DNA of 64,000 bases, taken from Desulforamulus ferrireducens (lineage in GTDB: Bacteria; Bacillota; Desulfotomaculia; Desulfotomaculales; Desulfotomaculaceae). Within the stretch, counting starts at the first letter, position 1. Each line of letters begins with the position of its first letter. The translations under genes and the position numbers were made by a program. Under the pieces are notes generated by a model that worked only from the letters and a program-made list of their open reading frames with translations, had not been told where the DNA came from and did not search any database. The DNA lies in NCBI RefSeq assembly GCF_002005145.1, contig NZ_CP019698.1:2852001-2916000 (forward strand). Direction: 5' to 3'. This document shows, piece by piece, positions 1 to 64,000 of the stretch.

Positions 1-2
1 AT

Positions 3-728
3 ATTGTCTCCGAGAATACTCACATATTAAAGACTGTGGAGAAAAATATAGTGGGAAATGAAACAAAGGAAAAAATTACTCTTTATGCTGAACAAAATCA
101 AAATGGTATGCCGGTAGCCTGGTCTGTGGTAGTGGATGGTGTAGAAAAGCTGAGGTTGACTGCCCAGGAGGAGGGTCTCTATTCCTTTGCTGACCTTATG
201 CTAGAGGATGTGGACGGCGATGACAAAAGTGAAGTGTTGGTTTATCGCCAGTCCAGTGGCAGCTCCGGTGCCATGGGACTAGCTATTTATAAACCACAGG
301 AGGGGGATTGGCAGCCACTTTTTAATATAGAAAACCCCTTTGATTATGCCTATGGCGGTGCCGCGGAAATGGAGAATGCGGAAAGGTTTGAAGTAAAATA
401 CGCCGGTGATTATTATGTGGTTTTTAAGGATCATCAAACGGGATTAAACTCTACCATTCAGTTGGTCCAGGAGGAATACAAAAATGTGGCAGAAATGCTG
501 CCAAACATCACCACCTGGATTGATCCCATTATTGATTACAGCCTGGTGGATTATGATGGTGATGGTGTCAAGGAAATTATCACCATCCAACGGGTAATTG
601 GTATTGCCCATGTAGACACCCTGGCCCTCTTGAAAACCACTTATCAATTAAAAGAGGGACAATATCAGGCTACTTCCCTTACCCTTTACGACAAAAAAGA
701 GAAACCTTTGGCAGAGGTGAAGCTATAG
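3..728 (+). CDS. VCBS/FG-GAP-like hypothetical protein (5' end outside window)
   Basis: The reading frame is open to the left edge of the window, so the gene probably begins upstream; the first start codon inside is a GTG at 36, but in-frame codons continue before it. Two acidic loops, 'DVDGDDKSE' and 'DYDGDGVKE', resemble the calcium-binding repeats of FG-GAP/VCBS proteins, which are usually secreted or surface located. No catalytic motif is visible. Its stop codon overlaps the 3' end of the convergent peptidase gene by six bases. Any signal peptide would lie outside the window. The family call is by motif only and the function is unknown. Confidence 0.7.
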   Translation: MVSENTHILKTVEKNIVGNETKEKITLYAEQNQNGMPVAWSVVVDGVEKLRLTAQEEGLYSFADLMLEDVDGDDKSEVLVYRQSSGSSGAMGLAIYKPQEGDWQPLFNIENPFDYAYGGAAEMENAERFEVKYAGDYYVVFKDHQTGLNSTIQLVQEEYKNVAEMLPNITTWIDPIIDYSLVDYDGDGVKEIITIQRVIGIAHVDTLALLKTTYQLKEGQYQATSLTLYDKKEKPLAEVKL

Positions 729-1463
729 GTCCTTGGGTAAAGTTAATTCATCCCCATGCTCCTTGAGCCATTGGCGATGTAGCCGGTAATCCGGGCAAAC
801 GCTTTCCACCAACTGCCAATACTGCTTAGAATGATTCATTTCCCTCAGGTGCGCCAGCTCGTGTACCACCAGGTAATCAATAACCGTAAGCGGAGCCATC
901 ACCAGACGGTAATTAAAGTTTAGATTTCCTCCGCTGGAGCAACTGCCCCAGCGGGTTTTTTGATCCTTAATGAATACCTGGTTATACTGCACATTCAAGA
1001 GCTTACTATATTGCTGCAACCGCTGATTGATAACCCTGCGGGCCTGGCAGCGAAGCCAGCCCACTAAAATATCATGAATTTTTACTTGCTTCTGTTGAGG
1101 AAACATAACAATCATTTTATCTCCCACTAACTCCACCTGTGGCGAACCAGGTTGCAACACCTTAACCAGGCGATAACCCTTACCTAAAAAAAGGACAGTG
1201 GGAGTTTCCTCCGGGTTGTTTTTTGGTTTTTGCTCCAGCCTTTGAGAAAACCAGTTTAGCTTTTCTAATATCCAGTTCTGCTTAGTTTTTAACAGGGCTT
1301 CCAATTGGTCTTGGGGATACCTCATGGGCACCACCACCTCAAGCATTTCCGGGGAATTAATGGTCAAACGTACATTTTTGGCCCTTTGGCTTTCCCTAAG
1401 CAAATAAGAAATACTCTTGCCACCTAATTGAACCGAGTGCCGCTTGATAAATTCCTCTTTCAT
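723..1463 (-). CDS. YgjP-type (DUF45/SprT-like) metallopeptidase family protein
   Basis: The C-terminal part carries the zinc-binding HExxH of the YgjP/DUF45 family in 'HELAHLREMNHSKQYW', followed by 'CPDYRLHRQWLKEHG', as expected of a soluble zinc hydrolase of about 230-250 residues. I chose the ATG at 1463 because the protein then opens with the usual 'MKEEFIKRHSVQLGGKSISY' strand and has normal length (246 aa). An ATG at 1514 with a GGAAGG ten bases upstream is an alternative. The longer open frame up to 1661 runs into repeat DNA and is unlikely to be translated. The gene is convergent with the preceding one. Its in vivo substrate is unknown. Confidence 0.82.
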   Translation of the reverse strand: MKEEFIKRHSVQLGGKSISYLLRESQRAKNVRLTINSPEMLEVVVPMRYPQDQLEALLKTKQNWILEKLNWFSQRLEQKPKNNPEETPTVLFLGKGYRLVKVLQPGSPQVELVGDKMIVMFPQQKQVKIHDILVGWLRCQARRVINQRLQQYSKLLNVQYNQVFIKDQKTRWGSCSSGGNLNFNYRLVMAPLTVIDYLVVHELAHLREMNHSKQYWQLVESVCPDYRLHRQWLKEHGDELTLPKDL

Positions 1464-1640
1464 AAAAACATCAAACCCTTTAATTAATTGATTGACCCAT
1501 ATATTCTCCACCATTAGTGGAAAACCTTCCAAAAAATAGAAAAACTTGGTTGTTTCCGTAGGCAAACCAAGTTTTAGTAAATAACCTTGCAGGGTGATAA
1601 ACAAAATGGGACTGTTGCACAAATAACTGGAAATACGAAC

Positions 1641-1990
1641 TGGCCGTCGGCTATCGGCCATCAGCCATCGGCTTTTGGGCCTTAGGCCATAGGCCGTAAG
1701 ACATTGCCTTTTGGCCTTTAGCCTTTGGCCCTTGGCCTTTTAAGAACCTCCCTCTGGTGTAGGTGGCGGCGAAGCCGCCGGAGGGAGTTAAAAAACTCCC
1801 CCAGTCGCTTCGCGCCAGCCCCCTCAGCGAGGGGGCTCAAATAAAGTCCCATCTCCAGGGAAATATCTACTAGTACCAGGCTTAATCCGGCCAAGCCGAC
1901 GGCCGACGGCCGAGGGCTGACGGCCAAAAGCTAACAGCCAAAGGCCAATGGCCAATATTTAGCCGACAGCCTAAGGCTGATAGCCGAAGC
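1641..1990. repeat. Composite repeat, copy 1: inverted GGCC-rich arrays around a hairpin-rich core
   Basis: About 100 bases of short units such as TTGGCCTTTGGCC (1641-1740) are followed by a core of about 150 bases (1741-1890) with nested inverted repeats (GGCGGCGAAGCCGCC; GCCCCCTCAGCGAGGGGGC), then by about 100 bases of the same units in opposite orientation (1890-1990). A second copy in the opposite orientation lies at 57184-57458 and a short fragment at 14601-14640. No transposase is present, so it resembles a non-autonomous (MITE- or REP-like) element. Short open frames inside it are composed of repeat sequence and are not genes. Confidence 0.8.
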
Positions 1991-1992
1991 CC

Positions 1993-2035
1993 CAAAAAAC
2001 GGGAGTGTCACATTACCGTAGTGTTGCGACACTCC
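1993..2035 (-). terminator. Intrinsic terminator of the Na/Pi symporter gene (TGTCGCA-type hairpin)
   Basis: GGAGTGTC (2002-2009) pairs with GACACTCC (2028-2035). On the minus strand the stem is followed by CGTTTTTTGG. It belongs to the family of hairpins with a TGTCGCA/TGCGACA core that recurs at gene ends in this window. Confidence 0.75.
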
Positions 2036-2042
2036 TAAATTC

Positions 2043-3749
2043 TTAGCCTTGCATTTTTTTCGTGCCATTGCCGTTAACTTCCCACATATCCGAAGGAGGT
2101 GTAAGAATAAGTGCCTCATCATGCCAGGTGCAGGAAACCTCATCGGTGAGAGCCATGGCAATATTTTTAAGGTGCTCACTAATCCTTAAATAAGCATTAA
2201 TTACGTCCAAATGGATGAAGCTGGTATTCTCTGTCTCCTGAGTACCCTTCTGCATCCGGGCAATATGGCTCATACGCAGGCGGAATTCCAGATCTACAAT
2301 CTCCTCCTGGAGAGTTTTAGCCTTCTCTGCCGCCACACAGCTATTGGTAGCAAAGCCGGTATTGACCAAGTGCAGTAGTTCCATAATCCTTCTATGCATG
2401 GTCAAAATTTCTGTATGACCTTCCGTTGAGAAATCCAGATTATTAACATATTTACTTTCTGCCTTAGCCAGTAAATTCTTCTCAATTATATCCCCAATAT
2501 GTTCATAATCCCGAACAATGTGTACCAAACCCATGGTGCGGTTAAATTCGTCCTTATTCAGCTGTTGTCTTAATAAATGGGTTAAATACTTGTTAGTGTC
2601 CGTGGAAAGTCGGTCAACATGATCTTCCTTATTATGAATTTTCTCCGCGTGATCTGGATCATAGGACCTCAGGAGGGGATAAATCTCCTTCATCATATCC
2701 GTTACATGGTCTGAAATATGCATAATTTCTTTGGTTGCCATGCCAATGGCTAATTCCGGGCTGTTGATTAAACTCTCATCCAAATATTTGGGAGTTACTT
2801 CGCTGCCGGGCTCTTTTTTCTCCGGTACAATAATTTCTAATAAACGAGCAAATTGGTCTACAAAGGGAACAAACAAAATAGCTATGGCAATATTAAAAAA
2901 GGTGTGTACGTTAGCCACCTGAAAGCCTGCATTGGTTGTAATTCTCTGCATTAATTCCGCAAAGGGTGTCACAAAGGGTAGGAACAACAGCACCCCCACC
3001 ACTTTAAAGAGCAAGTGGGCTGTGGCCACCCGCTGGGATTCCCTTGAAGAGCCAAGGCTGGACAAAACTGCCGTAAAGGCTGTACCCACATTGGCTCCAA
3101 AAAGCATGTAAATGGCCGGTTCTAAAGCGATTGATTGTTGCATGGCAAGCAACATAATAATACCAATGGTGGCCGCACTGCTGTGCACCAAAAAGGTGAA
3201 GATGGCTGCCACAATCATGGCCAACAGCGGTCTGTCACTCATCTGCAACAGCATTTTGCTGAACATAGGGTCATCCCGTAAAGGGTACATGGCATCGGAC
3301 ATAATTTTTAGACCCAAGAACAATAAGCCGAAGCCAATTAATACCTGCCCAAGGCGTTTATGTTTATGTTTTTTACAGAAAAAAACTATGACAGCCCCGA
3401 TACCCACCACAGGTAGGGAAATCTCGGTGACTTTCAGCGCAATAAGTTGGGCGGTTATGGTGGTACCGATGTCGGCCCCAAGAATTACAGCCAGTGTTTG
3501 CCGCAAGCTAATAATGGCGGCACTGGTTAGACCCACCAGGATAACTGTGGTGGCAGTACTGCTTTGAAATAATATTGTTATTAAAGTTCCTAAGCCCATA
3601 GCTATAAGCCGGTTTTTGGTAAGTGAGGTTAAAGCCTCCCGCAGCTTCTTACCGGCAATCTTTTGCAACCCTTCACTTAGGGTATACATCCCATACAGTA
3701 AAAGGCCCATACCACCCATCAAAATAAGTGCTGTCGATTGCCAGCTCAT
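2043..3749 (-). CDS. Na+/phosphate cotransporter family protein with PhoU-like C-terminus
   Basis: The N-terminal half is a set of hydrophobic helices with the duplicated PNaS (Na/Pi-cotransporter II) signature, seen as 'TILFQSSTATTVILVGL' and 'LVHSSAATIGIIM' (QSS-type motifs). From about residue 330 a soluble helical PhoU-like domain follows ('EIMHISDHVTDMMKEIYP'). This is the NptA/YjbB architecture, which moves phosphate across the cytoplasmic membrane. An upstream GTG at 3761 is in frame, but the ATG at 3749 sits at a good distance behind AAGGGTGG and is preferred. Two tandem hairpins separate it from the upstream DUF502 gene on the same strand. Direction of transport cannot be told from sequence. 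Confidence 0.88.
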   Translation of the reverse strand: MSWQSTALILMGGMGLLLYGMYTLSEGLQKIAGKKLREALTSLTKNRLIAMGLGTLITILFQSSTATTVILVGLTSAAIISLRQTLAVILGADIGTTITAQLIALKVTEISLPVVGIGAVIVFFCKKHKHKRLGQVLIGFGLLFLGLKIMSDAMYPLRDDPMFSKMLLQMSDRPLLAMIVAAIFTFLVHSSAATIGIIMLLAMQQSIALEPAIYMLFGANVGTAFTAVLSSLGSSRESQRVATAHLLFKVVGVLLFLPFVTPFAELMQRITTNAGFQVANVHTFFNIAIAILFVPFVDQFARLLEIIVPEKKEPGSEVTPKYLDESLINSPELAIGMATKEIMHISDHVTDMMKEIYPLLRSYDPDHAEKIHNKEDHVDRLSTDTNKYLTHLLRQQLNKDEFNRTMGLVHIVRDYEHIGDIIEKNLLAKAESKYVNNLDFSTEGHTEILTMHRRIMELLHLVNTGFATNSCVAAEKAKTLQEEIVDLEFRLRMSHIARMQKGTQETENTSFIHLDVINAYLRISEHLKNIAMALTDEVSCTWHDEALILTPPSDMWEVNGNGTKKMQG

Positions 3750-3804
3750 AATACCTACCACCCTTCTGCTAAAACTATGGTACTTTTTTCACAAGTTTCT
3801 TCAA

Positions 3805-3877
3805 TTAATAAACGGTGCTTGCACGCCGTTTATTAATAAAATAGTTTGACTAATTAGATTTTAATTGATTAGTCAAA
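3805..3877 (-). promoter_or_regulatory. Two tandem inverted repeats between DUF502 and Na/Pi symporter genes
   Basis: Hairpin one pairs TTAATAAACGG (3805-3815) with CCGTTTATTAA (3826-3836), an 11-bp perfect stem. Hairpin two pairs TTTGACTAAT (3845-3854) with ATTAGTCAAA (3868-3877), 10 bp. Neither has a convincing T-tract on the minus strand, so they may be operators or leader structures for the symporter gene rather than a plain terminator of the DUF502 gene. Confidence 0.5.
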
Positions 3878-3937
3878 TAGTGTCAAATCAATGCTCCCAG
3901 ACCAGCCTTGAAATATCTTATTCTAAAACTCTTCTTG

Positions 3938-4576
3938 TTAGCCCTTTACCTTTTCGCCCCGTTTATAGACCACTTGCCACTGTCCTTGCCCCTGAGCGGT
4001 AACTTCCCCGGCACCCGTGGCCCCGCCGGAAATAATCAGCCGCAAAGCCTGATCCACCGGCATATCTACCACCGTAACCAGTTCCCGGGGAACCCAATAC
4101 ATATCCCCGGACACTTGCATGGTCTGTGGAAAATAAACCCCTACCAGTTCCCTGCCCTCTTTATCCCGTAAGGAGGAAGCTTTAACTGTTAGGAAACCTA
4201 AACGGCAAATATCATCAGTGAGATTGACCAAAACAACGGTATCAAATTTTTTCTCTTCCCCAGTTAGCGACTTTAAGGTGTCTTTAATGGTGTTATAAAT
4301 GTTTTTAATCCCAGGCATACGGCAGATAATATCTTCGATAATTTGCAAGATTTTTTTTGATATCCACCAGTTAGCCACCATACCAATTAAACAAACAGCC
4401 ATGATCACAAAAATAAAATCAACACCCCAGGGCAATTCCCTTTTGACAATGGGGTAAAGTATGGCATTTCCTACACCGGCAATCTTCGAATAAATAAAGG
4501 CCAGAATATATACTGTTCCCAGCAGGGGTAATAATACTAAAAGTCCCTTTGCAAAATATAACGATAGCTTCCTCAT
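3938..4576 (-). CDS. DUF502 family membrane protein
   Basis: A 212-residue protein with two N-terminal membrane helices (about residues 5-30 and 50-75) and a soluble C-terminal part containing 'IPGIKNIYNTIKDTLKSL' style and 'VYFPQTMQVSGDMYWVPRE' segments, characteristic of DUF502. The family is widespread in bacteria and plants and its biochemical role is unknown. The ATG is preceded by CGGAGGAGATCT, an ideal ribosome site. It stands alone, followed on its strand by paired hairpins and the Na/Pi symporter gene. Confidence 0.85.
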   Translation of the reverse strand: MRKLSLYFAKGLLVLLPLLGTVYILAFIYSKIAGVGNAILYPIVKRELPWGVDFIFVIMAVCLIGMVANWWISKKILQIIEDIICRMPGIKNIYNTIKDTLKSLTGEEKKFDTVVLVNLTDDICRLGFLTVKASSLRDKEGRELVGVYFPQTMQVSGDMYWVPRELVTVVDMPVDQALRLIISGGATGAGEVTAQGQGQWQVVYKRGEKVKG

Positions 4577-4683
4577 AGATCTCCTCCGGCGTTAATTATA
4601 GGTACCCTTCCATTATATTCCGCCTACTTACTTTTTTCTATCATATTTTCCTGCAGCCGTATCAATACCCCTTGCCAACAATA

Positions 4684-4707
4684 AACCCCTTGTATGCACA
4701 AGGGGTT
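4684..4707 (-). terminator. Intrinsic terminator of the amino-acid binding protein gene
   Basis: AACCCCTTGT pairs with ACAAGGGGTT around an ATGC loop, a 10-bp perfect stem. It lies directly after the stop codon of the gene at 4719, and on the minus strand is followed by TTATTGTT. Confidence 0.7.
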
Positions 4708-4718
4708 GGTGTTTTTCA

Positions 4719-5507
4719 TTATTGCTGAGGCAGGTCGCCAAACCATTTCTTATAAATTTCTTCATACTTGCCGTTTTCCTTCAGCCGCTGCAGGGCTGCG
4801 TTAATGTCGTCTAAAATTTGCTGCTTGTTCTTTGGTACAGCAATACCATACTCTTCAGCGGACATAATCTCGCCCACCATTTTAACATCTTTATTTCCTT
4901 GCTGAATGAAATAGGCGGTAACCGGGTAATCCATCACCACTGCATCCGCAGCGCCGTTCTTTAATTCTAAAAACGCCTGGTCTGCACCAGTGAAGTGGGT
5001 AACTCTATCACTTATTTTTTGTGCTTGAATAGCACCGGTGGTACCGCTCTGCACAGCAATCTTTTTACCCTTTAAATCTTCCATACCTTTGATTTCGTTG
5101 TTATCAGCCCGCACCGCCACAATTAAGCCGGATTTATAATAAGGGTCACTAAAGTTAACGGCTTGCAAACGCTCCGGAGTTATGGTCATGGCAGAGGCGA
5201 CACAATCAATCTGCCCGGATTGCAGAGCTGCAATAAGACCATCAAAGGCGATACTTTGAAATTCTAATTCATACCCAGCTTCCTCCGCAATGGCCTCAAT
5301 CAAATCCAAGTCAAAACCAACATACTGGCCATTGGCATCGGCAAATTCAAAGGGAGCAAAGGTGGTATCAGCGGCGGCAATCAATTTCTTTTTGTCAGAG
5401 CCTTGGGCAGGCTCTTTACTTTGCTCACTGCTGCCACAACCCACGGCCGTTACAACCATGGTCAGCATCATTGCTGCTGTCAGAATAAGTTTAAACATTT
5501 TCTCCAC
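4719..5507 (-). CDS. Amino-acid ABC transporter substrate-binding lipoprotein
   Basis: A family 3 periplasmic-type solute-binding protein (SBP_bac_3). A signal sequence ends in a lipobox-like 'VTAVGC', so the mature protein should be lipid anchored to the membrane. The body shows the family pattern 'FAPFEFADANGQYVGFDLDL' and 'CVASAMTITPERLQAVNFSD', typical of polar amino acid binders. The frame is open to a TTG at 5513, but GTG at 5507 lies seven bases after GAGGGGGA and is the better start (262 aa). No permease or ATPase gene is adjacent, so it is an orphan here; its transporter partners must be elsewhere. The ligand is not determinable from sequence. Confidence 0.88.
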   Translation of the reverse strand: MEKMFKLILTAAMMLTMVVTAVGCGSSEQSKEPAQGSDKKKLIAAADTTFAPFEFADANGQYVGFDLDLIEAIAEEAGYELEFQSIAFDGLIAALQSGQIDCVASAMTITPERLQAVNFSDPYYKSGLIVAVRADNNEIKGMEDLKGKKIAVQSGTTGAIQAQKISDRVTHFTGADQAFLELKNGAADAVVMDYPVTAYFIQQGNKDVKMVGEIMSAEEYGIAVPKNKQQILDDINAALQRLKENGKYEEIYKKWFGDLPQQ

Positions 5508-5753
5508 AAACAAGTCCCCCTCAATTTTATTAAATAGGTCAGATACAAAATAGAAAGTCAGAATAATTACTTATTCCGACTCATAAATCATCAATTCGAT
5601 GCTTTTCGACAAACTCCTGCTGGGAGAAGAATTTTATTTCTGGTTAGTTATAGTACCTGCCTGTTTTATAATTTTTTTTGCAAATTGTGGTAACAAAATT
5701 AAAATAACTACGTCTAAGTTTAATAAATAATTATGTTGAGGAGGCTTGTGTCA

Positions 5754-7889
5754 TTGTTTAAGAAGCTTTTGTCTTTAACAGTGGGGTTATCCCTGATGTT
5801 GATGTTGTCCGGTGCCGCTCTGGCAGAGGAAAGCCGCATCACCAACCAGGAGCAGGCCATAGCAAAGGCTAAGGAGTTATTGCCTCAACTGATCGGGGAT
5901 AAACAGTTATCGGTTGACTTTACGGAGGATGACTACCGAGGTACCGGTGTATGGAACTTGCGCTCCTCGGAGGAGCGCCCGGTTCGCCTTCCCCTTGCCA
6001 ATCGTTTATATATTTCCCTTGATGAAAATGGTTCACTGTTAAGTTTTAATTACTTTGACTCTTCGTTGCAGAACAGTGGCCAAAAGTTAATTGACCGCAA
6101 CAGAGCGCAGGCCATTGCCAAGAATTTTCTGGCCCAGATGAAACCACATATACTAGACCAGATTGAATTAGAAGATATCACTTATAATCCCTACTACTAC
6201 CGCTCTTATGACCAGGGCATGTTCTATACCTTCCGCTGGAATCGCCTGGTTAACGGTATACCAGTGAGGGATAACGGAGTAACCATCAATGTAGATGCTA
6301 TGTCGGGACAGATTACCTTTTATGATGTCAGCTGGGATGAACAAGCTACTTTCCCTGCACCCGGTAATAACATAAAAAACCCCGCAGAGATCTCCAGCAT
6401 AGTGCTGGAAAATTTAGGCCTCTATCCTGCCTATAGGATTAATCCGGCAGACCCCAGTGGCACTAAAATACAATTAATATATCAAGTAAATTCTCAGCTC
6501 TCTACCTTTGACGCTGTTACAGGCAAGCCAGTTGATAGCCAGGGAAACATCAGGGAATTTGCTGATGTAAAGCGTTTTAAGCAGACTTTCTCGCCGCAAA
6601 TTGGCGGTCAGGCCGCACTCCCGGAGTACCATGCTAAGGGACAAATAACCTCTGAGAAGGCTCAGCAAATCGCCGAGGAATTCTTTAAGAAACTGGGTTA
6701 TACCGGTAAGGTGGTTCATTACGGTGGGGGAAGCTCAGTTGGTCCGGGCTATCATATAGAGCTTTGGGATTACAGTGTAGCCCTGGACCCGGAAGGGGAT
6801 CCCTACGGTGATCGCACTGTCAGAGTTTCCATTGACACTGCTTCAGGTAAAATTATTGGTTTCCAAAATCAATCCGAGAGATATACCGTTCAAGGAACAA
6901 AAACCGTCACCTATGAGCAGGCTAAGGCAATTGCCGAGCAATTTATAAAACAGGAGCTAGTTCTTCCTTACCCCGTTGCCTTGCAAAAACAGGATATTTT
7001 TATGGAGTCTGGGGAACCCTATTATTTATATTTTGTGCGTCTGGTTCATGGTATACCCTGTGATTTAGGTAGTATAACCATTCAGGTAGACAGAAATAGC
7101 GGTAATGTTATAGGTTATCACACACATCCTTTATCTTTCACCATTGACGCACCGAAAAGAATTATCAGTCCTCAAGAGGCAGCAAGAATTTTTAAGGAAG
7201 GTCAATTCTATGAACTCTGTTATATATTCCCCTATAACAAGGAGCAAGGCAAAAATAAACAAGCCCAACTTGTCTACGTTGTGAAGGATTATGGCCTGGA
7301 CATTGATGCTGTCACCGGCAAAGTGTTGTCCTGGGAAATAAAAAACGCTGCCACAGGGATACCGGAGAACCACTGGGCAGCAGAACCCCTCCGGTTGCTA
7401 GGGGAAAATGGCTTGCTGCCGGCAAAAGAAATTAATCCGGATGAACAGATTACCCGCAAGGACGCTTTAAGGGTGATGGGTTCCCTCAATCGTTACTATT
7501 ATCCCGATAAGCTTGAGTTAAAATTTACGGATATTAAACCGGATGACCCCGATACTGACATCCTGAAAAGAGCTGTTGCCATGGGTCTCCTGGAAAACCA
7601 AGGTGCCTTAAGACCCAATGACCCCCTAACTCGGGAACAACTGGTAGTATGGTTGATTAAAGGCATTGGCTATCATGAGGTAGCTTCCTTGCCCCTCAAG
7701 ATAGAAACACCCTTTAAAGATATTCCCCCTGAGCATCCCCATAGAAATAGTATTGCCATCATGGCGGCTCTGGGTGTTTTTGTGGGGGATAAGGACGGTC
7801 TGTTTAATCCCCAACAACCGGTCACCTGGGCAGAATTGGCCACTGTATTAACCAGGATCGCACCTAAATTGAATCAGCGTTATTACTAA
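5754..7889 (+). CDS. Secreted YcdB/PepSY-repeat protein with C-terminal SLH domains (paralog 1)
   Basis: A signal peptide ('MFKKLLSLTVGLSLMLMLSG', then ALA) is followed by repeated YcdB/PepSY-type modules of about 120-150 residues, each with an 'A.AIAKxFL' helix and a 'VDAxSGxIxxYD' hairpin, to about residue 545. Three S-layer homology repeats follow (about 550-711; e.g. 'FKDIPPEHPHRNSIAIMAA'), which normally bind pyruvylated cell wall polymer. I chose TTG at 5754 because a perfect GAGGAGG ends nine bases before it; the upstream ATG at 5733 precedes that site. No peptidase domain is present. It is a paralog of the gene at 35839-38043. Function is unknown; an inhibitor-like or cell-surface structural role is inference. 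Confidence 0.85.
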   Translation: MFKKLLSLTVGLSLMLMLSGAALAEESRITNQEQAIAKAKELLPQLIGDKQLSVDFTEDDYRGTGVWNLRSSEERPVRLPLANRLYISLDENGSLLSFNYFDSSLQNSGQKLIDRNRAQAIAKNFLAQMKPHILDQIELEDITYNPYYYRSYDQGMFYTFRWNRLVNGIPVRDNGVTINVDAMSGQITFYDVSWDEQATFPAPGNNIKNPAEISSIVLENLGLYPAYRINPADPSGTKIQLIYQVNSQLSTFDAVTGKPVDSQGNIREFADVKRFKQTFSPQIGGQAALPEYHAKGQITSEKAQQIAEEFFKKLGYTGKVVHYGGGSSVGPGYHIELWDYSVALDPEGDPYGDRTVRVSIDTASGKIIGFQNQSERYTVQGTKTVTYEQAKAIAEQFIKQELVLPYPVALQKQDIFMESGEPYYLYFVRLVHGIPCDLGSITIQVDRNSGNVIGYHTHPLSFTIDAPKRIISPQEAARIFKEGQFYELCYIFPYNKEQGKNKQAQLVYVVKDYGLDIDAVTGKVLSWEIKNAATGIPENHWAAEPLRLLGENGLLPAKEINPDEQITRKDALRVMGSLNRYYYPDKLELKFTDIKPDDPDTDILKRAVAMGLLENQGALRPNDPLTREQLVVWLIKGIGYHEVASLPLKIETPFKDIPPEHPHRNSIAIMAALGVFVGDKDGLFNPQQPVTWAELATVLTRIAPKLNQRYY

Positions 7890-7915
7890 ATATGGAACTC
7901 TTTCATGTACAGAAA

Positions 7916-7950
7916 ATTGGGTGTCGCAAAACCGTTTTGCGACACCCAAT
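7916..7950. terminator. Strong 16-bp hairpin between convergent genes (TGTCGCA family)
   Basis: ATTGGGTGTCGCAAAA pairs perfectly with TTTTGCGACACCCAAT around CCG. It sits between the convergent PepSY gene and methyltransferase gene and could end transcripts from both sides, although no clear T-tract follows on either strand. Confidence 0.65.
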
Positions 7951-7967
7951 TCACTTAAGAGAATTGT

Positions 7968-8909
7968 TTATTTATTAGCCTTGGCCAGGATGATTTGTCT
8001 ACCGGCAATATCATGCATTTGCACCGAATCAAAACCTGCTTGCTCTAACCAATTTGTATACTGCTGCAGGGTCCAGGTGCCGCCGGTTTTGGTATTCACC
8101 AGCATATTCACCGCAAAGAGCTCTGCCCTTTTACTGACACCCCGCACCAAATCCAATATGGCAATGCGTCCGCCCGGCTTTAAAACCTGGTGTACCCGCT
8201 TAAACAAAAGAGTGTTTTCCTCTTCACCATAAATGTGACAAATATTGCCTAGAAAGGCCATGTCGAACTCCCCTGCCACTACTCCCTCGGTAAAATCACC
8301 TGGCACAAACTCTATGGTTTCATGGGGTTGTAGGGTCTTTTCCATCATTTGACACACTTCAGGTTGATCCTGTACCGTTACCCGCGCACCGGCAGCCGCA
8401 AAGGGGCGGGCATAATTGAGAGGCCCACCGCCCAAGTCCAGTACCTTACACCCCTTGGGTAAATCCCTTAAACAAACATGGGCAACTTGGTCCGCGACCT
8501 CCTTGGCACTTCTTTTCATGGCATACATAAACCCTTTAATATCCTGTTGATCCCGTTCCCGGGGCACCGGTGCCCCGGTTTTTAATACCTGTGGGATGGT
8601 AGTCCAGGCTTTGATGACATTAAAGGTATGCACCAAGGCATAACCCACATACTTATCACTGGTTTCATCATATAATATTTCCTCCCCTTCCGGGGTAAGG
8701 CTGTACTTTCCTGCATTTAAACTTAAATAACCCAGAGCAATTAAAGACTCATTTACCGTCCACAGGGCACGTTCATCAAAACCAAGTTCCTGGGCTAATT
8801 CCTCCAGGGAATAGGCCCCTTTTCTGATGGTATCAAATAATCCACTCTGTAAGGCAGCACCCACAACCAATAACTCCTGTGGTGCTACAGGATTGGTCAG
8901 GTTAGGCAT
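7968..8909 (-). CDS. SAM-dependent O-methyltransferase-like protein
   Basis: An N-terminal winged-helix dimerisation domain (residues about 10-85, 'GLFDTIRKGAYSLEELAQEL') precedes a class I Rossmann methyltransferase domain with the SAM-binding glycine loop 'VLDLGGGPLNYARPFAAAG' and motif 'VTVQDQPEV'. This is the architecture of the Methyltransf_2 (plant O-methyltransferase/ hydroxyindole methyltransferase-like) family and length is normal (313 aa). The gene points away from the cobalamin riboswitch and cobT. Because anaerobic benzimidazole synthesis uses an O-methyltransferase (BzaC) often encoded near cobT, a role in lower-ligand synthesis is possible, but no bzaA/B/F homolog is in the window. 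The substrate is unknown. Confidence 0.8.
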   Translation of the reverse strand: MPNLTNPVAPQELLVVGAALQSGLFDTIRKGAYSLEELAQELGFDERALWTVNESLIALGYLSLNAGKYSLTPEGEEILYDETSDKYVGYALVHTFNVIKAWTTIPQVLKTGAPVPRERDQQDIKGFMYAMKRSAKEVADQVAHVCLRDLPKGCKVLDLGGGPLNYARPFAAAGARVTVQDQPEVCQMMEKTLQPHETIEFVPGDFTEGVVAGEFDMAFLGNICHIYGEEENTLLFKRVHQVLKPGGRIAILDLVRGVSKRAELFAVNMLVNTKTGGTWTLQQYTNWLEQAGFDSVQMHDIAGRQIILAKANK

Positions 8910-9021
8910 CGGGCTCCCTCCTCTTTAACTGATTTGATTGATTATACCATGAACACCCAAAAAAATTACAGGCATCTTGTCTTAGGTCAGGGAAGGAATT
9001 ACAATAAAATAAAAACCCAAA

Positions 9022-9183
9022 CTCACAGGTGCCCCTGGGGAGAATAGGGAATCAGGTGCAAGTCCTGAACGGTCCCACCACTGTAAACGGGTAGTTGAAC
9101 ACCGGTATATACCACTGGCCCTCGGCTGGGAAGGTAGGTGTCGTCAGCCATGATCCGTGAGTCAGGAGACCTGCCTGTGGAGT
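9022..9183 (+). ncRNA. Cobalamin (B12) riboswitch
   Basis: The leader has the conserved cobalamin aptamer elements in order: AGGTGCCCC, GGGAGAATAGGGAA, GGTGCAAGTCCTGA, ACGGTCCCACCACTGTAA, and the B12 box GCCATGATCCGTGAGTCAGG followed by AGACCTGCC. Flanking CTCACAGG and CCTGTGGAG close P1. It precedes cobT and presumably represses it when adenosylcobalamin is abundant (established for this riboswitch class). Confidence 0.95.
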
Positions 9184-9212
9184 TTTCATCTGAGGATGAT
9201 GGCAAAATCTCT

Positions 9213-9237
9213 CAGCCTATTTAGGCTGGGATTTTTT
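9213..9237 (+). terminator. Expression-platform terminator of the cobalamin riboswitch
   Basis: CAGCCTA pairs with TAGGCTG (9213-9228), followed by GGGATTTTTT. It lies between the aptamer and the cobT ribosome site, as expected for transcription control by the riboswitch. Confidence 0.85.
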
Positions 9238-9270
9238 ATTTTCTGTAAAGATTTGAGGAGGGAATATATC

Positions 9271-10326
9271 ATGAGTTTATTAAAGGAAACCCTGGCCCAA
9301 ATTAAAAGGCCCAATCAAGACATGGAAAAACAAGCCCGTCGAAGGCTGGATAACCTAACTAAACCCCCGGGCAGTCTGGGCCTGTTAGAAGAAATTGCTT
9401 ACCGTTTAGCAGGTATTCAAGGTCAGGTACTACCGCAACAAGCCAAGGATAAATTGGTCATTGTCATGGCTGGAGATCACGGCGTAACCGCCGAAGGAAT
9501 CAGCGCTTTCCCCCAGGAGGTAACACCCCAAATGGTGCTTAACTTTTTACGGGGAGGGGCCGGCATTAATGTACTAGCCCGCCAGGCCGGTGCCAGGGTG
9601 TTAGTGGCAGATATCGGTGTGGCAGGCAAGGCTTTGTCATATGACGGCCTTATTTCCTGTCGGGTTAAGTCCGGTACTGACAACATTGCCCATGGCCCGG
9701 CCATGAGCAGAGAGGAAGCTATCAAAGCCATCGAAACCGGGATCAATTTGGTGCAACAGCAGGTGACTGATCAACTTGCCCTGGTGGGAACAGGTGATAT
9801 GGGTATCGGTAATACCACACCCAGTAGTGCCATCTTAGCTGTCTTTAGCGGTCTTGAACCAGCACAAATTACCGGCCGGGGTACAGGCCTTAATAACGAG
9901 AGACTGCAGCATAAAATTAAAATAATTACCCAGGCCATTGAGGTTAACCGTCCAAACCGGGAGGATGGTCTGGATGTGCTGGCAAAGATTGGCGGACTGG
10001 AGATTGCCGGCTTAGCCGGAGTAATCCTGGGTTGTGCCGCACGTCAAATACCTGTGGTCATTGACGGCATTATCTCCGGTGCCGCTGCTCTAATTGCCCA
10101 CTCCCTGGCTCCCCTAAGCCGTGATTATATGTTTGCCTCTCACCTTTCTGCCGAACCCGGTCATCGCATCATGTTAGACTTACTGGGTCTTAAGCCGGTA
10201 TTGCACCTGGAAATGCGCTTAGGTGAAGGCACAGGAGCGGTTCTCGCCTTTCATTTAATGGAGGCTGCGGTAAATATTATTAATAATATGGCCACCTTTA
10301 CAGAAGCAGGAGTTAGTCAGGGGTAA
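9271..10326 (+). CDS. cobT: Nicotinate-nucleotide--dimethylbenzimidazole phosphoribosyltransferase
   Basis: CobT transfers phosphoribose from nicotinate mononucleotide to the lower-ligand base, giving alpha-ribazole phosphate for cobamide assembly in the cytoplasm. The 351-residue protein shows family motifs 'NLTKPPGSLGLLEEIA', 'MAGDHGVTAEGISAFPQEVT', 'GTGDMGIGNTT' and, near the C-terminus, 'RLGEGTGAVLA' with the catalytic Glu. The ATG at 9271 follows GAGGAGGG at good distance; the longer open frame from 9157 runs through the riboswitch and terminator and is not the start. It is the only gene controlled by the riboswitch here, as the tRNA-Arg gene behind it is on the other strand. Confidence 0.97.
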   Translation: MSLLKETLAQIKRPNQDMEKQARRRLDNLTKPPGSLGLLEEIAYRLAGIQGQVLPQQAKDKLVIVMAGDHGVTAEGISAFPQEVTPQMVLNFLRGGAGINVLARQAGARVLVADIGVAGKALSYDGLISCRVKSGTDNIAHGPAMSREEAIKAIETGINLVQQQVTDQLALVGTGDMGIGNTTPSSAILAVFSGLEPAQITGRGTGLNNERLQHKIKIITQAIEVNRPNREDGLDVLAKIGGLEIAGLAGVILGCAARQIPVVIDGIISGAAALIAHSLAPLSRDYMFASHLSAEPGHRIMLDLLGLKPVLHLEMRLGEGTGAVLAFHLMEAAVNIINNMATFTEAGVSQG

Positions 10327-10342
10327 TAATATAAAATAAAAA

Positions 10343-10380
10343 AGGAAGTGTCGCAAAACCTTAGTCATGCGACACTTCCT
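10343..10380 (-). terminator. Terminator hairpin between cobT and tRNA-Arg (TGTCGCA family)
   Basis: AGGAAGTGTCGCA (10343-10355) pairs perfectly with TGCGACACTTCCT (10368-10380). On the minus strand it is followed by TTTTTTATTTTAT, so it is a good intrinsic terminator for the tRNA-Arg transcript. It may also cap the 3' end of cobT mRNA. Confidence 0.8.
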
Positions 10381-10390
10381 CATCAAAATC

Positions 10391-10465
<75 letters not shown>

Positions 10466-10482
10466 ATTTATTGTGCTATTTC

Positions 10483-10510
10483 ATTATAGCAATAATTTTT
10501 TTTTTTGCAA
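10483..10510 (-). promoter_or_regulatory. Sigma-A promoter of tRNA-Arg
   Basis: On the minus strand TTGCAA (10505-10510) and TATAAT (10483-10488) are spaced by 16 bases, with the tRNA 5' end about 18 bases further on. The spacer contains an A-run. Confidence 0.7.
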
Positions 10511-10687
10511 GGGCAAAACTAACCGGAGTATTAGATCAGCTTAGATAATATACCATTATTCTTGACCTAAGGCAATGTTTTTCTTTGCTAATTTAGGCAT
10601 AAAAAAAGCCTTAATGTATTAATTTCCAATTTTTGATTGTGGACGAAAAAGTAGAAAGCTTGTACAATATACCATAACTCAAAAAAT

Positions 10688-10826
10688 AGGCCGAATCTCC
10701 GGCAGAACCGGAGTACGGGGGATCAAATAACATGGGGTGAATCCGCAAACCTTCCTCGGAGTTGCTCAAAGGTGCGGTAGGGTGCCCTTCAACCCGAACC
10801 CGTCAACTAACCTCGAAGGCCAGCAG
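10688..10826 (+). ncRNA. Cyclic di-AMP riboswitch (ydaO-yuaA class)
   Basis: The leader matches the ydaO/yuaA consensus in order: CCGGCAGAACCGG, ACGGGGGAT, GGGGTGAATCCGC, GCGGTAGGGTGC, and CCCGAACCCGTCAACTAACC with CTCGAAGGC. It ends shortly before the ribosome site of the LysM hydrolase gene. In this class, c-di-AMP binding turns off downstream expression, commonly of cell wall hydrolases and potassium or osmolyte transporters. No clear expression-platform terminator is visible between aptamer and start codon. Confidence 0.93.
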
Positions 10827-10842
10827 AGGGGGAAAAACTCAT

Positions 10843-11685
10843 ATGTTGTTCTTTGTCCGTTTTAAACGGGCTGTGGTGTTGCTTTGCCTTTTAGGCTTAC
10901 TACTGCCTACTACAGTGGTTTATGCTTACCAATACACCGTAGTAACTGGGGATTCTCTTTATTCTATTAGTCAAAAAACCAACGTAAGTATTGAGCAAAT
11001 CAAGTCTGCTAATGGTCTCAGTAACGATTTGCTTCATCCTGGTCAAGTATTAAATATACCTGATAATGCCGCAGCCACACCAACACCTGCAGCAGCTACC
11101 CCGGCTGCCGCCCCAAAATCTACCTATACAGTACAGTCTGGGGATAGTCTCTATGTAATTGCCCAAAAACACGGTATTGGTGCAGAAGCTTTAATGTTGG
11201 CCAACAGTTTGAACAGCACAATTATTTACCCTGGTCAACAGTTAATTGTACCTCTTGTTGCTACCCGGAGCGCAACTCCCATGGCGGCAGAGGTAAGCCG
11301 CAGTGCTAAACGCCCGGCCATCCCTTTTACTGATGAAGACCTTGATTTACTGGCCCGTCTGGTTACCGCCGAAGCCGGCAGTGAGCCTATGTCGGCTCAG
11401 GTTAGCGTTGCCGCTGTGGTAATTAACCGAGTGAAAAGCAGTGTCTTCCCTAGCACAATTAGAGATGTTATTTATGCTCCCAATCAGTTTTCTCCTGTAC
11501 GCAATGGTTGGATTAACCGGCCTGCCACAGCCAGTGCCATCGAGGCCGCTAAAGAAGCCCTCTATGGTAATGACCCAACCAACGGAGCATTATACTTCTT
11601 TGATAAGTCTTCAAGTAATTCTTTTCTGCGTTCCTTACCGGTGGCTGCTACCTTTGGTCAAATGATTTATGCCTATGCTAAATAG
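10843..11685 (+). CDS. Secreted cell wall hydrolase with two LysM domains (SleB/CwlJ-type)
   Basis: A signal peptide ends near 'TTVVYA'. Two LysM peptidoglycan-binding motifs follow ('YTVVTGDSLYSISQKTNVS' and 'YTVQSGDSLYVIAQKHGIG') with an Ala/Pro/Thr linker between. The C-terminal domain (about residues 160-280) is hydrolase_2, the SleB/CwlJ cortex-lytic fold, with 'LARLVTAEAGSE' and 'VVINRVKSSVFPSTI', and presumably cleaves peptidoglycan outside the cell. The ATG at 10843 lies behind GCAGAGGGGG; the longer frame from 10762 is riboswitch RNA. Control by the c-di-AMP riboswitch fits cell wall stress homeostasis. It is a single-gene unit ending in a terminator. Confidence 0.92.
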   Translation: MLFFVRFKRAVVLLCLLGLLLPTTVVYAYQYTVVTGDSLYSISQKTNVSIEQIKSANGLSNDLLHPGQVLNIPDNAAATPTPAAATPAAAPKSTYTVQSGDSLYVIAQKHGIGAEALMLANSLNSTIIYPGQQLIVPLVATRSATPMAAEVSRSAKRPAIPFTDEDLDLLARLVTAEAGSEPMSAQVSVAAVVINRVKSSVFPSTIRDVIYAPNQFSPVRNGWINRPATASAIEAAKEALYGNDPTNGALYFFDKSSSNSFLRSLPVAATFGQMIYAYAK

Positions 11686-11697
11686 TTAGATAAAACG

Positions 11698-11722
11698 ACG
11701 CACTGGTTCGCCAGTGCGTTTT
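11698..11722. terminator. Bidirectional terminator between LysM hydrolase and endonuclease-family gene
   Basis: ACGCACTGG pairs with CCAGTGCGT around a TTCG tetraloop, followed by TTTTA on the plus strand and preceded by AAAACG, which gives a T-run on the minus strand. Both convergent genes end here. Confidence 0.85.
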
Positions 11723-11723
11723 A

Positions 11724-12452
11724 CTATTGCGGGAGTACTTTAATGTGGTCCAGGTCTGCCGTTTTTTCCAGTTTCAATTCAACTAGCACCGGTAAATGAT
11801 CAGATGCCGTTGTGGGAAAGGTCCTCACGCCCAGGGGCCGCCAATGGGCAGAAACAAAAACAAAATCAATTTGTTCCACCGGCTCATGGGAGGGGTAAGT
11901 TCTAAAATCCTGTGCCTCTAAAGTAGCATCCTGTAATACAGAAGTAATCCGCTGATATTCCCCCGAGCTACGTTTGTCATTAAAATCACCCACCAAAATG
12001 GCCGGGTTTGAGGTTTGCTGCACGGTGCGGATAATGTCTCCCACTTGTTCCTGCCTTTCCTCCCGATTTAACCCCAGGTGGGTACAAAAGAAATTAATCC
12101 TTCTGTGACCCAGCTGTATTTCCGTTTCTAATAAACCCCTTTGCTCCCCTCTGCTAGGTAAAAGGATTAGTCTTTGGTAGGCAATGGGCCAGTGGCTCAG
12201 TATGGCCACACCATATTGCCCAACACCCCAATTTAGCGTTGCGCCATAAGCCCAAAACTTGTTGAGCCTGCGACCAAGAATTTTAGCTTGGTGGCAAAAA
12301 TGACTGCGAGGTAGATGTTTATCTACCTCTTGGAGCCCAATCAGCTGGGCACCGCTCTGTTCTATTACCTCGGCTATCCTGTTCAGATTAACCCGGTCAT
12401 CCATTCCCTGGGCATGACGAATGTTATAGCTTAAAACTTTAATACCCGGCAT
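11724..12452 (-). CDS. Endonuclease/exonuclease/phosphatase (EEP) family protein
   Basis: All landmark motifs of the EEP fold are visible in this 242-residue protein: 'LSYNIRHAQG', 'GLQEVDKH' (metal-binding Glu), 'TLNWGVGQYGVAILS', 'FFCTHLGLNREER', 'LVGDFND' (Asp/Asn) and 'ASDHLPVLVELKL' (catalytic His). These are Mg-dependent phosphodiesterases; substrates in the family range from nucleic acid to phospholipids. No signal peptide is evident, so it should be cytoplasmic. ATG at 12452 is preceded by GGGGGTG. A small uncharacterised gene lies 14 bases upstream on the same strand and may be co-transcribed. Confidence 0.88.
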   Translation of the reverse strand: MPGIKVLSYNIRHAQGMDDRVNLNRIAEVIEQSGAQLIGLQEVDKHLPRSHFCHQAKILGRRLNKFWAYGATLNWGVGQYGVAILSHWPIAYQRLILLPSRGEQRGLLETEIQLGHRRINFFCTHLGLNREERQEQVGDIIRTVQQTSNPAILVGDFNDKRSSGEYQRITSVLQDATLEAQDFRTYPSHEPVEQIDFVFVSAHWRPLGVRTFPTTASDHLPVLVELKLEKTADLDHIKVLPQ

Positions 12453-12466
12453 TGCATCACCCCCAC

Positions 12467-12973
12467 TTAGCTGAGGAAAAGACCACTGTCCGTTGACCGG
12501 GTGCTGTTAATAAGATCTCCGAGATAAGTCATTAGTCCCCTAACATTTAGGTCCGGCGGCATATTAGCAACCTTATTGGCCAAACGAATTAGTCCTTTAT
12601 CTATGCCCGTAATTAAAAAACCCTCCTGAGCGGCTACCGGACTAATTAAGTTATTTTCCAAACCGATAAGGCCCCGGTCCGGCAATAGCAAAACATTACG
12701 ATAATGCATTAGTTGGCTTAACTGCTCCCAGGTTTTGGAGGGAAAACCCACCACCGTAATATTGCCATCATCCCAGAGAATTTCCATAGAGATTAAACAT
12801 ATTTCCAGGGACTTGACAATGACTAAATTCCAATTCAACTGGCAATTTACCTCTTCACCCAGGGAGCGACGTTCAGCATAGTGCGCCAATTCTTTTTTGA
12901 TAGCCGGAACCACTAAAAAACCGGTATCTGCCAGCGTTCCAATAATATCAGGATATATAATTGCTCCCCCCAT
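12467..12973 (-). CDS. Conserved hypothetical protein
   Basis: I do not recognise this 168-residue protein. It appears soluble, with alternating hydrophobic strands ('ITVVGFPSKTWEQLSQL', 'NVLLLPDRGLIGLENNLISP') and no cysteine-rich or membrane region. ATG at 12973 is preceded by GGAGGG five bases upstream and is favoured over an in-frame ATG 18 bases earlier. It lies immediately before the EEP-family gene with only a short gap, so the two may form an operon. No function can be assigned. Confidence 0.65.
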   Translation of the reverse strand: MGGAIIYPDIIGTLADTGFLVVPAIKKELAHYAERRSLGEEVNCQLNWNLVIVKSLEICLISMEILWDDGNITVVGFPSKTWEQLSQLMHYRNVLLLPDRGLIGLENNLISPVAAQEGFLITGIDKGLIRLANKVANMPPDLNVRGLMTYLGDLINSTRSTDSGLFLS

Positions 12974-13054
12974 AGCATCCCTCCATAACACTGGCCTAAA
13001 CCCATAATATTATGGTTAAGATATGCTATGCGTGCGTTGATTCTCCTGCTACAG

Positions 13055-13369
13055 TCAATCTTTTTCCGTTCTGGTCCCCTTTCCCTGGCGGTTAAAATTC
13101 TGGGCCCAGTTATTATATTGTTCCAATGTTGCCAATACCTTGTCAGTCACCGGTTTTTCAGGCATTAATACCTTGGTGGCTAAAGCAAGACCAGAAACAA
13201 AACCCGCTGCCATCCCCCTCTGAAAGTCGGGACCATGTCCATGTTCCTCCCTTTGTTCTCCTTGCATGGCTAAGTTTTTTAGCTCAAGTATTTTTCTGTC
13301 CAATACATCTAATAAATAGCTCTCCCTTTCTGTCTCAGTCATGTTTTTAAGTTCCCTCTGTGACACCAT
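13055..13369 (-). CDS. Small hypothetical protein
   Basis: A 104-residue charged protein opening with a predicted helix ('TETERESYLLDVLDRKILEL'), then a His-rich stretch 'EQREEHGHGPDFQRG' and a short, moderately hydrophobic glycine-containing segment ('GMAAGFVSGLALATKV'). The ATG lies ten bases after GGAGG. I do not recognise a family. It sits between another uncharacterised gene downstream and a divergent hypothetical gene upstream. It could be a small regulatory or membrane-peripheral protein, but the sequence gives no firm hint. Confidence 0.6.
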   Translation of the reverse strand: MVSQRELKNMTETERESYLLDVLDRKILELKNLAMQGEQREEHGHGPDFQRGMAAGFVSGLALATKVLMPEKPVTDKVLATLEQYNNWAQNFNRQGKGTRTEKD

Positions 13370-13490
13370 CTGGCAATAACCTCCATTCCAACTGTCATTA
13401 ACTCCGATTATATCAGCAGCCTCAACATTTTACACCCCTTCCCCGGGATTCGGGACGGTTCTATAATACATTTTAGGGGGGTGGTAAATA

Positions 13491-13820
13491 ATGGATAAAC
13501 AGGGATCTCGGGTGGAAGAAATTATTGCCCTTACAGGAGAGCAAGCAAGTTATTATTTTTCTTTAGCCATGAAGGGAAATATTAGAGTCAAGGGAAAGTT
13601 TATCCGGGACGAAAAGGGTCAATTGCGACCGGTTTTGGTGAGAACTATTTTTCTGCCTCCAGAAGCAGATAACACAGCAGAAAGCAAAAACCACCCTTGG
13701 GGCCTTGCGGTTCCCGAAGCATCCCCAGGAGGCTCATCCCCAATGAGGAGAAAAAGCCTCTGGTTCAAACATTTTAAAGACTGGACTCAAAGATTTATCA
13801 GATTATTTACAGTATTGTAA
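13491..13820 (+). CDS. Small hypothetical protein
   Basis: A 109-residue protein with an ATG behind TAGGGGGGTGGT, a strong ribosome site. The first half looks structured ('GEQASYYFSLAMKGNIRVKG', 'KFIRDEKGQLRPVLVRTIF'), while the second half is proline- and serine-rich and ends in a basic amphipathic segment 'WTQRFIRLFTVL'. No known family was recognised. It is transcribed away from the preceding minus-strand gene and ends just before a hairpin shared with a small minus-strand gene. Confidence 0.55.
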   Translation: MDKQGSRVEEIIALTGEQASYYFSLAMKGNIRVKGKFIRDEKGQLRPVLVRTIFLPPEADNTAESKNHPWGLAVPEASPGGSSPMRRKSLWFKHFKDWTQRFIRLFTVL

Positions 13821-13839
13821 CATTTTTCACATATCCCAG

Positions 13840-13869
13840 CAAAACAAAAAAGCTTGGGATTCCCCCAAA
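13840..13869 (-). terminator. Probable terminator of the 45-aa gene
   Basis: On the minus strand TTGGG/CCCAA form a short stem around GGGAAT-type loop and are followed by GCTTTTTTGTTTTG. The stem is only five to six base pairs, so this is a tentative call. Confidence 0.4.
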
Positions 13870-13888
13870 CTCTCCAAATTATGGTACC

Positions 13889-14026
13889 TTATGAGCCTTT
13901 CACTTGGCGACATGCCGCATACATTTTGTATCCGCAGCCAATTCTTAGTTTTTTCTCGCCTTCACCTATTCTGACAAGTACTAATTTGCCATTGACGATT
14001 TTAAATTTACCAATCAGTTTTGCCAT
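13889..14026 (-). CDS. Small basic protein (45 aa)
   Basis: On the minus strand, an ATG at 14026 follows AAAGGAGGCGAATAAT, a near-perfect ribosome site, and opens a 45-codon frame ending with TAA at 13889. The product begins 'MAKLIGKFKIVNGKLVLV' and continues 'RIGEGEKKLRIGCGYKMYAA' to a C-terminal 'CRQVKGS'. It is lysine-rich, has two to three predicted beta strands and two cysteines. It stands alone with a weak terminator downstream. I do not recognise a family. The plus-strand open frame across the same bases has no ribosome site and is a shadow. Confidence 0.6.
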   Translation of the reverse strand: MAKLIGKFKIVNGKLVLVRIGEGEKKLRIGCGYKMYAACRQVKGS

Positions 14027-14224
14027 ATTATTCGCCTCCTTTTCTTTAGCTTGAGAAAAATATAACAATCTCTTGAAAAAAGATCAACTCCTTTAGGGAT
14101 AGTTTTAATTGCAAAATAAGTCTTACAATTCCAAACCAGAATTGTTTAAATTTTCCTCCTTTGGTACTACAGGTTAATGTTCTGTCATACACATTAACAA
14201 CTGGGACAAGGAGGGATCGCTAAA

Positions 14225-14533
14225 GTGAGAGGAGATTGGCAAATTTTACAGTGTATCCTAAAGGGATTTTCCTGGCAGAGATTAAAAAAGCTTATTATAA
14301 AGGATAATTCTTCGCATAAGCCCTCTACTCTGGAGGAACAAATTGAACAGGCCAAAAGAGCTTGGCAACTGGCACAGGAACAAATGCAGTGGGCCGATAA
14401 GGATTTGTTAGAAGCAGCTATCCTCAACACCACTGCTTGTGAAAGACGTTATATTGCCCTGTTGCAACAGGCTAAAATTCAGGGTTGTCAAGCATGGGAT
14501 GATAGCCGTCTGCAAAACAGCCTGGGCTCCTAG
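14225..14533 (+). CDS. DUF2508 (YaaL-like) family protein
   Basis: A 102-residue helical protein with the family pattern 'AKRAWQLAQEQMQWADKDLLEAAI' split over two helices, followed by 'ERRYIALLQQAK'. This corresponds to DUF2508, represented by the uncharacterised YaaL of Bacillus, usually 70-90 residues. GTG at 14225 is used, ten bases behind AAGGAGG. It is a monocistronic unit, ending before a fragment of the composite repeat and a bidirectional terminator. In other Firmicutes yaaL lies near recR and bofA; that context is absent here. Confidence 0.6.
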   Translation: MRGDWQILQCILKGFSWQRLKKLIIKDNSSHKPSTLEEQIEQAKRAWQLAQEQMQWADKDLLEAAILNTTACERRYIALLQQAKIQGCQAWDDSRLQNSLGS

Positions 14534-14600
14534 ATTAGTATACTGCTGAGTTAATAATCAGGATTTGCTAGAAAACCAGGCTACTATTAGGGATGATATG

Positions 14601-14640
14601 CTGGCCTTTGGCCATTGGCCTTTTTAAAACCTCCTTAAGG
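14601..14640. repeat. Fragment of the composite GGCC repeat
   Basis: TGGCCTTTGGCCATTGGCC is followed by TTTTTAAAACCTCCTTAAGG, matching the junction between array and core of copy 1 (TTGGCCTTTTAAGAACCTCCC). The rest of the element is missing. Confidence 0.55.
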
Positions 14641-14654
14641 AATCTTCAAATGAC

Positions 14655-14695
14655 CAAAAAAGGGAAATGTCGTATCTGCGACACTTCCCTTTTTA
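14655..14695. terminator. Bidirectional terminator between DUF2508 gene and glnA (TGTCGCA family)
   Basis: AGGGAAATGTCG (14661-14672) pairs with CGACACTTCCCT (14679-14690) with one mismatch and a six-base loop. TTTTT follows on the plus strand and TTTTTT on the minus strand, so it can end both the DUF2508 and the glnA transcripts. Confidence 0.85.
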
Positions 14696-14699
14696 TGGC

Positions 14700-16034
14700 T
14701 TAAAACTTAGTTAGGTATTCCTCTAACTCCCAGGGAGTTACCTGCATACGGTAACGATCCCATTCAATTAGCTTTGCTTCAAGGTAGCGGTTAAAAATAT
14801 GGGGACCCAGGGCTTCCTTAATTACTTCATCGCTTGCCAGAGCTTTAAGAGCTTCCGCAAGGTTTTCCGGTAAACTGGAAATTCCCAGTTCCTGGCGTTC
14901 TTGATAGGTCATTTCATAGATATTTCTATCACAGGGTGGTGGCGGTAGCATGTTCTTCTTAATACCATCAAGCCCCGCCTTCAAGCATACTGCCAAGGCT
15001 AAATAGGGATTACAAGAGGGATCCGGACTACGTAATTCTATGCGCGTGGACATACCCCGTTTGGCCGGAATACGTATCAAAGGACTACGGTTTTGGGAAG
15101 ACCAGGCCACATATACCGGAGCTTCATAGCCGGAAACCAAGCGTTTGTAAGAGTTAACCGTGGGATTAATGATGGCTGTAATGGCATTGATATGATGCAT
15201 TAAGCCCGCAATATAATTCATGCTAACCTTACTCATGCCTATGGGAGCATTGGGATCATAGAAGGCATTTTGACCATCGGTGGTAATTAAGGATTGGTTT
15301 AAATGCATACCTGAACCGGCCATGCCAAAAACAGGTTTGGGCATAAAGGTAGCATGGAGGCCATGGCGTTGGGCAACAGTCCTCACAGCCAATTTAAAAG
15401 TGACTATTTTATCAGCTACATCCAAGGCATCGGAATATTTAAAATCAATTTCGTGCTGTCCCGGTGCCACTTCGTGGTGGGATGCTTCTATTTCAAAACC
15501 CATTTGCTCCAAGGTTAAGACCATGTCCCGCCGGGCATCTTCACCCAGGTCAATGGGTGTCATATCAAAGTAGCTGGCCCGATCATGGGTTTTGGTGGTC
15601 GGACGGCCATCGCTGTCCACATGAAACAGGAAAAATTCAGCCTCAGGACCTACATTCATGGTATAACCCATTTCTGCCGCTTCGGCTATGGCACGACGCA
15701 GTGCATAGCGGGGATCGCCAATAAAGGGTGTGCCATCAGGATTATAAATGTCACAAATCAGACGGGCCACAGCACCTTCCCGGGGTTTCCAGGGAAAAAC
15801 CACAAAGGTGTTGGGATCCGGACGTAGATACATATCGGATTCTTCAATTCTAACAAAGCCTTCAATGGAAGAACCGTCGAACATCATTTCCCCTTCCAGG
15901 GCTTTATCCAACTGTTCCACTGTAATAGCAACGTTTTTTAAGACCCCGAAAATGTCGGTAAACTGCAGCCGGATAAACTTAACATTTAACTCCTTACATA
16001 ATTGCCTAACATCGTCGTTAGTCAGCTTAGCCAC
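14700..16034 (-). CDS. glnA: Glutamine synthetase, type I
   Basis: GlnA condenses ammonium and glutamate to glutamine using ATP, as a cytoplasmic dodecamer. The 444-residue product has every hallmark: 'FDGSSIEGF', 'GPEAEFFLF' (metal-binding Glu), '[11 protein letters not shown]', 'GSGMHLNQS' (metal-binding His), flap motif '[18 protein letters not shown]' and '[17 protein letters not shown]' (metal-binding Glu). The GTG at 16034 after AAAGGTGTG gives the normal N-terminus '[13 protein letters not shown]'; the frame upstream to 16079 is leader. A strong terminator hairpin sits 56 bases before the start, so expression probably depends on antitermination. It is the last gene of the minus-strand nitrogen cluster. 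Confidence 0.97.
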
Positions 16035-16089
16035 AATAACACACCTTTCTTTTAAAATATACTTGCCATAGTATGTCACAAAACAAAGA

Positions 16090-16132
16090 AGCCTACAAAC
16101 AGGTCGCAGATTCTACCACCTGTTTGTAGGCT
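16090..16132 (-). terminator. Leader terminator (attenuator) upstream of glnA
   Basis: AGCCTACAAACAGG (16090-16103) pairs perfectly over 14 bp with CCTGTTTGTAGGCT (16119-16132). On the minus strand the stem is followed by TCTTTGTTTTGT. It lies between the glutamate synthase-like gene and glnA on the same strand, so it either ends the upstream operon or attenuates glnA. Confidence 0.75.
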
Positions 16133-16233
16133 ACGTTGCCTCAGCACACACGGGTGCTTTTCAATTATGGCATTAGTATATATCATCCCAGACCAAAAAT
16201 CCAGTACTTTTAAGTCTAATTAGTTAGTAAGTG

Positions 16234-17811
16234 CTAGGCCAGAATTTTTTCCACCTCTTCGGCATCTGCTTCCATTACATAGCGGATACCGCTAATCTCT
16301 GCTGCTTCAGGGGTTAAGGCCACTAAATCATCCCGGGTAATATACTCCAGGGAGAACTTCCGAGCACCGCACATAAATTGCCGCAGACCTTGAGCCAGAC
16401 GTTCAAAGTAGGTGTAAACACCAATGGCACCCACAGGCAGAGTTGCAAAACGTTCACCCAATTTGCTCTGAAGCACAGCGGTATTGATAAAGATTTGCTC
16501 CAGGGTTTCTCCGTATTTTTTGTATTCGTTAGGCACCTTGCCAGCCTTAACCATTTCACCAATGTTCTTGCCAACCATAGCGGCAGTGAGGGCAGAACGG
16601 GCCATACCGATGGCTTTAACATAGGGAGCGCCCATGGCCAAACCTTTGTACATATGATCTTCCAGAGTAAAACCGCCGGCCATGGCAATGGGCGGCACAT
16701 ATTCACCCTTGGCAGCTAAACGGTCGCAATACTGGGTTAACAGAGACTGGAGATAAACAGTGGGCACACCCCATTCGTTCATCATCCGCCAGGGGCTCAT
16801 GCCGGTACCACCGCCGGCACCATCAACAGTAAGTAAATCAATCTTTGCCATAGAGGCAAACTTCACCGCACGGGCCAGGTCCGCTGGACGGTAGGCACCG
16901 GTCTTTAAGAATACATATTTAGCACCGGCTGCACGCAGTTCTGCAACCCGCTGCATAAAGCTTTCTTCTGAAACCATGCCAATTCTGGAATGGCGTTCAA
17001 ACTCTTTAAAGGCACCTGCTTGGTAAGCAGCCTGCACTTTCTCATCTTCCGGGTCGGGTAAAACGATATAGCCACGGCCTTTTAATTGTAAAGCCCGTTC
17101 CAAACTATATAGTTTTACTTCGCCACCGATATCCTTAGCACCTTGACCCCACTTAATCTCTACCGCTTCTACGCCCAACTTTTCTATAGCATACTCCTGG
17201 ACACCCAGTTTGCTATCTTCCACATTGGCCTGCACAGCAATAAAACCTGCACCCTGGGACCATTCTTGGAAATCTTTAACTCTTCTGGCCAGGTTGGGGG
17301 AATGAACCACCCGGCCATTTTTTATTTCCACATTGGGGTCCATGGCGCAAACATTTTCGCCAATGGCAATACCGACACCGGCAATGGCGCAGCCGGCAGC
17401 CAGATGATCCCAGTTGTCAGCAGCTACATTGGTGGAACCCATGGCAGCTACAACAATGGGAAGATTAAGTTTAAGGTCTTTGTTGGCACCTAAATAGGTT
17501 TCCAAATTAACAGCCGGGAAAATAGCTTTGTCGGAATCGGCTTCTATGCCCTGAGCTCCCACAGCCGTACCCATAATATTAAAGTGAGAGTAATCAACGG
17601 GATAATCCTTTTGGGAAGCAGAGGTGGTTTTGCCGAAGGGTTGGGGATATAGTACTTCCTTACCACGCACGGCGGATTTACCAATTTCACAAAAACCTGG
17701 GCAACCATCAAGGCAGGTGGTGCACATACCGCTGAATGCGCAATAGCTTTCGGGGGTGCGAAGTTTAGTCATGGTTGCCGTGCTGGCATTAATGCCTTTA
17801 CTTAGAGTCAT
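16234..17811 (-). CDS. FMN-binding glutamate synthase domain protein (stand-alone GltB core)
   Basis: This 525-residue protein corresponds to the central FMN-binding (alpha2) part of the glutamate synthase large subunit, with TIM-barrel motifs 'PIVVAAMGSTNVAADNWDHL', 'VEIKWGQGAKDIGGEVKL', 'LLTVDGAGGGTGMSPW' and 'PPIAMAGGFTLEDHMYKGLA'. It lacks the glutaminase domain and carries an N-terminal cysteine cluster 'CAFSGMCTTCLDGCPGFC' that could hold an iron-sulfur centre. In stand-alone form such proteins are called archaeal-type GltB. ATG at 17811 follows AGGAGG by nine bases. It lies between two glnA-family genes, which supports a role in glutamate formation from glutamine. Its electron donor and amidotransferase partner are not in the window. 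Confidence 0.88.
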   Translation of the reverse strand: MTLSKGINASTATMTKLRTPESYCAFSGMCTTCLDGCPGFCEIGKSAVRGKEVLYPQPFGKTTSASQKDYPVDYSHFNIMGTAVGAQGIEADSDKAIFPAVNLETYLGANKDLKLNLPIVVAAMGSTNVAADNWDHLAAGCAIAGVGIAIGENVCAMDPNVEIKNGRVVHSPNLARRVKDFQEWSQGAGFIAVQANVEDSKLGVQEYAIEKLGVEAVEIKWGQGAKDIGGEVKLYSLERALQLKGRGYIVLPDPEDEKVQAAYQAGAFKEFERHSRIGMVSEESFMQRVAELRAAGAKYVFLKTGAYRPADLARAVKFASMAKIDLLTVDGAGGGTGMSPWRMMNEWGVPTVYLQSLLTQYCDRLAAKGEYVPPIAMAGGFTLEDHMYKGLAMGAPYVKAIGMARSALTAAMVGKNIGEMVKAGKVPNEYKKYGETLEQIFINTAVLQSKLGERFATLPVGAIGVYTYFERLAQGLRQFMCGARKFSLEYITRDDLVALTPEAAEISGIRYVMEADAEEVEKILA

Positions 17812-17856
17812 CTCTCATAACCTCCTGATATTTTTAAAGTGGCAGGAAAAAACTTA

Positions 17857-19158
17857 CTAATAATTGGTCAGATATCTTTCCAACTCCCAAGGGTGCACAT
17901 GGTCATGGAATTCATCCCATTCTTTACCTTTAGCCTCCAGATAAGATTCAAAGATAAGTTGACCCAAACTCTGCCGGATGAACTCATCCTGTGCCAGGGC
18001 CCACAAGGCTTCACCTAAATTGCGGGGTATCCGCTGGCAACTCTCGTCATCATCCAAGGAAACAGGCAACGGCAAGTTTTCCTTAATACCCTTTAGGCCA
18101 GCCTGCATTACCAGGTCTAAGGCCAGGTAAGGATTGCAGGTAGCATCGGGACTACGCAGGATAATTCTGGTATCACTTCCCCGCTGGGAGGGAATCCTAA
18201 TCATTGATTTTCTGTTGCCTTCCGACCAGCCCCTAAGCACTCGATCCAGCTCTGAATTGCCCAAACGCTTGTAGGAATTAACCAGGGGATTGATTATAGC
18301 GGTTAGGGCATCGGCATGTGTTAACAGCCCGCCAGTGAAGCCACCTGCCAATTTACTAAGTCCGTTGGGGGACTCACTGTCCCACAGAGCATTCTCTGCC
18401 TCCTGGTACAGACATAGACTAAGAGCCATTCCGGAACCATTATGCCCCGGCAAAGGTTTCGGCATAAAGGAAGCATGTAAACCATGCCTTTGGGCTATGG
18501 TTCTCACCACAAACTTAAAGGTGGCAATCTTATCTGCCATACTCAAAGGGTCTTCTTCCCGCAGCACTATTTCATGCTGACCAGGGGAACTCTCGTGGTG
18601 ACTGGAGACAATTTGAAAGCCCATTTCTTCCAGGGTTAGCACCATATCCCGACGGGCATTTTCACCCAGATCCACCGGAGTTAAATCACAAAGCCCTGCA
18701 TTATCGTGAGTTTTGGCAATGGGGTGGCCTTGTTGGTCGGTGTGGAAAAGAAAAAATTCTATCTCCGCACCTACGGTAAGTTCCAAACCACTTTCTTCCC
18801 AGGTAGCCACGGAATCTTTTAGCTTACTACGAACACAGCCTGCATAGGGCTGACCATCGGCAGAAATCATATCACAGATGAGTCGTGCCACGGCACCCTC
18901 ACGGGGACGCCAGGGAAAAACTTGAAAGGTGCGGGGGTCCGGTTTAAGAAAGACATCGGTTTGTCTTGGCCCATATTTCCCTTCCAACACTGCACTATCT
19001 AAGCCAATTTTGTTGGCCAGCGCCCTTTCTAATTCTTCCACAGTGACCGCCACATTCTTAAAATTACCTTGAATATCTGTGAACTGTAAGCGCACAAATT
19101 TGACATGGTATTCCTTTGCTCTTTCAATTACATCCTGTGCTGTGAGTGGCTGCATCAT
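17857..19158 (-). CDS. Glutamine synthetase paralog lacking key active-site residues (probable pseudoenzyme)
   Basis: The 433-residue protein aligns with type I glutamine synthetase along its whole length ('FVRLQFTDIQGNFKNVAVT', '[16 protein letters not shown]', 'GAEIEFFLF', 'PGQHEI', 'NPYLALDLV'). Compared with the intact GlnA two genes downstream, three active-site elements are changed: 'GSGMHLNQS' is 'GSGMALSLC' (metal-ligand His to Ala245), the flap motif 'GYEAP' is 'GNSELD', and 'RIELRSPD' is 'RIILRSPD' (metal-ligand Glu to Ile333). 'FDGSSIEGF' is also replaced by 'LDSAVLEGK'. It probably cannot make glutamine and may sense a ligand or modify the true enzyme; this is inference. ATGATG starts follow GGCGGAGGAGG. 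It has its own promoter and leader terminator. Confidence 0.9.
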   Translation of the reverse strand: MMQPLTAQDVIERAKEYHVKFVRLQFTDIQGNFKNVAVTVEELERALANKIGLDSAVLEGKYGPRQTDVFLKPDPRTFQVFPWRPREGAVARLICDMISADGQPYAGCVRSKLKDSVATWEESGLELTVGAEIEFFLFHTDQQGHPIAKTHDNAGLCDLTPVDLGENARRDMVLTLEEMGFQIVSSHHESSPGQHEIVLREEDPLSMADKIATFKFVVRTIAQRHGLHASFMPKPLPGHNGSGMALSLCLYQEAENALWDSESPNGLSKLAGGFTGGLLTHADALTAIINPLVNSYKRLGNSELDRVLRGWSEGNRKSMIRIPSQRGSDTRIILRSPDATCNPYLALDLVMQAGLKGIKENLPLPVSLDDDESCQRIPRNLGEALWALAQDEFIRQSLGQLIFESYLEAKGKEWDEFHDHVHPWELERYLTNY

Positions 19159-19227
19159 TATCCTCCTCCGCCATCATTCTGGTAGCCTGATAGGCATTAT
19201 TCATCATTGTACCCAAAATGTTGCTTT

Positions 19228-19285
19228 AAAAAAAAGACGTCCCAACTAGACCCTTGTAAATTAAAGGTCCAGTTGGGACGTCTTT
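19228..19285 (-). terminator. Leader terminator (attenuator) upstream of the GlnA-like gene
   Basis: AAAGACGTCCCAACT (19233-19247) pairs over 15 bp with AGTTGGGACGTCTTT (19271-19285), with further GACC/GGTC pairing inside. On the minus strand it is followed by TTTTTTTTT. It sits about 30 bases after the predicted transcription start and 70 bases before the GlnA-like start codon, directly behind an ANTAR regulator gene; ANTAR proteins act by antitermination at such sites. Confidence 0.85.
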
Positions 19286-19314
19286 GCCCCAAAAAGTATT
19301 AACCTGTAGTTTGT

Positions 19315-19343
19315 AATATACATTTATTTATTAACCCAGTCAA
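19315..19343 (-). promoter_or_regulatory. Sigma-A promoter of the GlnA-like/GltB operon
   Basis: On the minus strand TTGACT (19338-19343) and TATATT (19315-19320) are separated by exactly 17 bases. The transcript would begin just ahead of the leader terminator and after the ANTAR gene stop codon, so the leader is short and dominated by the terminator. Confidence 0.75.
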
Positions 19344-19389
19344 CAATTTAACTGAGAATATATTGTATACAATTACTTCCTCGTAAGGA

Positions 19390-19968
19390 TTACCCTTTAG
19401 ACAGGCTGTTGATCACTAGCTGTGCAATTTTGGCCAGGGAACAACAACGATCCATACTTAATTTTTGCAAATGACGATGGGCTGTTGCTTCACTAAACCC
19501 CTTTTTCTCTATTAAAAGACATTTGGCTTTTTCAATCAGCTTTCGTTCTTCCAGTTCTTTCTTTAAGCTTTTATTCTCCTTCGACAGCCGGGTTAGGCGC
19601 TTAAAAATACCCATGGCCATTTCCAGGGTAGGAATTAAGCTGGTTTCATCCACCGGTTTTAATAAATATCCTAATACCGCTGAAAACTTGGCCTCCTCAA
19701 TAATGTCTCTGTCATTTTGGGAAGTAATGAGCACAACCGGGGCCAGATGGTGTTCTTCAATGACCCGAGCAATCTCTAAACCCTTACTGCCCGGGAGCTT
19801 TGCCTCCATAATAATAATATCCGGCTCGGTTTGAAAAGCTGCCTGGAGGGTGCTCTGACTATCTTCTGTTTCTGCAGCCACCAAATAACCATGTTGTGTC
19901 AGCAAGTCTTTCAATCTTTTGCGGTAGTCTTGATCTGGGTCCGCCAGCAGAACTCGCTTGCCAAACAT
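19390..19968 (-). CDS. ANTAR-domain response regulator (nitrogen cluster)
   Basis: A receiver domain (residues 1-115) is joined by a short coiled segment ('RLSKENKSLKKELEERKLI') to a C-terminal ANTAR RNA-binding domain (about 135-190, 'IEKAKCLLIEKKGFSEATAH'). ANTAR proteins bind paired stem-loops in leader RNA and block terminators. The usual phospho-acceptor Asp is Glu55 in 'IIIMEAKLPG', so normal phosphorylation is unlikely; 'ITSQND' and 'LLKPVDE' are retained. ATG at 19968 follows GGTGGGGGG and is preferred to the in-frame GTG at 19992. It directly precedes the attenuated GlnA-like operon. In clostridia a homologous antiterminator (NitR) adjoins glnA, which supports a nitrogen role. Confidence 0.88.
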   Translation of the reverse strand: MFGKRVLLADPDQDYRKRLKDLLTQHGYLVAAETEDSQSTLQAAFQTEPDIIIMEAKLPGSKGLEIARVIEEHHLAPVVLITSQNDRDIIEEAKFSAVLGYLLKPVDETSLIPTLEMAMGIFKRLTRLSKENKSLKKELEERKLIEKAKCLLIEKKGFSEATAHRHLQKLSMDRCCSLAKIAQLVINSLSKG

Positions 19969-20079
19969 CTGATTCCCCCCACCCAAAGACACTATTGCTT
20001 CTCTATAATAATCCTGTCCAGGGGAAGATGTCTATTTATTTTCATCCATTCTTTAATATTTCCACAAATTACCTGGTTG

Positions 20080-20739
20080 CTATCTAAAATTTTCTTTCTC
20101 AAACTTAGCCATTTTATCCCGTTGTCCAAAAACAACAACCTTATCGCCATCCTCCAAGATGGTAGAGGCCTTGGGCTGAATGGTTTCATTGCCTCGATAG
20201 ACCAACATGATGGACACACCATAACGTCTGGGAATATCCATATCCTTAAAGGTTTTCCCCGTAAAACCTTTACCTATCTCCATCTGCTCCACCACAAAAC
20301 CTTGGGGTAATTCCAACAGGTCTATCACTGCATCGTTGCCAATCACATGAGCCAGGCGACGACCAATATCCCGCTCCGGGAAGACAATCCTATCCGCCCC
20401 CATTTTAGTTAGAACATTACCCCTTCTTTGGGAGGATGCCTTGACCGAGACCACAATCCCAGCTTCTTTTAAAATGTGGGTGGCGATTAACGCTCCTTCA
20501 AAGTCCTGGCCAATGGCCACCACAGCCTCATCAAAATTCTTTTCTCCCACAATTTTGCTTAACTCTTCATCATCCTCGCCCACATCGAGGATAGCCCCGG
20601 AAACAATCATATCTCTCACAGAATCTAAAGCTTCCTCGTCTAAATCAATGGCAAAAATATCGTGACCCTTTTCAAACAGACCTTCGATCACCCCACGACC
20701 AAAACGGCCCACACCAATTACCAAGACCGACTTTTTCAT
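20080..20739 (-). CDS. ktrA: KtrA-type potassium uptake regulatory subunit (RCK)
   Basis: KtrA forms the cytoplasmic octameric ring that gates the KtrB potassium channel according to bound nucleotide. The protein shows an RCK_N Rossmann domain with 'VIGVGRFGRGVIEGLFEKG' and acidic 'AIDLDEEALD', followed by an RCK_C (TrkA_C) domain from about residue 140 ('VVEQMEIGKGFTGKTF'). ATG at 20739 lies after AAAGGATGG and gives 219 residues; the frame from 20751 starts inside the ribosome site. It lies 15 bases after the KtrB gene and is surely co-transcribed. RCK_C domains can bind c-di-AMP (known for the family), which may matter since a c-di-AMP riboswitch occurs elsewhere in the window. Confidence 0.92.
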   Translation of the reverse strand: MKKSVLVIGVGRFGRGVIEGLFEKGHDIFAIDLDEEALDSVRDMIVSGAILDVGEDDEELSKIVGEKNFDEAVVAIGQDFEGALIATHILKEAGIVVSVKASSQRRGNVLTKMGADRIVFPERDIGRRLAHVIGNDAVIDLLELPQGFVVEQMEIGKGFTGKTFKDMDIPRRYGVSIMLVYRGNETIQPKASTILEDGDKVVVFGQRDKMAKFEKENFR

Positions 20740-20754
20740 AAGCCAAACCATCCT

Positions 20755-22062
20755 TTAACCAATTAATATGTCTTCCTTTAAGTAGCGCAAACGACGTTGT
20801 TCTTGCTTGGTTAAGAAAATCACCAGAGATAGTACTCCTATCCGACCAATAAACATTAAAATTGTAAGCAAAATTTGTCCAAAGGGTGATAACTCTCCGG
20901 TAATGCCCATGGAGAGACCAACAGTGGCCAGGGCAGAGACTACTTCAAAAAGCACCGGCATAAAGGGTAATTTTTCTATGACCATAATGAGCAAGGTGCT
21001 AAAGCTCACCAACAGCATGGCAATGACCGCTACCGTAAAGGCCTTGGTCACACTTTCCGGAGCAATTTCCCGTTCCCACAGCACCACTTCTTTTCTACCC
21101 CTGGCAATGGCCCAAATTGCCAAAATAATGGTACCTACTGTGGTGGTTTTAATTCCACCACCCACAGATCCGGGACTGGCACCAATAAACATCATCATGA
21201 TCATGAGAAAAATAAAAGGTTCCGTCCAGTTGTTCACAGCAACCGTGGTAAACCCTGCTGTTCTGGTTACCGCCTGAAAGAGACTCTCTACTATTTTGCC
21301 CGGTAAATCCAGGTCAGCCAACAATCGCTGGTACTCGCTGAAAAAGTAAAAGATAGTCCCAATGAAAATAATCATACCAGTAACCCAAAACACTAACCGA
21401 CTATGCAAACTCATTCTCCGCCACTTACGCAGCACCAGGATTTCCTGTAACACCACATAACCCAGGCTGCCCAGAAATATTAATACCATATAAACACAAA
21501 GTAAGGCCGGATAGGAACGGTAGATGATCAGGCTTTGTCCTGTTACATCTAATCCCACTCCGTTAAAGGCACTGACAGATTGAAAGATAACAAAGAATAG
21601 TCCTTCCCCTATCCCCTTATCCCAGAGATTGGGGGTAAGAAAAGCCATAAGCAGGGCACCCACGCCTTCAATAATCAGTGTTAGGATAATAATACTCTTA
21701 ACCAGACGCAAAATACCCGCCATACTAAAGGTATTACGATCCTGAACTATCAGGGCCCGATGGGCCAGCTGTATTCTCAAGCCCAGAGCCATAAAAAAGA
21801 TGGTGGTGAAAACCATCAGTCCTAAACCGCCAATTTGCATCAAGATAAGTAAGACTGTTTGTCCAAACATTGTCCAGTGGCTGGCGGTGGGGACTACAGT
21901 AAGCCCGGTCACCGTTAAAGCGGATACGGCCGTAAACCATGCCTGTAAAAAACTTGTCTGACCGGTGGCAGCCCCTGGCAACATTAGCAGCAAAGTGCCC
22001 AATAGGCCAACCGCCCCATAACTAAAAATTAAGATTTCTGCTGGTCTAAATTTATTGTTCAA
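20755..22062 (-). CDS. ktrB: KtrB-type potassium uptake membrane subunit (TrkH family)
   Basis: An integral membrane protein of 435 residues with the four repeated M1-P-M2 units of the Trk/Ktr family. Selectivity-loop segments are visible, such as 'TGLTVVPTASHW', 'FNGVGLDVTGQS', 'ITRTAGFTTVAVN'-like 'TRTAGFTTVAVNNW' and 'SALATVGLSMGITGELS', each centred on a conserved Gly. It imports K+ with Na+ coupling in characterised homologs. The start is TTG at 22062, seven bases behind GGAG. It is the first gene of a ktrB-ktrA operon and diverges from tatA across a 190-base intergenic region in which I saw no riboswitch. Confidence 0.92.
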   Translation of the reverse strand: MNNKFRPAEILIFSYGAVGLLGTLLLMLPGAATGQTSFLQAWFTAVSALTVTGLTVVPTASHWTMFGQTVLLILMQIGGLGLMVFTTIFFMALGLRIQLAHRALIVQDRNTFSMAGILRLVKSIIILTLIIEGVGALLMAFLTPNLWDKGIGEGLFFVIFQSVSAFNGVGLDVTGQSLIIYRSYPALLCVYMVLIFLGSLGYVVLQEILVLRKWRRMSLHSRLVFWVTGMIIFIGTIFYFFSEYQRLLADLDLPGKIVESLFQAVTRTAGFTTVAVNNWTEPFIFLMIMMMFIGASPGSVGGGIKTTTVGTIILAIWAIARGRKEVVLWEREIAPESVTKAFTVAVIAMLLVSFSTLLIMVIEKLPFMPVLFEVVSALATVGLSMGITGELSPFGQILLTILMFIGRIGVLSLVIFLTKQEQRRLRYLKEDILIG

Positions 22063-22199
22063 CTTAATTCTCCATTAATTTACATTTTAAAAAATATTTT
22101 TTCATAATTATAATACCTAATATGCTGTTTCATGGCCATTTTAAAATTAAAAATTATTGTTTTATTCTGCCTTTATACTTATGTAAACTTTTTGTCTTA

Positions 22200-22228
22200 T
22201 TGACCCAAGGGACAACTTGCTTTATTAT
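22200..22228 (+). promoter_or_regulatory. Sigma-A promoter of tatA
   Basis: TTGACC (22200-22205) and TATTAT (22223-22228) are spaced by 17 bases, 24 bases before the tatA start codon, with the AAAGGAGG ribosome site between. Confidence 0.7.
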
Positions 22229-22252
22229 TAAGATGTAAAGGAGGTAGATGGC

Positions 22253-22453
22253 ATGTACGGAGCTTTGCAACCTACTCACTTGGTTTTAATCTTAATTGTA
22301 GTCTTAATTATCTTTGGCCCCGGCAAATTAAAGGGATTAGGAAAATCCCTGGGTGAAGGCTTACGGGACTTTAAAAATGCTGTGAATAGTAATGACGAAG
22401 ATAAAGTAGAAAAAATTGAAAGTAAACCAGAATCTAAAACAGATTCTAAGTAA
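22253..22453 (+). CDS. tatA: TatA/TatE-type twin-arginine translocase subunit
   Basis: TatA oligomerises in the cytoplasmic membrane to pass folded proteins through the Tat pathway. The 66-residue protein has the expected single N-terminal helix ('HLVLILIVVLIIFGPGKLKG') with the FGP hinge, an amphipathic helix ('LGKSLGEGLRDFKNAV') and a charged tail. It is close to the family's minimal size. ATG follows AAAGGAGGTAGATGGC. It is monocistronic, with its own promoter and terminator; tatC is not in the window. Confidence 0.92.
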   Translation: MYGALQPTHLVLILIVVLIIFGPGKLKGLGKSLGEGLRDFKNAVNSNDEDKVEKIESKPESKTDSK

Positions 22454-22465
22454 GGTCTTAAATCC

Positions 22466-22494
22466 GGGCTGACTAGTTGTGTCAGCCCTTTTTT
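22466..22494 (+). terminator. Terminator of tatA
   Basis: GGGCTGAC pairs with GTCAGCCC around TAGTTGT and is followed by TTTTTT. Confidence 0.92.
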
Positions 22495-22654
22495 ATTTGC
22501 CCTGCCAAACCCGCTTTCCCCTGTCATACATGCCCAGCTCCATCATATCTATAAAATGTATAGTGTCACAACGGCGTGACCCTTCTTTAAGAGGATCAAA
22601 CTACTTCAGGTATTGTGGTGCTGGTTTTTATTTTTTTTACAAGGGGGTAAAAAA

Positions 22655-23788
22655 ATGGGTAAAGGTAAAATTAAAAAGGTCTTCCCCGGGGGCAATACCG
22701 CCCAAGGTTTCTTCTCTTATTACCAGTATATGATAGAACCAAACGCTACCAGAATTTTTTGTATCAAAGGTGGACCGGGAGTGGGTAAGTCCACTTTTAT
22801 GCGTTATATTGGCGAACAAATGGTGGAGCGGGGCTACGACATCGAGCATCATTGCTGCTCCTCGGATAATGGTTCACTGGACGGCGTGGTCATCCCAGCC
22901 ATTAAGGTAGCTCTTTTGGATGGCACCGCTCCCCACGTGGTTGATCCCAAAAACCCCGGGGCAGTGGATGAGATTATTCACTTAGGCGATTATTGGCAGG
23001 AGGATAAACTGCGGGCCAATAAAGAGGCAATTTTAAAATCTAACCGTAGGGTAGGACGTCTGTTTAAAATTGCTTACCATCAACTGGCTGAAGCCAAAAC
23101 CATTAAGGATGAACTGGACAGTTACTATGCCGAAGCCATCAATATGGGTGGTGTTCATGGCATTATTCATAATATTGCCGAAGACATATTGGAGGATGTG
23201 ATGGAGGATGGCCAATTACAGTTTGCCACAGAACCTAAGGACAGACACCTCTTTGCCACCGCCTTTACTCCCCAGGGGCAAACACATCACCTGGAAACCA
23301 TCTTAGCAGACCTGGAAAAACTGTATTTTATTACCGGCGAAGCCAGTGCCATTGGTTCCCAGGTGGTGGGTACCCTGGCCAAAGCTATGCATATACACGG
23401 TCTGGATACCGAGGTTTACCATTGTGCCTTTGAGCCAACGGCAGTGGACTTGGTTATTATGCCCGCCCTGAAAATAGGCATCATGAAGGATATACCCGGT
23501 ATAGATTTTAAACTGCAGGACATTTCAGGCCTGAGGAAAATTAAAATTAGGGATCTTAATCAATATCTAGACCAGTCTGTGCTGGCGGTTTACGATAAGG
23601 AAATTAAATGTGCCCGGGAGCGTCTTCACTCGGCCCTCTGCCGAGCCATAGGTTATATTGCCGCTGCCAAGGCAGAACATGATATTATGGAACAATATTA
23701 TATCCCCGCCATGGACTTCGAGGCAATTAACGCTAAGCGGGGGGAAATTTTAGCCAGGATCTTAAAATATGCCGAAGAGTTTAAATAA
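22655..23788 (+). CDS. PRK06851-type P-loop ATPase, function unknown
   Basis: A 377-residue protein with an N-terminal Walker A 'GGPGVGKST' (residues 39-47) and the conserved 'FFSYYQYMIEPNATRIFCIK' lead-in of the PRK06851 family. The C-terminal half repeats parts of the fold ('FEPTAVDLVIMPALKIG'). The family is found mostly in spore-forming Firmicutes; its role is not established. ATG at 22655 follows AAGGGGG; the frame from 22613 has no ribosome site. It is a single-gene unit with a long leader of about 160 bases after tatA's terminator and its own terminator downstream. Confidence 0.82.
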   Translation: MGKGKIKKVFPGGNTAQGFFSYYQYMIEPNATRIFCIKGGPGVGKSTFMRYIGEQMVERGYDIEHHCCSSDNGSLDGVVIPAIKVALLDGTAPHVVDPKNPGAVDEIIHLGDYWQEDKLRANKEAILKSNRRVGRLFKIAYHQLAEAKTIKDELDSYYAEAINMGGVHGIIHNIAEDILEDVMEDGQLQFATEPKDRHLFATAFTPQGQTHHLETILADLEKLYFITGEASAIGSQVVGTLAKAMHIHGLDTEVYHCAFEPTAVDLVIMPALKIGIMKDIPGIDFKLQDISGLRKIKIRDLNQYLDQSVLAVYDKEIKCARERLHSALCRAIGYIAAAKAEHDIMEQYYIPAMDFEAINAKRGEILARILKYAEEFK

Positions 23789-23795
23789 GCTGTAG

Positions 23796-23827
23796 GGTTC
23801 CATCTGTTAGGGTGGAACCTGTTTTTT
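23796..23827 (+). terminator. Terminator of the PRK06851-type gene
   Basis: GGTTCCA pairs with TGGAACC around a ten-base loop and is followed by TGTTTTTT. Confidence 0.85.
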
Positions 23828-24177
23828 ATACCTTTAAAAAGTATAAGTTTTCTCAAGAAAGTATAAGATTTCTATATGATGAAGTTATTACAAAAACTAA
23901 GGCTATACCTGCATTTTTTAAGGACTGTAAAGACCATTTTTTTTCTAATTACCACTTTAAAAAATTGTTAGTTTTGTTCATAATATCTAAAGATTCAAAA
24001 TAATATAAGTGTATGTTTTGTAACTATTTAAAAAACTTCAAAATTTTTAACGTTTAAAAAAAGGATTTTTCTTCGGACTGTCGAAAAGTGTCAATCTAGA
24101 CCTGTTTAAATGCCATATTATTTTGTCATACATGTCAATACCGATAACTATGTCTTATGGTAACGGAGGAAAAAAAC
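23828..24177. other. AT-rich intergenic region without a recognisable gene
   Basis: About 350 bases of low-GC sequence. A near-direct repeat AAGTATAAGTTTTCT / AAGTATAAGATTTCT lies at its start. The only open frame (23812-24003) has no ribosome site and a biased composition. TGTCATACATG near 24124 might be part of a sporulation-type promoter for the next gene, but I could not find a matching -35 element. Confidence 0.5.
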
Positions 24178-24669
24178 ATGATACAAGTGAGCAATTTTAG
24201 AGAGGTTGTGGATATTAGAAAATCCTGTGATAAAGACAATAATACCTGTGACAACTGTTCCTGCCCCTTGAAAGCCAAGGGCACCCTGGGTATGACTGTG
24301 TGTGAACTGGTCACCTCCCATTTAAATACTGAACCCCAGTCTGTGGAGATTGTTTGTAATTGTCCCGTGGAGGATGACCCCTTAGGCATTAAGGACTTCT
24401 TTGAACATTGTGAACGTGGCTATATTCGGCCTACCTCTCGGCAAATGGAATTTATGAAAAAACAGCGGGAAAAATGCCAAAATTGTCCTGCCAATACACG
24501 CTATACTATGTATCATGCTAAACTAAATATAGAAATTTCCCCACATCTTTGTACTACCCTTAAGTCTACTGCCCAAACCATTCGGAATGCGGCTAAAGGC
24601 AATTCCTGTTGTCTAATCAGTACTAGGCCGGCCAAATTTACACCAAAGGCTTTCTCCGCGGGTAAATAG
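24178..24669 (+). CDS. Cysteine-rich hypothetical protein
   Basis: A 163-residue soluble protein with about a dozen cysteines. Clusters are 'CDKDNNTCDNCSCPL' near residue 19, 'CNCP' near 62, 'CERGYIRPTSRQMEF', 'CQNCPANTRY' and a C-terminal 'CC'. The spacing suggests bound metal, either zinc ribbons or an iron-sulfur centre. The ATG at 24178 follows CGGAGG; the longer frame from 24157 starts upstream of the ribosome site. It is monocistronic with a terminator. I do not recognise the family, and neighbours give no clue. Confidence 0.65.
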   Translation: MIQVSNFREVVDIRKSCDKDNNTCDNCSCPLKAKGTLGMTVCELVTSHLNTEPQSVEIVCNCPVEDDPLGIKDFFEHCERGYIRPTSRQMEFMKKQREKCQNCPANTRYTMYHAKLNIEISPHLCTTLKSTAQTIRNAAKGNSCCLISTRPAKFTPKAFSAGK

Positions 24670-24682
24670 CAGAAAACTACAA

Positions 24683-24718
24683 AACCGAGGCAGGCATAAC
24701 GCCAACCTCGGTTTTTTT
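24683..24718 (+). terminator. Terminator of the Cys-rich protein gene
   Basis: AACCGAGG pairs with CCTCGGTT and is followed by TTTTTT. Its T-tract touches the stop codon of the convergent 35-aa gene. Confidence 0.88.
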
Positions 24719-24824
24719 ATTCTTTATTACTTAAGACCTTGTAGGTGTCAGCAAGACCATCCTTTTCATTTATACTTTCTAAACCAATACTGTCCAGTAT
24801 TTCATTGATTAATTCCTTATTCAT
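24717..24824 (-). CDS. Small acidic protein (35 aa), tentative
   Basis: On the minus strand, ATG at 24824 follows AAAGGGGTGAACAGAC, a fair ribosome site, and opens a 35-codon frame ending in TAA at 24717. The product starts 'MNKELINEILDSIGLESINE' and continues 'KDGLADTYKVLSNKE', an amphipathic helical and acidic peptide. Codon usage looks natural and the gene fits exactly into the gap between two terminators and tusA. No family recognised. It could also be a chance frame. Confidence 0.45.
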   Translation of the reverse strand: MNKELINEILDSIGLESINEKDGLADTYKVLSNKE

Positions 24825-24940
24825 GTCTGTTCACCCCTTTGCTAAGTGACTACCCTATCACTATATGCAGCAAAGGTTGAAAATATGAAGAAATTTTTCC
24901 TGTAGGAATAAGCAAATAATCACCTTCTGACCCCTACACC

Positions 24941-25153
24941 TTACTTACTAAGATTTAAGACAATGTCTGCGTCCTGTTGCACCACAACGACCTTCCAACC
25001 CATATTTTCCGCTGCCCGAGTAACATTTTCCTTAGCTACGTTATTATCTACCAGTACCTGAACGTTACCCGATTTTACTTGGTTTAACAATTGACGAGTT
25101 AATATCACCGGTTCAGGACATGATAGTCCCCGAGCGTCCACTGTCTGTAACAT
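24941..25153 (-). CDS. TusA/YedF-family sulfur carrier protein
   Basis: A 70-residue SirA/TusA-fold protein with the active-site motif 'DARGLSCPEPVILT', whose Cys carries persulfide (or selenide) in family members. Length is that of a single-domain carrier. ATG at 25153 follows GGAGGGAAAACC and lies inside the 3' end of the yedE-type gene, a 41-base overlap in a different frame, which implies translational coupling. With YedE it forms the pair linked to selenium metabolism in many bacteria (established association), so it may deliver selenium rather than sulfur; this is inference. Confidence 0.9.
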   Translation of the reverse strand: MLQTVDARGLSCPEPVILTRQLLNQVKSGNVQVLVDNNVAKENVTRAAENMGWKVVVVQQDADIVLNLSK

Positions 25154-26219
25154 TGGTTTTCCCTCCTATTGCTTTACTCCCTTGCAAGCCGATAACTGCA
25201 ATGGCTGCCACCACGAGAAGCCCTAGTATTACAGCCACCTGACCGGCACCAGGAACCCCTTTAGCACTGGCCGCCAGCCCGAAATTATGAGCAAAGGCTG
25301 CACCGGCCACAAACCCTAACACAGTTATAACGGAGTCGGTGTTACCTTCGCTGGCAGAAATAAGCTGTCGAAGGGGACAACCACCCAAAAGAGTAGCAGC
25401 CAGACCAGCCAGGGTCATACCCAGGAAATTCCACAGGCCATCAGTATGAGCTATGGGCTGTTGTTCAAAGCCCAGGTTAAAATTACCTATTATTACATTT
25501 CCCAGAGCAGCAACTATTAGCATGGTAACAAAGCCTGACAGCAGGTGGGTATCCCGGAAAAAAATCAGATCTCGAATGCCACCAACCATGCAGAGACGGG
25601 AGCGTTGGGCTAAAACTCCCACCAGTAAACCCGCCGCCAAAGATATGATGACGGGGGCATGCAGAGAACCAGGTCCTTCTTGGCTAAAGAAAATGAATGC
25701 CGGTTGAACTAATAAAAATACCAATAATACCACAGCTATACTTGGGAATATAAAACCGGCTCCCTTATTTTGTGGCAAAGCCCTGCCCAGGGAATAGCCG
25801 TGCTTTAAAAACATGGTGCCTATTGCTACCCCAACTATCAAACCCGCTAAACCCACCAGGGCATTTAAATCTCCCCCTGCCAGCCTTAATACCATGCGCA
25901 CAGGGCAACCTAAAAATACCAGCATACCAATGATGCCGAAAAAAGCCAGTGTAAAGCGGGCCAGCGTATTTGACCCCCCAACAACTCTGAATTCACGGCT
26001 GAAAAGAGCTGAGAAAAAGGCCCCTAGTACCAAGCCGATGATTTCTGGACGAAGGTACTGCACCGGGGCTGCTCGATGCAGGCCCAAAGCCCCTGTTATA
26101 TCCCGCAGAAAGCAGGCTATACAATAACCCATGTTAGCGGGGTTCCCCATAGTAACTAAAAATACGCCTAAAAGACCAACGATCCCCCCTGTAGCTACAA
26201 TAAGCAATTTGTTTTTCAT
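25113..26219 (-). CDS. yedE: YedE-family putative selenium/sulfur transporter
   Basis: A polytopic membrane protein of 368 residues with about ten helices and conserved Cys/Gly motifs of the YeeE/YedE family: 'MGYCIACFLRDITGALGLH', 'FLGCPVRMVLRLAGGD', 'AQRSRLCMVGGIRDL' and 'LLGGCPLRQLISASEGNTDS'. These Cys-containing signatures are typical of members that pass thiosulfate or selenium species. It is followed without gap by tusA. The N-terminal start ATG at 26219 is preceded by AAGGAGGTTTC. The exact substrate cannot be read from sequence. Confidence 0.88.
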   Translation of the reverse strand: MKNKLLIVATGGIVGLLGVFLVTMGNPANMGYCIACFLRDITGALGLHRAAPVQYLRPEIIGLVLGAFFSALFSREFRVVGGSNTLARFTLAFFGIIGMLVFLGCPVRMVLRLAGGDLNALVGLAGLIVGVAIGTMFLKHGYSLGRALPQNKGAGFIFPSIAVVLLVFLLVQPAFIFFSQEGPGSLHAPVIISLAAGLLVGVLAQRSRLCMVGGIRDLIFFRDTHLLSGFVTMLIVAALGNVIIGNFNLGFEQQPIAHTDGLWNFLGMTLAGLAATLLGGCPLRQLISASEGNTDSVITVLGFVAGAAFAHNFGLAASAKGVPGAGQVAVILGLLVVAAIAVIGLQGSKAIGGKTNVTDSGRSGTIMS

Positions 26220-26694
26220 TTGAAACCTCCTTGTAAGTTATTTCCTATCACTCATTAAACAACCATAATCAACCTCCTGTTATATTACATATGAAAAATC
26301 ATAATATTACAAGGCAATTTCCGCACCCATAACCGTAGGTAATATTTCTGGCATGTATATTAACAAGAATAAAAGATAAAAGTTCTGGTTCGTATTTTAT
26401 ATAAAAAATGGATGCCCTTTTGGGGACCTTGCAGCAAAAACAATAATTTTTCTCCAATCTTGTAGGATTAGCCGATATTGGGAACAACTAACCTAAATTT
26501 ATAACGGGAGGTAATGCCTAAACTGCTGAGTAACCCAACATATATAATGATAAATCCCAATCCTTAGCAATCTGCGGGTTGGTTCCCCCGGGGCGAGGTT
26601 CTAGGGTTAAACAAAGATAAGCCACTTTCTGGTTGTTTGAGAATGCGTGAGAATGGCAAACTGATTACTAAAATTAACAGAAAGGATTACTGCG
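26220..26694. other. Intergenic region between divergent yedE and a hypothetical gene
   Basis: About 475 bases. A GC-rich patch (CTGCGGGTTGGTTCCCCCGGGGCGAGGTTCTAGGG, given here in two parts: CTGCGGGTTGGTTCC and CCCGGGGCGAGGTTCTAG, around 26573-26606) stands out from AT-rich surroundings and can fold. I compared it mentally with known riboswitch cores and found no convincing match. A short minus-strand frame at 26299-26487 lacks a ribosome site and is not listed. Confidence 0.4.
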
Positions 26695-27126
26695 ATGAAT
26701 GAAGATACCATTTATCTCTTAAGGGAATGTAATGCAGGGTGTAAATTAGCTACCAATAGTATGGAACAGGTGAAGCCTTATATTTCTAACGAGAAACTTA
26801 TGTCCATTATTAATCAATATATTGATAAGCATATTAAAATCGGTAATGAATGTCAGCAAATGTTGTCACAATATAATGCTGAGGAGAAAGACCCCCAAGT
26901 TACAGCAAAGGCATTTTCCTGGATTAGTACAGAAGTAAAATTAATGCTAAATAACGATACCCACAAAATTGCTGATATAATGATTGATGGGTGCAATATG
27001 GGGATTAAATCAGTTAGTAGCTATATCAATAAATACAAGGCAGCATCTAATGAGAGTGTAAATTTAGCAAAAAGTCTTGTTAAGATGGAACAGGAATTTA
27101 TGAATGATCTGCTAGAATTTTTGTAA
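26695..27126 (+). CDS. Hypothetical four-helix-bundle protein (ferritin/DUF2383-like)
   Basis: A 143-residue all-helical protein. It begins 'MNEDTIYLLRECNAGCKLAT' and continues with amphipathic helices of about 25-30 residues each ('KLMSIINQYIDKHIKIGNEC', 'MLNNDTHKIADIMIDGCNM'). The pattern resembles ferritin-like or DUF2383 proteins of clostridia, but a clear di-iron ExxH set is not visible. ATG follows AGAAAGGATTACTGCG. It lies upstream of the YyaL-type gene with about 25 bases of spacing, so may share its transcript. Function unknown. Confidence 0.6.
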   Translation: MNEDTIYLLRECNAGCKLATNSMEQVKPYISNEKLMSIINQYIDKHIKIGNECQQMLSQYNAEEKDPQVTAKAFSWISTEVKLMLNNDTHKIADIMIDGCNMGIKSVSSYINKYKAASNESVNLAKSLVKMEQEFMNDLLEFL

Positions 27127-27151
27127 ATTTTAAAATTAGGAGGTATGCCCA

Positions 27152-29206
27152 ATAAATCTCACCAAGACGCCTAATAAACTTATAAACGAAAAAAGCCCCT
27201 ACCTACTCCAACACGCCTACAATCCCGTGCATTGGTATCCTTGGGGCCAAGAGGCTTTTAACATAGCCAAACAAAGGGATTTGCCTATCTTTCTCAGTAT
27301 AGGCTATTCCACCTGTCATTGGTGCCACGTCATGGAGCGGGAGAGTTTTGAAGCCGAGGATGTGGCAGCTATCTTAAATCAACATTTTGTGTCCATCAAG
27401 GTGGACCGGGAAGAGAGGCCGGATATAGACCATATTTATATGAATGTTTGCCAAGCTCTCACCGGCTCCGGCGGGTGGCCCTTAACCATTGTCATGACGC
27501 CGGAGCAAAAGCCCTTTTTTGCAGGAACCTACTTCCCTCGGCAGGCAAACTACGGCAGGCCTGGACTATTAGATATTTTGGAAAAAATTGCCCGGCTCTG
27601 GCAGAAGGACCGTCAGAGCTTACTGGAGGTGGGGGAGAAGTTAGCATCTCACCTGCAGGGTGATGCAGCGGTTAATACCGGCGCCTTACCACCGGATATC
27701 TTAGATAAGACTTACCAGATGTTTCAGCGCAGCTTTGATCAAAACTACGGTGGCTTTGGCAGGGCACCCAAATTTCCCACCCCCCACAATTTAATGTTTC
27801 TTTTAAGATATTGGCATAAAACCAAAGCTCCCCAGGCTTTATCCATGGTGGAAGAAACCTTGGATGCCATGCACCGGGGTGGCATCTATGATCACATTGG
27901 TTTTGGCTTCTCCCGCTATTCCACCGATGATAAGTGGTTGGTACCACACTTTGAAAAAATGCTCTATGATAATGCCCTGCTGGCCATGGCCTATATCGAA
28001 ACCTATCAAATTACCGGCAATCCCAGGTTTGGTCGGATTGCCAAGGAAATTTTTAACTATGTGCTGCGGGATATGACTTCACCGGATGGAGGTTTCTATT
28101 CCGCAGAGGATGCCGATTCCGAAGGGGAAGAAGGCAAATTTTATGTCTGGCGACCGGAGGAAATAACAGCTATTTTAGGGGAAGTGGATGGGGAACTGTT
28201 TTGCCGTTATTACGATATTACTGCCACCGGTAATTTTGAGGGTGCCAGTATTCCCAATCTCATTGGACAGGACCCCTTGTCCTTTGCGGCAGAACTGGAT
28301 ATTACTCTGGAAGAGTTGGTGACAGGTATGGAAAAGTGCCGTCAGCAATTATTTCTGGAGCGTGAAAAAAGAATCCATCCCTATAAAGACGATAAAATAC
28401 TAACCTCCTGGAATGGCTTAATGATTGCTGCCTTAGCCAAAGGCGCCAGGGCTTTTCAAAGTGAACTTTACCGCGATGCTGCCGCCCGGGCCACTGATTT
28501 TATCTGGCATAAACTCCGCCGGACAGATGGTCGCCTATTAGCCCGCTACCGGGAGGGAGATGCCGCTTATCCCGCTTATTTGGAGGATTATGCCTTTTTT
28601 GTCTGGGGTCTGTTGGAGCTATATGAAACCACCTTTGAGATTCATTACTTGGAAAAAGCTGTGGGATTAACCCAGGATATGATTGATTTATTTTGGGATG
28701 AGAAACAGGGGGGCTTCTTCTTTTACGGCAAAGATGGGGAGCAGCTAATCAGCCGTCCTAAGGAGGTTTACGACGGAGCCATTCCCTCGGGTAATTCTGT
28801 GGCCACGGTAAACCTGCTGCGTTTAGGTCGTCTCACAGGTAATAATACCCTTTTAGAATTAGCCCAACAGCAACTGTCTACCTTTGCCGGAGATATTGTC
28901 CATTATCCCCCTGGGCACTCCTTTTTTATGATGGCGGCCTATTTACAGGCGGAACCGCCCCTGGAGATTATTTTAGCCGGTAGCAAACAGGACTCTACCC
29001 TAAAGCAAATGCTCCGGTTGGTTCAACAGCAATTTTTGCCCCATGCTGTGGTACTGGTAAATTATACTGAGGAGGATACGACATTACCTCCTCTGCAAGG
29101 AAAAATACCCCTCCAAGGTAAAGCTACCGCTTATGTTTGTCAAAATTTTGCCTGTCAGGCACCTATCTCAGACCTGGAGGAACTTAGGCAAGCAATTGTA
29201 AAATAA
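27152..29206 (+). CDS. yyaL: YyaL-family thioredoxin-like/glycosidase-fold protein, with atypical start
   Basis: N-terminal DUF255 thioredoxin-like domain with '[15 protein letters not shown]', followed by an (alpha/alpha) barrel ('[20 protein letters not shown]'), the SSP411/YyaL architecture of about 680 residues. The first ordinary start, GTG at 27227, would cut off the strongly conserved lead-in '[19 protein letters not shown]', which is encoded in frame upstream. Within the open frame (closed by TAG at 27137) the only codon well placed behind AGGAGG is ATA at 27152 (eight-base spacing), giving '[17 protein letters not shown]'. Alternatively translation starts at ATG 27145 and a one-base frameshift is present. 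Biochemical role of the family is poorly known. Confidence 0.85.
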
Positions 29207-29269
29207 CCGGCAGGGACTTGTGCAAATAATGTAGAAATATTCGGTACAGTTTAACCGGAGGCGATATTA

Positions 29270-30631
29270 ATGTTGCTACAGGATCTTAAGCCGGAGCAGG
29301 TTTACCAAGCTCTCCATAGCCTGGTTCTTTTTCAGGGAATTAAACAAGACGAGGTTTTTCAACGCTTTGCTAAGATTATCAAACAGGTGGCCGAGGGGGA
29401 AACAAACTCGGCAGTGCAGCTGCTAGGGGAATATCATAATTTCTTGGGCATGTTACTGGAGAAGACAGCCACAGGTTCACTGCCTATGGTTGGAAATCCC
29501 TGGCAAGATTATTTGCTTAATTTAATTTTGTTTGATGATAACCTGTTAGCCAGAGAAGCTGTGGACAGCAGAGAAATTTCTCCCTTTTTACAACAGGCTT
29601 GTCTACACGATTTAAGTCATCTTCAGATTCTATATTTGCACGGTCTCAGCTGTTTAACAAAGATTTCTCATAACCTCCCCGGAGCCTTTAAGCTGCCGGA
29701 TACTATGTCTTCTACTTCCCACAAGCACTTTGTTCATCCGGCGGGGGAGCAAATTCTTGACCTTAAGCAGCAGTTTCTCGCATCTTTGGATTGGCGTGAT
29801 CAATATCCCTCTTTGCTGCATTTTTACCGCAGCTGTGGGTTTGGTCAATTTGCTTTATACCGGGCCTTCCGTTTTGAGGCTGTATCCGGTGGTTACCAAC
29901 TAAAGGGGATTACCCAACCGGATCCCATTCGTTTGCACCAGCTCATTGGTTATGAGCGGCAAAGAAAGCAGGTATTGGATAATACAGAACGCCTGCTCCA
30001 GGGTCGTCCCGCCCTCAATCTGTTACTTTACGGGGACAGGGGTACCGGCAAGTCTTCCACTGTTAAAGCCTTATTAAATGAATATGGTAACCGTGGTTTA
30101 CGTCTGGTGCAGGTACCGCGCGGGAATCTGGAAGGGTTACAGGAGTTAACCGGTTACCTGAGTTCCCTGCCTTTAAAATTTATTATCTTTATTGATGATT
30201 TGTCCTTTGAGGAAGCCGAGACCGACTACAAAGAGTTTAAAACACAACTGGAAGGCAGTTTGGAGCGGCCGGCGGCCAACTTGTGTATTTATGTAACCTC
30301 CAACCAGCGTAATCTTATTAAGGAGTTCTTTGGCGAAAGGGAAAATCGCCTCCTGGACAACGGCGAGGTGCATGCCGGGGATACCATGCAGGAAAAACTC
30401 TCCCTGGCAGATCGTTTTGGCCTGAAAATCACCTTTTTGTCCCCGGATAAAGAAGCCTATCTGAAAATTGTGCGGGAGCTGGCCAGACAGGAAAACATCA
30501 CCATCGATACCGCCTATTTAGAGAAACTGGCCCTTAGGTGGACCCTCTGGCATAATGAACGTTCCGGACGCACCGCTCGCCAATTTATCGATCACCTAAA
30601 GGATCGGGACAACCTGGAAGAATTGTCTTAA
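29270..30631 (+). CDS. DUF815 family AAA-type ATPase
   Basis: A 453-residue protein with a variable helical N-terminal half and an ATPase domain from about residue 220: Walker A 'LLYGDRGTGKSSTVKALL', Walker B 'FIIFIDDLSFEEAETDYKEF', sensor-like 'CIYVTSNQRNLI' and the closing 'LRWTLWHNERSGRTARQFID'. This is the DUF815 family, distributed widely but uncharacterised. ATG follows CCGGAGGCGATATTA. It is downstream of the YyaL-type gene by 63 bases on the same strand and ends at a strong hairpin shared with the convergent XRE regulator gene. Confidence 0.88.
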   Translation: MLLQDLKPEQVYQALHSLVLFQGIKQDEVFQRFAKIIKQVAEGETNSAVQLLGEYHNFLGMLLEKTATGSLPMVGNPWQDYLLNLILFDDNLLAREAVDSREISPFLQQACLHDLSHLQILYLHGLSCLTKISHNLPGAFKLPDTMSSTSHKHFVHPAGEQILDLKQQFLASLDWRDQYPSLLHFYRSCGFGQFALYRAFRFEAVSGGYQLKGITQPDPIRLHQLIGYERQRKQVLDNTERLLQGRPALNLLLYGDRGTGKSSTVKALLNEYGNRGLRLVQVPRGNLEGLQELTGYLSSLPLKFIIFIDDLSFEEAETDYKEFKTQLEGSLERPAANLCIYVTSNQRNLIKEFFGERENRLLDNGEVHAGDTMQEKLSLADRFGLKITFLSPDKEAYLKIVRELARQENITIDTAYLEKLALRWTLWHNERSGRTARQFIDHLKDRDNLEELS

Positions 30632-30636
30632 TAGGA

Positions 30637-30678
30637 AAAGGGTATTGTCGCAAAACGCATATTGCGACAATACCCTTT
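30637..30678. terminator. 17-bp hairpin between DUF815 ATPase and XRE gene (TGTCGCA family)
   Basis: AAAGGGTATTGTCGCAA (30637-30653) pairs perfectly with TTGCGACAATACCCTTT (30662-30678) around eight bases. It lies between convergent genes and presumably terminates or stabilises both transcripts. Confidence 0.75.
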
Positions 30679-30726
30679 GATTCGTTCACCGCTACATTGA
30701 AGCTTGGCCTGGCTAAAAAACATCCC

Positions 30727-31119
30727 TTATTTAATGTCCTGAAGTCTTTCCTGTTCTAACATCACCTGAATTAGGGCATCTAACTCTGCGTCGGTAAGGC
30801 CTTTTTTAGCCTGCTCCTTGCTGATACGGATAAAGGGTGCTAACTCACCGTTCATAAGTTTTTGTTGATCAAAGACATTGAGCCGGGAAAGTATTCGCTT
30901 GGGACCAATGACATCGTCCCCAAGAAAATAATAGACATTAATGCCCAGAGCCAAGGAAATGGCTTGGACTATGGCCAGTTGGGAAGTCTTTTTGGGGTTA
31001 AACTGTTTCAGGCCCTCAATATCCGAAACCTCCAGCATGGTTCTACTGGCTAACTCCTGTACGCTAATTTTTCTTAACTCCAGCAATTCCTCTACTTTGT
31101 TGTATATATTTTTAGCCAA
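30727..31119 (-). CDS. XRE-family helix-turn-helix regulator
   Basis: A 130-residue protein with a lambda-repressor-like helix-turn-helix in the first 65 residues ('VEELLELRKISVQELASRTM', 'EVSDIEGLKQFNPKKTSQ', 'AIVQAISLALGINVYYFLG'). The C-terminal part is helical and charged. It probably binds DNA as a dimer; targets are unknown. It is flanked by a convergent gene on one side and by the terminator of the HD-GYP gene on the other, so it is transcribed alone. Confidence 0.82.
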   Translation of the reverse strand: MAKNIYNKVEELLELRKISVQELASRTMLEVSDIEGLKQFNPKKTSQLAIVQAISLALGINVYYFLGDDVIGPKRILSRLNVFDQQKLMNGELAPFIRISKEQAKKGLTDAELDALIQVMLEQERLQDIK

Positions 31120-31152
31120 AATATTAACCTCCCATAATTTATCCTCACACTT

Positions 31153-31179
31153 AAAAACCCACAGCTCACCTGTGGGTTT
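31153..31179 (-). terminator. Terminator of the HD-GYP gene
   Basis: AAACCCACAG pairs perfectly with CTGTGGGTTT around CTCAC. On the minus strand it is followed by TTAAG after TTTTT, directly behind the stop codon of the HD-GYP gene. Confidence 0.85.
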
Positions 31180-31195
31180 ATTATACCCGTTTCAC

Positions 31196-32191
31196 TCAAG
31201 ATGGTTTACCAGATACTAATTTAACAAAATGGTCTACAATTATTGGGTCAAATTGGCTGCCGGCACAACGTTTTAGTTCCTCCACCGCATAGTCAATGGT
31301 AAAGCGTTGCCGATAACTACGATCCGATGTCATGGCTTCAAAGGCATCGGCCACAGCTATAATTCTGCTGATCAGGGGGATTTCCTCACCAGCTAAGCCA
31401 TCGGGATAACCCTTGCCATCAAATCGTTCATGATGGGCCCGTACTATATATCCCAAGTAGGCAAAGGTATCAATTTGCTTAAGAATGTTAGCCCCAATCA
31501 CAGGATGAGCCTTGATCCTTTGATACTCCTCCTCGGTAAGTTTGGAGGGTTTATTCAGAATTTGCTCCGGTATGCCTATTTTACCCACATCGTGCACCAG
31601 GGCAGCCACATAGACTATTTCATTAAGCTCCTGTAATCCCATGGCGGTGGTAATCATTTGGGCATATTCCGCCACCCGCTCGGAATGCCCCCTGGTGTAA
31701 TCGTCCCTGGCCCCAATGGCTTCTGAAAAAGCCAATACCGTCTGCAACTGTTGCATATTAATCTTATCAACTAAATTCTCATTGGTTCGTTCCAAACTGC
31801 GACGCCTGGTAAGATCTTTATCGTAAGAATAAGCACCTGCTATTTTCCCATCGTTGTCATAAAGCAGACCCGTACTGGTATAGCAGATAAAATCACTGGG
31901 CAGCAGGGGAGAATTATATCTCCGCTCTTTGTTAATAAATTCTTTGCCGGTTTCCAAAGTCTCTATTAAAGGACTTAGGTAGTTACCCTGATAATCAAAT
32001 TTCTTGCCCCGGTATAGGGCTTGGATCAGGGGCTGGCCAATTAGGCTATCTATACTAATCCGTAGAAGTCTTCCCACAGCCGGATTCACGGCAATGATGA
32101 TTCCTTGGGCATTAATAACCGTAATAAAGTCATCGGATGATTCCATAATCATCTTGGTAAAACTTGGTAACTGCGGAATTTTCTCAACCAT
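31196..32191 (-). CDS. PAS and HD-GYP domain phosphodiesterase
   Basis: A PAS domain (about residues 10-130, 'FITVINAQGIIIAVNPAVGR') precedes an HD-GYP domain (about 150-331) with 'ARDDYTRGHSERVAEYA', 'AALVHDVGKIGIPEQILNKP' (HD), 'HPVIGANILKQI', 'RAHHERFDGKGYPDGLAGEE' (HHExxDGxGYP). HD-GYP proteins hydrolyse cyclic di-GMP or related dinucleotides; the key residues are present. The protein has no membrane helix, so sensing is cytoplasmic. The ribosome site GGGAGGAG is rather far (about 15 bases) from the ATG. Signal and target are unknown. Confidence 0.9.
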   Translation of the reverse strand: MVEKIPQLPSFTKMIMESSDDFITVINAQGIIIAVNPAVGRLLRISIDSLIGQPLIQALYRGKKFDYQGNYLSPLIETLETGKEFINKERRYNSPLLPSDFICYTSTGLLYDNDGKIAGAYSYDKDLTRRRSLERTNENLVDKINMQQLQTVLAFSEAIGARDDYTRGHSERVAEYAQMITTAMGLQELNEIVYVAALVHDVGKIGIPEQILNKPSKLTEEEYQRIKAHPVIGANILKQIDTFAYLGYIVRAHHERFDGKGYPDGLAGEEIPLISRIIAVADAFEAMTSDRSYRQRFTIDYAVEELKRCAGSQFDPIIVDHFVKLVSGKPS

Positions 32192-32289
32192 TTTCTATCA
32201 ATGGCTCCTCCCAGGAATCATACTACTAAAAGTTTAACTGTTGTTGCAAGACATTACAACATAATATTTATAATCTTTTTTAGTTAAAT

Positions 32290-32319
32290 AAACAAGGGTC
32301 GTATCATGTACAACCCTTG
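32290..32319 (-). terminator. Terminator of the chemotaxis receptor gene
   Basis: CAAGGGT pairs with ACCCTTG around a 13-base loop. On the minus strand it is followed by TTTATTTAACT. It lies just after the receptor stop codon at 32327. Confidence 0.65.
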
Positions 32320-32326
32320 CTCAAAA

Positions 32327-33889
32327 CTATACCTTAAAATTAGCAACCAAACTTTGGAATTGACTTCCCATTTTGGCCAGATCCTGAGCGGCACTGGCAA
32401 TTTGCTGCACAGTGGCACTGGCCTGTTCCGTGGCCGCAGCCAGGTTCTGAGAGCCCTGGCTGTTTGCCTCAGCCCCCCTGGCAATCTCTTCTATAATGTC
32501 CACGGTGTGTTGAACTTGCTCCAGAATTTCCTTAAGGGCCTGTCCAGCGGTTTGTACCACCTGTGTGCCTTCGTGCACCTCGCGGACACCTAAATTCATA
32601 TCTTGTACCGCCTGCTCTGTTTCCTGTTGAATTTGTTTAATAATGGTGCCGATTTCTCTGGCTGCCTGGGAAGATTGTTCGGCCAGTTTTCTTACTTCCT
32701 CTGCCACCACGGCAAAACCCCTGCCCTGCTCACCTGCTCTGGCAGCTTCAATGGCCGCATTCAAGGCCAGGAGATTGGTTTGGTCGGCAATATTGGTAAT
32801 AACTTCGGATATTTTACCAATATCCAGGGATCTTTCCCCTAACCGCGATACCTGGGCAGAAGTTTGATCCACCCGTCTGACAATGGAGTTCATTTTTTCC
32901 ACCGTCTGTTTCACAGCCTCATTGCCCAGATTGGCGGAACGCTCCACATCACGGGAAACTCCCACTGCATTGGCAGCGGCGGCCGCTTCCTTCGCGGCAG
33001 AGTTGGCCAATTCTGTGGTGGTACCGGTAATTTCCTGAACCGTAGCACTTACTTCTTGGCTGCTGGCAGATAACTGCTGACTGTGAGCAGCCAGGCTGTT
33101 GCTTTTTTCCACCACTTCCTTCACTACACTGCGTAAATTACCCACCATTTTATTAAAGGCCAGCCCCAGTTGGGCCAGTTCATCGTTGCCTTTAACGTCA
33201 ATGGTCTGAGTAAGGTCTCCGTTGGAAACAACCAGCGTCTCTTGCACCAGTTTATTGATGGGCCTGGTAACCGCCCGGGAAGACAGTATACTGAACATAA
33301 CTCCTAAGCCCACTGCCAATAGACCAAAAATGACGGCTATCCTTTTAGACTCCTGACTGGCTTGCATAGCTGCCGTTTCGGCATCCTTGCTTTCCATTTT
33401 TTTGTAATCTGTATATTCCGTAACCGCTTGTTTTAGTTGTTGCGCCAAGGGATCGAAGCGCTGAGTTTTAATGTCTCTGGCTGCTTCTATTTGTCCCTGC
33501 TCCACCAAAGGTAGAATATCAATATAGTAAATTTCTGCCATTTGTGTATTGAGGTCTCTAACCTTAGTTATTCGCTCAAGGTTAATCTTTTGCCTGGTTA
33601 TCTTAGTTAGCTCTTCCTCATGCTTTAAGGCCTCTTGCAGCTTAGCCTCTACGTTAGCCTTGGCTTCGGCACTGCCACTGAGTAAATACTCCCTAATAAG
33701 AGATGATAGTTCTTCCACATACATGGCAATGGCTATACCTTCCATGGTACGTACATTGTGTTGCTGTAAACCATCAATCTCTGTGGTGATGGCATTGATC
33801 TTGTAAACCATAACCCCAGCCAACAGACAGGCCAGTGCTAAAACCACGCAATAACCCAACACAATCCGGGTGGTTAGCTTCATTCCCAT
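32327..33889 (-). CDS. Methyl-accepting chemotaxis protein
   Basis: A 520-residue transmembrane receptor: helix 1 at about residues 8-30, a periplasmic-side four-helix-bundle (4HB_MCP-like) domain to about 180, helix 2 ('[19 protein letters not shown]'), a HAMP domain ('[20 protein letters not shown]') and a long cytoplasmic coiled coil with the signalling tip '[20 protein letters not shown]'. It relays ligand signals to CheA/CheW. ATG at 33889 is preceded by GGAAGGGGAT; the frame from 33907 starts at the ribosome site. The gene is isolated from other chemotaxis genes. Confidence 0.95.
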
Positions 33890-33998
33890 AGATATCCCCT
33901 TCCACATAAAGTTCTGAAATTTCTGGTTAGTTCGTTGTGAAAAAAATATACATCATCTCTTATATTTTTTTCAACTGTTTTATTGCTTTTTTGTCAAA

Positions 33999-34727
33999 TT
34001 ATTTCTCCAGAATAATCCGGGGACAAAAATTAAGATAATCTGCACTCACCAGATGAAATTTAATACCCCACAATTCATCGGGTAGCCGATAATTTCTGGC
34101 TCGGTCGTGCAAATGTCCGTAAACCACCCGGCTGACTTCATAATCGCAAAGCAATTCAATAAAACCAGAACGTTCATGCACCTCATTGGTGGGCATAAAA
34201 TGCATTAAAACTATGATCTCAGAGGCATTTGGGGGAACACTGCGGAGGGAATTTTCTAGTCGAATTAATTCTCTCTTGTATATTTTTTCATCCTCAGCGG
34301 TGAATTGATGGCTGTTGGGACAAGTCCAACCACGGGTTCCACAAAGGGCTATATCCCCCACCATGGCACTGTCATTTTGGATTAGCTTCATATTATCAGG
34401 CACAAATTGGCGGGTTTTGGTGATACCCTGCCACCAGTAATCATGGTTACCTGGTACAGCATAAATAGTACCAGGCATCAAACCAAGAAAATCCATGTCA
34501 TGCCTGGCTTCCTCCAAACGGGTAGCCCAGGAAATATCTCCGGGCATAAGGACAATATCCTCCGGCTTTACCCGGGCTTGCCAGTTTTCGTAAATCTTTT
34601 GGTAGTGCTTGTGCCAATCATCATTAAAAACATCCATCGGTTTGTAGAGTTCCACCGACTGCCAATTCTGGGGGTCCACCGGCTTGGCAAAGGAAAGATG
34701 TAGATCACTTATACTAAAAAATCTCAT
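33999..34727 (-). CDS. Metallophosphoesterase family protein
   Basis: All calcineurin-like phosphoesterase motifs are visible in this 242-residue cytoplasmic protein: 'ISDLHLSF' (DxH), 'LMPGDISWATR' (GDxxW), 'AVPGNHDYWW' (GNHD), 'IVLMHFMP' and 'VVYGHLHDRA' (GHxH). Two metal ions should be bound. The family includes phosphodiesterases of unknown substrate (similar to YhfI/ YkuE-like proteins). ATG follows GGGGGGTCAAATA. It is monocistronic. Confidence 0.9.
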   Translation of the reverse strand: MRFFSISDLHLSFAKPVDPQNWQSVELYKPMDVFNDDWHKHYQKIYENWQARVKPEDIVLMPGDISWATRLEEARHDMDFLGLMPGTIYAVPGNHDYWWQGITKTRQFVPDNMKLIQNDSAMVGDIALCGTRGWTCPNSHQFTAEDEKIYKRELIRLENSLRSVPPNASEIIVLMHFMPTNEVHERSGFIELLCDYEVSRVVYGHLHDRARNYRLPDELWGIKFHLVSADYLNFCPRIILEK

Positions 34728-34814
34728 TATTTGACCCCCCTACACATAGCATAAATCACCATTTTCTGGTACTTAATTTATCTTATCCCGCCCAAAATGG
34801 GATTGTCAACTGGC

Positions 34815-35693
34815 TTAAAAGGGAATTGCAAATTTATTCATAAACCAGTCATCATCATATTTACGACGCTGCAGGTATTGTTGACGTTGTTGCAGGACAT
34901 CGCTTTCTAAAATTAACTGGGCCACTAACTCTCCTATATCTGCCAAATAACTGTACATAGTAATAACCTTACCCACCCGGGCGGTATTGAAGTGGCTCAT
35001 GGCCATCCTTAAGGCATTATAGGCATATTCATCCATCGAAATTTCATAGGGGTGGCTGCTGCGAAAATGGTGCTGAATTACCACCGAGGGGTTGACCTCT
35101 ACTCGGTAGCCAAATAACCAAAGTTTGAGGGAAAATTCGGCATCCTCATAGCCATAAACACGAAAGCCCCTCTCAAAGCCACCTACATCTTGAAAAACTT
35201 CCCGTTTAACAGCCACACATCCCCCCGGCGCAATGGGTACTTCTGCCACATCCCCGGTGCTTGCCAGCCACTTAGTCTCTAAATGTGGCCCCCAGGTCAT
35301 ACCATAGCCAACAGCATGTCGCAATTCCATATTGGCAATACCCGGTGCTGCTGCCCCAACCCCCCTGACCAGCAACCCTTCTGTCAGTAATTCCAGCCAA
35401 TCCTCTTCCACTGTGATATGGGCATCACAGAACACCAATATATCGCCGGCGGCATGCTGGGCACCCAGGTTTCTGGCATTAGCCGAGCCAATACCGGTGG
35501 TGTTGATCAGCTTAACCTGAGGATATAGATTGCGTCTACCCTGCAAAAAAGCACAGCAACCATCGGTGGAGCCATCGTTAACCACCGTAATATCATAGGG
35601 AAGTTGGCAAGGGGTGGACAAAATTGATTCTATTGTTTGCCTAATTAGTTTCCCTTCGTTTTTACAGGGAATAATTATGGAAACGGACGGCAT
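34815..35693 (-). CDS. Glycosyltransferase family 2 protein
   Basis: A GT-A fold enzyme of 292 residues with 'SIIIPCKNEGKLIRQTI', nucleotide-binding 'VVNDGSTDG', the metal-binding DxD-like 'FCDAHITVEEDW', and acceptor-side motifs 'PGGCVAVKREVFQDVGGF' and 'GYEDAEFSLKLW' (the ED of the catalytic loop). It transfers a sugar from a nucleotide donor, resembling polypeptide GalNAc-transferase-like bacterial GT2 proteins. ATG at 35693 follows AAGGAGGAAAATT; the frame from 35756 is upstream of it. No polysaccharide cluster surrounds the gene, so the acceptor is unknown. Confidence 0.9.
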   Translation of the reverse strand: MPSVSIIIPCKNEGKLIRQTIESILSTPCQLPYDITVVNDGSTDGCCAFLQGRRNLYPQVKLINTTGIGSANARNLGAQHAAGDILVFCDAHITVEEDWLELLTEGLLVRGVGAAAPGIANMELRHAVGYGMTWGPHLETKWLASTGDVAEVPIAPGGCVAVKREVFQDVGGFERGFRVYGYEDAEFSLKLWLFGYRVEVNPSVVIQHHFRSSHPYEISMDEYAYNALRMAMSHFNTARVGKVITMYSYLADIGELVAQLILESDVLQQRQQYLQRRKYDDDWFMNKFAIPF

Positions 35694-35781
35694 AATTTTC
35701 CTCCTTACATGGCCATTTTTATATTCTATGTGCCGTCGCCGGATAAATTGTCCCATTACCTAAATAATCAAGACAGAGAAA

Positions 35782-35816
35782 GGGAGCGCCGCCTCCTAAC
35801 TGAATGCGACACTCCC
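35782..35816 (-). terminator. Imperfect TGTCGCA-family hairpin after the second PepSY/SLH gene
   Basis: GGGAGCGCCGC and GCGACACTCCC pair imperfectly. The right arm carries the same core as the other hairpins of the family. It lies after the stop codon of the gene at 35839 and on the minus strand is followed by TTTCTCTGTCTT. Confidence 0.55.
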
Positions 35817-35838
35817 CGTTCGATTTGTTTTTTACGGC

Positions 35839-38043
35839 TTACTTTTTAACTTGCAGCATATGAACCAAGGCAGTGGCCGCCTCTGCCCGGGTAACCAACT
35901 GCGCCGGAGCATATTTACCCTGCAGGTCACTCTGCAGACCAAGACCCAGACTTAAGGCAGCATAGCCTTTCAAGGCGTCCGGTACCTCCCCGGCATCCTT
36001 AGTGTTTAGTTGATAAATTTGTGCCAATTTAGCTGCCCCGTCATAATCCAGGGTATTAATCATTAGTTTGGCTAAATCCAACCTGCTTAGTTCTTGTTCC
36101 AGATTTTTGTCTTCACCCGGTTCAATAATGCCCAGGCTGAGGGCGGCATTGATAATCCGCTTCACCTGTTCATCCTTTTCCTGACCCTGTAATATTCTAT
36201 AAGGCGGCTCGTACCAACCCCGGCTGGCTACTAACATTTCTAAAGCCTCTAGTTTAGTAATGTGGCGCTCCGGGTAAAACTTACCGTCTATACTTCTCAC
36301 AATGTTTGCCTTAGCCAGTTGATTGATATCGTTTTCCGCAGGATTACTGGCAATATCAGTAAAGACATTGGTTTGTTTGGGCGGCACCGGCTCACCATTC
36401 CAATCTAAAAACTGGCCTGTCCTGGCATCCAACGTAGTGTAGGAATTATCCTTCAATCTGTAAACCAGATTTACCTGGGCGTCATTATTCCCCCGTGGCA
36501 GTCTTAAGTACTCTAGATTTAAGCTATCGTCCGCCAAAAAGGCTGCCACTGCTTGGGGTTGTTCCAGTACTCCCTGGGGACTGGGGAAGGCTATGTTCCA
36601 CCAAGTCATCCGGTAACCGGTAATCTCTCCGGTAAAGGCATCCACTTGCACATCAAACCCGTTATTAGTAAAGGGAATGTTGTTTACTAAACGGTCGTAG
36701 CTAAACTGATAGCTGCGAGGAATACCCTTATCCACATATTCGTATACGTTACTATTGGCTAATTTTATCTGTCCAAACCGTGCAGATTGCTGCTTTTTGA
36801 TGAACTCTTCAGCCTTTTGTTTAGCCTGTTCCTTGGTCAGTTTGGGTTTTTGGCCTGCTTGGTACTGAGTTTTTTCCCACTTATTAAAGGAAATAAGCTC
36901 ACCGGTTACCGCATCCACCCCAACGCTGACGGATTCATAGGTGGTGCTTTTTTCGCCACTCCAGTAGAAATTCCATATTTTCTGTTCGGGATATTGGTAG
37001 TCCTGGGTTAAGCGGCTTTCGGTCTGTGTTAAATCAGTGGGAATTTGGATTACCTTTTTTACCCGTTCCAGGGCCTTCTCGGCACTGAGCAGATTTTTGT
37101 ACTTTTCCACCTCAGCCTGTTCCACAGGAGAAAGTTCCTGTGCCGCTGATTTTGACGCCGCATCAAAACTGCCCGCACCACCCATGGCACGATCATAAAA
37201 GCCGTAAGCACTGTCGCTGATTACCTCACCCTTAAAGGCATCAATAAGCAGAGCGGAACCATTTTTAACGCGGTAGGCCAGCTTAACCTGAGGTTCCTTA
37301 GAACCACGTATCTGAGGTCTAAAGTAAACTAATTCCACATTTTCCCCAAAGACCTTTTCTGCTTGGGCCGTGGAGATTTTCCCGCTAGGGGAAGGAAAGC
37401 TAATTTTATCCTGCCATTGTAAACCAAAACCCATGATTTGGCCTGTATCGGCATTAATCCTGACATGAATATAGTTTTCCCGGAAGGTTACACCATTTAC
37501 CACCCTGGTAAAGTCATAATAATAATCCACAGGTCCCCTTTCGGTGAAACCATAGAAAGGTCGATCCTCGTTGGGTATCAGTTTGACCTGGGTCATGTAG
37601 TTGGGCAGTAGCCTTTTTATCTCTGCTGCCGCTAACTTAGCTCCTTCATCGTAGGAGTATTTAGGTAGGCCGCTGAACTTCTGCCCCGGAGCTTGCTCCT
37701 CCCAACGGTCCATGCCAATAATTTCTCCGTTGGCTGCATTAAAACGTACGGAAATTTGTCCTCTGGGCTCGGTATTCTTTGTCCAACTTAGGTGCCATTC
37801 AGTTCGTCCATCGTAGGTATTAATGCCACTTTCAAATTTATCGTAGGCAGCACTGATGTTAAAAAGCTCTTTGGCCTTAGCAATGGCCTGGTCCAGGGGA
37901 AACTTGGCTTGGGAAAGATCGCCATTGATGAAAGTGGAAGGTAATAGCTTGGTTTGAGTCACTTCCGCAGCGGCTGCCGGGCTTAATATTAACCCACTGC
38001 ATAGACAGCCGGCCAGCAGGGCACTGATCATTTTTTTAGACAA
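35839..38043 (-). CDS. Secreted YcdB/PepSY-repeat protein with C-terminal SLH domains (paralog 2)
   Basis: Same plan as the gene at 5754-7889: a signal peptide ('MISALLAGCLCSGLILSPAA'), repeated YcdB/PepSY-like modules ('LDQAIAKAKELFNISAAYD', 'VSVGVDAVTGELISFNKW', 'VQVDAFTGEITGYRMTWW'), and three SLH repeats from about residue 570 ('LVTRAEAATALVHMLQVKK' at the end). It should be exported and bound to the cell wall. The start is TTG at 38043, nine bases after GGAG. That ribosome site lies inside one arm of a 12-bp hairpin (38045-38100), suggesting translational control. An ANTAR regulator gene is directly upstream on the same strand. Function is unknown. Confidence 0.85.
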   Translation of the reverse strand: MSKKMISALLAGCLCSGLILSPAAAAEVTQTKLLPSTFINGDLSQAKFPLDQAIAKAKELFNISAAYDKFESGINTYDGRTEWHLSWTKNTEPRGQISVRFNAANGEIIGMDRWEEQAPGQKFSGLPKYSYDEGAKLAAAEIKRLLPNYMTQVKLIPNEDRPFYGFTERGPVDYYYDFTRVVNGVTFRENYIHVRINADTGQIMGFGLQWQDKISFPSPSGKISTAQAEKVFGENVELVYFRPQIRGSKEPQVKLAYRVKNGSALLIDAFKGEVISDSAYGFYDRAMGGAGSFDAASKSAAQELSPVEQAEVEKYKNLLSAEKALERVKKVIQIPTDLTQTESRLTQDYQYPEQKIWNFYWSGEKSTTYESVSVGVDAVTGELISFNKWEKTQYQAGQKPKLTKEQAKQKAEEFIKKQQSARFGQIKLANSNVYEYVDKGIPRSYQFSYDRLVNNIPFTNNGFDVQVDAFTGEITGYRMTWWNIAFPSPQGVLEQPQAVAAFLADDSLNLEYLRLPRGNNDAQVNLVYRLKDNSYTTLDARTGQFLDWNGEPVPPKQTNVFTDIASNPAENDINQLAKANIVRSIDGKFYPERHITKLEALEMLVASRGWYEPPYRILQGQEKDEQVKRIINAALSLGIIEPGEDKNLEQELSRLDLAKLMINTLDYDGAAKLAQIYQLNTKDAGEVPDALKGYAALSLGLGLQSDLQGKYAPAQLVTRAEAATALVHMLQVKK

Positions 38044-38044
38044 A

Positions 38045-38100
38045 GGAACCCACTCCTTGTAGTCAAATTTTAACTATTAGACGGACGAGGAGTGGGTTCC
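38045..38100 (-). promoter_or_regulatory. Leader hairpin covering the ribosome site of the PepSY/SLH gene
   Basis: GGAACCCACTCC (38045-38056) and GGAGTGGGTTCC (38089-38100) form a 12-bp perfect stem around a 32-base loop. On the minus strand the 3' arm contains the GGAG ribosome site of the gene starting at 38043. There is no T-tract after it, so translational control is more likely than termination. Confidence 0.65.
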
Positions 38101-38132
38101 GTTACAGGTAATTTATTAAAAATTGGCCTGAC

Positions 38133-38705
38133 TTATGTATTCTCATAGCTTAAAATAATGGCCTCCGCCACCGCCTTCATACTGGTTCTTTTCTTCATGG
38201 CTGTTTGTTGGATGGCTTTATAGGCCTGCTCTTCGGAAAAACCTCTATGTTTAATCAACATGCCCTTGGCCCTTTCAATCACCTTTCTTGACTTAATGGT
38301 CTCCTGTAATTCGTGTAGTTGTTGATGCAACTGAACAATTCTCCTATGGGAGGCAACTGCGGTTTCTACAGCAGCATAGATATGGTCATCCAAATAGGGA
38401 CGTAAAAGAAAGGCAGCGGTAACATCCCTGGCTCGCTCCACCAAGCCTTTGTTGCCCGGGGAAATCATTAATACCGCCGGGGCCAAATGCTCCTCGGTAA
38501 GGATTTTAGCTACCTGCATACCGTCCAATACCGGCAGACGGTCATCCAACAGTACAGCATCCGGGTTGGTGGCACGTACAGCTTTAAGGGCATTCATGCC
38601 GCTGGTTGCTTCGGCCACTACCCGATAACCCTGCCTGGCCAGTATTTGCTTTAGTTGTTCCAGCTCATTAAGGTCCCCACTGGCGATGACAATTCTTCTC
38701 GGCAT
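38133..38705 (-). CDS. ANTAR-domain response regulator (second copy)
   Basis: A receiver domain (1-118) and C-terminal ANTAR RNA-binding domain ('IERAKGMLIKHRGFSEEQAY', about 138-182) in 190 residues. The phospho-acceptor Asp is present in 'VLLDDRLPVLDG', but the acidic pocket is reduced ('IASGDLNE') and the conserved switch Lys is Arg in 'FLLRPYLDD', so phosphorylation may be abnormal. It is similar in layout to the ANTAR gene of the nitrogen cluster. It precedes a gene whose ribosome site is hidden in a hairpin. No kinase gene is adjacent. It lies 15 bases after alr on the same strand. Confidence 0.88.
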   Translation of the reverse strand: MPRRIVIASGDLNELEQLKQILARQGYRVVAEATSGMNALKAVRATNPDAVLLDDRLPVLDGMQVAKILTEEHLAPAVLMISPGNKGLVERARDVTAAFLLRPYLDDHIYAAVETAVASHRRIVQLHQQLHELQETIKSRKVIERAKGMLIKHRGFSEEQAYKAIQQTAMKKRTSMKAVAEAIILSYENT

Positions 38706-38720
38706 ATACCTTCTCCCAAA

Positions 38721-39842
38721 TCAGTCGATATAGAAACGTGGCACACGGCTACCTATCCAGCATACCACTTCGTAGTTAATGGTGCCGGACCAGTCAGCTA
38801 CTTCTTCCACCGGTAGACTCTGCTGATCTCCTTGGCCAAAAATAATTACCTCATCATGCACCTTGACATCAGGAATTTTGCCCACATCCACCATGCATTG
38901 ATCCATGCAAACTCGCCCCACCACAGGGGCCCTCTGTCCCTTGATTAATACTTGTCCCCGGGAGGAAAGCAAGCGGGGGTAGCCATCAGCATAACCCAAT
39001 GGCAGTGAGGCAATAACCGTATCCTCCGGTGTAACATAGGTACAACCATAACTGATTTTAGTACCACTGGTTACTTTCTTCAAATGGGTAATCCGTGCCT
39101 TGAGGCTCATGGCCGGCAACAGTTTTACTTTATGCTGCTCCACCTCTGCCGAGGGGTATAAGCCATAAATCATAATACCCGGCCGTACCATGTCCAGGTA
39201 AGCTGCGGGAAAATCAATAATCGCTGCACTGTTGGCGGCATGACGCAGGGGAAAGGTAATACCCCGCTGCTCTAGGACATGGAGGAGGGATAAAAAACGA
39301 TCCAGTTGCCATTTGGTATAGGTTTTATCCTTTTCATCCGCTGTTGCAAAATGGGTATAAATACCCTCGCAGATCAAACCGGGCAGGGAACAAATCTGTT
39401 CGATCTCCCTAATTCCCTGTTCTCCCTCGCAAAAACCCAGGCGTCCCATACCGGTGTCCACCTTGAGATGTATCCTGACCGATTTACCGGCCTCTTGAGC
39501 CAGTTCTGCCAACTGCTCTGCCATATCCAGGCGATAAATGGTAATGGTTAGCTGCTGCTGAAGCGCCTGGGCCATTTGCTCCTTTGATAAATAACCAAAG
39601 ATTAAGATGGGAGCAGTAATGCCTGCCTCTCGTAAGGTAAGGGCTTCACAGAGTCTGGCCACGGCCAGCCGATTGGCCCCAGCCGCCAGGACGGCCTTTG
39701 CCACCTGAACCGCCCCGTGACCATAGCCATTGGCCTTGACCACAGCCATAATTTCCCTTTCCGCCCCAACCAATCTTCTTACTTCCCTTATATTATGACG
39801 AATATTTGCCAGGTTAATTTCTGCCCAAATTGGTTCTGCCAT
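38721..39842 (-). CDS. alr: Alanine racemase
   Basis: Alr is a PLP enzyme that makes D-alanine for peptidoglycan. The 373-residue product has the PLP lysine motif 'AVVKANGYGHGAVQVAKAVL', split over the first beta strand, the 'GRLGF' motif, and the catalytic Tyr region 'KISYGCTYVTPEDTVIASLP' with 'GYADGYPRLL' and 'MDQCMVDVG'. ATG at 39842 gives the usual N-terminus 'MAEPIWAEINLANIRHN'; the frame from 39893 is upstream sequence. It is followed by the ANTAR gene. Upstream, two insertion sequences separate it from ald, encoding alanine dehydrogenase. Confidence 0.95.
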   Translation of the reverse strand: MAEPIWAEINLANIRHNIREVRRLVGAEREIMAVVKANGYGHGAVQVAKAVLAAGANRLAVARLCEALTLREAGITAPILIFGYLSKEQMAQALQQQLTITIYRLDMAEQLAELAQEAGKSVRIHLKVDTGMGRLGFCEGEQGIREIEQICSLPGLICEGIYTHFATADEKDKTYTKWQLDRFLSLLHVLEQRGITFPLRHAANSAAIIDFPAAYLDMVRPGIMIYGLYPSAEVEQHKVKLLPAMSLKARITHLKKVTSGTKISYGCTYVTPEDTVIASLPLGYADGYPRLLSSRGQVLIKGQRAPVVGRVCMDQCMVDVGKIPDVKVHDEVIIFGQGDQQSLPVEEVADWSGTINYEVVCWIGSRVPRFYID

Positions 39843-40008
39843 TTTTATAACCATTCCTTTCGCAAGCTCAAGGCACAAAACGGAATGAAACATTGCCTAT
39901 GAGCTTGTTTTGTTTTAAAACTATCTTATTGAGATAACAGGCAACTACAAATCACGTGGAGGTGAGTGCGCTGTTCCTTTGGGAGCAGACCGTATTTTTA
40001 TATGTGTA

Positions 40009-40094
40009 GACTGTCCTTTCAAGCACAAATAAGTGTGCCTTCAGAGTACGAAGACTTATCTTTGTATAAACAACTCGTTTATAGCTGGACAGTC
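40009..40094 (+). ncRNA. Candidate bridge RNA of the IS110 element
   Basis: GACTGTCC (40009-40016) pairs with GGACAGTC (40087-40094), enclosing further stems including TATAAAC/GTTTATA (40065-40083, five-base loop). IS110-group elements encode a structured bridge RNA in the non-coding end that pairs with donor and target DNA (established for IS621). Position, length and folding fit, but the guide loops cannot be assigned without the element ends. Confidence 0.5.
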
Positions 40095-40141
40095 AGTCAA
40101 TGCCTGCTTTTCTCAATAATTTTTTGCGAAGGGAGACTTTA

Positions 40142-41380
40142 ATGTTAAAAATCGTTTACCCCATCTGTTGTGGAATTGATGTCCACAAAAAGTTTCTTGT
40201 TGCTTGTATTGCCTTTACCAATGACAAAGGTGTTACCACTTACAAGTCCAGACGCTTTTCTACCTTCACAAACGATTTGCGAAAGCTGTCGGAGTGGCTT
40301 TCCTCCAATTCCTGCACACATGTTTGCATGGAATCCACCGGCAAGTATTGGGTACCTGTGTACAATATTTTGGAAGCCACCTGTAAAATTACACTGGCTC
40401 ATCCAAAGTATGTCAAAGCGATTCGCGGTAAGAAAACCGATAAAAAGGATGCCAAGTGGATTGCCGACCTGTTTAAGCACGACCTTGTTGCCGGAAGCTT
40501 TATGCCACCCCTTCCAATTCGTCAATTGCGTGACTTGATGCGTTATCGTTTTAAGCTCACAAACTTTAGTTCCAGCGAGAAGAACCGGATTCAAAATTGT
40601 CTTACTGTATCAAATATCCAGCTCGCCAACGTGGTATCTGATACTTTCGGTAAGAGTTCAATGAGAATCATTGACTACTTGCTTGAAAATCCCGATGATA
40701 AGGATTTCGATTTTGTTCCTCTTCTTCACTCATCCATGCTGCATAAAGTGGACGATATCCGTCTTGCCCTGGACGGAATGATTACACCGGAACAGCGGCA
40801 AAAAATGAATATTATTCTTCAGCATTATGGCGAATTAGGAAAGTGCAAGTCCAACCTTGAATCCTTAATTCTATCGCTCTCAGAGCCTTATGCCAAGGAA
40901 CGTACTTTAGTGTCCACTGTACCAGGTATCAAAAATCCCTTTTCTGCAATCGCTATAATTTCAGAAATCGGTGCTGATATGTCTGTGTTCCCTACAGCCA
41001 AACGCTTGTGTTCCTGGGCAGGAGTGACTCCTCAAAACAACGAGAGTGCGGGCAAAAAACATTCTGTTCGCATATCCCGTGCCGGTGTTTATATCAAGCC
41101 ACTTTTAGTACAGTGCGCCAACGCTGTTGTTAAAAGTGATAAACACCCTGAAATCAAGGGCCGCTATTTATCCATCAAAAAGCGGCGTGGCCATAAGCGT
41201 GCTATTATAGCTATTGCACGAATGTTGCTTACTGCCATTTATCACATCCTTAAAAAAGGTGAACCTTACAACCCAGAACTTTATAAGAAAGCGCAACCTT
41301 TTCCTGCATCTCGTGAAATCACAGTAGAACAGGCTATTCTTATAGCTCGGAGGCACGGGTACTCTGTAGTTAAGGATTGA
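40142..41380 (+). CDS. IS110-family transposase (DEDD recombinase)
   Basis: An N-terminal RuvC-like DEDD domain starts with 'CCGIDVHKKFLVACIAF' (first Asp) and continues 'VCMESTGKYWVPVYNIL' (Glu) and 'KKTDKKDAKWIADL' (DxxD). The C-terminal Transposase_20 domain shows 'VSTVPGIKNPFSAIAIISEI', 'SWAGVTPQNNESAGKK' and the serine-containing 'RISRAGVYIKPLLVQCA'. At 412 residues it is full length and looks intact. ATG at 40142 follows GCGAAGGGAG. These enzymes work with the element's bridge RNA. Confidence 0.93.
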   Translation: MLKIVYPICCGIDVHKKFLVACIAFTNDKGVTTYKSRRFSTFTNDLRKLSEWLSSNSCTHVCMESTGKYWVPVYNILEATCKITLAHPKYVKAIRGKKTDKKDAKWIADLFKHDLVAGSFMPPLPIRQLRDLMRYRFKLTNFSSSEKNRIQNCLTVSNIQLANVVSDTFGKSSMRIIDYLLENPDDKDFDFVPLLHSSMLHKVDDIRLALDGMITPEQRQKMNIILQHYGELGKCKSNLESLILSLSEPYAKERTLVSTVPGIKNPFSAIAIISEIGADMSVFPTAKRLCSWAGVTPQNNESAGKKHSVRISRAGVYIKPLLVQCANAVVKSDKHPEIKGRYLSIKKRRGHKRAIIAIARMLLTAIYHILKKGEPYNPELYKKAQPFPASREITVEQAILIARRHGYSVVKD

Positions 41381-41544
41381 TGGAAATACACAAGTTATCA
41401 CTTTTCACTTTTTAAAGATCATCCCATGGATGGTCTGTTTGCTATGCTCTTTTTTAGTTTGTGCCCCCGTGGAGCTGGTTTCAGACTTTCACCTACCAAT
41501 TCTCGGTAAATTCTTTTTTATTTTAGCATATTGTAAAAAAAATT

Positions 41545-43191
41545 GCTTGGCCGTAGCCAAGCATCAGAGTGTCGACAAAGTCAGTGTCGATACTCTTTTT
41601 ATTTACACTATGCCCCAAACATAACCATTTATGGTAAAATATATATATCAGTTTGTTGGTTTGTGGGGGCGATATAAAGTGCTGAGAAAAAAAGACCGGA
41701 CTATCATTAATCAGGTTGAATTCGTTAGTATTGATACATTGGTTCCTGATAATCACTTACTTCGTGCGGTAGAAGCTAGTATAGATTTTAACTTTATTTA
41801 TGATGAAGTCAAAGAATTATACAGCGACAATACCGGAAGGCCTAGCATTGATCCAGTAGTACTGATTAAATTGATCATGTTACAAGCTTTGTATGGAATT
41901 AGGTCTATGCGTCAAACCATTCAAGAGGTAGAAGTCAACATTGCCTACCGTTGGTTTCTTGGCTATAGTCTGGGTGAAAAAATACCCCACTTTTCAACCT
42001 TTGGAAAAAACTATGAAAGACGGTTTAAGAAAAGTGATTTGTTTGAGAAAGTCTTTGAAAAGGTACTGATGGAAGCTATTCAATGTGGTTTTGTCAAAAC
42101 AGATGCCGTATTTATCGATGCAACCCACGTAAAGGCCAGTGCTAATAAGAATAAGCACGTTAAAAAAATGGTTAAGCACCGAGTACATAAATATAAACGT
42201 AATCTATTTGTAGAGATAAATGCTGATCGTGAAGAGCACGGGAAGAAACCCTTTAGAGATGATGATGACGACGATAACAAAGGAGACGGCAATGCGTCTT
42301 CTACCCCGACTGAGACCAGAGAAGTTACGGTGAGTAAAACAGATCCTGAATGTGGAATGTTCCACAAGGGTGAAAAAGAGCGATGTTTTGCCTATATGGC
42401 TTCAGTAGCCTGTGATAAAAACAACTTTATTCTTGGAGTAGAAACTGCCCCTGGAAATATCCATGATAGTCAAGTATTCACCGATATATTTGGAAAAGTA
42501 AACAAACAATTTCCGGAAATCCAAGCAGTTGTGGTTGATGCTGGTTACAAGACCCCAGGTGTTTGTAGAGAGATCATCAAAGCAGGAAAACTTCCTATTA
42601 TGCCCTACAAGAGACCCATGACTAAAAAGGGCTACTTTAAAAAATCCGAGTATGTTTACGATGAATATTACGATTGCTATATTTGCCCTCAGGATCAAAT
42701 CTTAAAGTATAGTACAACTAACCGAGAAGGATATCGGGAATACAAAAGTGATCCCAAAATATGCATTAACTGCCCAAAGAGAATGGAATGTACCCAAAGC
42801 AAGAATTACACAAAGGTTGTAACCAGGCATATTTGGGAACCATATCGAGAAATTGCCGAGCATCTACGGTATACTAAGCAGGGAAAGGACTTATACAAAA
42901 AGCGGAGTGAAACCATAGAGCGAGTATTTGCCGATGCCAAAGAGAAACATGGCATGAGGTACACTCACTACCGAGGCTTGAGGAAAGTGCAAAACTACCT
43001 GACGCTTCTTTTTGCATGCATGAATTTAAAGAAAATAGCGATGTGGAAGAAAAGATTAGGAATGTTGCCACCGGCACGTTCTATTTTCTTTACGATTAGT
43101 AATATTTTTCAATTTAAATGGAAACGCCACTTTAAGTCTTTCGGCTTAAAGTGGCGTTTGTCTTCAGTCTGTTGCTTGGCCGTAGCCAAGC
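41545..43191 (+). mobile_element. IS1182-like insertion sequence with palindromic ends
   Basis: Both ends carry the palindrome GCTTGGC-CGTA-GCCAAGC (41545-41562 and 43174-43191), followed on the inside by related sequence (CATCAGAGTGTCGAC left; CAACAGACTGAAGAC right on the opposite strand), giving imperfect terminal inverted repeats of about 32 bp. The element is about 1.65 kb, usual for IS1182. Whether the palindrome belongs to the element or to a duplicated target hairpin cannot be decided here. It lies 12 bases from the 3' end of ald. Confidence 0.75.
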
Positions 43192-43355
43192 ATCACATTT
43201 TATTAGTTTGCATCCAACACATCAGTCAGTGGGGTATAAGTCAGGTTAAGGGAATCTGCCACTGCTTTAAAGGTGCACTTACCATCAGCCACATTGACGC
43301 CCTTGGCCAAGGCGCAGTTTTCTTTAACTGCCTTTTGCCAGCCTTTATTGGCTAA
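41679..43355 (+). CDS. IS1182-like DDE transposase, frame runs beyond the element
   Basis: A DUF772 N-terminal domain ('[20 protein letters not shown]') is followed by a DDE_Tnp_1 catalytic domain with '[15 protein letters not shown]' (Asp), '[11 protein letters not shown]' (Asp) and '[20 protein letters not shown]' (Glu). GTG at 41679 with GGGGGC nine bases upstream gives the typical '[15 protein letters not shown]' start. The frame has no stop within the element and continues through the right end into sequence antisense to ald, adding about 60 foreign residues. The authentic product likely ends near 'FQFKWKRH', so the stop may have been lost or is target dependent. Confidence 0.88.
43122..43159 (+). 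terminator. Hairpin at the right end of the IS1182-like element
   Basis: AAACGCCACTTTAAG pairs perfectly over 15 bp with CTTAAAGTGGCGTTT around TCTTTCGG. It lies inside the 3' part of the transposase frame and could block transcription into or out of the element. Confidence 0.65.
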
Positions 43356-44327
43356 TTGCAGGGCATAGGGCAGGGTAACGTTGGTCAGGGCAAAGGTAGA
43401 TGTGCGGGCCACAGCACCGGGCATATTGGCCACGGAGTAATGAATTACACCATATTTTTCATAGATGGGTTCACTGTGGGTGGTCACCCGATCAACGGTT
43501 TCTATGGAACCACCTTGGTCAATGGCCACATCCACAATAACCGAACCTGGCTTCATGTTTTTAACCATTGCTTCGGTTACCAACTTAGGAGCCTTAGCTC
43601 CGGGGATAAGCACTGCTCCCACCAGCAGGTCTGCCTTTTTAACAGCCTCGGCAATATTGTAACTATTGGACATCAAGGTATTAATACGACCGCCGTACAG
43701 GTCATCCAAGTAGCGCAGGCGATTTACATTAACATCAAGAATGGTCACATTGGCTCCCATGCCCATGGCCATCTTGGCAGCATTGGTACCGACAATGCCG
43801 CCACCGATAATAACAACCTCTGCGGCCGGAACACCGGGAACACCACCCAGCAATATACCCATACCGCCGGTGGTTTTTTCTAAATAGCGGGCACCAATCT
43901 GAATGGACATCCGGCCGGCCACTTCCGACATGGGATTTAACAGGGGCAGGGAACCGTTATCAAGTTGAATGGTTTCGTAGGCAATACCCACCACTTTCTT
44001 TTCCAGCAAAGCAGCAGTTAGTTCCGGTTCCGGCGCTAAGTGCAAGTAGGTAAATAGCACTTGCCCTTCCTTGAATAAACCATATTCTTGTTTTAAAGGC
44101 TCCTTAACCTTCATAATCATGTCCGCTGCCTGAAAAACCTCTTGAGGAGTTTCCAGAATCTGGGCTCCGGCCTCGATGTAAGCTTGGTCCGAAATACCAC
44201 TGCCTACCCCGGCACTTTTTTCAATAACCACACGGTGGCCGTTGTTGACCAGCGCCTGTACGCCGGCAGGAGTTATAGCCACACGGTTTTCGTTATTTTT
44301 TATTTCCTTAGGTACACCAACGATCAT
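43203..44327 (-). CDS. ald: Alanine dehydrogenase
   Basis: Ald interconverts L-alanine and pyruvate with NAD in the cytoplasm. The 374-residue product shows '[20 protein letters not shown]', the substrate-binding '[12 protein letters not shown]', the Rossmann glycine motif '[20 protein letters not shown]', and '[15 protein letters not shown]' and '[18 protein letters not shown]'. Length is normal. ATG follows GGAGGCGTTTTTAA-type sequence. The IS1182-like element lies 12 bases after its stop and may have displaced its terminator. Its leader contains a strong hairpin at 44468-44502. Ald and alr are separated here by two insertion sequences. Confidence 0.96.
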
Positions 44328-44467
44328 TTAAAAACGCCTCCTCTTATGTCTTACATTTATTGGATTTCCACCTAATTAAAAATAGCAAAAAACGTGCCAG
44401 AAATATGGACACACTCATTTCCCGAAAAGTCCCAATATTAGCAATAGTTTTTCATGGCTGTAAAGAA

Positions 44468-44502
44468 ATATTTCCGCACCGGTTGCCCTGGTGCGGAAAT
44501 AT
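44468..44502. promoter_or_regulatory. 13-bp hairpin upstream of ald
   Basis: ATATTTCCGCACC (44468-44480) pairs perfectly with GGTGCGGAAATAT (44490-44502) around nine bases. On the minus strand the stem is followed by TTCTTTAC. It lies about 140 bases before the ald start and about 120 bases after the interrupted gene, so it is either the terminator of that gene or a leader element of ald. Confidence 0.55.
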
Positions 44503-44870
44503 GGAAAGTATTCTTGCCATAAGTGGAAATATATTTTTACACCTTTTCATACAATAACCGAATATTTTTAGGGTTTGGTTATTTTTTAAAATATAGCTTT
44601 TTACAATCCAGTTTTAAAGTTTACATAGTTTTCTTACTTAGTTGATAGTCTTGATATATCTTATTGAAAAAAACAGCAAGCTCTTCTAAGGAACTTCTGT
44701 TGACTATTAAGGATAAACAAGGTCCACTATCATTTGGCTCATTATTTAATATTTTCTTTAAGTCAAGTTCTATGCGAAATGTAAAAACATCCTTTTCTTT
44801 AGGAAAACGATATATGGAGATATTAAATAACGGTTCCATGCAACCAGTTTTAATGACTGGTAAATTGTTC

Positions 44871-44878
44871 ATTAAACC
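44871..44878. repeat. 8-bp target site duplication of IS66 (left)
   Basis: ATTAAACC immediately precedes the left terminal repeat of the IS66 element and is repeated exactly after its right end (47724-47731). Eight bases is the normal duplication for IS66. Confidence 0.9.
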
Positions 44879-44983
44879 GTAAGCGTCAAATCCTACGTCA
44901 CCTGTTGCCAGCACTACGGGTATGCTAACATATATAAAAAGCGCCCAGGAATGGATGAGGGGGATATGGATAACTGGTTCCCC

Positions 44984-45265
44984 CTAAAAAAATCCATCAC
45001 GCAGGGCCGCTTTAAATTCGTTAAATTGTTTTTGAATTAACCTTCTGTGCCGGTCGTCCGACAGGCCCACTGCTTGGTCAAATCCTTCCTCAGCCAGGTA
45101 ATAATTAAAGCACTCCGCAAGATCCGGATTTTCTCGTTCCATTTTTGCATAGTGCTTTATCAGGTAATGGTTGAAATCTAAATCAAAGTCTAAGCGACTA
45201 CGCTTTCCGTCCAGATATTCCTGGACAAAAGTCATCATAAATTTAGTTGCGGTGCCTCTGGACAT
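44984..45265 (-). CDS. IS66 accessory small protein (fourth frame)
   Basis: A 93-residue charged helical protein ('MSRGTATKFMMTFVQEYLDG', 'LRDGFF' at the end). It begins within the stop of tnpC: the sequence AAAGGAGAATGCCTAAG precedes the ATG at 45265, so it is translationally coupled. An in-frame ATG at 45274 is too close to the ribosome site. Comparable small frames follow tnpC in IS66 elements of Firmicutes; their role is unknown. Confidence 0.7.
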   Translation of the reverse strand: MSRGTATKFMMTFVQEYLDGKRSRLDFDLDFNHYLIKHYAKMERENPDLAECFNYYLAEEGFDQAVGLSDDRHRRLIQKQFNEFKAALRDGFF

Positions 45266-45266
45266 C

Positions 45267-46814
45267 TTAGGCATTCTCCTTTGTAAATGGCATACGGCAT
45301 TTTTCGGGGATAGCTTCGCCCCAAGGTAATAGGGCATCCAATTCCCCAACTGATGTAGATGGAACAGTTTCAAGTAGGAATTTCATATATTCAAAGGGCA
45401 GCAGCCCGTTTGCTTTGGCGGTTTCTATGATGGAATAAACTACTGAGCTCGATATAGCCCCTTTGACAGCATTGCAGAACAACCAATTTTTGCGGCCCAA
45501 GGCAAAGGGACGCACGGCATTTTCCGCGCGGTTGTTCGAGAGTTCAGTACGCCCGTCAAGGTAGACATTCATTAGCCATTCGCGCTGTTCCAATGCATAG
45601 TGCACCGCCTTTCCCATAGCGGTTTTGGGAAGGACGGTCAACGTTTGCAGCCAGCCAAAAAAAGCCTCTGCCAGAGGCTTAGATTTCTCTAATCTCAGTT
45701 TGTAGCGTTCTTCAGGGGTTAAACTTTCCCACTGTTCTTCCAGGTGGAAAAGTAAGCCAATGCGCCTAACAGCATCGTTTGCTGATGATACAGCCCTTTC
45801 GCAATTTGGAATAGCCTTAAGGGCATCCTCAAATTTACGTCGCATATGAACCCAACATCCCACAACTGTGACCCCGGGTAATGTGTGATAGGCAGCATAG
45901 CCATCTGTGTGCAGAAAGCCCCTAAAACCCTTTAAAAACTGCCGCGGGTGGGTGCTTGACCGGCTGGGTTGATACTCAAAGAGAACAATCTGCCGTTTTG
46001 TATCCCCACTTGTCCTGTACAACCACATATAGCTGTTTGAAACGGCAGTCTTCCCAGGTTCCCGTAAAACCTGCACTGTACTCTCATCAGCATGAAGCAC
46101 ATCCTGTGTCAGCAATATGGCCTTCATTCGCTCATAAATGGGCAACAGCCAATCCTCACTGCAGCGGATGACCCAGTTGGCCATAGTCTGGCGGGAAAGC
46201 CGCACCCCCTGCCTTTTCCAGTCTTGCTCTTGCCGGTACAGTGGGATATGCTGAACATATTTTTGTGTTATGATGTGGGCCACTGCAGATGGCGAAGCAA
46301 GGCTGCCGCTGATTAGCGGCTTGGGCATTTCCGCCTTTACTATAGGCACATGGTCGCCATTTTTTTCGCAGTTCCGGCAGGATAGTACGGCACGTCTATG
46401 CTCCACAACCTTGACCTGAGGAGGAATAATTACAAGCTCGCGCCGGGTATCATGTCCCATTTCATGCAGCATCCCACCGCATTCAGGACAAACTCGTTCT
46501 TCTTCGGGAAGTGTATGTTCCACCGTCTCCACCGGCAATACTGACAGGTCATCTTTTCTTTTGCCAATGCGTTTGCGGCGGGCATAGGTAATTTCTTCGA
46601 GCTCCGGCTCGTTTTTTTGTAAATCAGCTTCTTTTTCAACCTCGTCAAACAGACCAAGCTGACCAGGCAAAGTACCCTTTTCGCTTGATGGCCCAAATTG
46701 GCGATGTTTAGAAAGCCGAAACTGTTCCTCGTAAAACTTTACGAGCATCTCCAGTTCGGCTATACGGGCATCCTTTTCAGCTATTATTTCGGTCCAGTTG
46801 TTTGCAGTTTCCAT
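45267..46814 (-). CDS. IS66-family transposase TnpC
   Basis: A 515-residue DDE transposase. It has an N-terminal coiled region ('KDARIAELEMLVKFYEEQFR'), a zinc-finger-like segment ('CPECGGMLHEMGHDTRRE', then 'LSCRNCEKNG'), and the catalytic DDE_Tnp_IS66 domain with 'LHADESTVQVLREPGK' (Asp), 'GFLHTDGYAAYHTLPG' (Asp) and 'ELSNNRAENAVRPFALGRKN' (Glu). The C-terminal tail matches DDE_Tnp_IS66_C ('LDALLPWGEAIPEKC'). The frame is intact. It is the third gene of the element's operon. Confidence 0.96.
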   Translation of the reverse strand: METANNWTEIIAEKDARIAELEMLVKFYEEQFRLSKHRQFGPSSEKGTLPGQLGLFDEVEKEADLQKNEPELEEITYARRKRIGKRKDDLSVLPVETVEHTLPEEERVCPECGGMLHEMGHDTRRELVIIPPQVKVVEHRRAVLSCRNCEKNGDHVPIVKAEMPKPLISGSLASPSAVAHIITQKYVQHIPLYRQEQDWKRQGVRLSRQTMANWVIRCSEDWLLPIYERMKAILLTQDVLHADESTVQVLREPGKTAVSNSYMWLYRTSGDTKRQIVLFEYQPSRSSTHPRQFLKGFRGFLHTDGYAAYHTLPGVTVVGCWVHMRRKFEDALKAIPNCERAVSSANDAVRRIGLLFHLEEQWESLTPEERYKLRLEKSKPLAEAFFGWLQTLTVLPKTAMGKAVHYALEQREWLMNVYLDGRTELSNNRAENAVRPFALGRKNWLFCNAVKGAISSSVVYSIIETAKANGLLPFEYMKFLLETVPSTSVGELDALLPWGEAIPEKCRMPFTKENA

Positions 46815-46868
46815 ATCTCCATATTCTCATGGAAAACTTTGAAAAGCAAGTTATTTTTTGCATATTTT

Positions 46869-47222
46869 TTATGTAATTCGTTTTCCCAGCAATTCTTTTC
46901 GCCTTAGCTTTAATGCCACCCTTGTCCCACCTAATAGGATTGACAATTCCTCACCTGTTAGCACAAGGGTCTGTTCTTCACCGGACGTTGGCCACCGAAA
47001 ATGTCCTTTTTCCAGACGTTTGAAGTGAAGCCAGAACCCGTCGCCATCCCATTCCAATATTTTTATGCGGTCGCGGCTTCTGTTGCAGAATACGAACAGT
47101 GCCCCGTCACATGGGTCAAGTTTGAAACTCCCTTCCACAATGGCCGCAAGCCCGTTGATGCTTTTCCGCATATCTGTGTGACCGCAGGCGAGAAATACCC
47201 GTTTTCCGGCCAGGCTTAGCAT
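46869..47222 (-). CDS. IS66 accessory protein TnpB
   Basis: A 117-residue IS66 Orf2-type protein with 'RVFLACGHTDMRKSINGLAA', 'LFVFCNRSRDRIKILEWDGD' and 'FWLHFKRLEKGHFRWP'. It is required for transposition of IS66 together with TnpA and TnpC. Its start overlaps the end of tnpA by seven bases, implying coupled translation. It is unrelated to the TnpB nuclease of IS200/IS605. Confidence 0.95.
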   Translation of the reverse strand: MLSLAGKRVFLACGHTDMRKSINGLAAIVEGSFKLDPCDGALFVFCNRSRDRIKILEWDGDGFWLHFKRLEKGHFRWPTSGEEQTLVLTGEELSILLGGTRVALKLRRKELLGKRIT

Positions 47223-47608
47223 AGCTGTTTAAACAGGCCAAGCAGTGCGGCTATCTTTTCTACCGGATAGGCGCTGTCCGCAGCAATCCGCATTCCTCCA
47301 AGTTCAATGCGGATTTCACTCTGTTTGGCATCGTTGTGGACAGGAAACTTTTCAGGTGCGTCTGTAATTTTCAATTCGGCAAATCCTGGTGGGACTAGGC
47401 AAGGCAGCTTTGCGTGCTCAGTTCGAATTTCTGTTAGTTGTTCACAGGCAGCTTCTCGCAGCTTCCTTTGCCAATAGTAGTAGGTGTTTTCACGGAATCC
47501 CTCGTTTGCACAGAAGGCTTTAATACTAAGGCCGCTTTCATTTTTTCTGCGCACGATCTGTGCCCAGTGTGCCAGGCGGTATTCCGCAGCAATTTCTCTA
47601 GTATTCAT
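47216..47608 (-). CDS. IS66 accessory protein TnpA
   Basis: A 130-residue protein with an N-terminal helix-turn-helix ('WAQIVRRKNESGLSIKAFC', 'NEGFRENTYYYWQRKLREA'), typical of the IS66 TnpA family, and a less conserved C-terminal part. It probably binds element DNA. It is the first gene of the element, starting about 115 bases inside the right terminal repeat. Confidence 0.9.
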   Translation of the reverse strand: MNTREIAAEYRLAHWAQIVRRKNESGLSIKAFCANEGFRENTYYYWQRKLREAACEQLTEIRTEHAKLPCLVPPGFAELKITDAPEKFPVHNDAKQSEIRIELGGMRIAADSAYPVEKIAALLGLFKQLC

Positions 47609-47723
47609 ATTGCTGATACTCCTGTTCGTCTTGAATTACCACTAGTGGTTTTTCAAGTTTTTCATAGCCCAGTGTATCAGTTTTGTATGTGTGATTCTAG
47701 GTGACGGCGGGTTTGTCGCTTAC

Positions 47724-47731
47724 ATTAAACC
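47724..47731. repeat. 8-bp target site duplication of IS66 (right)
   Basis: ATTAAACC, identical to 44871-44878, directly after the right terminal repeat. Confidence 0.9.
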
Positions 47732-48055
47732 ATCTAAAATATGCTGGCTAATATTTTTTAAATCGCCTATATAGGTAGAAGAAAAATGTTTTTTGGGATC
47801 TACATAGATGTTACCAATAGGAGTATTAAACTTAATTTCAAAAAAACACTTTCAGTCCCAAAGTGCGAAAACTCTAGTTGCATACTTTGTTCTACATGGA
47901 TATCTTTTATTATCATAAATACCTCCATATTAGTTTTCTATCTATATTAACCAATCGATATATTAATTATATACCTTACAAAGAGAAATCCTATCTTACC
48001 AAGACCAATCTTGATAAACCCAGCGTGATTTAAAAGCTGCATTGTTCATAATTAC

Positions 48056-48205
48056 ATGAAAGTTAAGGACATAGCTATCTTGGTTAATAAACCTGAAGGA
48101 ACTATAAAGACTTTACTTCATAGAGCAAGAAATCATATCAAAAAATATTTGCAAAAAGAAGGATACTTTACTTATAGTTCGGAGGTTGATCGGAAAATTG
48201 AGTGA
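48056..48205 (+). pseudogene. 3' remnant of an ECF RNA polymerase sigma factor gene
   Basis: The frame encodes 'MKVKDIAILVNKPEGTIKTL' followed by 'LHRARNHIKKYLQKEGYF', which is the helix-turn-helix of sigma region 4 of ECF sigma factors (pattern KEIAxxLxxPEGTVKTxLHRARxxLKKxL). Regions 2 and most of 4.1 are missing; a stop lies in frame just upstream at 48026, and the preceding 120 bases do not restore them. The end overlaps the start of the anti-sigma-like gene, as in intact sigma/anti-sigma operons. Confidence 0.75.
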
Positions 48206-48923
48206 AAAACAATATTCTACAATTGATGAGCTAATAAAAAGAAATCTTAAGCAAAAAGCAGAACAAGAACAAGAAATCAATATAGAAGAGGCATGGGAAA
48301 GATTTGCCAAAAGGTATCCAGTTAGATCAAAACAAAAAAGCTACAAAATTTTAGGTATAGCTAGTTTCCTTTTTCTTATTGTTACTATTTCATTTTCAAT
48401 AAATCCAACAGAAGGAAGTGCAGTTAACTTAAGATTTTTTGAAAGCATAAAGTCTTTTATTTCTGGTAAAGTACAGACTGCTCATATTTCCTTCGGAAAT
48501 AAAGAAAAAAACGCTGCAGACTATATTTCTCCGGAAGTCTACAGCGTTTTAAAAGACATAACATATGAGATATTGCTACCACTGGACATGATGGATATTT
48601 ACAATCTTGATAAAGCTGAAATTAATCGCATTGGTGATTCCAAGCAGATTGACCTTATCTTTAGGGACATGAATAATAATTTAATTACTATGACTCAGAT
48701 CAATATCATAGGAGATATTAACCTGGGGAACTCTTTCGATACTGAAGACGCCAACATGAAAAAAGTTAAGGTTAAAGGCCAAGAAGCAAATCTAATTGTC
48801 TATAAAAATGGTTTTGCAAAATTGTCTTGGATTGATCGCAACATTTTTATTACTATTGCGGGTGAGATATCTGAAGATAATATTTTAATATTAGCCAACT
48901 CAACCAAGAGAGTCAATCTATAG
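48186..48923 (+). CDS. Anti-sigma-like membrane protein with DUF4367-type domain
   Basis: A 245-residue protein with a charged cytoplasmic N-terminus (about 1-55), one membrane helix ('ILGIASFLFLIVTISFSI') and an extracytoplasmic domain ending 'ISEDNILILANSTKRVNL', resembling DUF4367 of clostridial sigma-linked proteins. Start TTG at 48186 or 48198, behind CGGAGG. It overlaps the end of a truncated ECF sigma factor gene, so it was probably that factor's regulator and has now lost its partner. The cytoplasmic part would be the sigma-binding segment; this is inference. Confidence 0.7.
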   Translation: MIGKLSEKQYSTIDELIKRNLKQKAEQEQEINIEEAWERFAKRYPVRSKQKSYKILGIASFLFLIVTISFSINPTEGSAVNLRFFESIKSFISGKVQTAHISFGNKEKNAADYISPEVYSVLKDITYEILLPLDMMDIYNLDKAEINRIGDSKQIDLIFRDMNNNLITMTQINIIGDINLGNSFDTEDANMKKVKVKGQEANLIVYKNGFAKLSWIDRNIFITIAGEISEDNILILANSTKRVNL

Positions 48924-49344
48924 TAAATGAATAGGTATATGATGAGTTTGTTTCAATTAGGTTACCTTTATCTACCCGGTGATACCCTCTAACCCTATAT
49001 GTGGTTCCAGGGACACCAGTATAACTTCCTGTTGTATTACAGATGGTGCTGTTACTTTTACTATTGGTCCATTGTTTCACTATACTCCATCCGGAAGATG
49101 TTTTCTTTTCAAGGTACAAAGTGGTTGTGATCTTATCCACAGTACTATATGTTTTTGTAGTTCCAGATACCCCAATACTACTACCATTTAATGTATATAG
49201 GCATGCGGCATCATACATGTAATCATAAGCCTGAGGGGTTACTACACTTGAATCATCTTCCACTTTAGCTAGAACAGGCTGTCCTACTGCTAAGAATAAA
49301 ACCCCTACTAACACTAAAACAAACGGCTTTAATTTTTGAAGCAT
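48913..49344 (-). CDS. Secreted hypothetical protein (DUF6147-like)
   Basis: A signal peptide ('KLKPFVLVLVGVLFLAVGQP', cleavage after 'VLA') is followed by a beta-rich domain with many Ser/Thr ('LYLEKKTSSGWSIVKQWTN', 'GVPGTTYRVRGYHRVDKGN'). The pattern resembles small exported proteins of spore formers (DUF6147), often found near ECF sigma genes. ATG follows AGGAGGAGAGATATATG-type sequence. It is convergent with the anti-sigma-like gene with an 11-base overlap. Function unknown. Confidence 0.7.
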   Translation of the reverse strand: MLQKLKPFVLVLVGVLFLAVGQPVLAKVEDDSSVVTPQAYDYMYDAACLYTLNGSSIGVSGTTKTYSTVDKITTTLYLEKKTSSGWSIVKQWTNSKSNSTICNTTGSYTGVPGTTYRVRGYHRVDKGNLIETNSSYTYSFTID

Positions 49345-49665
49345 ATATCTCTCCTCCTTTTAGTTTTTCAATAACTAGACAGAAATGTTATGGGTTAGGT
49401 TTCAAAAAAAGCATATTTTAAAATCTTTTTTATGAATCTAAAGTTTTCATAAAAGCCTAGTTTGTAGTAAAGGGACTTTCGAGATAATATCTTATTAGAG
49501 CATTTCTCGGACATCTTTAATGTTTTAATAAAAAAGTGATGGTTAGAGATTTACCATCACTTTTTTCATAATTTGCAGGGTCTAAGTTAGTCGTGTCCCT
49601 TAATTATATCGTTATATCGTTGTCTTATTTGGGGATTGCTCTTCTTTCTCTTTTAGCAAGCTAGC
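49345..49665. other. Intergenic region with a terminator only
   Basis: About 320 AT-rich bases between the secreted protein gene and nnr. Apart from the hairpin at 49530-49566 nothing recognisable was seen. Confidence 0.5.
49530..49566 (-). terminator. Strong bidirectional hairpin downstream of nnr
   Basis: AAAAAAGTGATGGT pairs perfectly with ACCATCACTTTTTT around nine bases, so a T6 run follows on either strand. It lies about 100 bases after nnr and probably ends the LytS-LytTR-acpS-nnr transcript. Confidence 0.8.
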
Positions 49666-51216
49666 TTATAAATAAACGTTTTTGATAGCTTCTGGCAAGT
49701 AACTTAAAATATCACCCGCCAACATGCTCAACTCACCCAGCTTCTCTGCAGCCAAATCCCCGGCCAAACCGTGTAAAAAGGCAGCGGCCGCGGCAGCCCG
49801 ACCGGGAGCCAAACCCTGGGCCATCAGTCCAGCCAACACACCTGTCAGGACATCACCACTACCTCCGCTGGCCATACCGGGATTGCCTGTGGGGTTAATG
49901 TAAAGTTCGCCCCCGGGCACCGCGATGAGGGTGCGCGCCCCCTTCAAGAGGGTTACCACCTGCCATTCTTGGGCTGCCTCACAGGCTATCTTGAGACGTT
50001 CATTTTGCACCTGGTCAACAGGTATACCCAGCAGGCGCCCCATCTCACCCGGGTGGGGGGTAATAACGGCAGGTACCTTTAAATCAGCTAGGATGGGGGT
50101 AGCTCCTGCCAGAGCATTAAGGGCATCGGCATCCAGCACCACCGGAATTTCCAGTTCGGGTAACAAAGATTTGACCAATTCCACAGTCTCTGGCTGCCTA
50201 CCCAGGCCCGGTCCCAGGGCTAACACATCCGCTCTCCGGCAAGCCTCCAGAATCTCCTCCCGGGCAGTCTGGGCCAAGGCCCCCTGTTCTGTCTCTGGCA
50301 GTCCTATGGTCATGGCTTCATCCAAAGTTGCTGCCACCACCGGCTGTAACTTCTGGGGCACCGCCAGGGTCACCAAACCCGCACCGGCTCTTAACGCCCC
50401 CTGGGCTGTCATTCTGGCCGCTCCCACCATACCCCGGGACCCGGCCACCACCAAAACATGGCCGTAGGTTCCCTTGTGTCCAGTGCTGCTCCTGGGTTTA
50501 AACCAGGACGCAACTAATTCCTTGGTTAACAGTTGCCTCTTAATATCTTTACTTTCCGTTAATATCTTGGGCAGGGAAATGTCTACCACACTGAGTCGCC
50601 CGGCAAGGGTAGCCCCTGGTTCCACCACCAAACCCAGTTTGGGCAACCCAAAGGTCACAGTGTGGCTGGCTTTGATGCAGGGACCGCTGGCTTGCCCGGT
50701 GTCTGCCTCCAGGCCAGAAGGGATATCCACTGCCACCACCGGCAGGTTGCTGGCGTTAATAAGCTCAATCACCCGCCCCACCCGTTCATTAACGGTACCA
50801 CGAAAACCCGTACCGTAGATAGCATCTACCACTAAATGGGTATTAAGCAAGGCCACCTTAACAATATTAATGCCGTTAAGCTGGTTTACTTGATAAAAGG
50901 GTTGCCCTAGCTTTTGCCATATATTTAGATTTACCCTGGCATCCCCCCGAAACTCCTCGGGGTCGGCCAGTAACAATAATTTAACCTGAGCTCCCCGGTT
51001 TAAAAGGTGACGAGCCACCACCAGGCCGTCACCGCCATTATTACCCTTACCCACTAAAATGGTAATTACCTTATCTTTTACCTCTGACACTATGCTTTCT
51101 ATTACTTCCACCACACGGATACCGGCATTTTCCATTAGGACAATGCTCGGCACTCCGTAAACCTCGCTAGCCTGTAGGTCAATTTCTTTCATTTCTGCTG
51201 CTGTCACGACTCTCAT
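49666..51216 (-). CDS. nnr: Bifunctional NAD(P)H-hydrate repair enzyme (epimerase/dehydratase)
   Basis: The N-terminal YjeF_N/NnrE domain (about 1-215) epimerises hydrated NAD(P)H ('MRVVTAAEMKEIDLQASE', 'LVGKGNNGGDGLVVARHLL'). The C-terminal ribokinase-like NnrD domain (about 225-510) dehydrates it using ADP or ATP ('VLVVAGSRGMVGAARMT', 'LGPGLGRQPETVE', 'NPTGNPGMASGGSGDVLTG'). The fusion and length (516 aa) are normal. It starts six bases after acpS, so is co-transcribed; acpS-nnr pairing is common in Firmicutes. Confidence 0.95.
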   Translation of the reverse strand: MRVVTAAEMKEIDLQASEVYGVPSIVLMENAGIRVVEVIESIVSEVKDKVITILVGKGNNGGDGLVVARHLLNRGAQVKLLLLADPEEFRGDARVNLNIWQKLGQPFYQVNQLNGINIVKVALLNTHLVVDAIYGTGFRGTVNERVGRVIELINASNLPVVAVDIPSGLEADTGQASGPCIKASHTVTFGLPKLGLVVEPGATLAGRLSVVDISLPKILTESKDIKRQLLTKELVASWFKPRSSTGHKGTYGHVLVVAGSRGMVGAARMTAQGALRAGAGLVTLAVPQKLQPVVAATLDEAMTIGLPETEQGALAQTAREEILEACRRADVLALGPGLGRQPETVELVKSLLPELEIPVVLDADALNALAGATPILADLKVPAVITPHPGEMGRLLGIPVDQVQNERLKIACEAAQEWQVVTLLKGARTLIAVPGGELYINPTGNPGMASGGSGDVLTGVLAGLMAQGLAPGRAAAAAAFLHGLAGDLAAEKLGELSMLAGDILSYLPEAIKNVYL

Positions 51217-51222
51217 TTATGT

Positions 51223-51594
51223 CTATCCTTCCTCTCCTACAGCCACTGCAAAGGCCACTGCCCTGCCCCGGTCATGGGAAATACTTACCAGCACCTTGGC
51301 AATGCCCATTTGTTCTGCCAGTTCCTCCGCCGGTCCTGATAGTTTTACCTCCGGTTTACCCAGATAATTGGGCAAAATTTCGATGTTTGTCCATCTCATT
51401 TCCCTAAGCCCGGTACCTAAGGCCTTCAAGATAGCCTCCTTGGCCGCAAAACGACCTGCCAAGCAATGCACCTTGCCCCGGCAATGTTCCTGTTCCTTCC
51501 GGGTAAACACACGGTCCAAAAACTGTTGCCCGGAACGGGTGATAGCCAGCTCAATTCTTTCTATTTCTATAATATCCGTGCCAATCCCCTTCAT
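51223..51594 (-). CDS. acpS: Holo-[acyl-carrier-protein] synthase
   Basis: AcpS transfers phosphopantetheine from coenzyme A to apo-ACP for fatty acid synthesis. The 123-residue protein shows '[17 protein letters not shown]' (Mg-binding Asp), '[19 protein letters not shown]' (catalytic region, WAAKEA-like) and '[19 protein letters not shown]' (SISH). ATG follows GGAGGTGATAGA. It lies between the LytTR regulator gene and nnr on the same strand with short gaps. Confidence 0.96.
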
Positions 51595-51622
51595 TCTATC
51601 ACCTCCAGGGACTTAAAGGAGC

Positions 51623-52405
51623 TTAGAAACCCAAAATCTTCCTCAGTTTTTTAGCCTGAGCCCGGCTAACCGGCACTTCACTGCGGTCTTTGTCCTCCAA
51701 CACCAAATTATAGGTACCGTTAAAGAAAGGTACAATCTCCTTTACCTTTTGCAAGTTGACTATATAACAACGGTGGGTGCGAAAAAACATGCTGCTGCCC
51801 AGTCTGGCCTCCAGTTCCTTTAAGGTAAACCGGGTAAACAACTTTTCGGAAAAGGTTTTAATATAGACATAATCCCTTTCGGTAAAGGCATAGAAAATAT
51901 CCCCAATGTCTACTAAAAAGGTTTTTCCCTGCTTCTCTGCGGGAATACGATTTATTTTGATACCCTCGCCCTGTTCTCCCTGTGTTTTCAGGTTTGTTGG
52001 GGGAACAAAACTCTGTTTAGAAGCACTGTCTTCCCGCTCCTGAGTGGCTCTCATCACCCGTTCTATGGCTCTTTTTAGCCGACTTTGGTCGATGGGCTTG
52101 AGGATATAGTCAATGGCATTAACATCAAAGGCCTCCAAGGCATGCTCATCATAGGCCGTAATAAAAATTACAAAGGGTGGTCGGGGTAATTCTTGAATTA
52201 CCGCTCCCAGTTGTAAACCAGACATACCTGGTAAATTGATATCCAAGAACAAGATCTGGTAATCCAAAGCTTTAATTAGAGCCAAAGCCTCGGTGGCGCT
52301 GGTGGCCTCACCGACAATCTCAACATTGTTAAAATTCTCCAGCATGTAGCGCAATTCCTGTCGGGCGGGATATTCGTCGTCAACAATTAACGCCTTTAAT
52401 GTCAC
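51623..52405 (-). CDS. LytTR-family response regulator
   Basis: A receiver domain (1-120) with 'LIVDDEYPARQELRYML', phospho-acceptor 'ILFLDINLPGMSG' and 'YILKPIDQSRLKRAIERV', then a linker and a LytTR DNA-binding domain (about 160-258) with 'RDYVYIKTFSEKLFTRFTL', 'FFRTHRCYIVNLQKVKEIVP' and 'VPVSRAQAKKLRKIL'. Start is GTG at 52405 after AGGGACGG. It pairs with the upstream LytS-type kinase. LytTR regulators bind short direct repeats upstream of target genes; possible targets include acsA, which precedes the pair. Confidence 0.94.
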   Translation of the reverse strand: MTLKALIVDDEYPARQELRYMLENFNNVEIVGEATSATEALALIKALDYQILFLDINLPGMSGLQLGAVIQELPRPPFVIFITAYDEHALEAFDVNAIDYILKPIDQSRLKRAIERVMRATQEREDSASKQSFVPPTNLKTQGEQGEGIKINRIPAEKQGKTFLVDIGDIFYAFTERDYVYIKTFSEKLFTRFTLKELEARLGSSMFFRTHRCYIVNLQKVKEIVPFFNGTYNLVLEDKDRSEVPVSRAQAKKLRKILGF

Positions 52406-52473
52406 TTTAACCGTCCCTTTCTCTTAGAAAAATTATCTTTGATGAAATCGGACTCCCTCCGTCAGGGAGGTTT

Positions 52474-53811
52474 TTAGTGCTCATCGATCACCAGGGGTAC
52501 CCGCAGCCATACCGTGGTACCAAAACCCGGTTCACTTTCAATATTGATACCGTGATCTTCACCAAACAGAAGTTTTAATCTCTCATGGACGTTAGAAAGT
52601 CCCACGCCGCTGCCCGAACCAAAACCAGGTTGAAAAATTTTGGGCATAATATCCGGTGGAATGCCCACACCGTCATCGGTGATGGCAATCTCAATTTCAT
52701 CCCCCCGCAGTTGGGCAGAGATCTGTACCGTGCCCTGTCCTTCTTTGGGAGTAATACCATGCCGGATGGCATTTTCCACTAAGGGTTGTACAGTTAACAC
52801 CGGGATACGATAATTTAGTAGTGATTTATCTATATTCCGCACCACACGAATTTTTTCCCGAAATCTTGCCTTTTCCAATACCAAATAAGTATTAATATAT
52901 TCCATTTCCTCCTGCAGGGTAATAAAACGCCCGTGACGTTTTAAAGAGTGCCGGAAGAAGGCAGCTAAACGAATGAGCAAGCGACGGGCTGTCTCTGGAT
53001 TGGTACGGGTAAACATACTGATGGTATTTATGGTATTAAAAAGAAAATGGGGGTTGATTTGAGCTTGCAGGGCATCCAGTTCAGCTTTGGTGGCCAATTG
53101 GGCCTGGCGGTTCAGTTCGGCCAGTTCCATTTGGACACCCAGTAATTGGGCTACCCCCACGGCCAATTTAACCACGCTGCCGGGGATTTTACCCTTGTGG
53201 GTTTGATAGAGCTTAACCGTACCCGCTACCTCCCCCTTGCAGATTAAGGGGGCAATGACCGCCGATTCCAACGGGCAGTCGCAATCCTTGACCGGGCAGT
53301 TAAATTCCCCTTTATGTTGCACAACCTTTAATTCCCCGGTGGCCAACACTTCTCTGGTGGCCCTGGTGACAATGGAGCCGCCCACCGGGTGGTTTTCACA
53401 GCCCGTGCCCAAAAATGCCAGCACCTTTTCCCGATCGGTGATGGCCACAGCCGCTACATCACTGATTTTTTGAATAATCTCGGCTGTTTTAGCCGCTGTT
53501 TCTTCGTTTAGGCCTAAGCGCATAAAGGGCAATGTTTCATTGGCAATTTGCAGGGTCGGAGCAAAGGACTTTTCATCCACCCGCACCGTCAGCACCCGCC
53601 TTAAAGGACGCAAACCCAGAATAACAAAGGAACCCAGCAGGCTGAGGCCGGAAAACAGGAACCACTCCAGCCACAGTTCACTATGCCAAAGCAAAAAGAG
53701 CACACTTAAAATAAGCTGAACTGCCACTAAACGCAACAGAGTAGCCATCTCCGGCACACGAAAACCTATTTTTTTGTGAAGATATTGACTTAATAATCTT
53801 AATTTTTCCAT
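52474..53811 (-). CDS. LytS-type sensor histidine kinase
   Basis: Two membrane helices (about residues 20-45 and 48-68) are followed by a cytoplasmic GAF-like domain holding cysteines ('GTGCENHPVGGSIV', 'EFNCPVKDCDCPLES') and a His_kinase domain with 'QAQINPHFLFNTINTISMFT' (phospho-acceptor His) and HATPase_c motifs 'QPLVENAIRHGI', 'DDGVGIPPDI' and 'GSGVGLSNVHERLKLLFG'. Classical LytS has a larger five-helix sensor (5TM-5TMR), absent here. The cysteine set could bind a metal or sense redox; inference. The gene follows acsA after a terminator and precedes its response regulator. Confidence 0.92.
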   Translation of the reverse strand: MEKLRLLSQYLHKKIGFRVPEMATLLRLVAVQLILSVLFLLWHSELWLEWFLFSGLSLLGSFVILGLRPLRRVLTVRVDEKSFAPTLQIANETLPFMRLGLNEETAAKTAEIIQKISDVAAVAITDREKVLAFLGTGCENHPVGGSIVTRATREVLATGELKVVQHKGEFNCPVKDCDCPLESAVIAPLICKGEVAGTVKLYQTHKGKIPGSVVKLAVGVAQLLGVQMELAELNRQAQLATKAELDALQAQINPHFLFNTINTISMFTRTNPETARRLLIRLAAFFRHSLKRHGRFITLQEEMEYINTYLVLEKARFREKIRVVRNIDKSLLNYRIPVLTVQPLVENAIRHGITPKEGQGTVQISAQLRGDEIEIAITDDGVGIPPDIMPKIFQPGFGSGSGVGLSNVHERLKLLFGEDHGINIESEPGFGTTVWLRVPLVIDEH

Positions 53812-53850
53812 ACCTTATAATCTTCTACAAAATCAATGTTGTTCCTTCCA

Positions 53851-53883
53851 AAAAAATGAAGACAGGTCATGTATACCTGTCTT
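53851..53883 (-). terminator. Terminator of acsA
   Basis: AAGACAGGT (53859-53867) pairs with ACCTGTCTT (53875-53883). On the minus strand it is followed by CATTTTTTT. It separates acsA from the kinase gene. Confidence 0.85.
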
Positions 53884-53909
53884 TAGTACAATTTAAAAAG
53901 TAGCCACTG

Positions 53910-55847
53910 CTAAGCTTCCATTTGTCTGATTAGTTGGTTAATAACCGAGGCATCGGCCAGGGTAGAGGTATCTCCCAGGGTTCTGCCCTCGGCGATATCC
54001 TTGAGCAAACGACGCATAATTTTACCGCTGCGTGTCTTGGGCAGTTCCCAAGTGCAGATAATTTCTTCCGGTCTGGCCAAACCGCCAATTTTTTTGGCCA
54101 CATAGCTCTTTAAATCCTTTTCCAGTTCCGGAGCCCAGGCAATACCTTCCCGCAGGGTAACAAAGGCTGATACAGCCTGCCCTTTGAGCTCATGGCTGCG
54201 ACCTATAACCGCTGCCTCAGCCACTGCCGGGTGTTCCACCAGGGCGCTCTCCACTTCGGCAGTGCCAATACGGTGACCGGAAACATTGATCACATCGTCC
54301 ACCCGTCCCAGTACCCAGATATAACCATCCTTGTCTCTCCGGGCACCGTCGCCGGTAAAATACATTCCTTCAAAACGGCTCCAATATTGATCCACATAAC
54401 GCTGCGGGTCTTTATAAATGGTGCGCAGCATGGAAGGCCAGGGTTTCTTAATAACGAGATAGCCGCTCTCCCCTGCCTTCACCGGTTCGCCCAATTCATT
54501 AACCACATCTGCCGCAATACCGGGCAAAGACATGGTGGCAGAGCCAGGCTTGGTGGGAGTTAGGCCAGGCAGCGGAGCAACCATCACACTACCGGTTTCT
54601 GTCTGCCACCAGGTATCTACAATGGGACATCTTTCCCCACCAATGTGCTTATGGTACCACAACCAGGCTTCCGGGTTAATGGGTTCGCCCACAGAACCCA
54701 AAAGTCTTAGAGAGGATAAGTCCCTACTCTGAGGATAGCTTTCTCCCCACTTCATGAACAGACGGATGGCGGTGGGGGCGGTATAAAAGATAGAAACCCG
54801 ATATTTTTCAATAAGTTCCCAGAAACGATCCCGTTCGGGATAATCCGGTGCCCCTTCATAAATAAACACTGTGGCTCCGTTCGCCAGGGGACCATAGACT
54901 ATATAGCTGTGGCCGGTGATCCAACCAATATCAGCGGTGCACCAGTAAATATCATCCTCTTTAAGATCAAAAAGATTGCGGTGAGTGGAGGTAACACCGG
55001 TCAAATAGCCACCGGTTGTATGAACGATACCCTTGGGCTTACCGGTGGTGCCGCTGGTATAGAGAATAAAGAGGGTATCTTCGGCATCCATAACTTCCGG
55101 TTCACAGGTTAGCGGGGCTTCCTTCATTAATTCGTGGTAAAAGACATCCCGATTAGGTTCCATATATATATCGCAACCGGTACGCCGCACCACAACAACC
55201 TTTTCCACGCTCGGGCAGCTAACCAAAGCGTTATCCACATTTTGCTTCAGGGGAATTGATTTACCCCGACGCCAGCTACCATCAGTGGTAACTACTACTT
55301 TAGCTTCGGCATCTTGAATTCTATCCCGCAGGGCTTCGGCAGAAAATCCACCAAAGACTAAACTATGGGGTGCTCCAATGCGTGCACAGGCCAGCATGGC
55401 GATAACCGCCTCAGGAATCATGGGCATGTAAATGGTAACCACATCACCCTTGGCTACTCCCAAACCGCGCAGAACATTGGCAAACTTACTGACTTCCCGG
55501 TGCAAATCCTGATAGGTCAGCACCACTTGATCCCCGGGTTCTCCTTCAAAAATAATGGCTGCTTTGTTTCTGTACCAGCTATTGAGGTGACGGTCCACAC
55601 AATTGACACAGGCGTTTAACTTGCCCCCAACAAACCACTGGGCAAAGGGACTTTGCCATTCCAATATTTTATTCCAGGGCTGATACCAGTGTAGTTTTTT
55701 CGCTTCCTCAGCCCAATAGTTTTCGTAATCCATGCCCGCCCAATCATAAATGCGAGCGTCCCGGACATTGGCCCGGGTAGAGAAAGACAAATCAGGATAA
55801 AACACCTGCTCCTCCGGAGCATATTCCGATTTCATTTGACCCAACAT
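53910..55847 (-). CDS. acsA: Acetyl-CoA synthetase (AMP-forming)
   Basis: AcsA activates acetate to acetyl-CoA through acetyl-AMP in the cytoplasm. The 645-residue protein carries the ANL family motifs '[20 protein letters not shown]', '[18 protein letters not shown]', '[20 protein letters not shown]' and the C-terminal acetylation-site region '[18 protein letters not shown]'. ATG at 55847 follows GGGGAGGG. It is monocistronic with a terminator before the LytS/LytTR pair, which may regulate it. A nested inverted repeat lies about 130 bases upstream of its start. Confidence 0.97.
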
Positions 55848-55977
55848 GATAAAACCCTCCCCTAGCCTTGTTTTCTTATATCTATCATAGCCAAGAGAAG
55901 GCTGTCGGGTAACGTTTTTCCCGCGAAAGGTAAGAAACCCCCAGTTTAAAGAAAACTCTTTCCCCGAATGGCAGTCT

Positions 55978-56025
55978 CACCGGTTAAGCGGTGACAAATA
56001 CCGGCCTTTTAACCGTTCGGCGGTG
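55978..56025. promoter_or_regulatory. Nested inverted repeats between divergent acsA and DUF169 genes
   Basis: CACCG...CGGTG encloses GTTAA...TTAAC, which encloses CGGT...ACCG. The three levels pair in order and could form a branched or extended RNA hairpin or a protein binding site. An extended -10 (TGCTATGAT, 56160-56168) for the DUF169 gene lies further right, which would place this structure upstream of that transcript and rather in the acsA leader. Confidence 0.4.
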
Positions 56026-56206
56026 CAGAATAACCATTGGGAACTTCCAAAATACCATTTAAGATGTATATTATTAATTTGTAATCAATCCGACATTAAT
56101 CATGTAATTAAACTGACTAAATAGTTGACTGCCACAATACATTTTTCCTGTCCGGTGTTTGCTATGATAGTACTAACAAGTACATAGTTTAAAGGAGGAA
56201 TCCACC

Positions 56207-57022
56207 ATGTTATTGCTTAACGTTGCGGAGCTGGCCGCTAAACATACCCTATCTTACGAAGAAATTCACAAAGCACTGGCTGTTCTTTATAAGCTGGAAT
56301 ATAACCCGGTAGCCATCAAATTCTTCTTTGATCAGGCGGAGTTTGACAGCATTGCCGCAGAAAAGCTACCCGGACCCAAAATGACCTATTGCCAGGCCCT
56401 GCTGGCCTCCCGTATGGATGATTACATTGTGAAAATCACCAATGATAAACTTCTTTGTGACAATGCGCGGACGGTTTTTGGCTTCCGGGGAATGACCGAG
56501 GAAGAAATAAAGGACCATGTAAAATATACCAATGACTGGGATTTGGCCAAACAATGTCTGGAAAGCAAACCCAAATTACCTGTGGGCGAACTAAAGGGTA
56601 TTGTCGCAGCTCCTCTCTATAAAACACCCGTAGAACCAGATGTTATTTTTATGATTGTTAATCCCTTTCAAGCCTACCATATCTTAAATGATTATATCGG
56701 CGCCACTAAAGTACCCTCCGTTACCTCCAGCCACACAATAAACTCCGCCGTTTGCGGTGGCTCGGTAAATTGTTATCTTAATGGTACCGCTGAAATGAAA
56801 ACCATGTGTGCCGGTAGCTTTACTTCCGGTAAAACTGAAAAGGGTGAGGTAAATATCTTTATCCCCGGCTCACAAATTGCAGCTGTTGCTAAGCAACTCC
56901 TGACCAGAAGCAATCAATACGGCGGTGGCGCATCCTTCATCGGCGCCGGCGGTCAGGCTTACCCCGGCATGGATGTCTGCAAAAAATGCCCCATGATTCG
57001 CTTTAAAGACGAAGAGAAATAG
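56207..57022 (+). CDS. DUF169 family protein
   Basis: A 271-residue protein with family features 'YKLEYNPVAIKFFFDQAEFD', 'MTYCQALLASRMDDYIV', 'SAVCGGSVNCYLNGTAEMKT' and a C-terminal cysteine pair 'DVCKKCPMIRF'. DUF169 proteins occur in anaerobes and methanogens; several conserved cysteines suggest cofactor binding but the activity is unknown. ATG follows AAAGGAGGAATCCACC. It is a single-gene unit ending in a canonical terminator. Confidence 0.88.
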   Translation: MLLLNVAELAAKHTLSYEEIHKALAVLYKLEYNPVAIKFFFDQAEFDSIAAEKLPGPKMTYCQALLASRMDDYIVKITNDKLLCDNARTVFGFRGMTEEEIKDHVKYTNDWDLAKQCLESKPKLPVGELKGIVAAPLYKTPVEPDVIFMIVNPFQAYHILNDYIGATKVPSVTSSHTINSAVCGGSVNCYLNGTAEMKTMCAGSFTSGKTEKGEVNIFIPGSQIAAVAKQLLTRSNQYGGGASFIGAGGQAYPGMDVCKKCPMIRFKDEEK

Positions 57023-57139
57023 GTTATACCTAGACTGCCGGGTGAGGTGGCGGCAATGTAACCTGCTCCGGATAACTTCCAGTGGCCTTAAGGAACACTA
57101 ACATACAGGACGATAACACAAAAAAGCCCTGGCCTAGAT

Positions 57140-57179
57140 GAAATGTCGCATAACTACAGTTGTGCGACATTTCTTTTTT
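57140..57179 (+). terminator. Terminator of the DUF169 gene (TGTCGCA family)
   Basis: GAAATGTCGCA pairs perfectly with TGCGACATTTC around 12 bases and is followed by TTTTTT. Confidence 0.9.
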
Positions 57180-57183
57180 GACC

Positions 57184-57458
57184 TTTGGCCGTCGGCTAAA
57201 ATATTGGCCATTGGCCTTTGGCTGTTAGCCATTGGCTTAGCTAGATTAATCCTGATACTCATACTAAATTCCAATTCCCCCTAGCGAGGGAGCTGTCGCG
57301 TGACGACTGGGGAGTTTTGCAGGGTTTTAACCTACTACGGCGGCTGCGCCGCAACCTCTCAACGGGGGAGGTTCTCAGAAAGACCTAAAGCCAAATCTTT
57401 TAATGCCAATGGCCAAAGGCTAATGGCCAAAAGCCGATAGCTGACGGCCGACGGCCAG
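57184..57458. repeat. Composite repeat, copy 2 (opposite orientation to copy 1)
   Basis: TTGGCCATTGGCCTTTGGC-type units (57184-57238) flank a core (57240-57390) with CGGCGGCTGCGCCG and CCCCTAGCGAGGG, then GCCAATGGCCAAAGGC-type units in opposite orientation to 57458. Reverse-complemented, the core aligns with 1741-1890 (shared GAACCTCCC, AGCCGCCG, ACTCCCCAGTCG, CAGG.TTAATC). It fills the gap between the DUF169 gene and cysK; no gene is inside. Confidence 0.8.
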
Positions 57459-57478
57459 TTTGCACCCCCCCTTATAGC

Positions 57479-58435
57479 TTACTGGTTACTCTGAAAGCTC
57501 TCCTGGGGCGGTTCATCCTTGAATAGAGCTGTGGAGAGGTAACGTTCGCCGGTATCCGGCAACAATGCCACCACGATCTTGCCGGCGTTCTCCGGTCTGC
57601 GGGCAATTTCCAGGGCAGCATAAAGGGCCGCTCCGGAGGATATACCCACTAAAATTCCCTCTTCCCTGGTTAAGCGACGGGCGGTTTCCATGGCTTTGTC
57701 TCCAGGGACTTGAAAGACCTCATCCACCAAAGACAAATCCAATATCTCCGGGATAAAGCCTGCCCCAATACCTTGAATAGGATGCGGGCCCGGTTGTCCA
57801 CCAGAAAGCACAGGTGATTCACTGGGCTCCACCACCACTGCCTGTATGGTCGGTTTTCTTCCCTTAAGATAGCGAGCAGTGCCGGTAATAGTCCCGCCGG
57901 TACCTACTCCGGCCACAAAAATATCCACTTTACCCTCGGTATCCTGCCAAATCTCTATACCCGTATTTTGCAAGTGGGCTTTAGGGTTAGCCGGATTGGT
58001 AAACTGCTGCAGCATGATTGCGTTATCATTATTGGCCACCAATTCCTCAGCCTTGGCTATGGCCCCCCGCATGCCTTCACTACCAGGAGTTAACACAAGC
58101 TCTGCCCCATAGGCCTTTAGCAGGCTGCGCCGCTCCTGACTCATGGTTTCCGGCATAGTTAAAATTAACTTAAGACCCATGGAAGCACAGGTCATGGCCA
58201 GACCTACGCCGGTATTACCACTAGTGGGTTCAACCAGGATGCTGTTTTGATTGATAACCCCCCGCTCCATAGCATCTTTAATCATAGAGTAGGCAATGCG
58301 GTCCTTCACACTACCACCGGGGTTAAAGGATTCCACCTTGACCAATACCTCCGCCGACAGACCCGCCGTAAGCTTGGTTAAACGTACTAAAGGTGTTCTG
58401 CCAATGGTTTCTAAAATATTGTTATATATCGGCAC
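57479..58435 (-). CDS. cysK: Cysteine synthase
   Basis: A PLP enzyme that makes cysteine from O-acetylserine and sulfide. The 318-residue product shows '[20 protein letters not shown]', the PLP lysine in '[18 protein letters not shown]', the substrate loop '[16 protein letters not shown]', PLP phosphate loop '[17 protein letters not shown]' and '[13 protein letters not shown]'. It could equally be CysM-like, but the length and 'GIGAGF' favour CysK. It is monocistronic; the stop is close to the composite repeat, so no separate terminator was found. Confidence 0.95.
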
Positions 58436-58616
58436 TAAACATCCCCCTTATATAAATTTAATCCTTATTGTTTGTCTGATAAATTCATTACATAAAAATA
58501 TTAACTCCCGGGACAAAGTTATCTCTCCTTTGTTAAAGCTAGTTTGCCCGGTAATTAGGAGAAACTATAGATACTATAACAAATTTCCAAACTTCTTATT
58601 AGCCTTATTTTAATTT

Positions 58617-60116
58617 GAGCATTTTGCAAAATAAGTTTTTTTGAAAGATCAACAGATTACTCAAAGCATCCAATTGGTAAATTTTAAAAAAACCACACTT
58701 TTGACAGCTTAATTACTAAAAAAGAAGACAAGGGCAGAATTTTTAGCGTTGCCTAAAAAATACGATAGTGCTTAAAAGCAAGAGACCTTATGCTGCTTTT
58801 TGTAGTGATTGCTTACAAGCCAAAGCGCCGACCAATAAAACAATCATGTTTAGCAACAGATGAGTTTTAACTTTTTTGATTCCCCAAACATGCAACCGAT
58901 TGGCTGTAAGATGAACTTTTAGTCTTGAATTTACTCTCTCGACGGCTGTTCTCTGGTCATACAACTCTTCCCATTTTCTGGTGTTTCGATGAGGACTGGA
59001 GTAACGACGCAGATCTTCTTTAATATTGACTTTTTTGACCAGCCCGTAATTTGAAGCGGAACACCAGGCAGAACCAAATGGACAGTCTACCTTGCCGAGA
59101 ATGTGGGGGCAACGAAATTTTAAAATGTTCTTATCTGCTCCCCAGTAGACCATCTCATAACCCATGGAGCAAACCGGAGTGCCATTGGATGTCATTCCAG
59201 CAGGGGGTTCTTTCTCGTTACGAAGGTTTAAGGGAATAATGGCCTGGGCTGAATTTTTGTGAGCTGCTTCATAGTTCTTTAGTTGGTCATAGCCTGCGTC
59301 CATAACATAAAACTTGGGTTTTTCATTCTCAGGAACAGATGAACTAACTTTTTCTATTAATACCGGGCCAAGATCACCATCATTCACATTAGCAGGAGTA
59401 ACTTCAAATGCTATAGGCAATTCGCTTTCGGTATCCACAGCCAGATGAAGTTTGTAGCCAAACCAGGTTACGGTATTGCCAAAGGAGTCTTTTTTAGCTC
59501 CCCAATCGCCATTGCCTGTATTCTTGCTTTTATGGCGTGCTTGTTTTTGTTCGTAAGCGTTAATAGCCGTACTATCTATAGCAATCACTTCGCCGCTGAT
59601 AACGCCTTTTTCGCGGCACTCTTTCACCAAGGCCAGGAAAAGTTCTTCTGCCAAATTTAAGGTTGTTATCTTCTGAAATACCCGGCTGAATGTGGCTATG
59701 GAAGGTACACTGCCTACGCCAAATCCGCATTGATAACGAAACCGTATATCAGATTTCAAACGGTCTACCAAGCCGGTAAATGTGCTAATACCAACAAGGG
59801 GAGCTGCCAGCAATGCCCTCAAGATGGCATCTCTTCTAAAACCTTTAGCTCCTTGGGGTAATCGACTTCTTAGTTTGACAGTATATGGTTCCAGGGATAA
59901 GTTTGAAAAAAATAGATGCAATCGTTCTTTTAATTCAAGTTCCATCAATTCTTCGAAGGAAAATAGGGTTTGTTGGAGAATATACAAAGTGACTTCACTC
60001 CTTTGGGAAATTCTTGTTTAGTCACTTGAATTTTTCTCCAATGTTGGGGTGAAGTCCTTTTTTATCCTAAAATAAACCCTTGAGAATTCTGGATGTGTTC
60101 ATTATGCAAAATGCTC
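58617..60116 (-). mobile_element. DDE insertion sequence (IS4/IS5 superfamily), complete
   Basis: The ends are inverted repeats starting GAGCATTTTGCA (left GAGCATTTTGCAAAATAA; right on the opposite strand GAGCATTTTGCATAATGA). AATTT directly flanks both ends (58612-58616 and 60117-60121), a probable 5-bp target duplication. The element is 1500 bp with one transposase gene. It lies between cysK and groEL. Confidence 0.8.
58788..59987 (-). CDS. DDE transposase (DUF772/DDE_Tnp_1 type)
   Basis: A 399-residue transposase with an N-terminal DUF772-like helical domain ('AILRALLAAPLVGISTFTGL', 'SIATFSRVFQKI') and a DDE catalytic domain: 'VIAIDSTAINAYEQKQARHK' (Asp), 'FYVMDAGYDQLKNYEA' (Asp) and 'YDQRTAVERVNSRLKVHL' (Glu). 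It also has a cysteine-rich insert ('FRCPHILGKVDCPFGSAWC'). The start is TTG at 59987, ten bases behind AAAGGAG. The frame is intact. Assignment to IS5 or IS1182 subgroup is uncertain. Confidence 0.9.
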   Translation of the reverse strand: MYILQQTLFSFEELMELELKERLHLFFSNLSLEPYTVKLRSRLPQGAKGFRRDAILRALLAAPLVGISTFTGLVDRLKSDIRFRYQCGFGVGSVPSIATFSRVFQKITTLNLAEELFLALVKECREKGVISGEVIAIDSTAINAYEQKQARHKSKNTGNGDWGAKKDSFGNTVTWFGYKLHLAVDTESELPIAFEVTPANVNDGDLGPVLIEKVSSSVPENEKPKFYVMDAGYDQLKNYEAAHKNSAQAIIPLNLRNEKEPPAGMTSNGTPVCSMGYEMVYWGADKNILKFRCPHILGKVDCPFGSAWCSASNYGLVKKVNIKEDLRRYSSPHRNTRKWEELYDQRTAVERVNSRLKVHLTANRLHVWGIKKVKTHLLLNMIVLLVGALACKQSLQKAA

Positions 60117-60258
60117 AATTTAAATGGCTGGTGCTAGATTTGTCCTAGGACGCCACATTTTGAAAAAATCTTAACCACCAAGAAATTTCCTAATTCCGTC
60201 AGCGCCAACCACCAAAACAATTCTTTTTAGATATAGGTCTAGCCTTACCAAAACATAA

Positions 60259-60300
60259 GAAAAAGGCTGCCCAAAAGTTCAATGAACTAATGAGCAACCT
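60259..60300 (-). terminator. Terminator of groESL
   Basis: On the minus strand AGGTTGC...GCAGCCT with inner AGTTCA/TGAACT pairing forms a long hairpin, followed by TTTTTC. It lies about 45 bases after the groEL stop. Confidence 0.8.
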
Positions 60301-60344
60301 CTGTTCTCAAACATCTTTTTATTTTTTCAATACTTAGGGCTGCA

Positions 60345-61976
<1,632 letters not shown>

Positions 61977-62009
61977 TCATGACCTCCTTATTATTCGAAA
62001 TCTGATTTA

Positions 62010-62294
62010 TTATTCAATAACGGCGAGAATATCCATTTCCCGCAGGATGAGATATTCTTGTTCGTCAATTTTCACTTCATTACCAGCATATTTGGAGAAG
62101 AATACCTTGTCCCCGGTTTTCACATCAATAGTGGCTCTTTGGCCATTTTCTAACAGGCGGCCGGGTCCCACGGCAATAACTTCACCCATCTGTGGCTTCT
62201 CCTTAGCGGTGTCCGGCAGTACAATGCCGCTCTTAGTTTTTTCTTCCTGGGGCAGCGCCTTAACAACTACCCTGTCACCTAATGGTTTAATCAC
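62010..62294 (-). CDS. groS: Co-chaperonin GroES
   Basis: The 94-residue co-chaperonin shows '[19 protein letters not shown]', the mobile loop '[19 protein letters not shown]' and '[20 protein letters not shown]'. It caps GroEL rings. It lies 36 bases before groEL in one operon, with ATG behind AAAGGAGGGG. CIRCE and a sigma-A promoter precede it. Confidence 0.99.
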
Positions 62295-62348
62295 AAAAAC
62301 CCCTCCTTTAATATTTTAAAGTTACTTTTATATACGGGCTTTTGGCTG

Positions 62349-62375
62349 TTAGCACTCAATAGAGTCGAGTGCTAA
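62349..62375 (-). promoter_or_regulatory. CIRCE operator (HrcA binding site)
   Basis: TTAGCACTC - nine bases - GAGTGCTAA is an exact CIRCE inverted repeat. It lies between the groES promoter and start codon, so HrcA should repress the operon in the absence of heat stress (established mechanism). hrcA is not in the window. Confidence 0.98.
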
Positions 62376-62387
62376 CACCCAGTAATT

Positions 62388-62416
62388 ATAATATAGAACT
62401 GAGAAATTTAAAGCAA
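62388..62416 (-). promoter_or_regulatory. Sigma-A promoter of groESL
   Basis: On the minus strand TTGCTT (62411-62416) and TATTAT (62388-62393) are spaced by 17 bases, immediately before CIRCE. Confidence 0.7.
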
Positions 62417-62616
62417 ATACCCTAATGAGATAGGAATCACAATTATAGCAGGTAATTCCAAATTACGGGTATTTATCTTTAATTTTCTCCGTCTACATTA
62501 CATTTACTGGGCTTGTTATTTATTACTCTACCCATAGAATATTCTTGCCAAATACCTGGTTATTTTATGCAAAAATTTGCCTATATTTTTTCTTTTTTAC
62601 TAAAATTTTCTTGTAT

Positions 62617-63108
62617 CTATTTGGCTTGACCGCATTCACCACCCCGGCCGCTGAGTATTTCCAAGCCATGGTCCAATACCGGCAGAACCACTTCCAGGCA
62701 CTCCCTGACCCCCTTGACACTGCCGGGTAAATTAATAATCAAAGTTTTACCTCTGGTGCCACTAACCGCCCTGGACAACATAGCCTTGGGCGTTTTTTTC
62801 AGGCTTGCCGCGCGGATGGCTTCAGCAATGCCGGGTACCAGGCGGTCAATAACCGCCAGGGTTGCTTCCGGTGTGTTATCTCTGGGGCTTAGTCCTGTAC
62901 CACCGGTGGTGAGGATAAGATCCAATTTATGTTCATCGGCAAATTCAATTAGGGTGGCGCTAATAATATCAGGATCGTCCGGGACAATGCGGTACTGTTC
63001 CACCTGCCCTAATTCTGCCACCAGTTCTTTAATGGCTGCGCCACTAAGATCCTCCCTTTGACCTTGGGAACACTTGTCACTCATGGTTACGATGCCTATT
63101 TTGTACAT
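62617..63108 (-). CDS. mogA: MogA/MoaB-family molybdopterin biosynthesis protein
   Basis: A 163-residue MoCF_biosynth-domain protein with 'KIGIVTMSDKCSQGQREDLS', 'DLILTTGGTGLSPRDNTPEA' (the GTGLSPRD adenylylation motif) and 'LIINLPGSVKGVRECLEVVL'. MogA adenylylates molybdopterin before metal insertion. ATG at 63108 follows GAGGGGG; the ATG at 63123 overlaps that ribosome site. It diverges from fdhD, another gene needed for molybdenum or tungsten enzymes, across about 95 bases, so the two may share regulation. Confidence 0.93.
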   Translation of the reverse strand: MYKIGIVTMSDKCSQGQREDLSGAAIKELVAELGQVEQYRIVPDDPDIISATLIEFADEHKLDLILTTGGTGLSPRDNTPEATLAVIDRLVPGIAEAIRAASLKKTPKAMLSRAVSGTRGKTLIINLPGSVKGVRECLEVVLPVLDHGLEILSGRGGECGQAK

Positions 63109-63204
63109 ATGTATCCCCCTCATTATTTGATCTTGCCTTCACAATCCCCGGCGGTTGGGTTACAATAAAGTTAACACAGGCAACCTGACAGGAGGTTGGT
63201 AACA

Positions 63205-63993
63205 ATGGTTTGGCAAGTAAATAAAACATCAACCAAAATCATTAAAATCAAAGGCGATAAAATTATCTCCACAGAAGACACCATCGTGCGAGAAGTTCCC
63301 ATCACGCTATTTTTAAATGGTAAAGAATTTGTCACCATGGTTTGCTCGCCGCAGAGTTTAGAGGAACTCACCGTGGGCTTCCTTTGTTCCGAAGGTCTCT
63401 TACAGTCCCCGTCAGATCTTAAGGATATTAAAGTAGATCTGGAAAACGGCCTTGTCTATATTGAAGCCGCCGAGGGAGAAGCTGAAACCAAATTTCTTAA
63501 GAGAAACATTACTTCCTGCTGCGGTCGGGGCAGACCGGTTTTTTATTTTGTCAATGATGCCAAAAGTATGAATACCGTCACAACTAAACTACTGCTTACA
63601 CCGGGGCAGGTCTGGGACTTATCCGACCGTTTAGAACAAATGTCGGTACTCTTTCAGCAAACCGGTGGGGTTCACAATGCCGCCCTCTGTGCTGCCACCG
63701 AGGTAATCTTCTTTTATGAGGATGTGGGGCGTCATAATGCTGTGGATAAGATCTTTGGCCGCGCCTTTCTTAATCAGATTCCCCTGGAGGATAAAATTCT
63801 CGTCTTTAGCGGCAGGGTATCCTCTGAAATAGTAATTAAAGTGGGTAAAATGGGTGTACCGGTGATTATCTCCCGCTCCGCCCCCACCGACTTAGCCCTG
63901 GAGATGGCAGAAAAACTGGGTATTACCGTGGTGGGCTTTGCCAAGGGCGAACGGATGAATGTGTACACGCATCCCGAACGAATTTTAGGATAA
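63205..63993 (+). CDS. fdhD: Formate dehydrogenase accessory sulfurtransferase FdhD
   Basis: FdhD passes sulfur from a cysteine desulfurase to the molybdenum cofactor of formate dehydrogenase. The 262-residue protein contains 'ISTEDTIVREVPITLFLNG', 'SLEELTVGFLCSEGLL', 'RLEQMSVLFQQTGGVHNAAL', 'FFYEDVGRHNAVDKIFGRAF' and 'FSGRVSSEIVIKVGKMGVPV'. In place of the CxxC sulfur-relay motif of the E. coli protein it has 'ITSCCGRGRP' (adjacent cysteines). ATG at 63205 lies nine bases after GGAGG. The stop is seven bases before the window end, so the gene is complete; any formate dehydrogenase genes would lie beyond the window. Confidence 0.95.
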   Translation: MVWQVNKTSTKIIKIKGDKIISTEDTIVREVPITLFLNGKEFVTMVCSPQSLEELTVGFLCSEGLLQSPSDLKDIKVDLENGLVYIEAAEGEAETKFLKRNITSCCGRGRPVFYFVNDAKSMNTVTTKLLLTPGQVWDLSDRLEQMSVLFQQTGGVHNAALCAATEVIFFYEDVGRHNAVDKIFGRAFLNQIPLEDKILVFSGRVSSEIVIKVGKMGVPVIISRSAPTDLALEMAEKLGITVVGFAKGERMNVYTHPERILG

Positions 63994-64000
63994 AGTTAGG

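Follow-up and report, generated by a model that had tools for sequence, protein, structure and literature searches.

A glutamine synthetase-like candidate sensor paired with an ANTAR protein and a leader RNA ahead of glutamate synthase in Desulforamulus ferrireducens

The locus and its glutamine synthetase paralogue

We examined a gene cluster in a window of 64,000 nucleotides (the whole stretch of DNA that was analysed) from the closed, 3.24-Mb genome of Desulforamulus ferrireducens, in which the genes on the minus strand run in the order TrkH, TrkA, ANTAR-a, psGS (pseudo-glutamine synthetase), a glutamate-synthase FMN-domain protein and canonical GlnA.

20080..22062, minus strand: TrkA/TrkH potassium uptake genes, 5' of ANTAR-a, also found in a close relative
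19390..19992, minus strand: ANTAR-a, with a degenerate receiver domain and an ANTAR RNA-binding domain
17857..19158, minus strand: psGS, 433 aa, type I glutamine synthetase (GS) fold with the ammonium site and the n2 metal site disrupted
16234..17811, minus strand: glutamate synthase FMN-domain protein (GltB2/archaeal type), 3' of psGS on the same strand
14700..16079, minus strand: canonical GlnA (GlnA1)

The potassium uptake genes are probably unrelated to the psGS system. No terminator-like site was found in the 45-bp gap between psGS and the glutamate-synthase gene. Elsewhere in the window, the plus strand has a cobalamin riboswitch (9010-9192) before a CobT-like gene, and a c-di-AMP riboswitch (10679-10837) before a gene for a LysM-containing, SleB-like protein.

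The initial annotation had reported that this GlnA-like protein has GSGMAL for the GSGMHL of canonical GS, RIILRSPD for RIELRSPD and GNSELD at the flap motif, and we recovered all three replacements (in the motifs NGSGMALSL, NSYKRLGNSELDRVLRGWS and TRIILRSPD) in a reading frame that lies beside a normal GlnA with GSGMHL, SGYEAP and RIELRSPD. Its further reading, that the remaining fold is kept, is supported by Pfam, which detects both GS domains, the beta-grasp N domain and the catalytic domain (E 2e-96 and 2e-21), and by an AlphaFold2 model (mean pLDDT 88) that retains the GS fold and matches GS structures with a Z score of 53 and an rmsd of 1.7 over 410 residues. Against TIGR00653, the curated equivalog model of type I GS, psGS scores 363.3 bits, below the cut-off of 429.15, which the neighbouring GlnA passes at 578 bits, and with NF045547, the NCBIfam model of gamma-glutamylputrescine synthetase, it reaches 274 bits, far under the cut-off of 650. 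The host genome holds two further type I GS genes, the adjacent GlnA1 and the distant GlnA3 (53-55% identity). The changes in psGS are not the product of chance or sequencing error, because the same motifs are shared by close relatives (75-89% identity) and dN/dS within the genus is 0.045-0.064.

To follow the active site across the clade we aligned 56 psGS rows with 74 canonical GS from the same loci, with residues numbered as in Salmonella GS, the sequence of which served only for this numbering. In the window psGS, Ser53 is replaced by Val, His269 by Ala, Glu327 by Leu and Glu357 by Ile. Ser53 and Glu327 are part of the ammonium site of GS (PMC8998196). Two of the three n2 ligands, His269 and Glu357, are gone; the third, Glu129, is present, as are all three n1 ligands (Glu131, Glu212, and Glu220) and the glutamate-anchoring residues G265, R321 and R359. 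The earlier statement that the protein has lost its metal ligands is thus correct for His269 and Glu357 of the n2 site, but not for Glu129 or the intact n1 site. The flap Glu327 is absent from 55 of the 56 clade members, where it is mostly replaced by Leu. Ser53 is replaced (V/A/I) in every psGS and Glu357 (I/V/L/A/T) in 54, and none of these three residues is lost in any canonical GS. His269 is kept in 27 of the 56 and is Ala in the host genus. D50, E212, G265, R321 and R339 are retained throughout, R359 in 55 rows, R344 in 54 and E131 in 51 (with Asp in 4). Because columns that are invariant in canonical GS are retained in psGS at a mean of only 75%, conservation of the residues that anchor glutamate and phosphate is above average.

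The check proposed at the outset, whether the altered paralogues form a conserved clade with common neighbours, gave a clear answer: psGS is a single, long-lived clade across the Desulfotomaculum/Pelotomaculum order (SH-aLRT 100), of which pairing with an ANTAR gene is a defining trait. A single change accounts for the loss of the flap Glu on a GS tree of 125 rows (support 100; about 39 changes on average after shuffling), as it does on a mixture-model tree of 93 rows from which the trait columns had been removed (support 100). The order of loss on the tree is the ammonium site first, then Glu357, then His269 in several lineages; the basal members L116, L125, L237, L238 and L240 keep both Glu357 and His269, and the loss of His269 is recent and lineage-specific. 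Other flapless GS paralogues that have Glu357 occur in different contexts (L062:13821-15155 and L103:7577-8893) and may be a separate functional group.

The ANTAR partner and the leader RNAs

The gene next to psGS had been pointed out as that of an ANTAR antiterminator, and this adjacency recurs: 48 psGS loci have an ANTAR gene immediately upstream in the same orientation, and psGS is paired with its own ANTAR subfamily across the clade. The domain in ANTAR-a is recognized by PF03861 (E 5.6e-20). A second, distinct subfamily (ANTAR-b) lies in the same order directly upstream of the active GlnA3 in 39 loci, and across a 108-protein ANTAR tree there are two switches between a flapless and a canonical GS partner, compared with 35 in shuffles. 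The receiver of ANTAR-a has lost its second acidic residue and has Glu at the phospho-acceptor position; receivers of both subfamilies are degenerate, the second acidic residue being replaced in the rows shown and the acceptor being D, E, S, Q or others. Phosphorylation of the ANTAR-a receiver is, from these residues, unlikely, and since such a receiver cannot be phosphorylated normally, ANTAR-a would be expected to come under protein-protein control. A passage in Ramesh et al. (PMC3369931) states that pseudo-receiver ANTAR proteins may be regulated by a modulator protein. Beyond the order, ANTAR genes adjoin canonical GS genes in Clostridia, Lachnospiraceae, Elusimicrobia and Spirochaetales (L143, L150, L153, L161, L169, L175, L184, L187 and others), hinting at a general link between GS and ANTAR proteins.

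Two leaders in the window carry hairpin elements, one ahead of psGS and one ahead of GlnA1 (whole leader 16080..16158).

19315..19343, minus strand: sigma-70-like promoter TTGACT-17-TATATT between ANTAR-a and psGS (consensus match only)
19273..19292, minus strand: antiterminator hairpin TTGGGGC[AAAGAC]GTCCCAA, ANTAR P2 type, class a, with a conserved G.U pair
19228..19282, minus strand: intrinsic terminator with a 20-pair stem followed by T8; overlaps the antiterminator hairpin at its 3' arm
16158-16143, minus strand: GlnA1 leader, upstream hairpin AGCAC/GTGCT
16141-16128, minus strand: GlnA1 leader, class-b hairpin AGGC[AACGTA]GCCT
16132-16080, minus strand: GlnA1 leader, terminator

In the psGS leader the 3' arm of the hairpin doubles as the 5' arm of the terminator. 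The full leader folds at -38.7 kcal/mol (z -8.0) with the terminator formed, and when the transcript is ended before the terminator 3' arm the hairpin forms instead (-10.2 kcal/mol). A terminator is present in 42 of the 54 psGS leaders long enough for the test, and in 36 of these 42 it is overlapped by an A1/G4 hexaloop hairpin (P2), a combination never seen in dinucleotide shuffles. When the leaders are lined up at the hairpin, all 44 psGS leaders have G.U as their third stem pair and all 44 GlnA leaders have G-C, which separates class a, with the consensus GGGC[AAnGRn]GUCC, from the class-b motif (GCCC/U) that precedes active GS genes and asnB. In a hand-transcribed alignment of the leaders, the outer pairs of P2 vary on both sides, above slid controls; support from shuffling is only moderate (8 and 3 of 500), as the core stem does not vary. 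A gathering-threshold Rfam search of the window returned no ANTAR-type family, and the hairpin element was detected by pattern.

The two classes also differ in the first hairpin of the dual-hairpin ANTAR target (P1), which occurs in 7/44 psGS leaders, against 5.8 expected from shuffles, whereas a P1 with a stem of five or more is found in 17/42 GlnA-class leaders, against 0.3 in shuffles. A strict A1/G4 dual-hairpin search had given the psGS leader a "first hairpin" that overlapped the predicted -10 box, and the dual-hairpin description was rejected. As the first hairpin is absent, recognition of the class-a leader by ANTAR-a, though predicted, is not assured.

The hairpin-plus-terminator pattern of class a has 45 matches in 113 genomes of the order, compared with none for a reversed-pattern control. 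Where the downstream gene was read (30 sites), 29 sites stand before psGS or before glutamate-synthase genes of three kinds: 21 before psGS; 3 directly before a glutamate-synthase gene, two of them in psGS-free genomes; 4 before a separate operon for an Fe-S protein, an oxidoreductase, an amidotransferase and glutamate-synthase subunits; and 1 before gltB/gltD, the subunit names being our own readings of the sequences. The last site lies ahead of an ORF of 80 aa. The psGS leader contains the single exact class-a core of the host genome, in which the class-b core occurs at GlnA1, at GlnA3, at a divergent asnB and at two sites within coding genes. Relaxing the class-a pattern by one mismatch gave 36 matches in this genome and 38 in controls, mostly chance, and only exact or terminator-coupled matches were used. 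A search of the host genome with the Fe-S protein did not recover the accessory Fe-S/amidotransferase GOGAT operon. The two ANTAR-GS pairs thus appear to be linked to different genes, one to glutamate synthase, the other to both GS and asparagine synthase, and from gene order we infer that class a is the target of ANTAR-a and class b that of ANTAR-b. At L079 and G000:C1:1841117-1843400, ANTAR-b and the active GlnA3 are divergent from asnB, with class-b elements before both asnB and GlnA3. At L277, L278 and L279 a P-loop ATPase like that encoded at 22613-23788 of the window lies directly upstream of a class-a-controlled second glutamate-synthase operon.

In some genomes psGS itself has been lost. 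In two members of one genus (G038 and G039) psGS is missing, and the leader and GltS come after ANTAR-a; a third genome (G098) retains only fragments of psGS at the locus, ANTAR-a, leader and GltS persisting. The loci L088, L225 and L229 are from genomes of this kind, with ANTAR-a, a class-a leader and glutamate synthase present and psGS lost or in fragments. Since ANTAR-a, the leader and GltS outlast it, psGS is not strictly required; this dispensability fits a negative regulator but also a mere accessory that can be spared. The persistence of ANTAR-a and its RNA weakly suggests that psGS is a modulator, more likely a negative one.

A proposed role for psGS and its alternatives

On balance we lean toward the reading that psGS has given up catalysis and now serves ANTAR-a as a ligand-sensing partner, through which glutamate synthase is controlled. 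Free ANTAR-a would bind the nascent GGGC[AAnGRn]GUCC hairpin and block the overlapping terminator, allowing transcription of psGS and of the glutamate-synthase gene downstream. The substrate pocket of psGS, which is intact, may bind glutamate or, with lower probability, glutamine; in one of its ligand states psGS would sequester ANTAR-a and let the terminator form, so that glutamate synthase would be under end-product control. There is precedent in the NasS/NasT pair, in which the ANTAR protein is held by its partner when the latter carries no ligand (PMC3795266). Our choice of ligand is a guess based on the residues that psGS retains. Feedback-inhibited GS uses the flap Glu and the Arg of the D50 loop to bind glutamine and to display a surface for GlnR (PMC9249791); in the window psGS these residues are Leu and Gly, and with both lost psGS cannot copy that mode and glutamate is the likelier ligand. 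Of the glutamine/glutamate sensor first suggested, the ANTAR pairing and the kept glutamate site speak for a sensor, while the missing glutamine contacts shift the choice toward glutamate. With the residues that anchor glutamate still in place, and glutamate the product of the controlled genes, a glutamate-reading silencer is the most economical model.

That psGS is instead a regulatory subunit in mixed rings with GlnA1 or GlnA3, tuning their activity, with the ANTAR link reflecting shared nitrogen regulation, seems to us unlikely. The GS fold is kept throughout psGS, GS active sites are formed between subunits and D50, which comes from the neighbouring subunit, is retained in 56/56 psGS, GlnA3 and GlnA1 share one cluster in most genomes, and accounts in PMC5201418 and PMC3663545 include catalytically dead paralogues that activate enzymes. 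The fixed partner of psGS, however, is ANTAR-a and not GlnA, as in G007, where ANTAR-a, psGS and GltS stay together and GlnA3 and GlnA1 are elsewhere, and the RNA classes divide the loci into psGS-glutamate synthase on one side and GlnA-asnB on the other.

We think it quite improbable that psGS is still an enzyme, either a gamma-glutamyl ligase for another amine, like Streptomyces GlnA2/GlnA3, or one that catalyses a partial reaction. Its earliest changes were limited to the ammonium site (S53 and E327), as in the polyamine ligases (PMC8998196), and basal members keep E357 and mostly H269, but the main clade is without the n2 ligand E357 and several lineages are without H269, whereas GlnA2/GlnA3 keep their metal, ATP and glutamate sites. 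The low score with the gamma-glutamylputrescine synthetase model argues against such an activity, as do conserved neighbours that are regulatory and not catabolic.

A co-activator or chaperone needed by ANTAR-a, in place of a silencer, would have a parallel in feedback-inhibited GS, which activates GlnR by binding its C-tail (PMC9249791). We hold this to be highly unlikely, as ANTAR-a and its RNA target persist after psGS loss, which would not be expected if ANTAR-a depended on psGS, and the flap Glu and D50-loop Arg used by feedback-inhibited GS are gone. Finally, a relaxed or decaying glnA duplicate without function is scarcely credible and was rejected on the dN/dS of about 0.05: although copies are broken in G002 and G086 and reduced to remnants in G098, the replacements recur across families and are not the scattered random substitutions that the initial annotation had named as a sign of decay, the partner and leader are conserved, and in G002 the neighbouring glnA and gltS frames are broken too, so that the broken psGS there points to poor sequence. 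In that stretch of G002 (L076) the ANTAR frame is broken along with those of GS and glutamate synthase, which suggests poor sequence rather than decay of psGS only.

Relation to known systems

The initial annotation had raised the prospect of an undescribed nitrogen switch. Part of this was anticipated in 2012, when ANTAR RNA elements were predicted at glutamate-synthase and other nitrogen genes in the ANTAR RNA regulons of Desulfotomaculum reducens and D. acetoxidans (Ramesh 2012, PMC3369931); the portions of that paper concerned with these regulons make no mention of a pseudo-GS or of two element classes with two ANTAR subfamilies. In the openly licensed literature we found no bacterial GS pseudoenzyme with an ANTAR protein, and within that literature the pseudo-GS partner appears to be undescribed. 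In Clostridium saccharobutylicum, the ANTAR protein NitR regulates GS/GOGAT genes (PMC6316151 citing Stutz 2007), and the section of PMC6316151 that covers NitR describes no pseudo-GS and calls the signal input not fully understood. The present locus offers a candidate sensor for nitrogen status at such clostridial ANTAR-regulated GS/GOGAT genes, along with a defined target RNA, a control pair provided by nature in ANTAR-b and active GlnA3, and natural losses of psGS, which makes the question testable with purified proteins and one leader RNA. We tentatively go further and suggest that psGS could be a third kind of ANTAR silencer, in which a GS pseudoenzyme would sense glutamate and switch an antiterminator of its own, acting through a single-hairpin RNA target to control glutamate synthase, as a specialized offshoot of a wider, unrecognized rule whereby GS paralogues are the input of neighbouring ANTAR proteins across Clostridia and beyond; we would put this somewhat short of an even chance. 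If true, it would be a clear bacterial example of an enzyme of central metabolism recast as a dedicated sensor.

Among GS relatives, Streptomyces GlnA2/GlnA3, the gamma-glutamylpolyamine synthetases, are also paralogues with an altered ammonium site, but they are active and keep their metal, ATP and glutamate sites (PMC8998196), in contrast to the main psGS clade, which has lost Glu357. The GS-GlnR and GS-TnrA systems of Bacilli share with psGS the proposed use of the GS fold to report a metabolite to a regulator encoded nearby. There, however, the GS is active and the regulator binds DNA, whereas here a presumably inactive GS relative is paired with a predicted RNA-binding antiterminator, and the contacts that B. 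subtilis GS makes with glutamine and GlnR are not conserved in psGS. A further likeness is to AmiC-AmiR and NasS-NasT, which also combine an ANTAR protein with a degenerate receiver, an adjacent gene for a putative metabolite-binding partner and a terminator in the leader of a nitrogen operon (PMC3795266). The leaders of that type have two hairpins, where the psGS leader has one that is recognizable, and the AmiC and NasS silencers are periplasmic-binding-protein-like sensors, whereas the partner here, a candidate silencer, is a predicted pseudoenzyme with the fold of GS.
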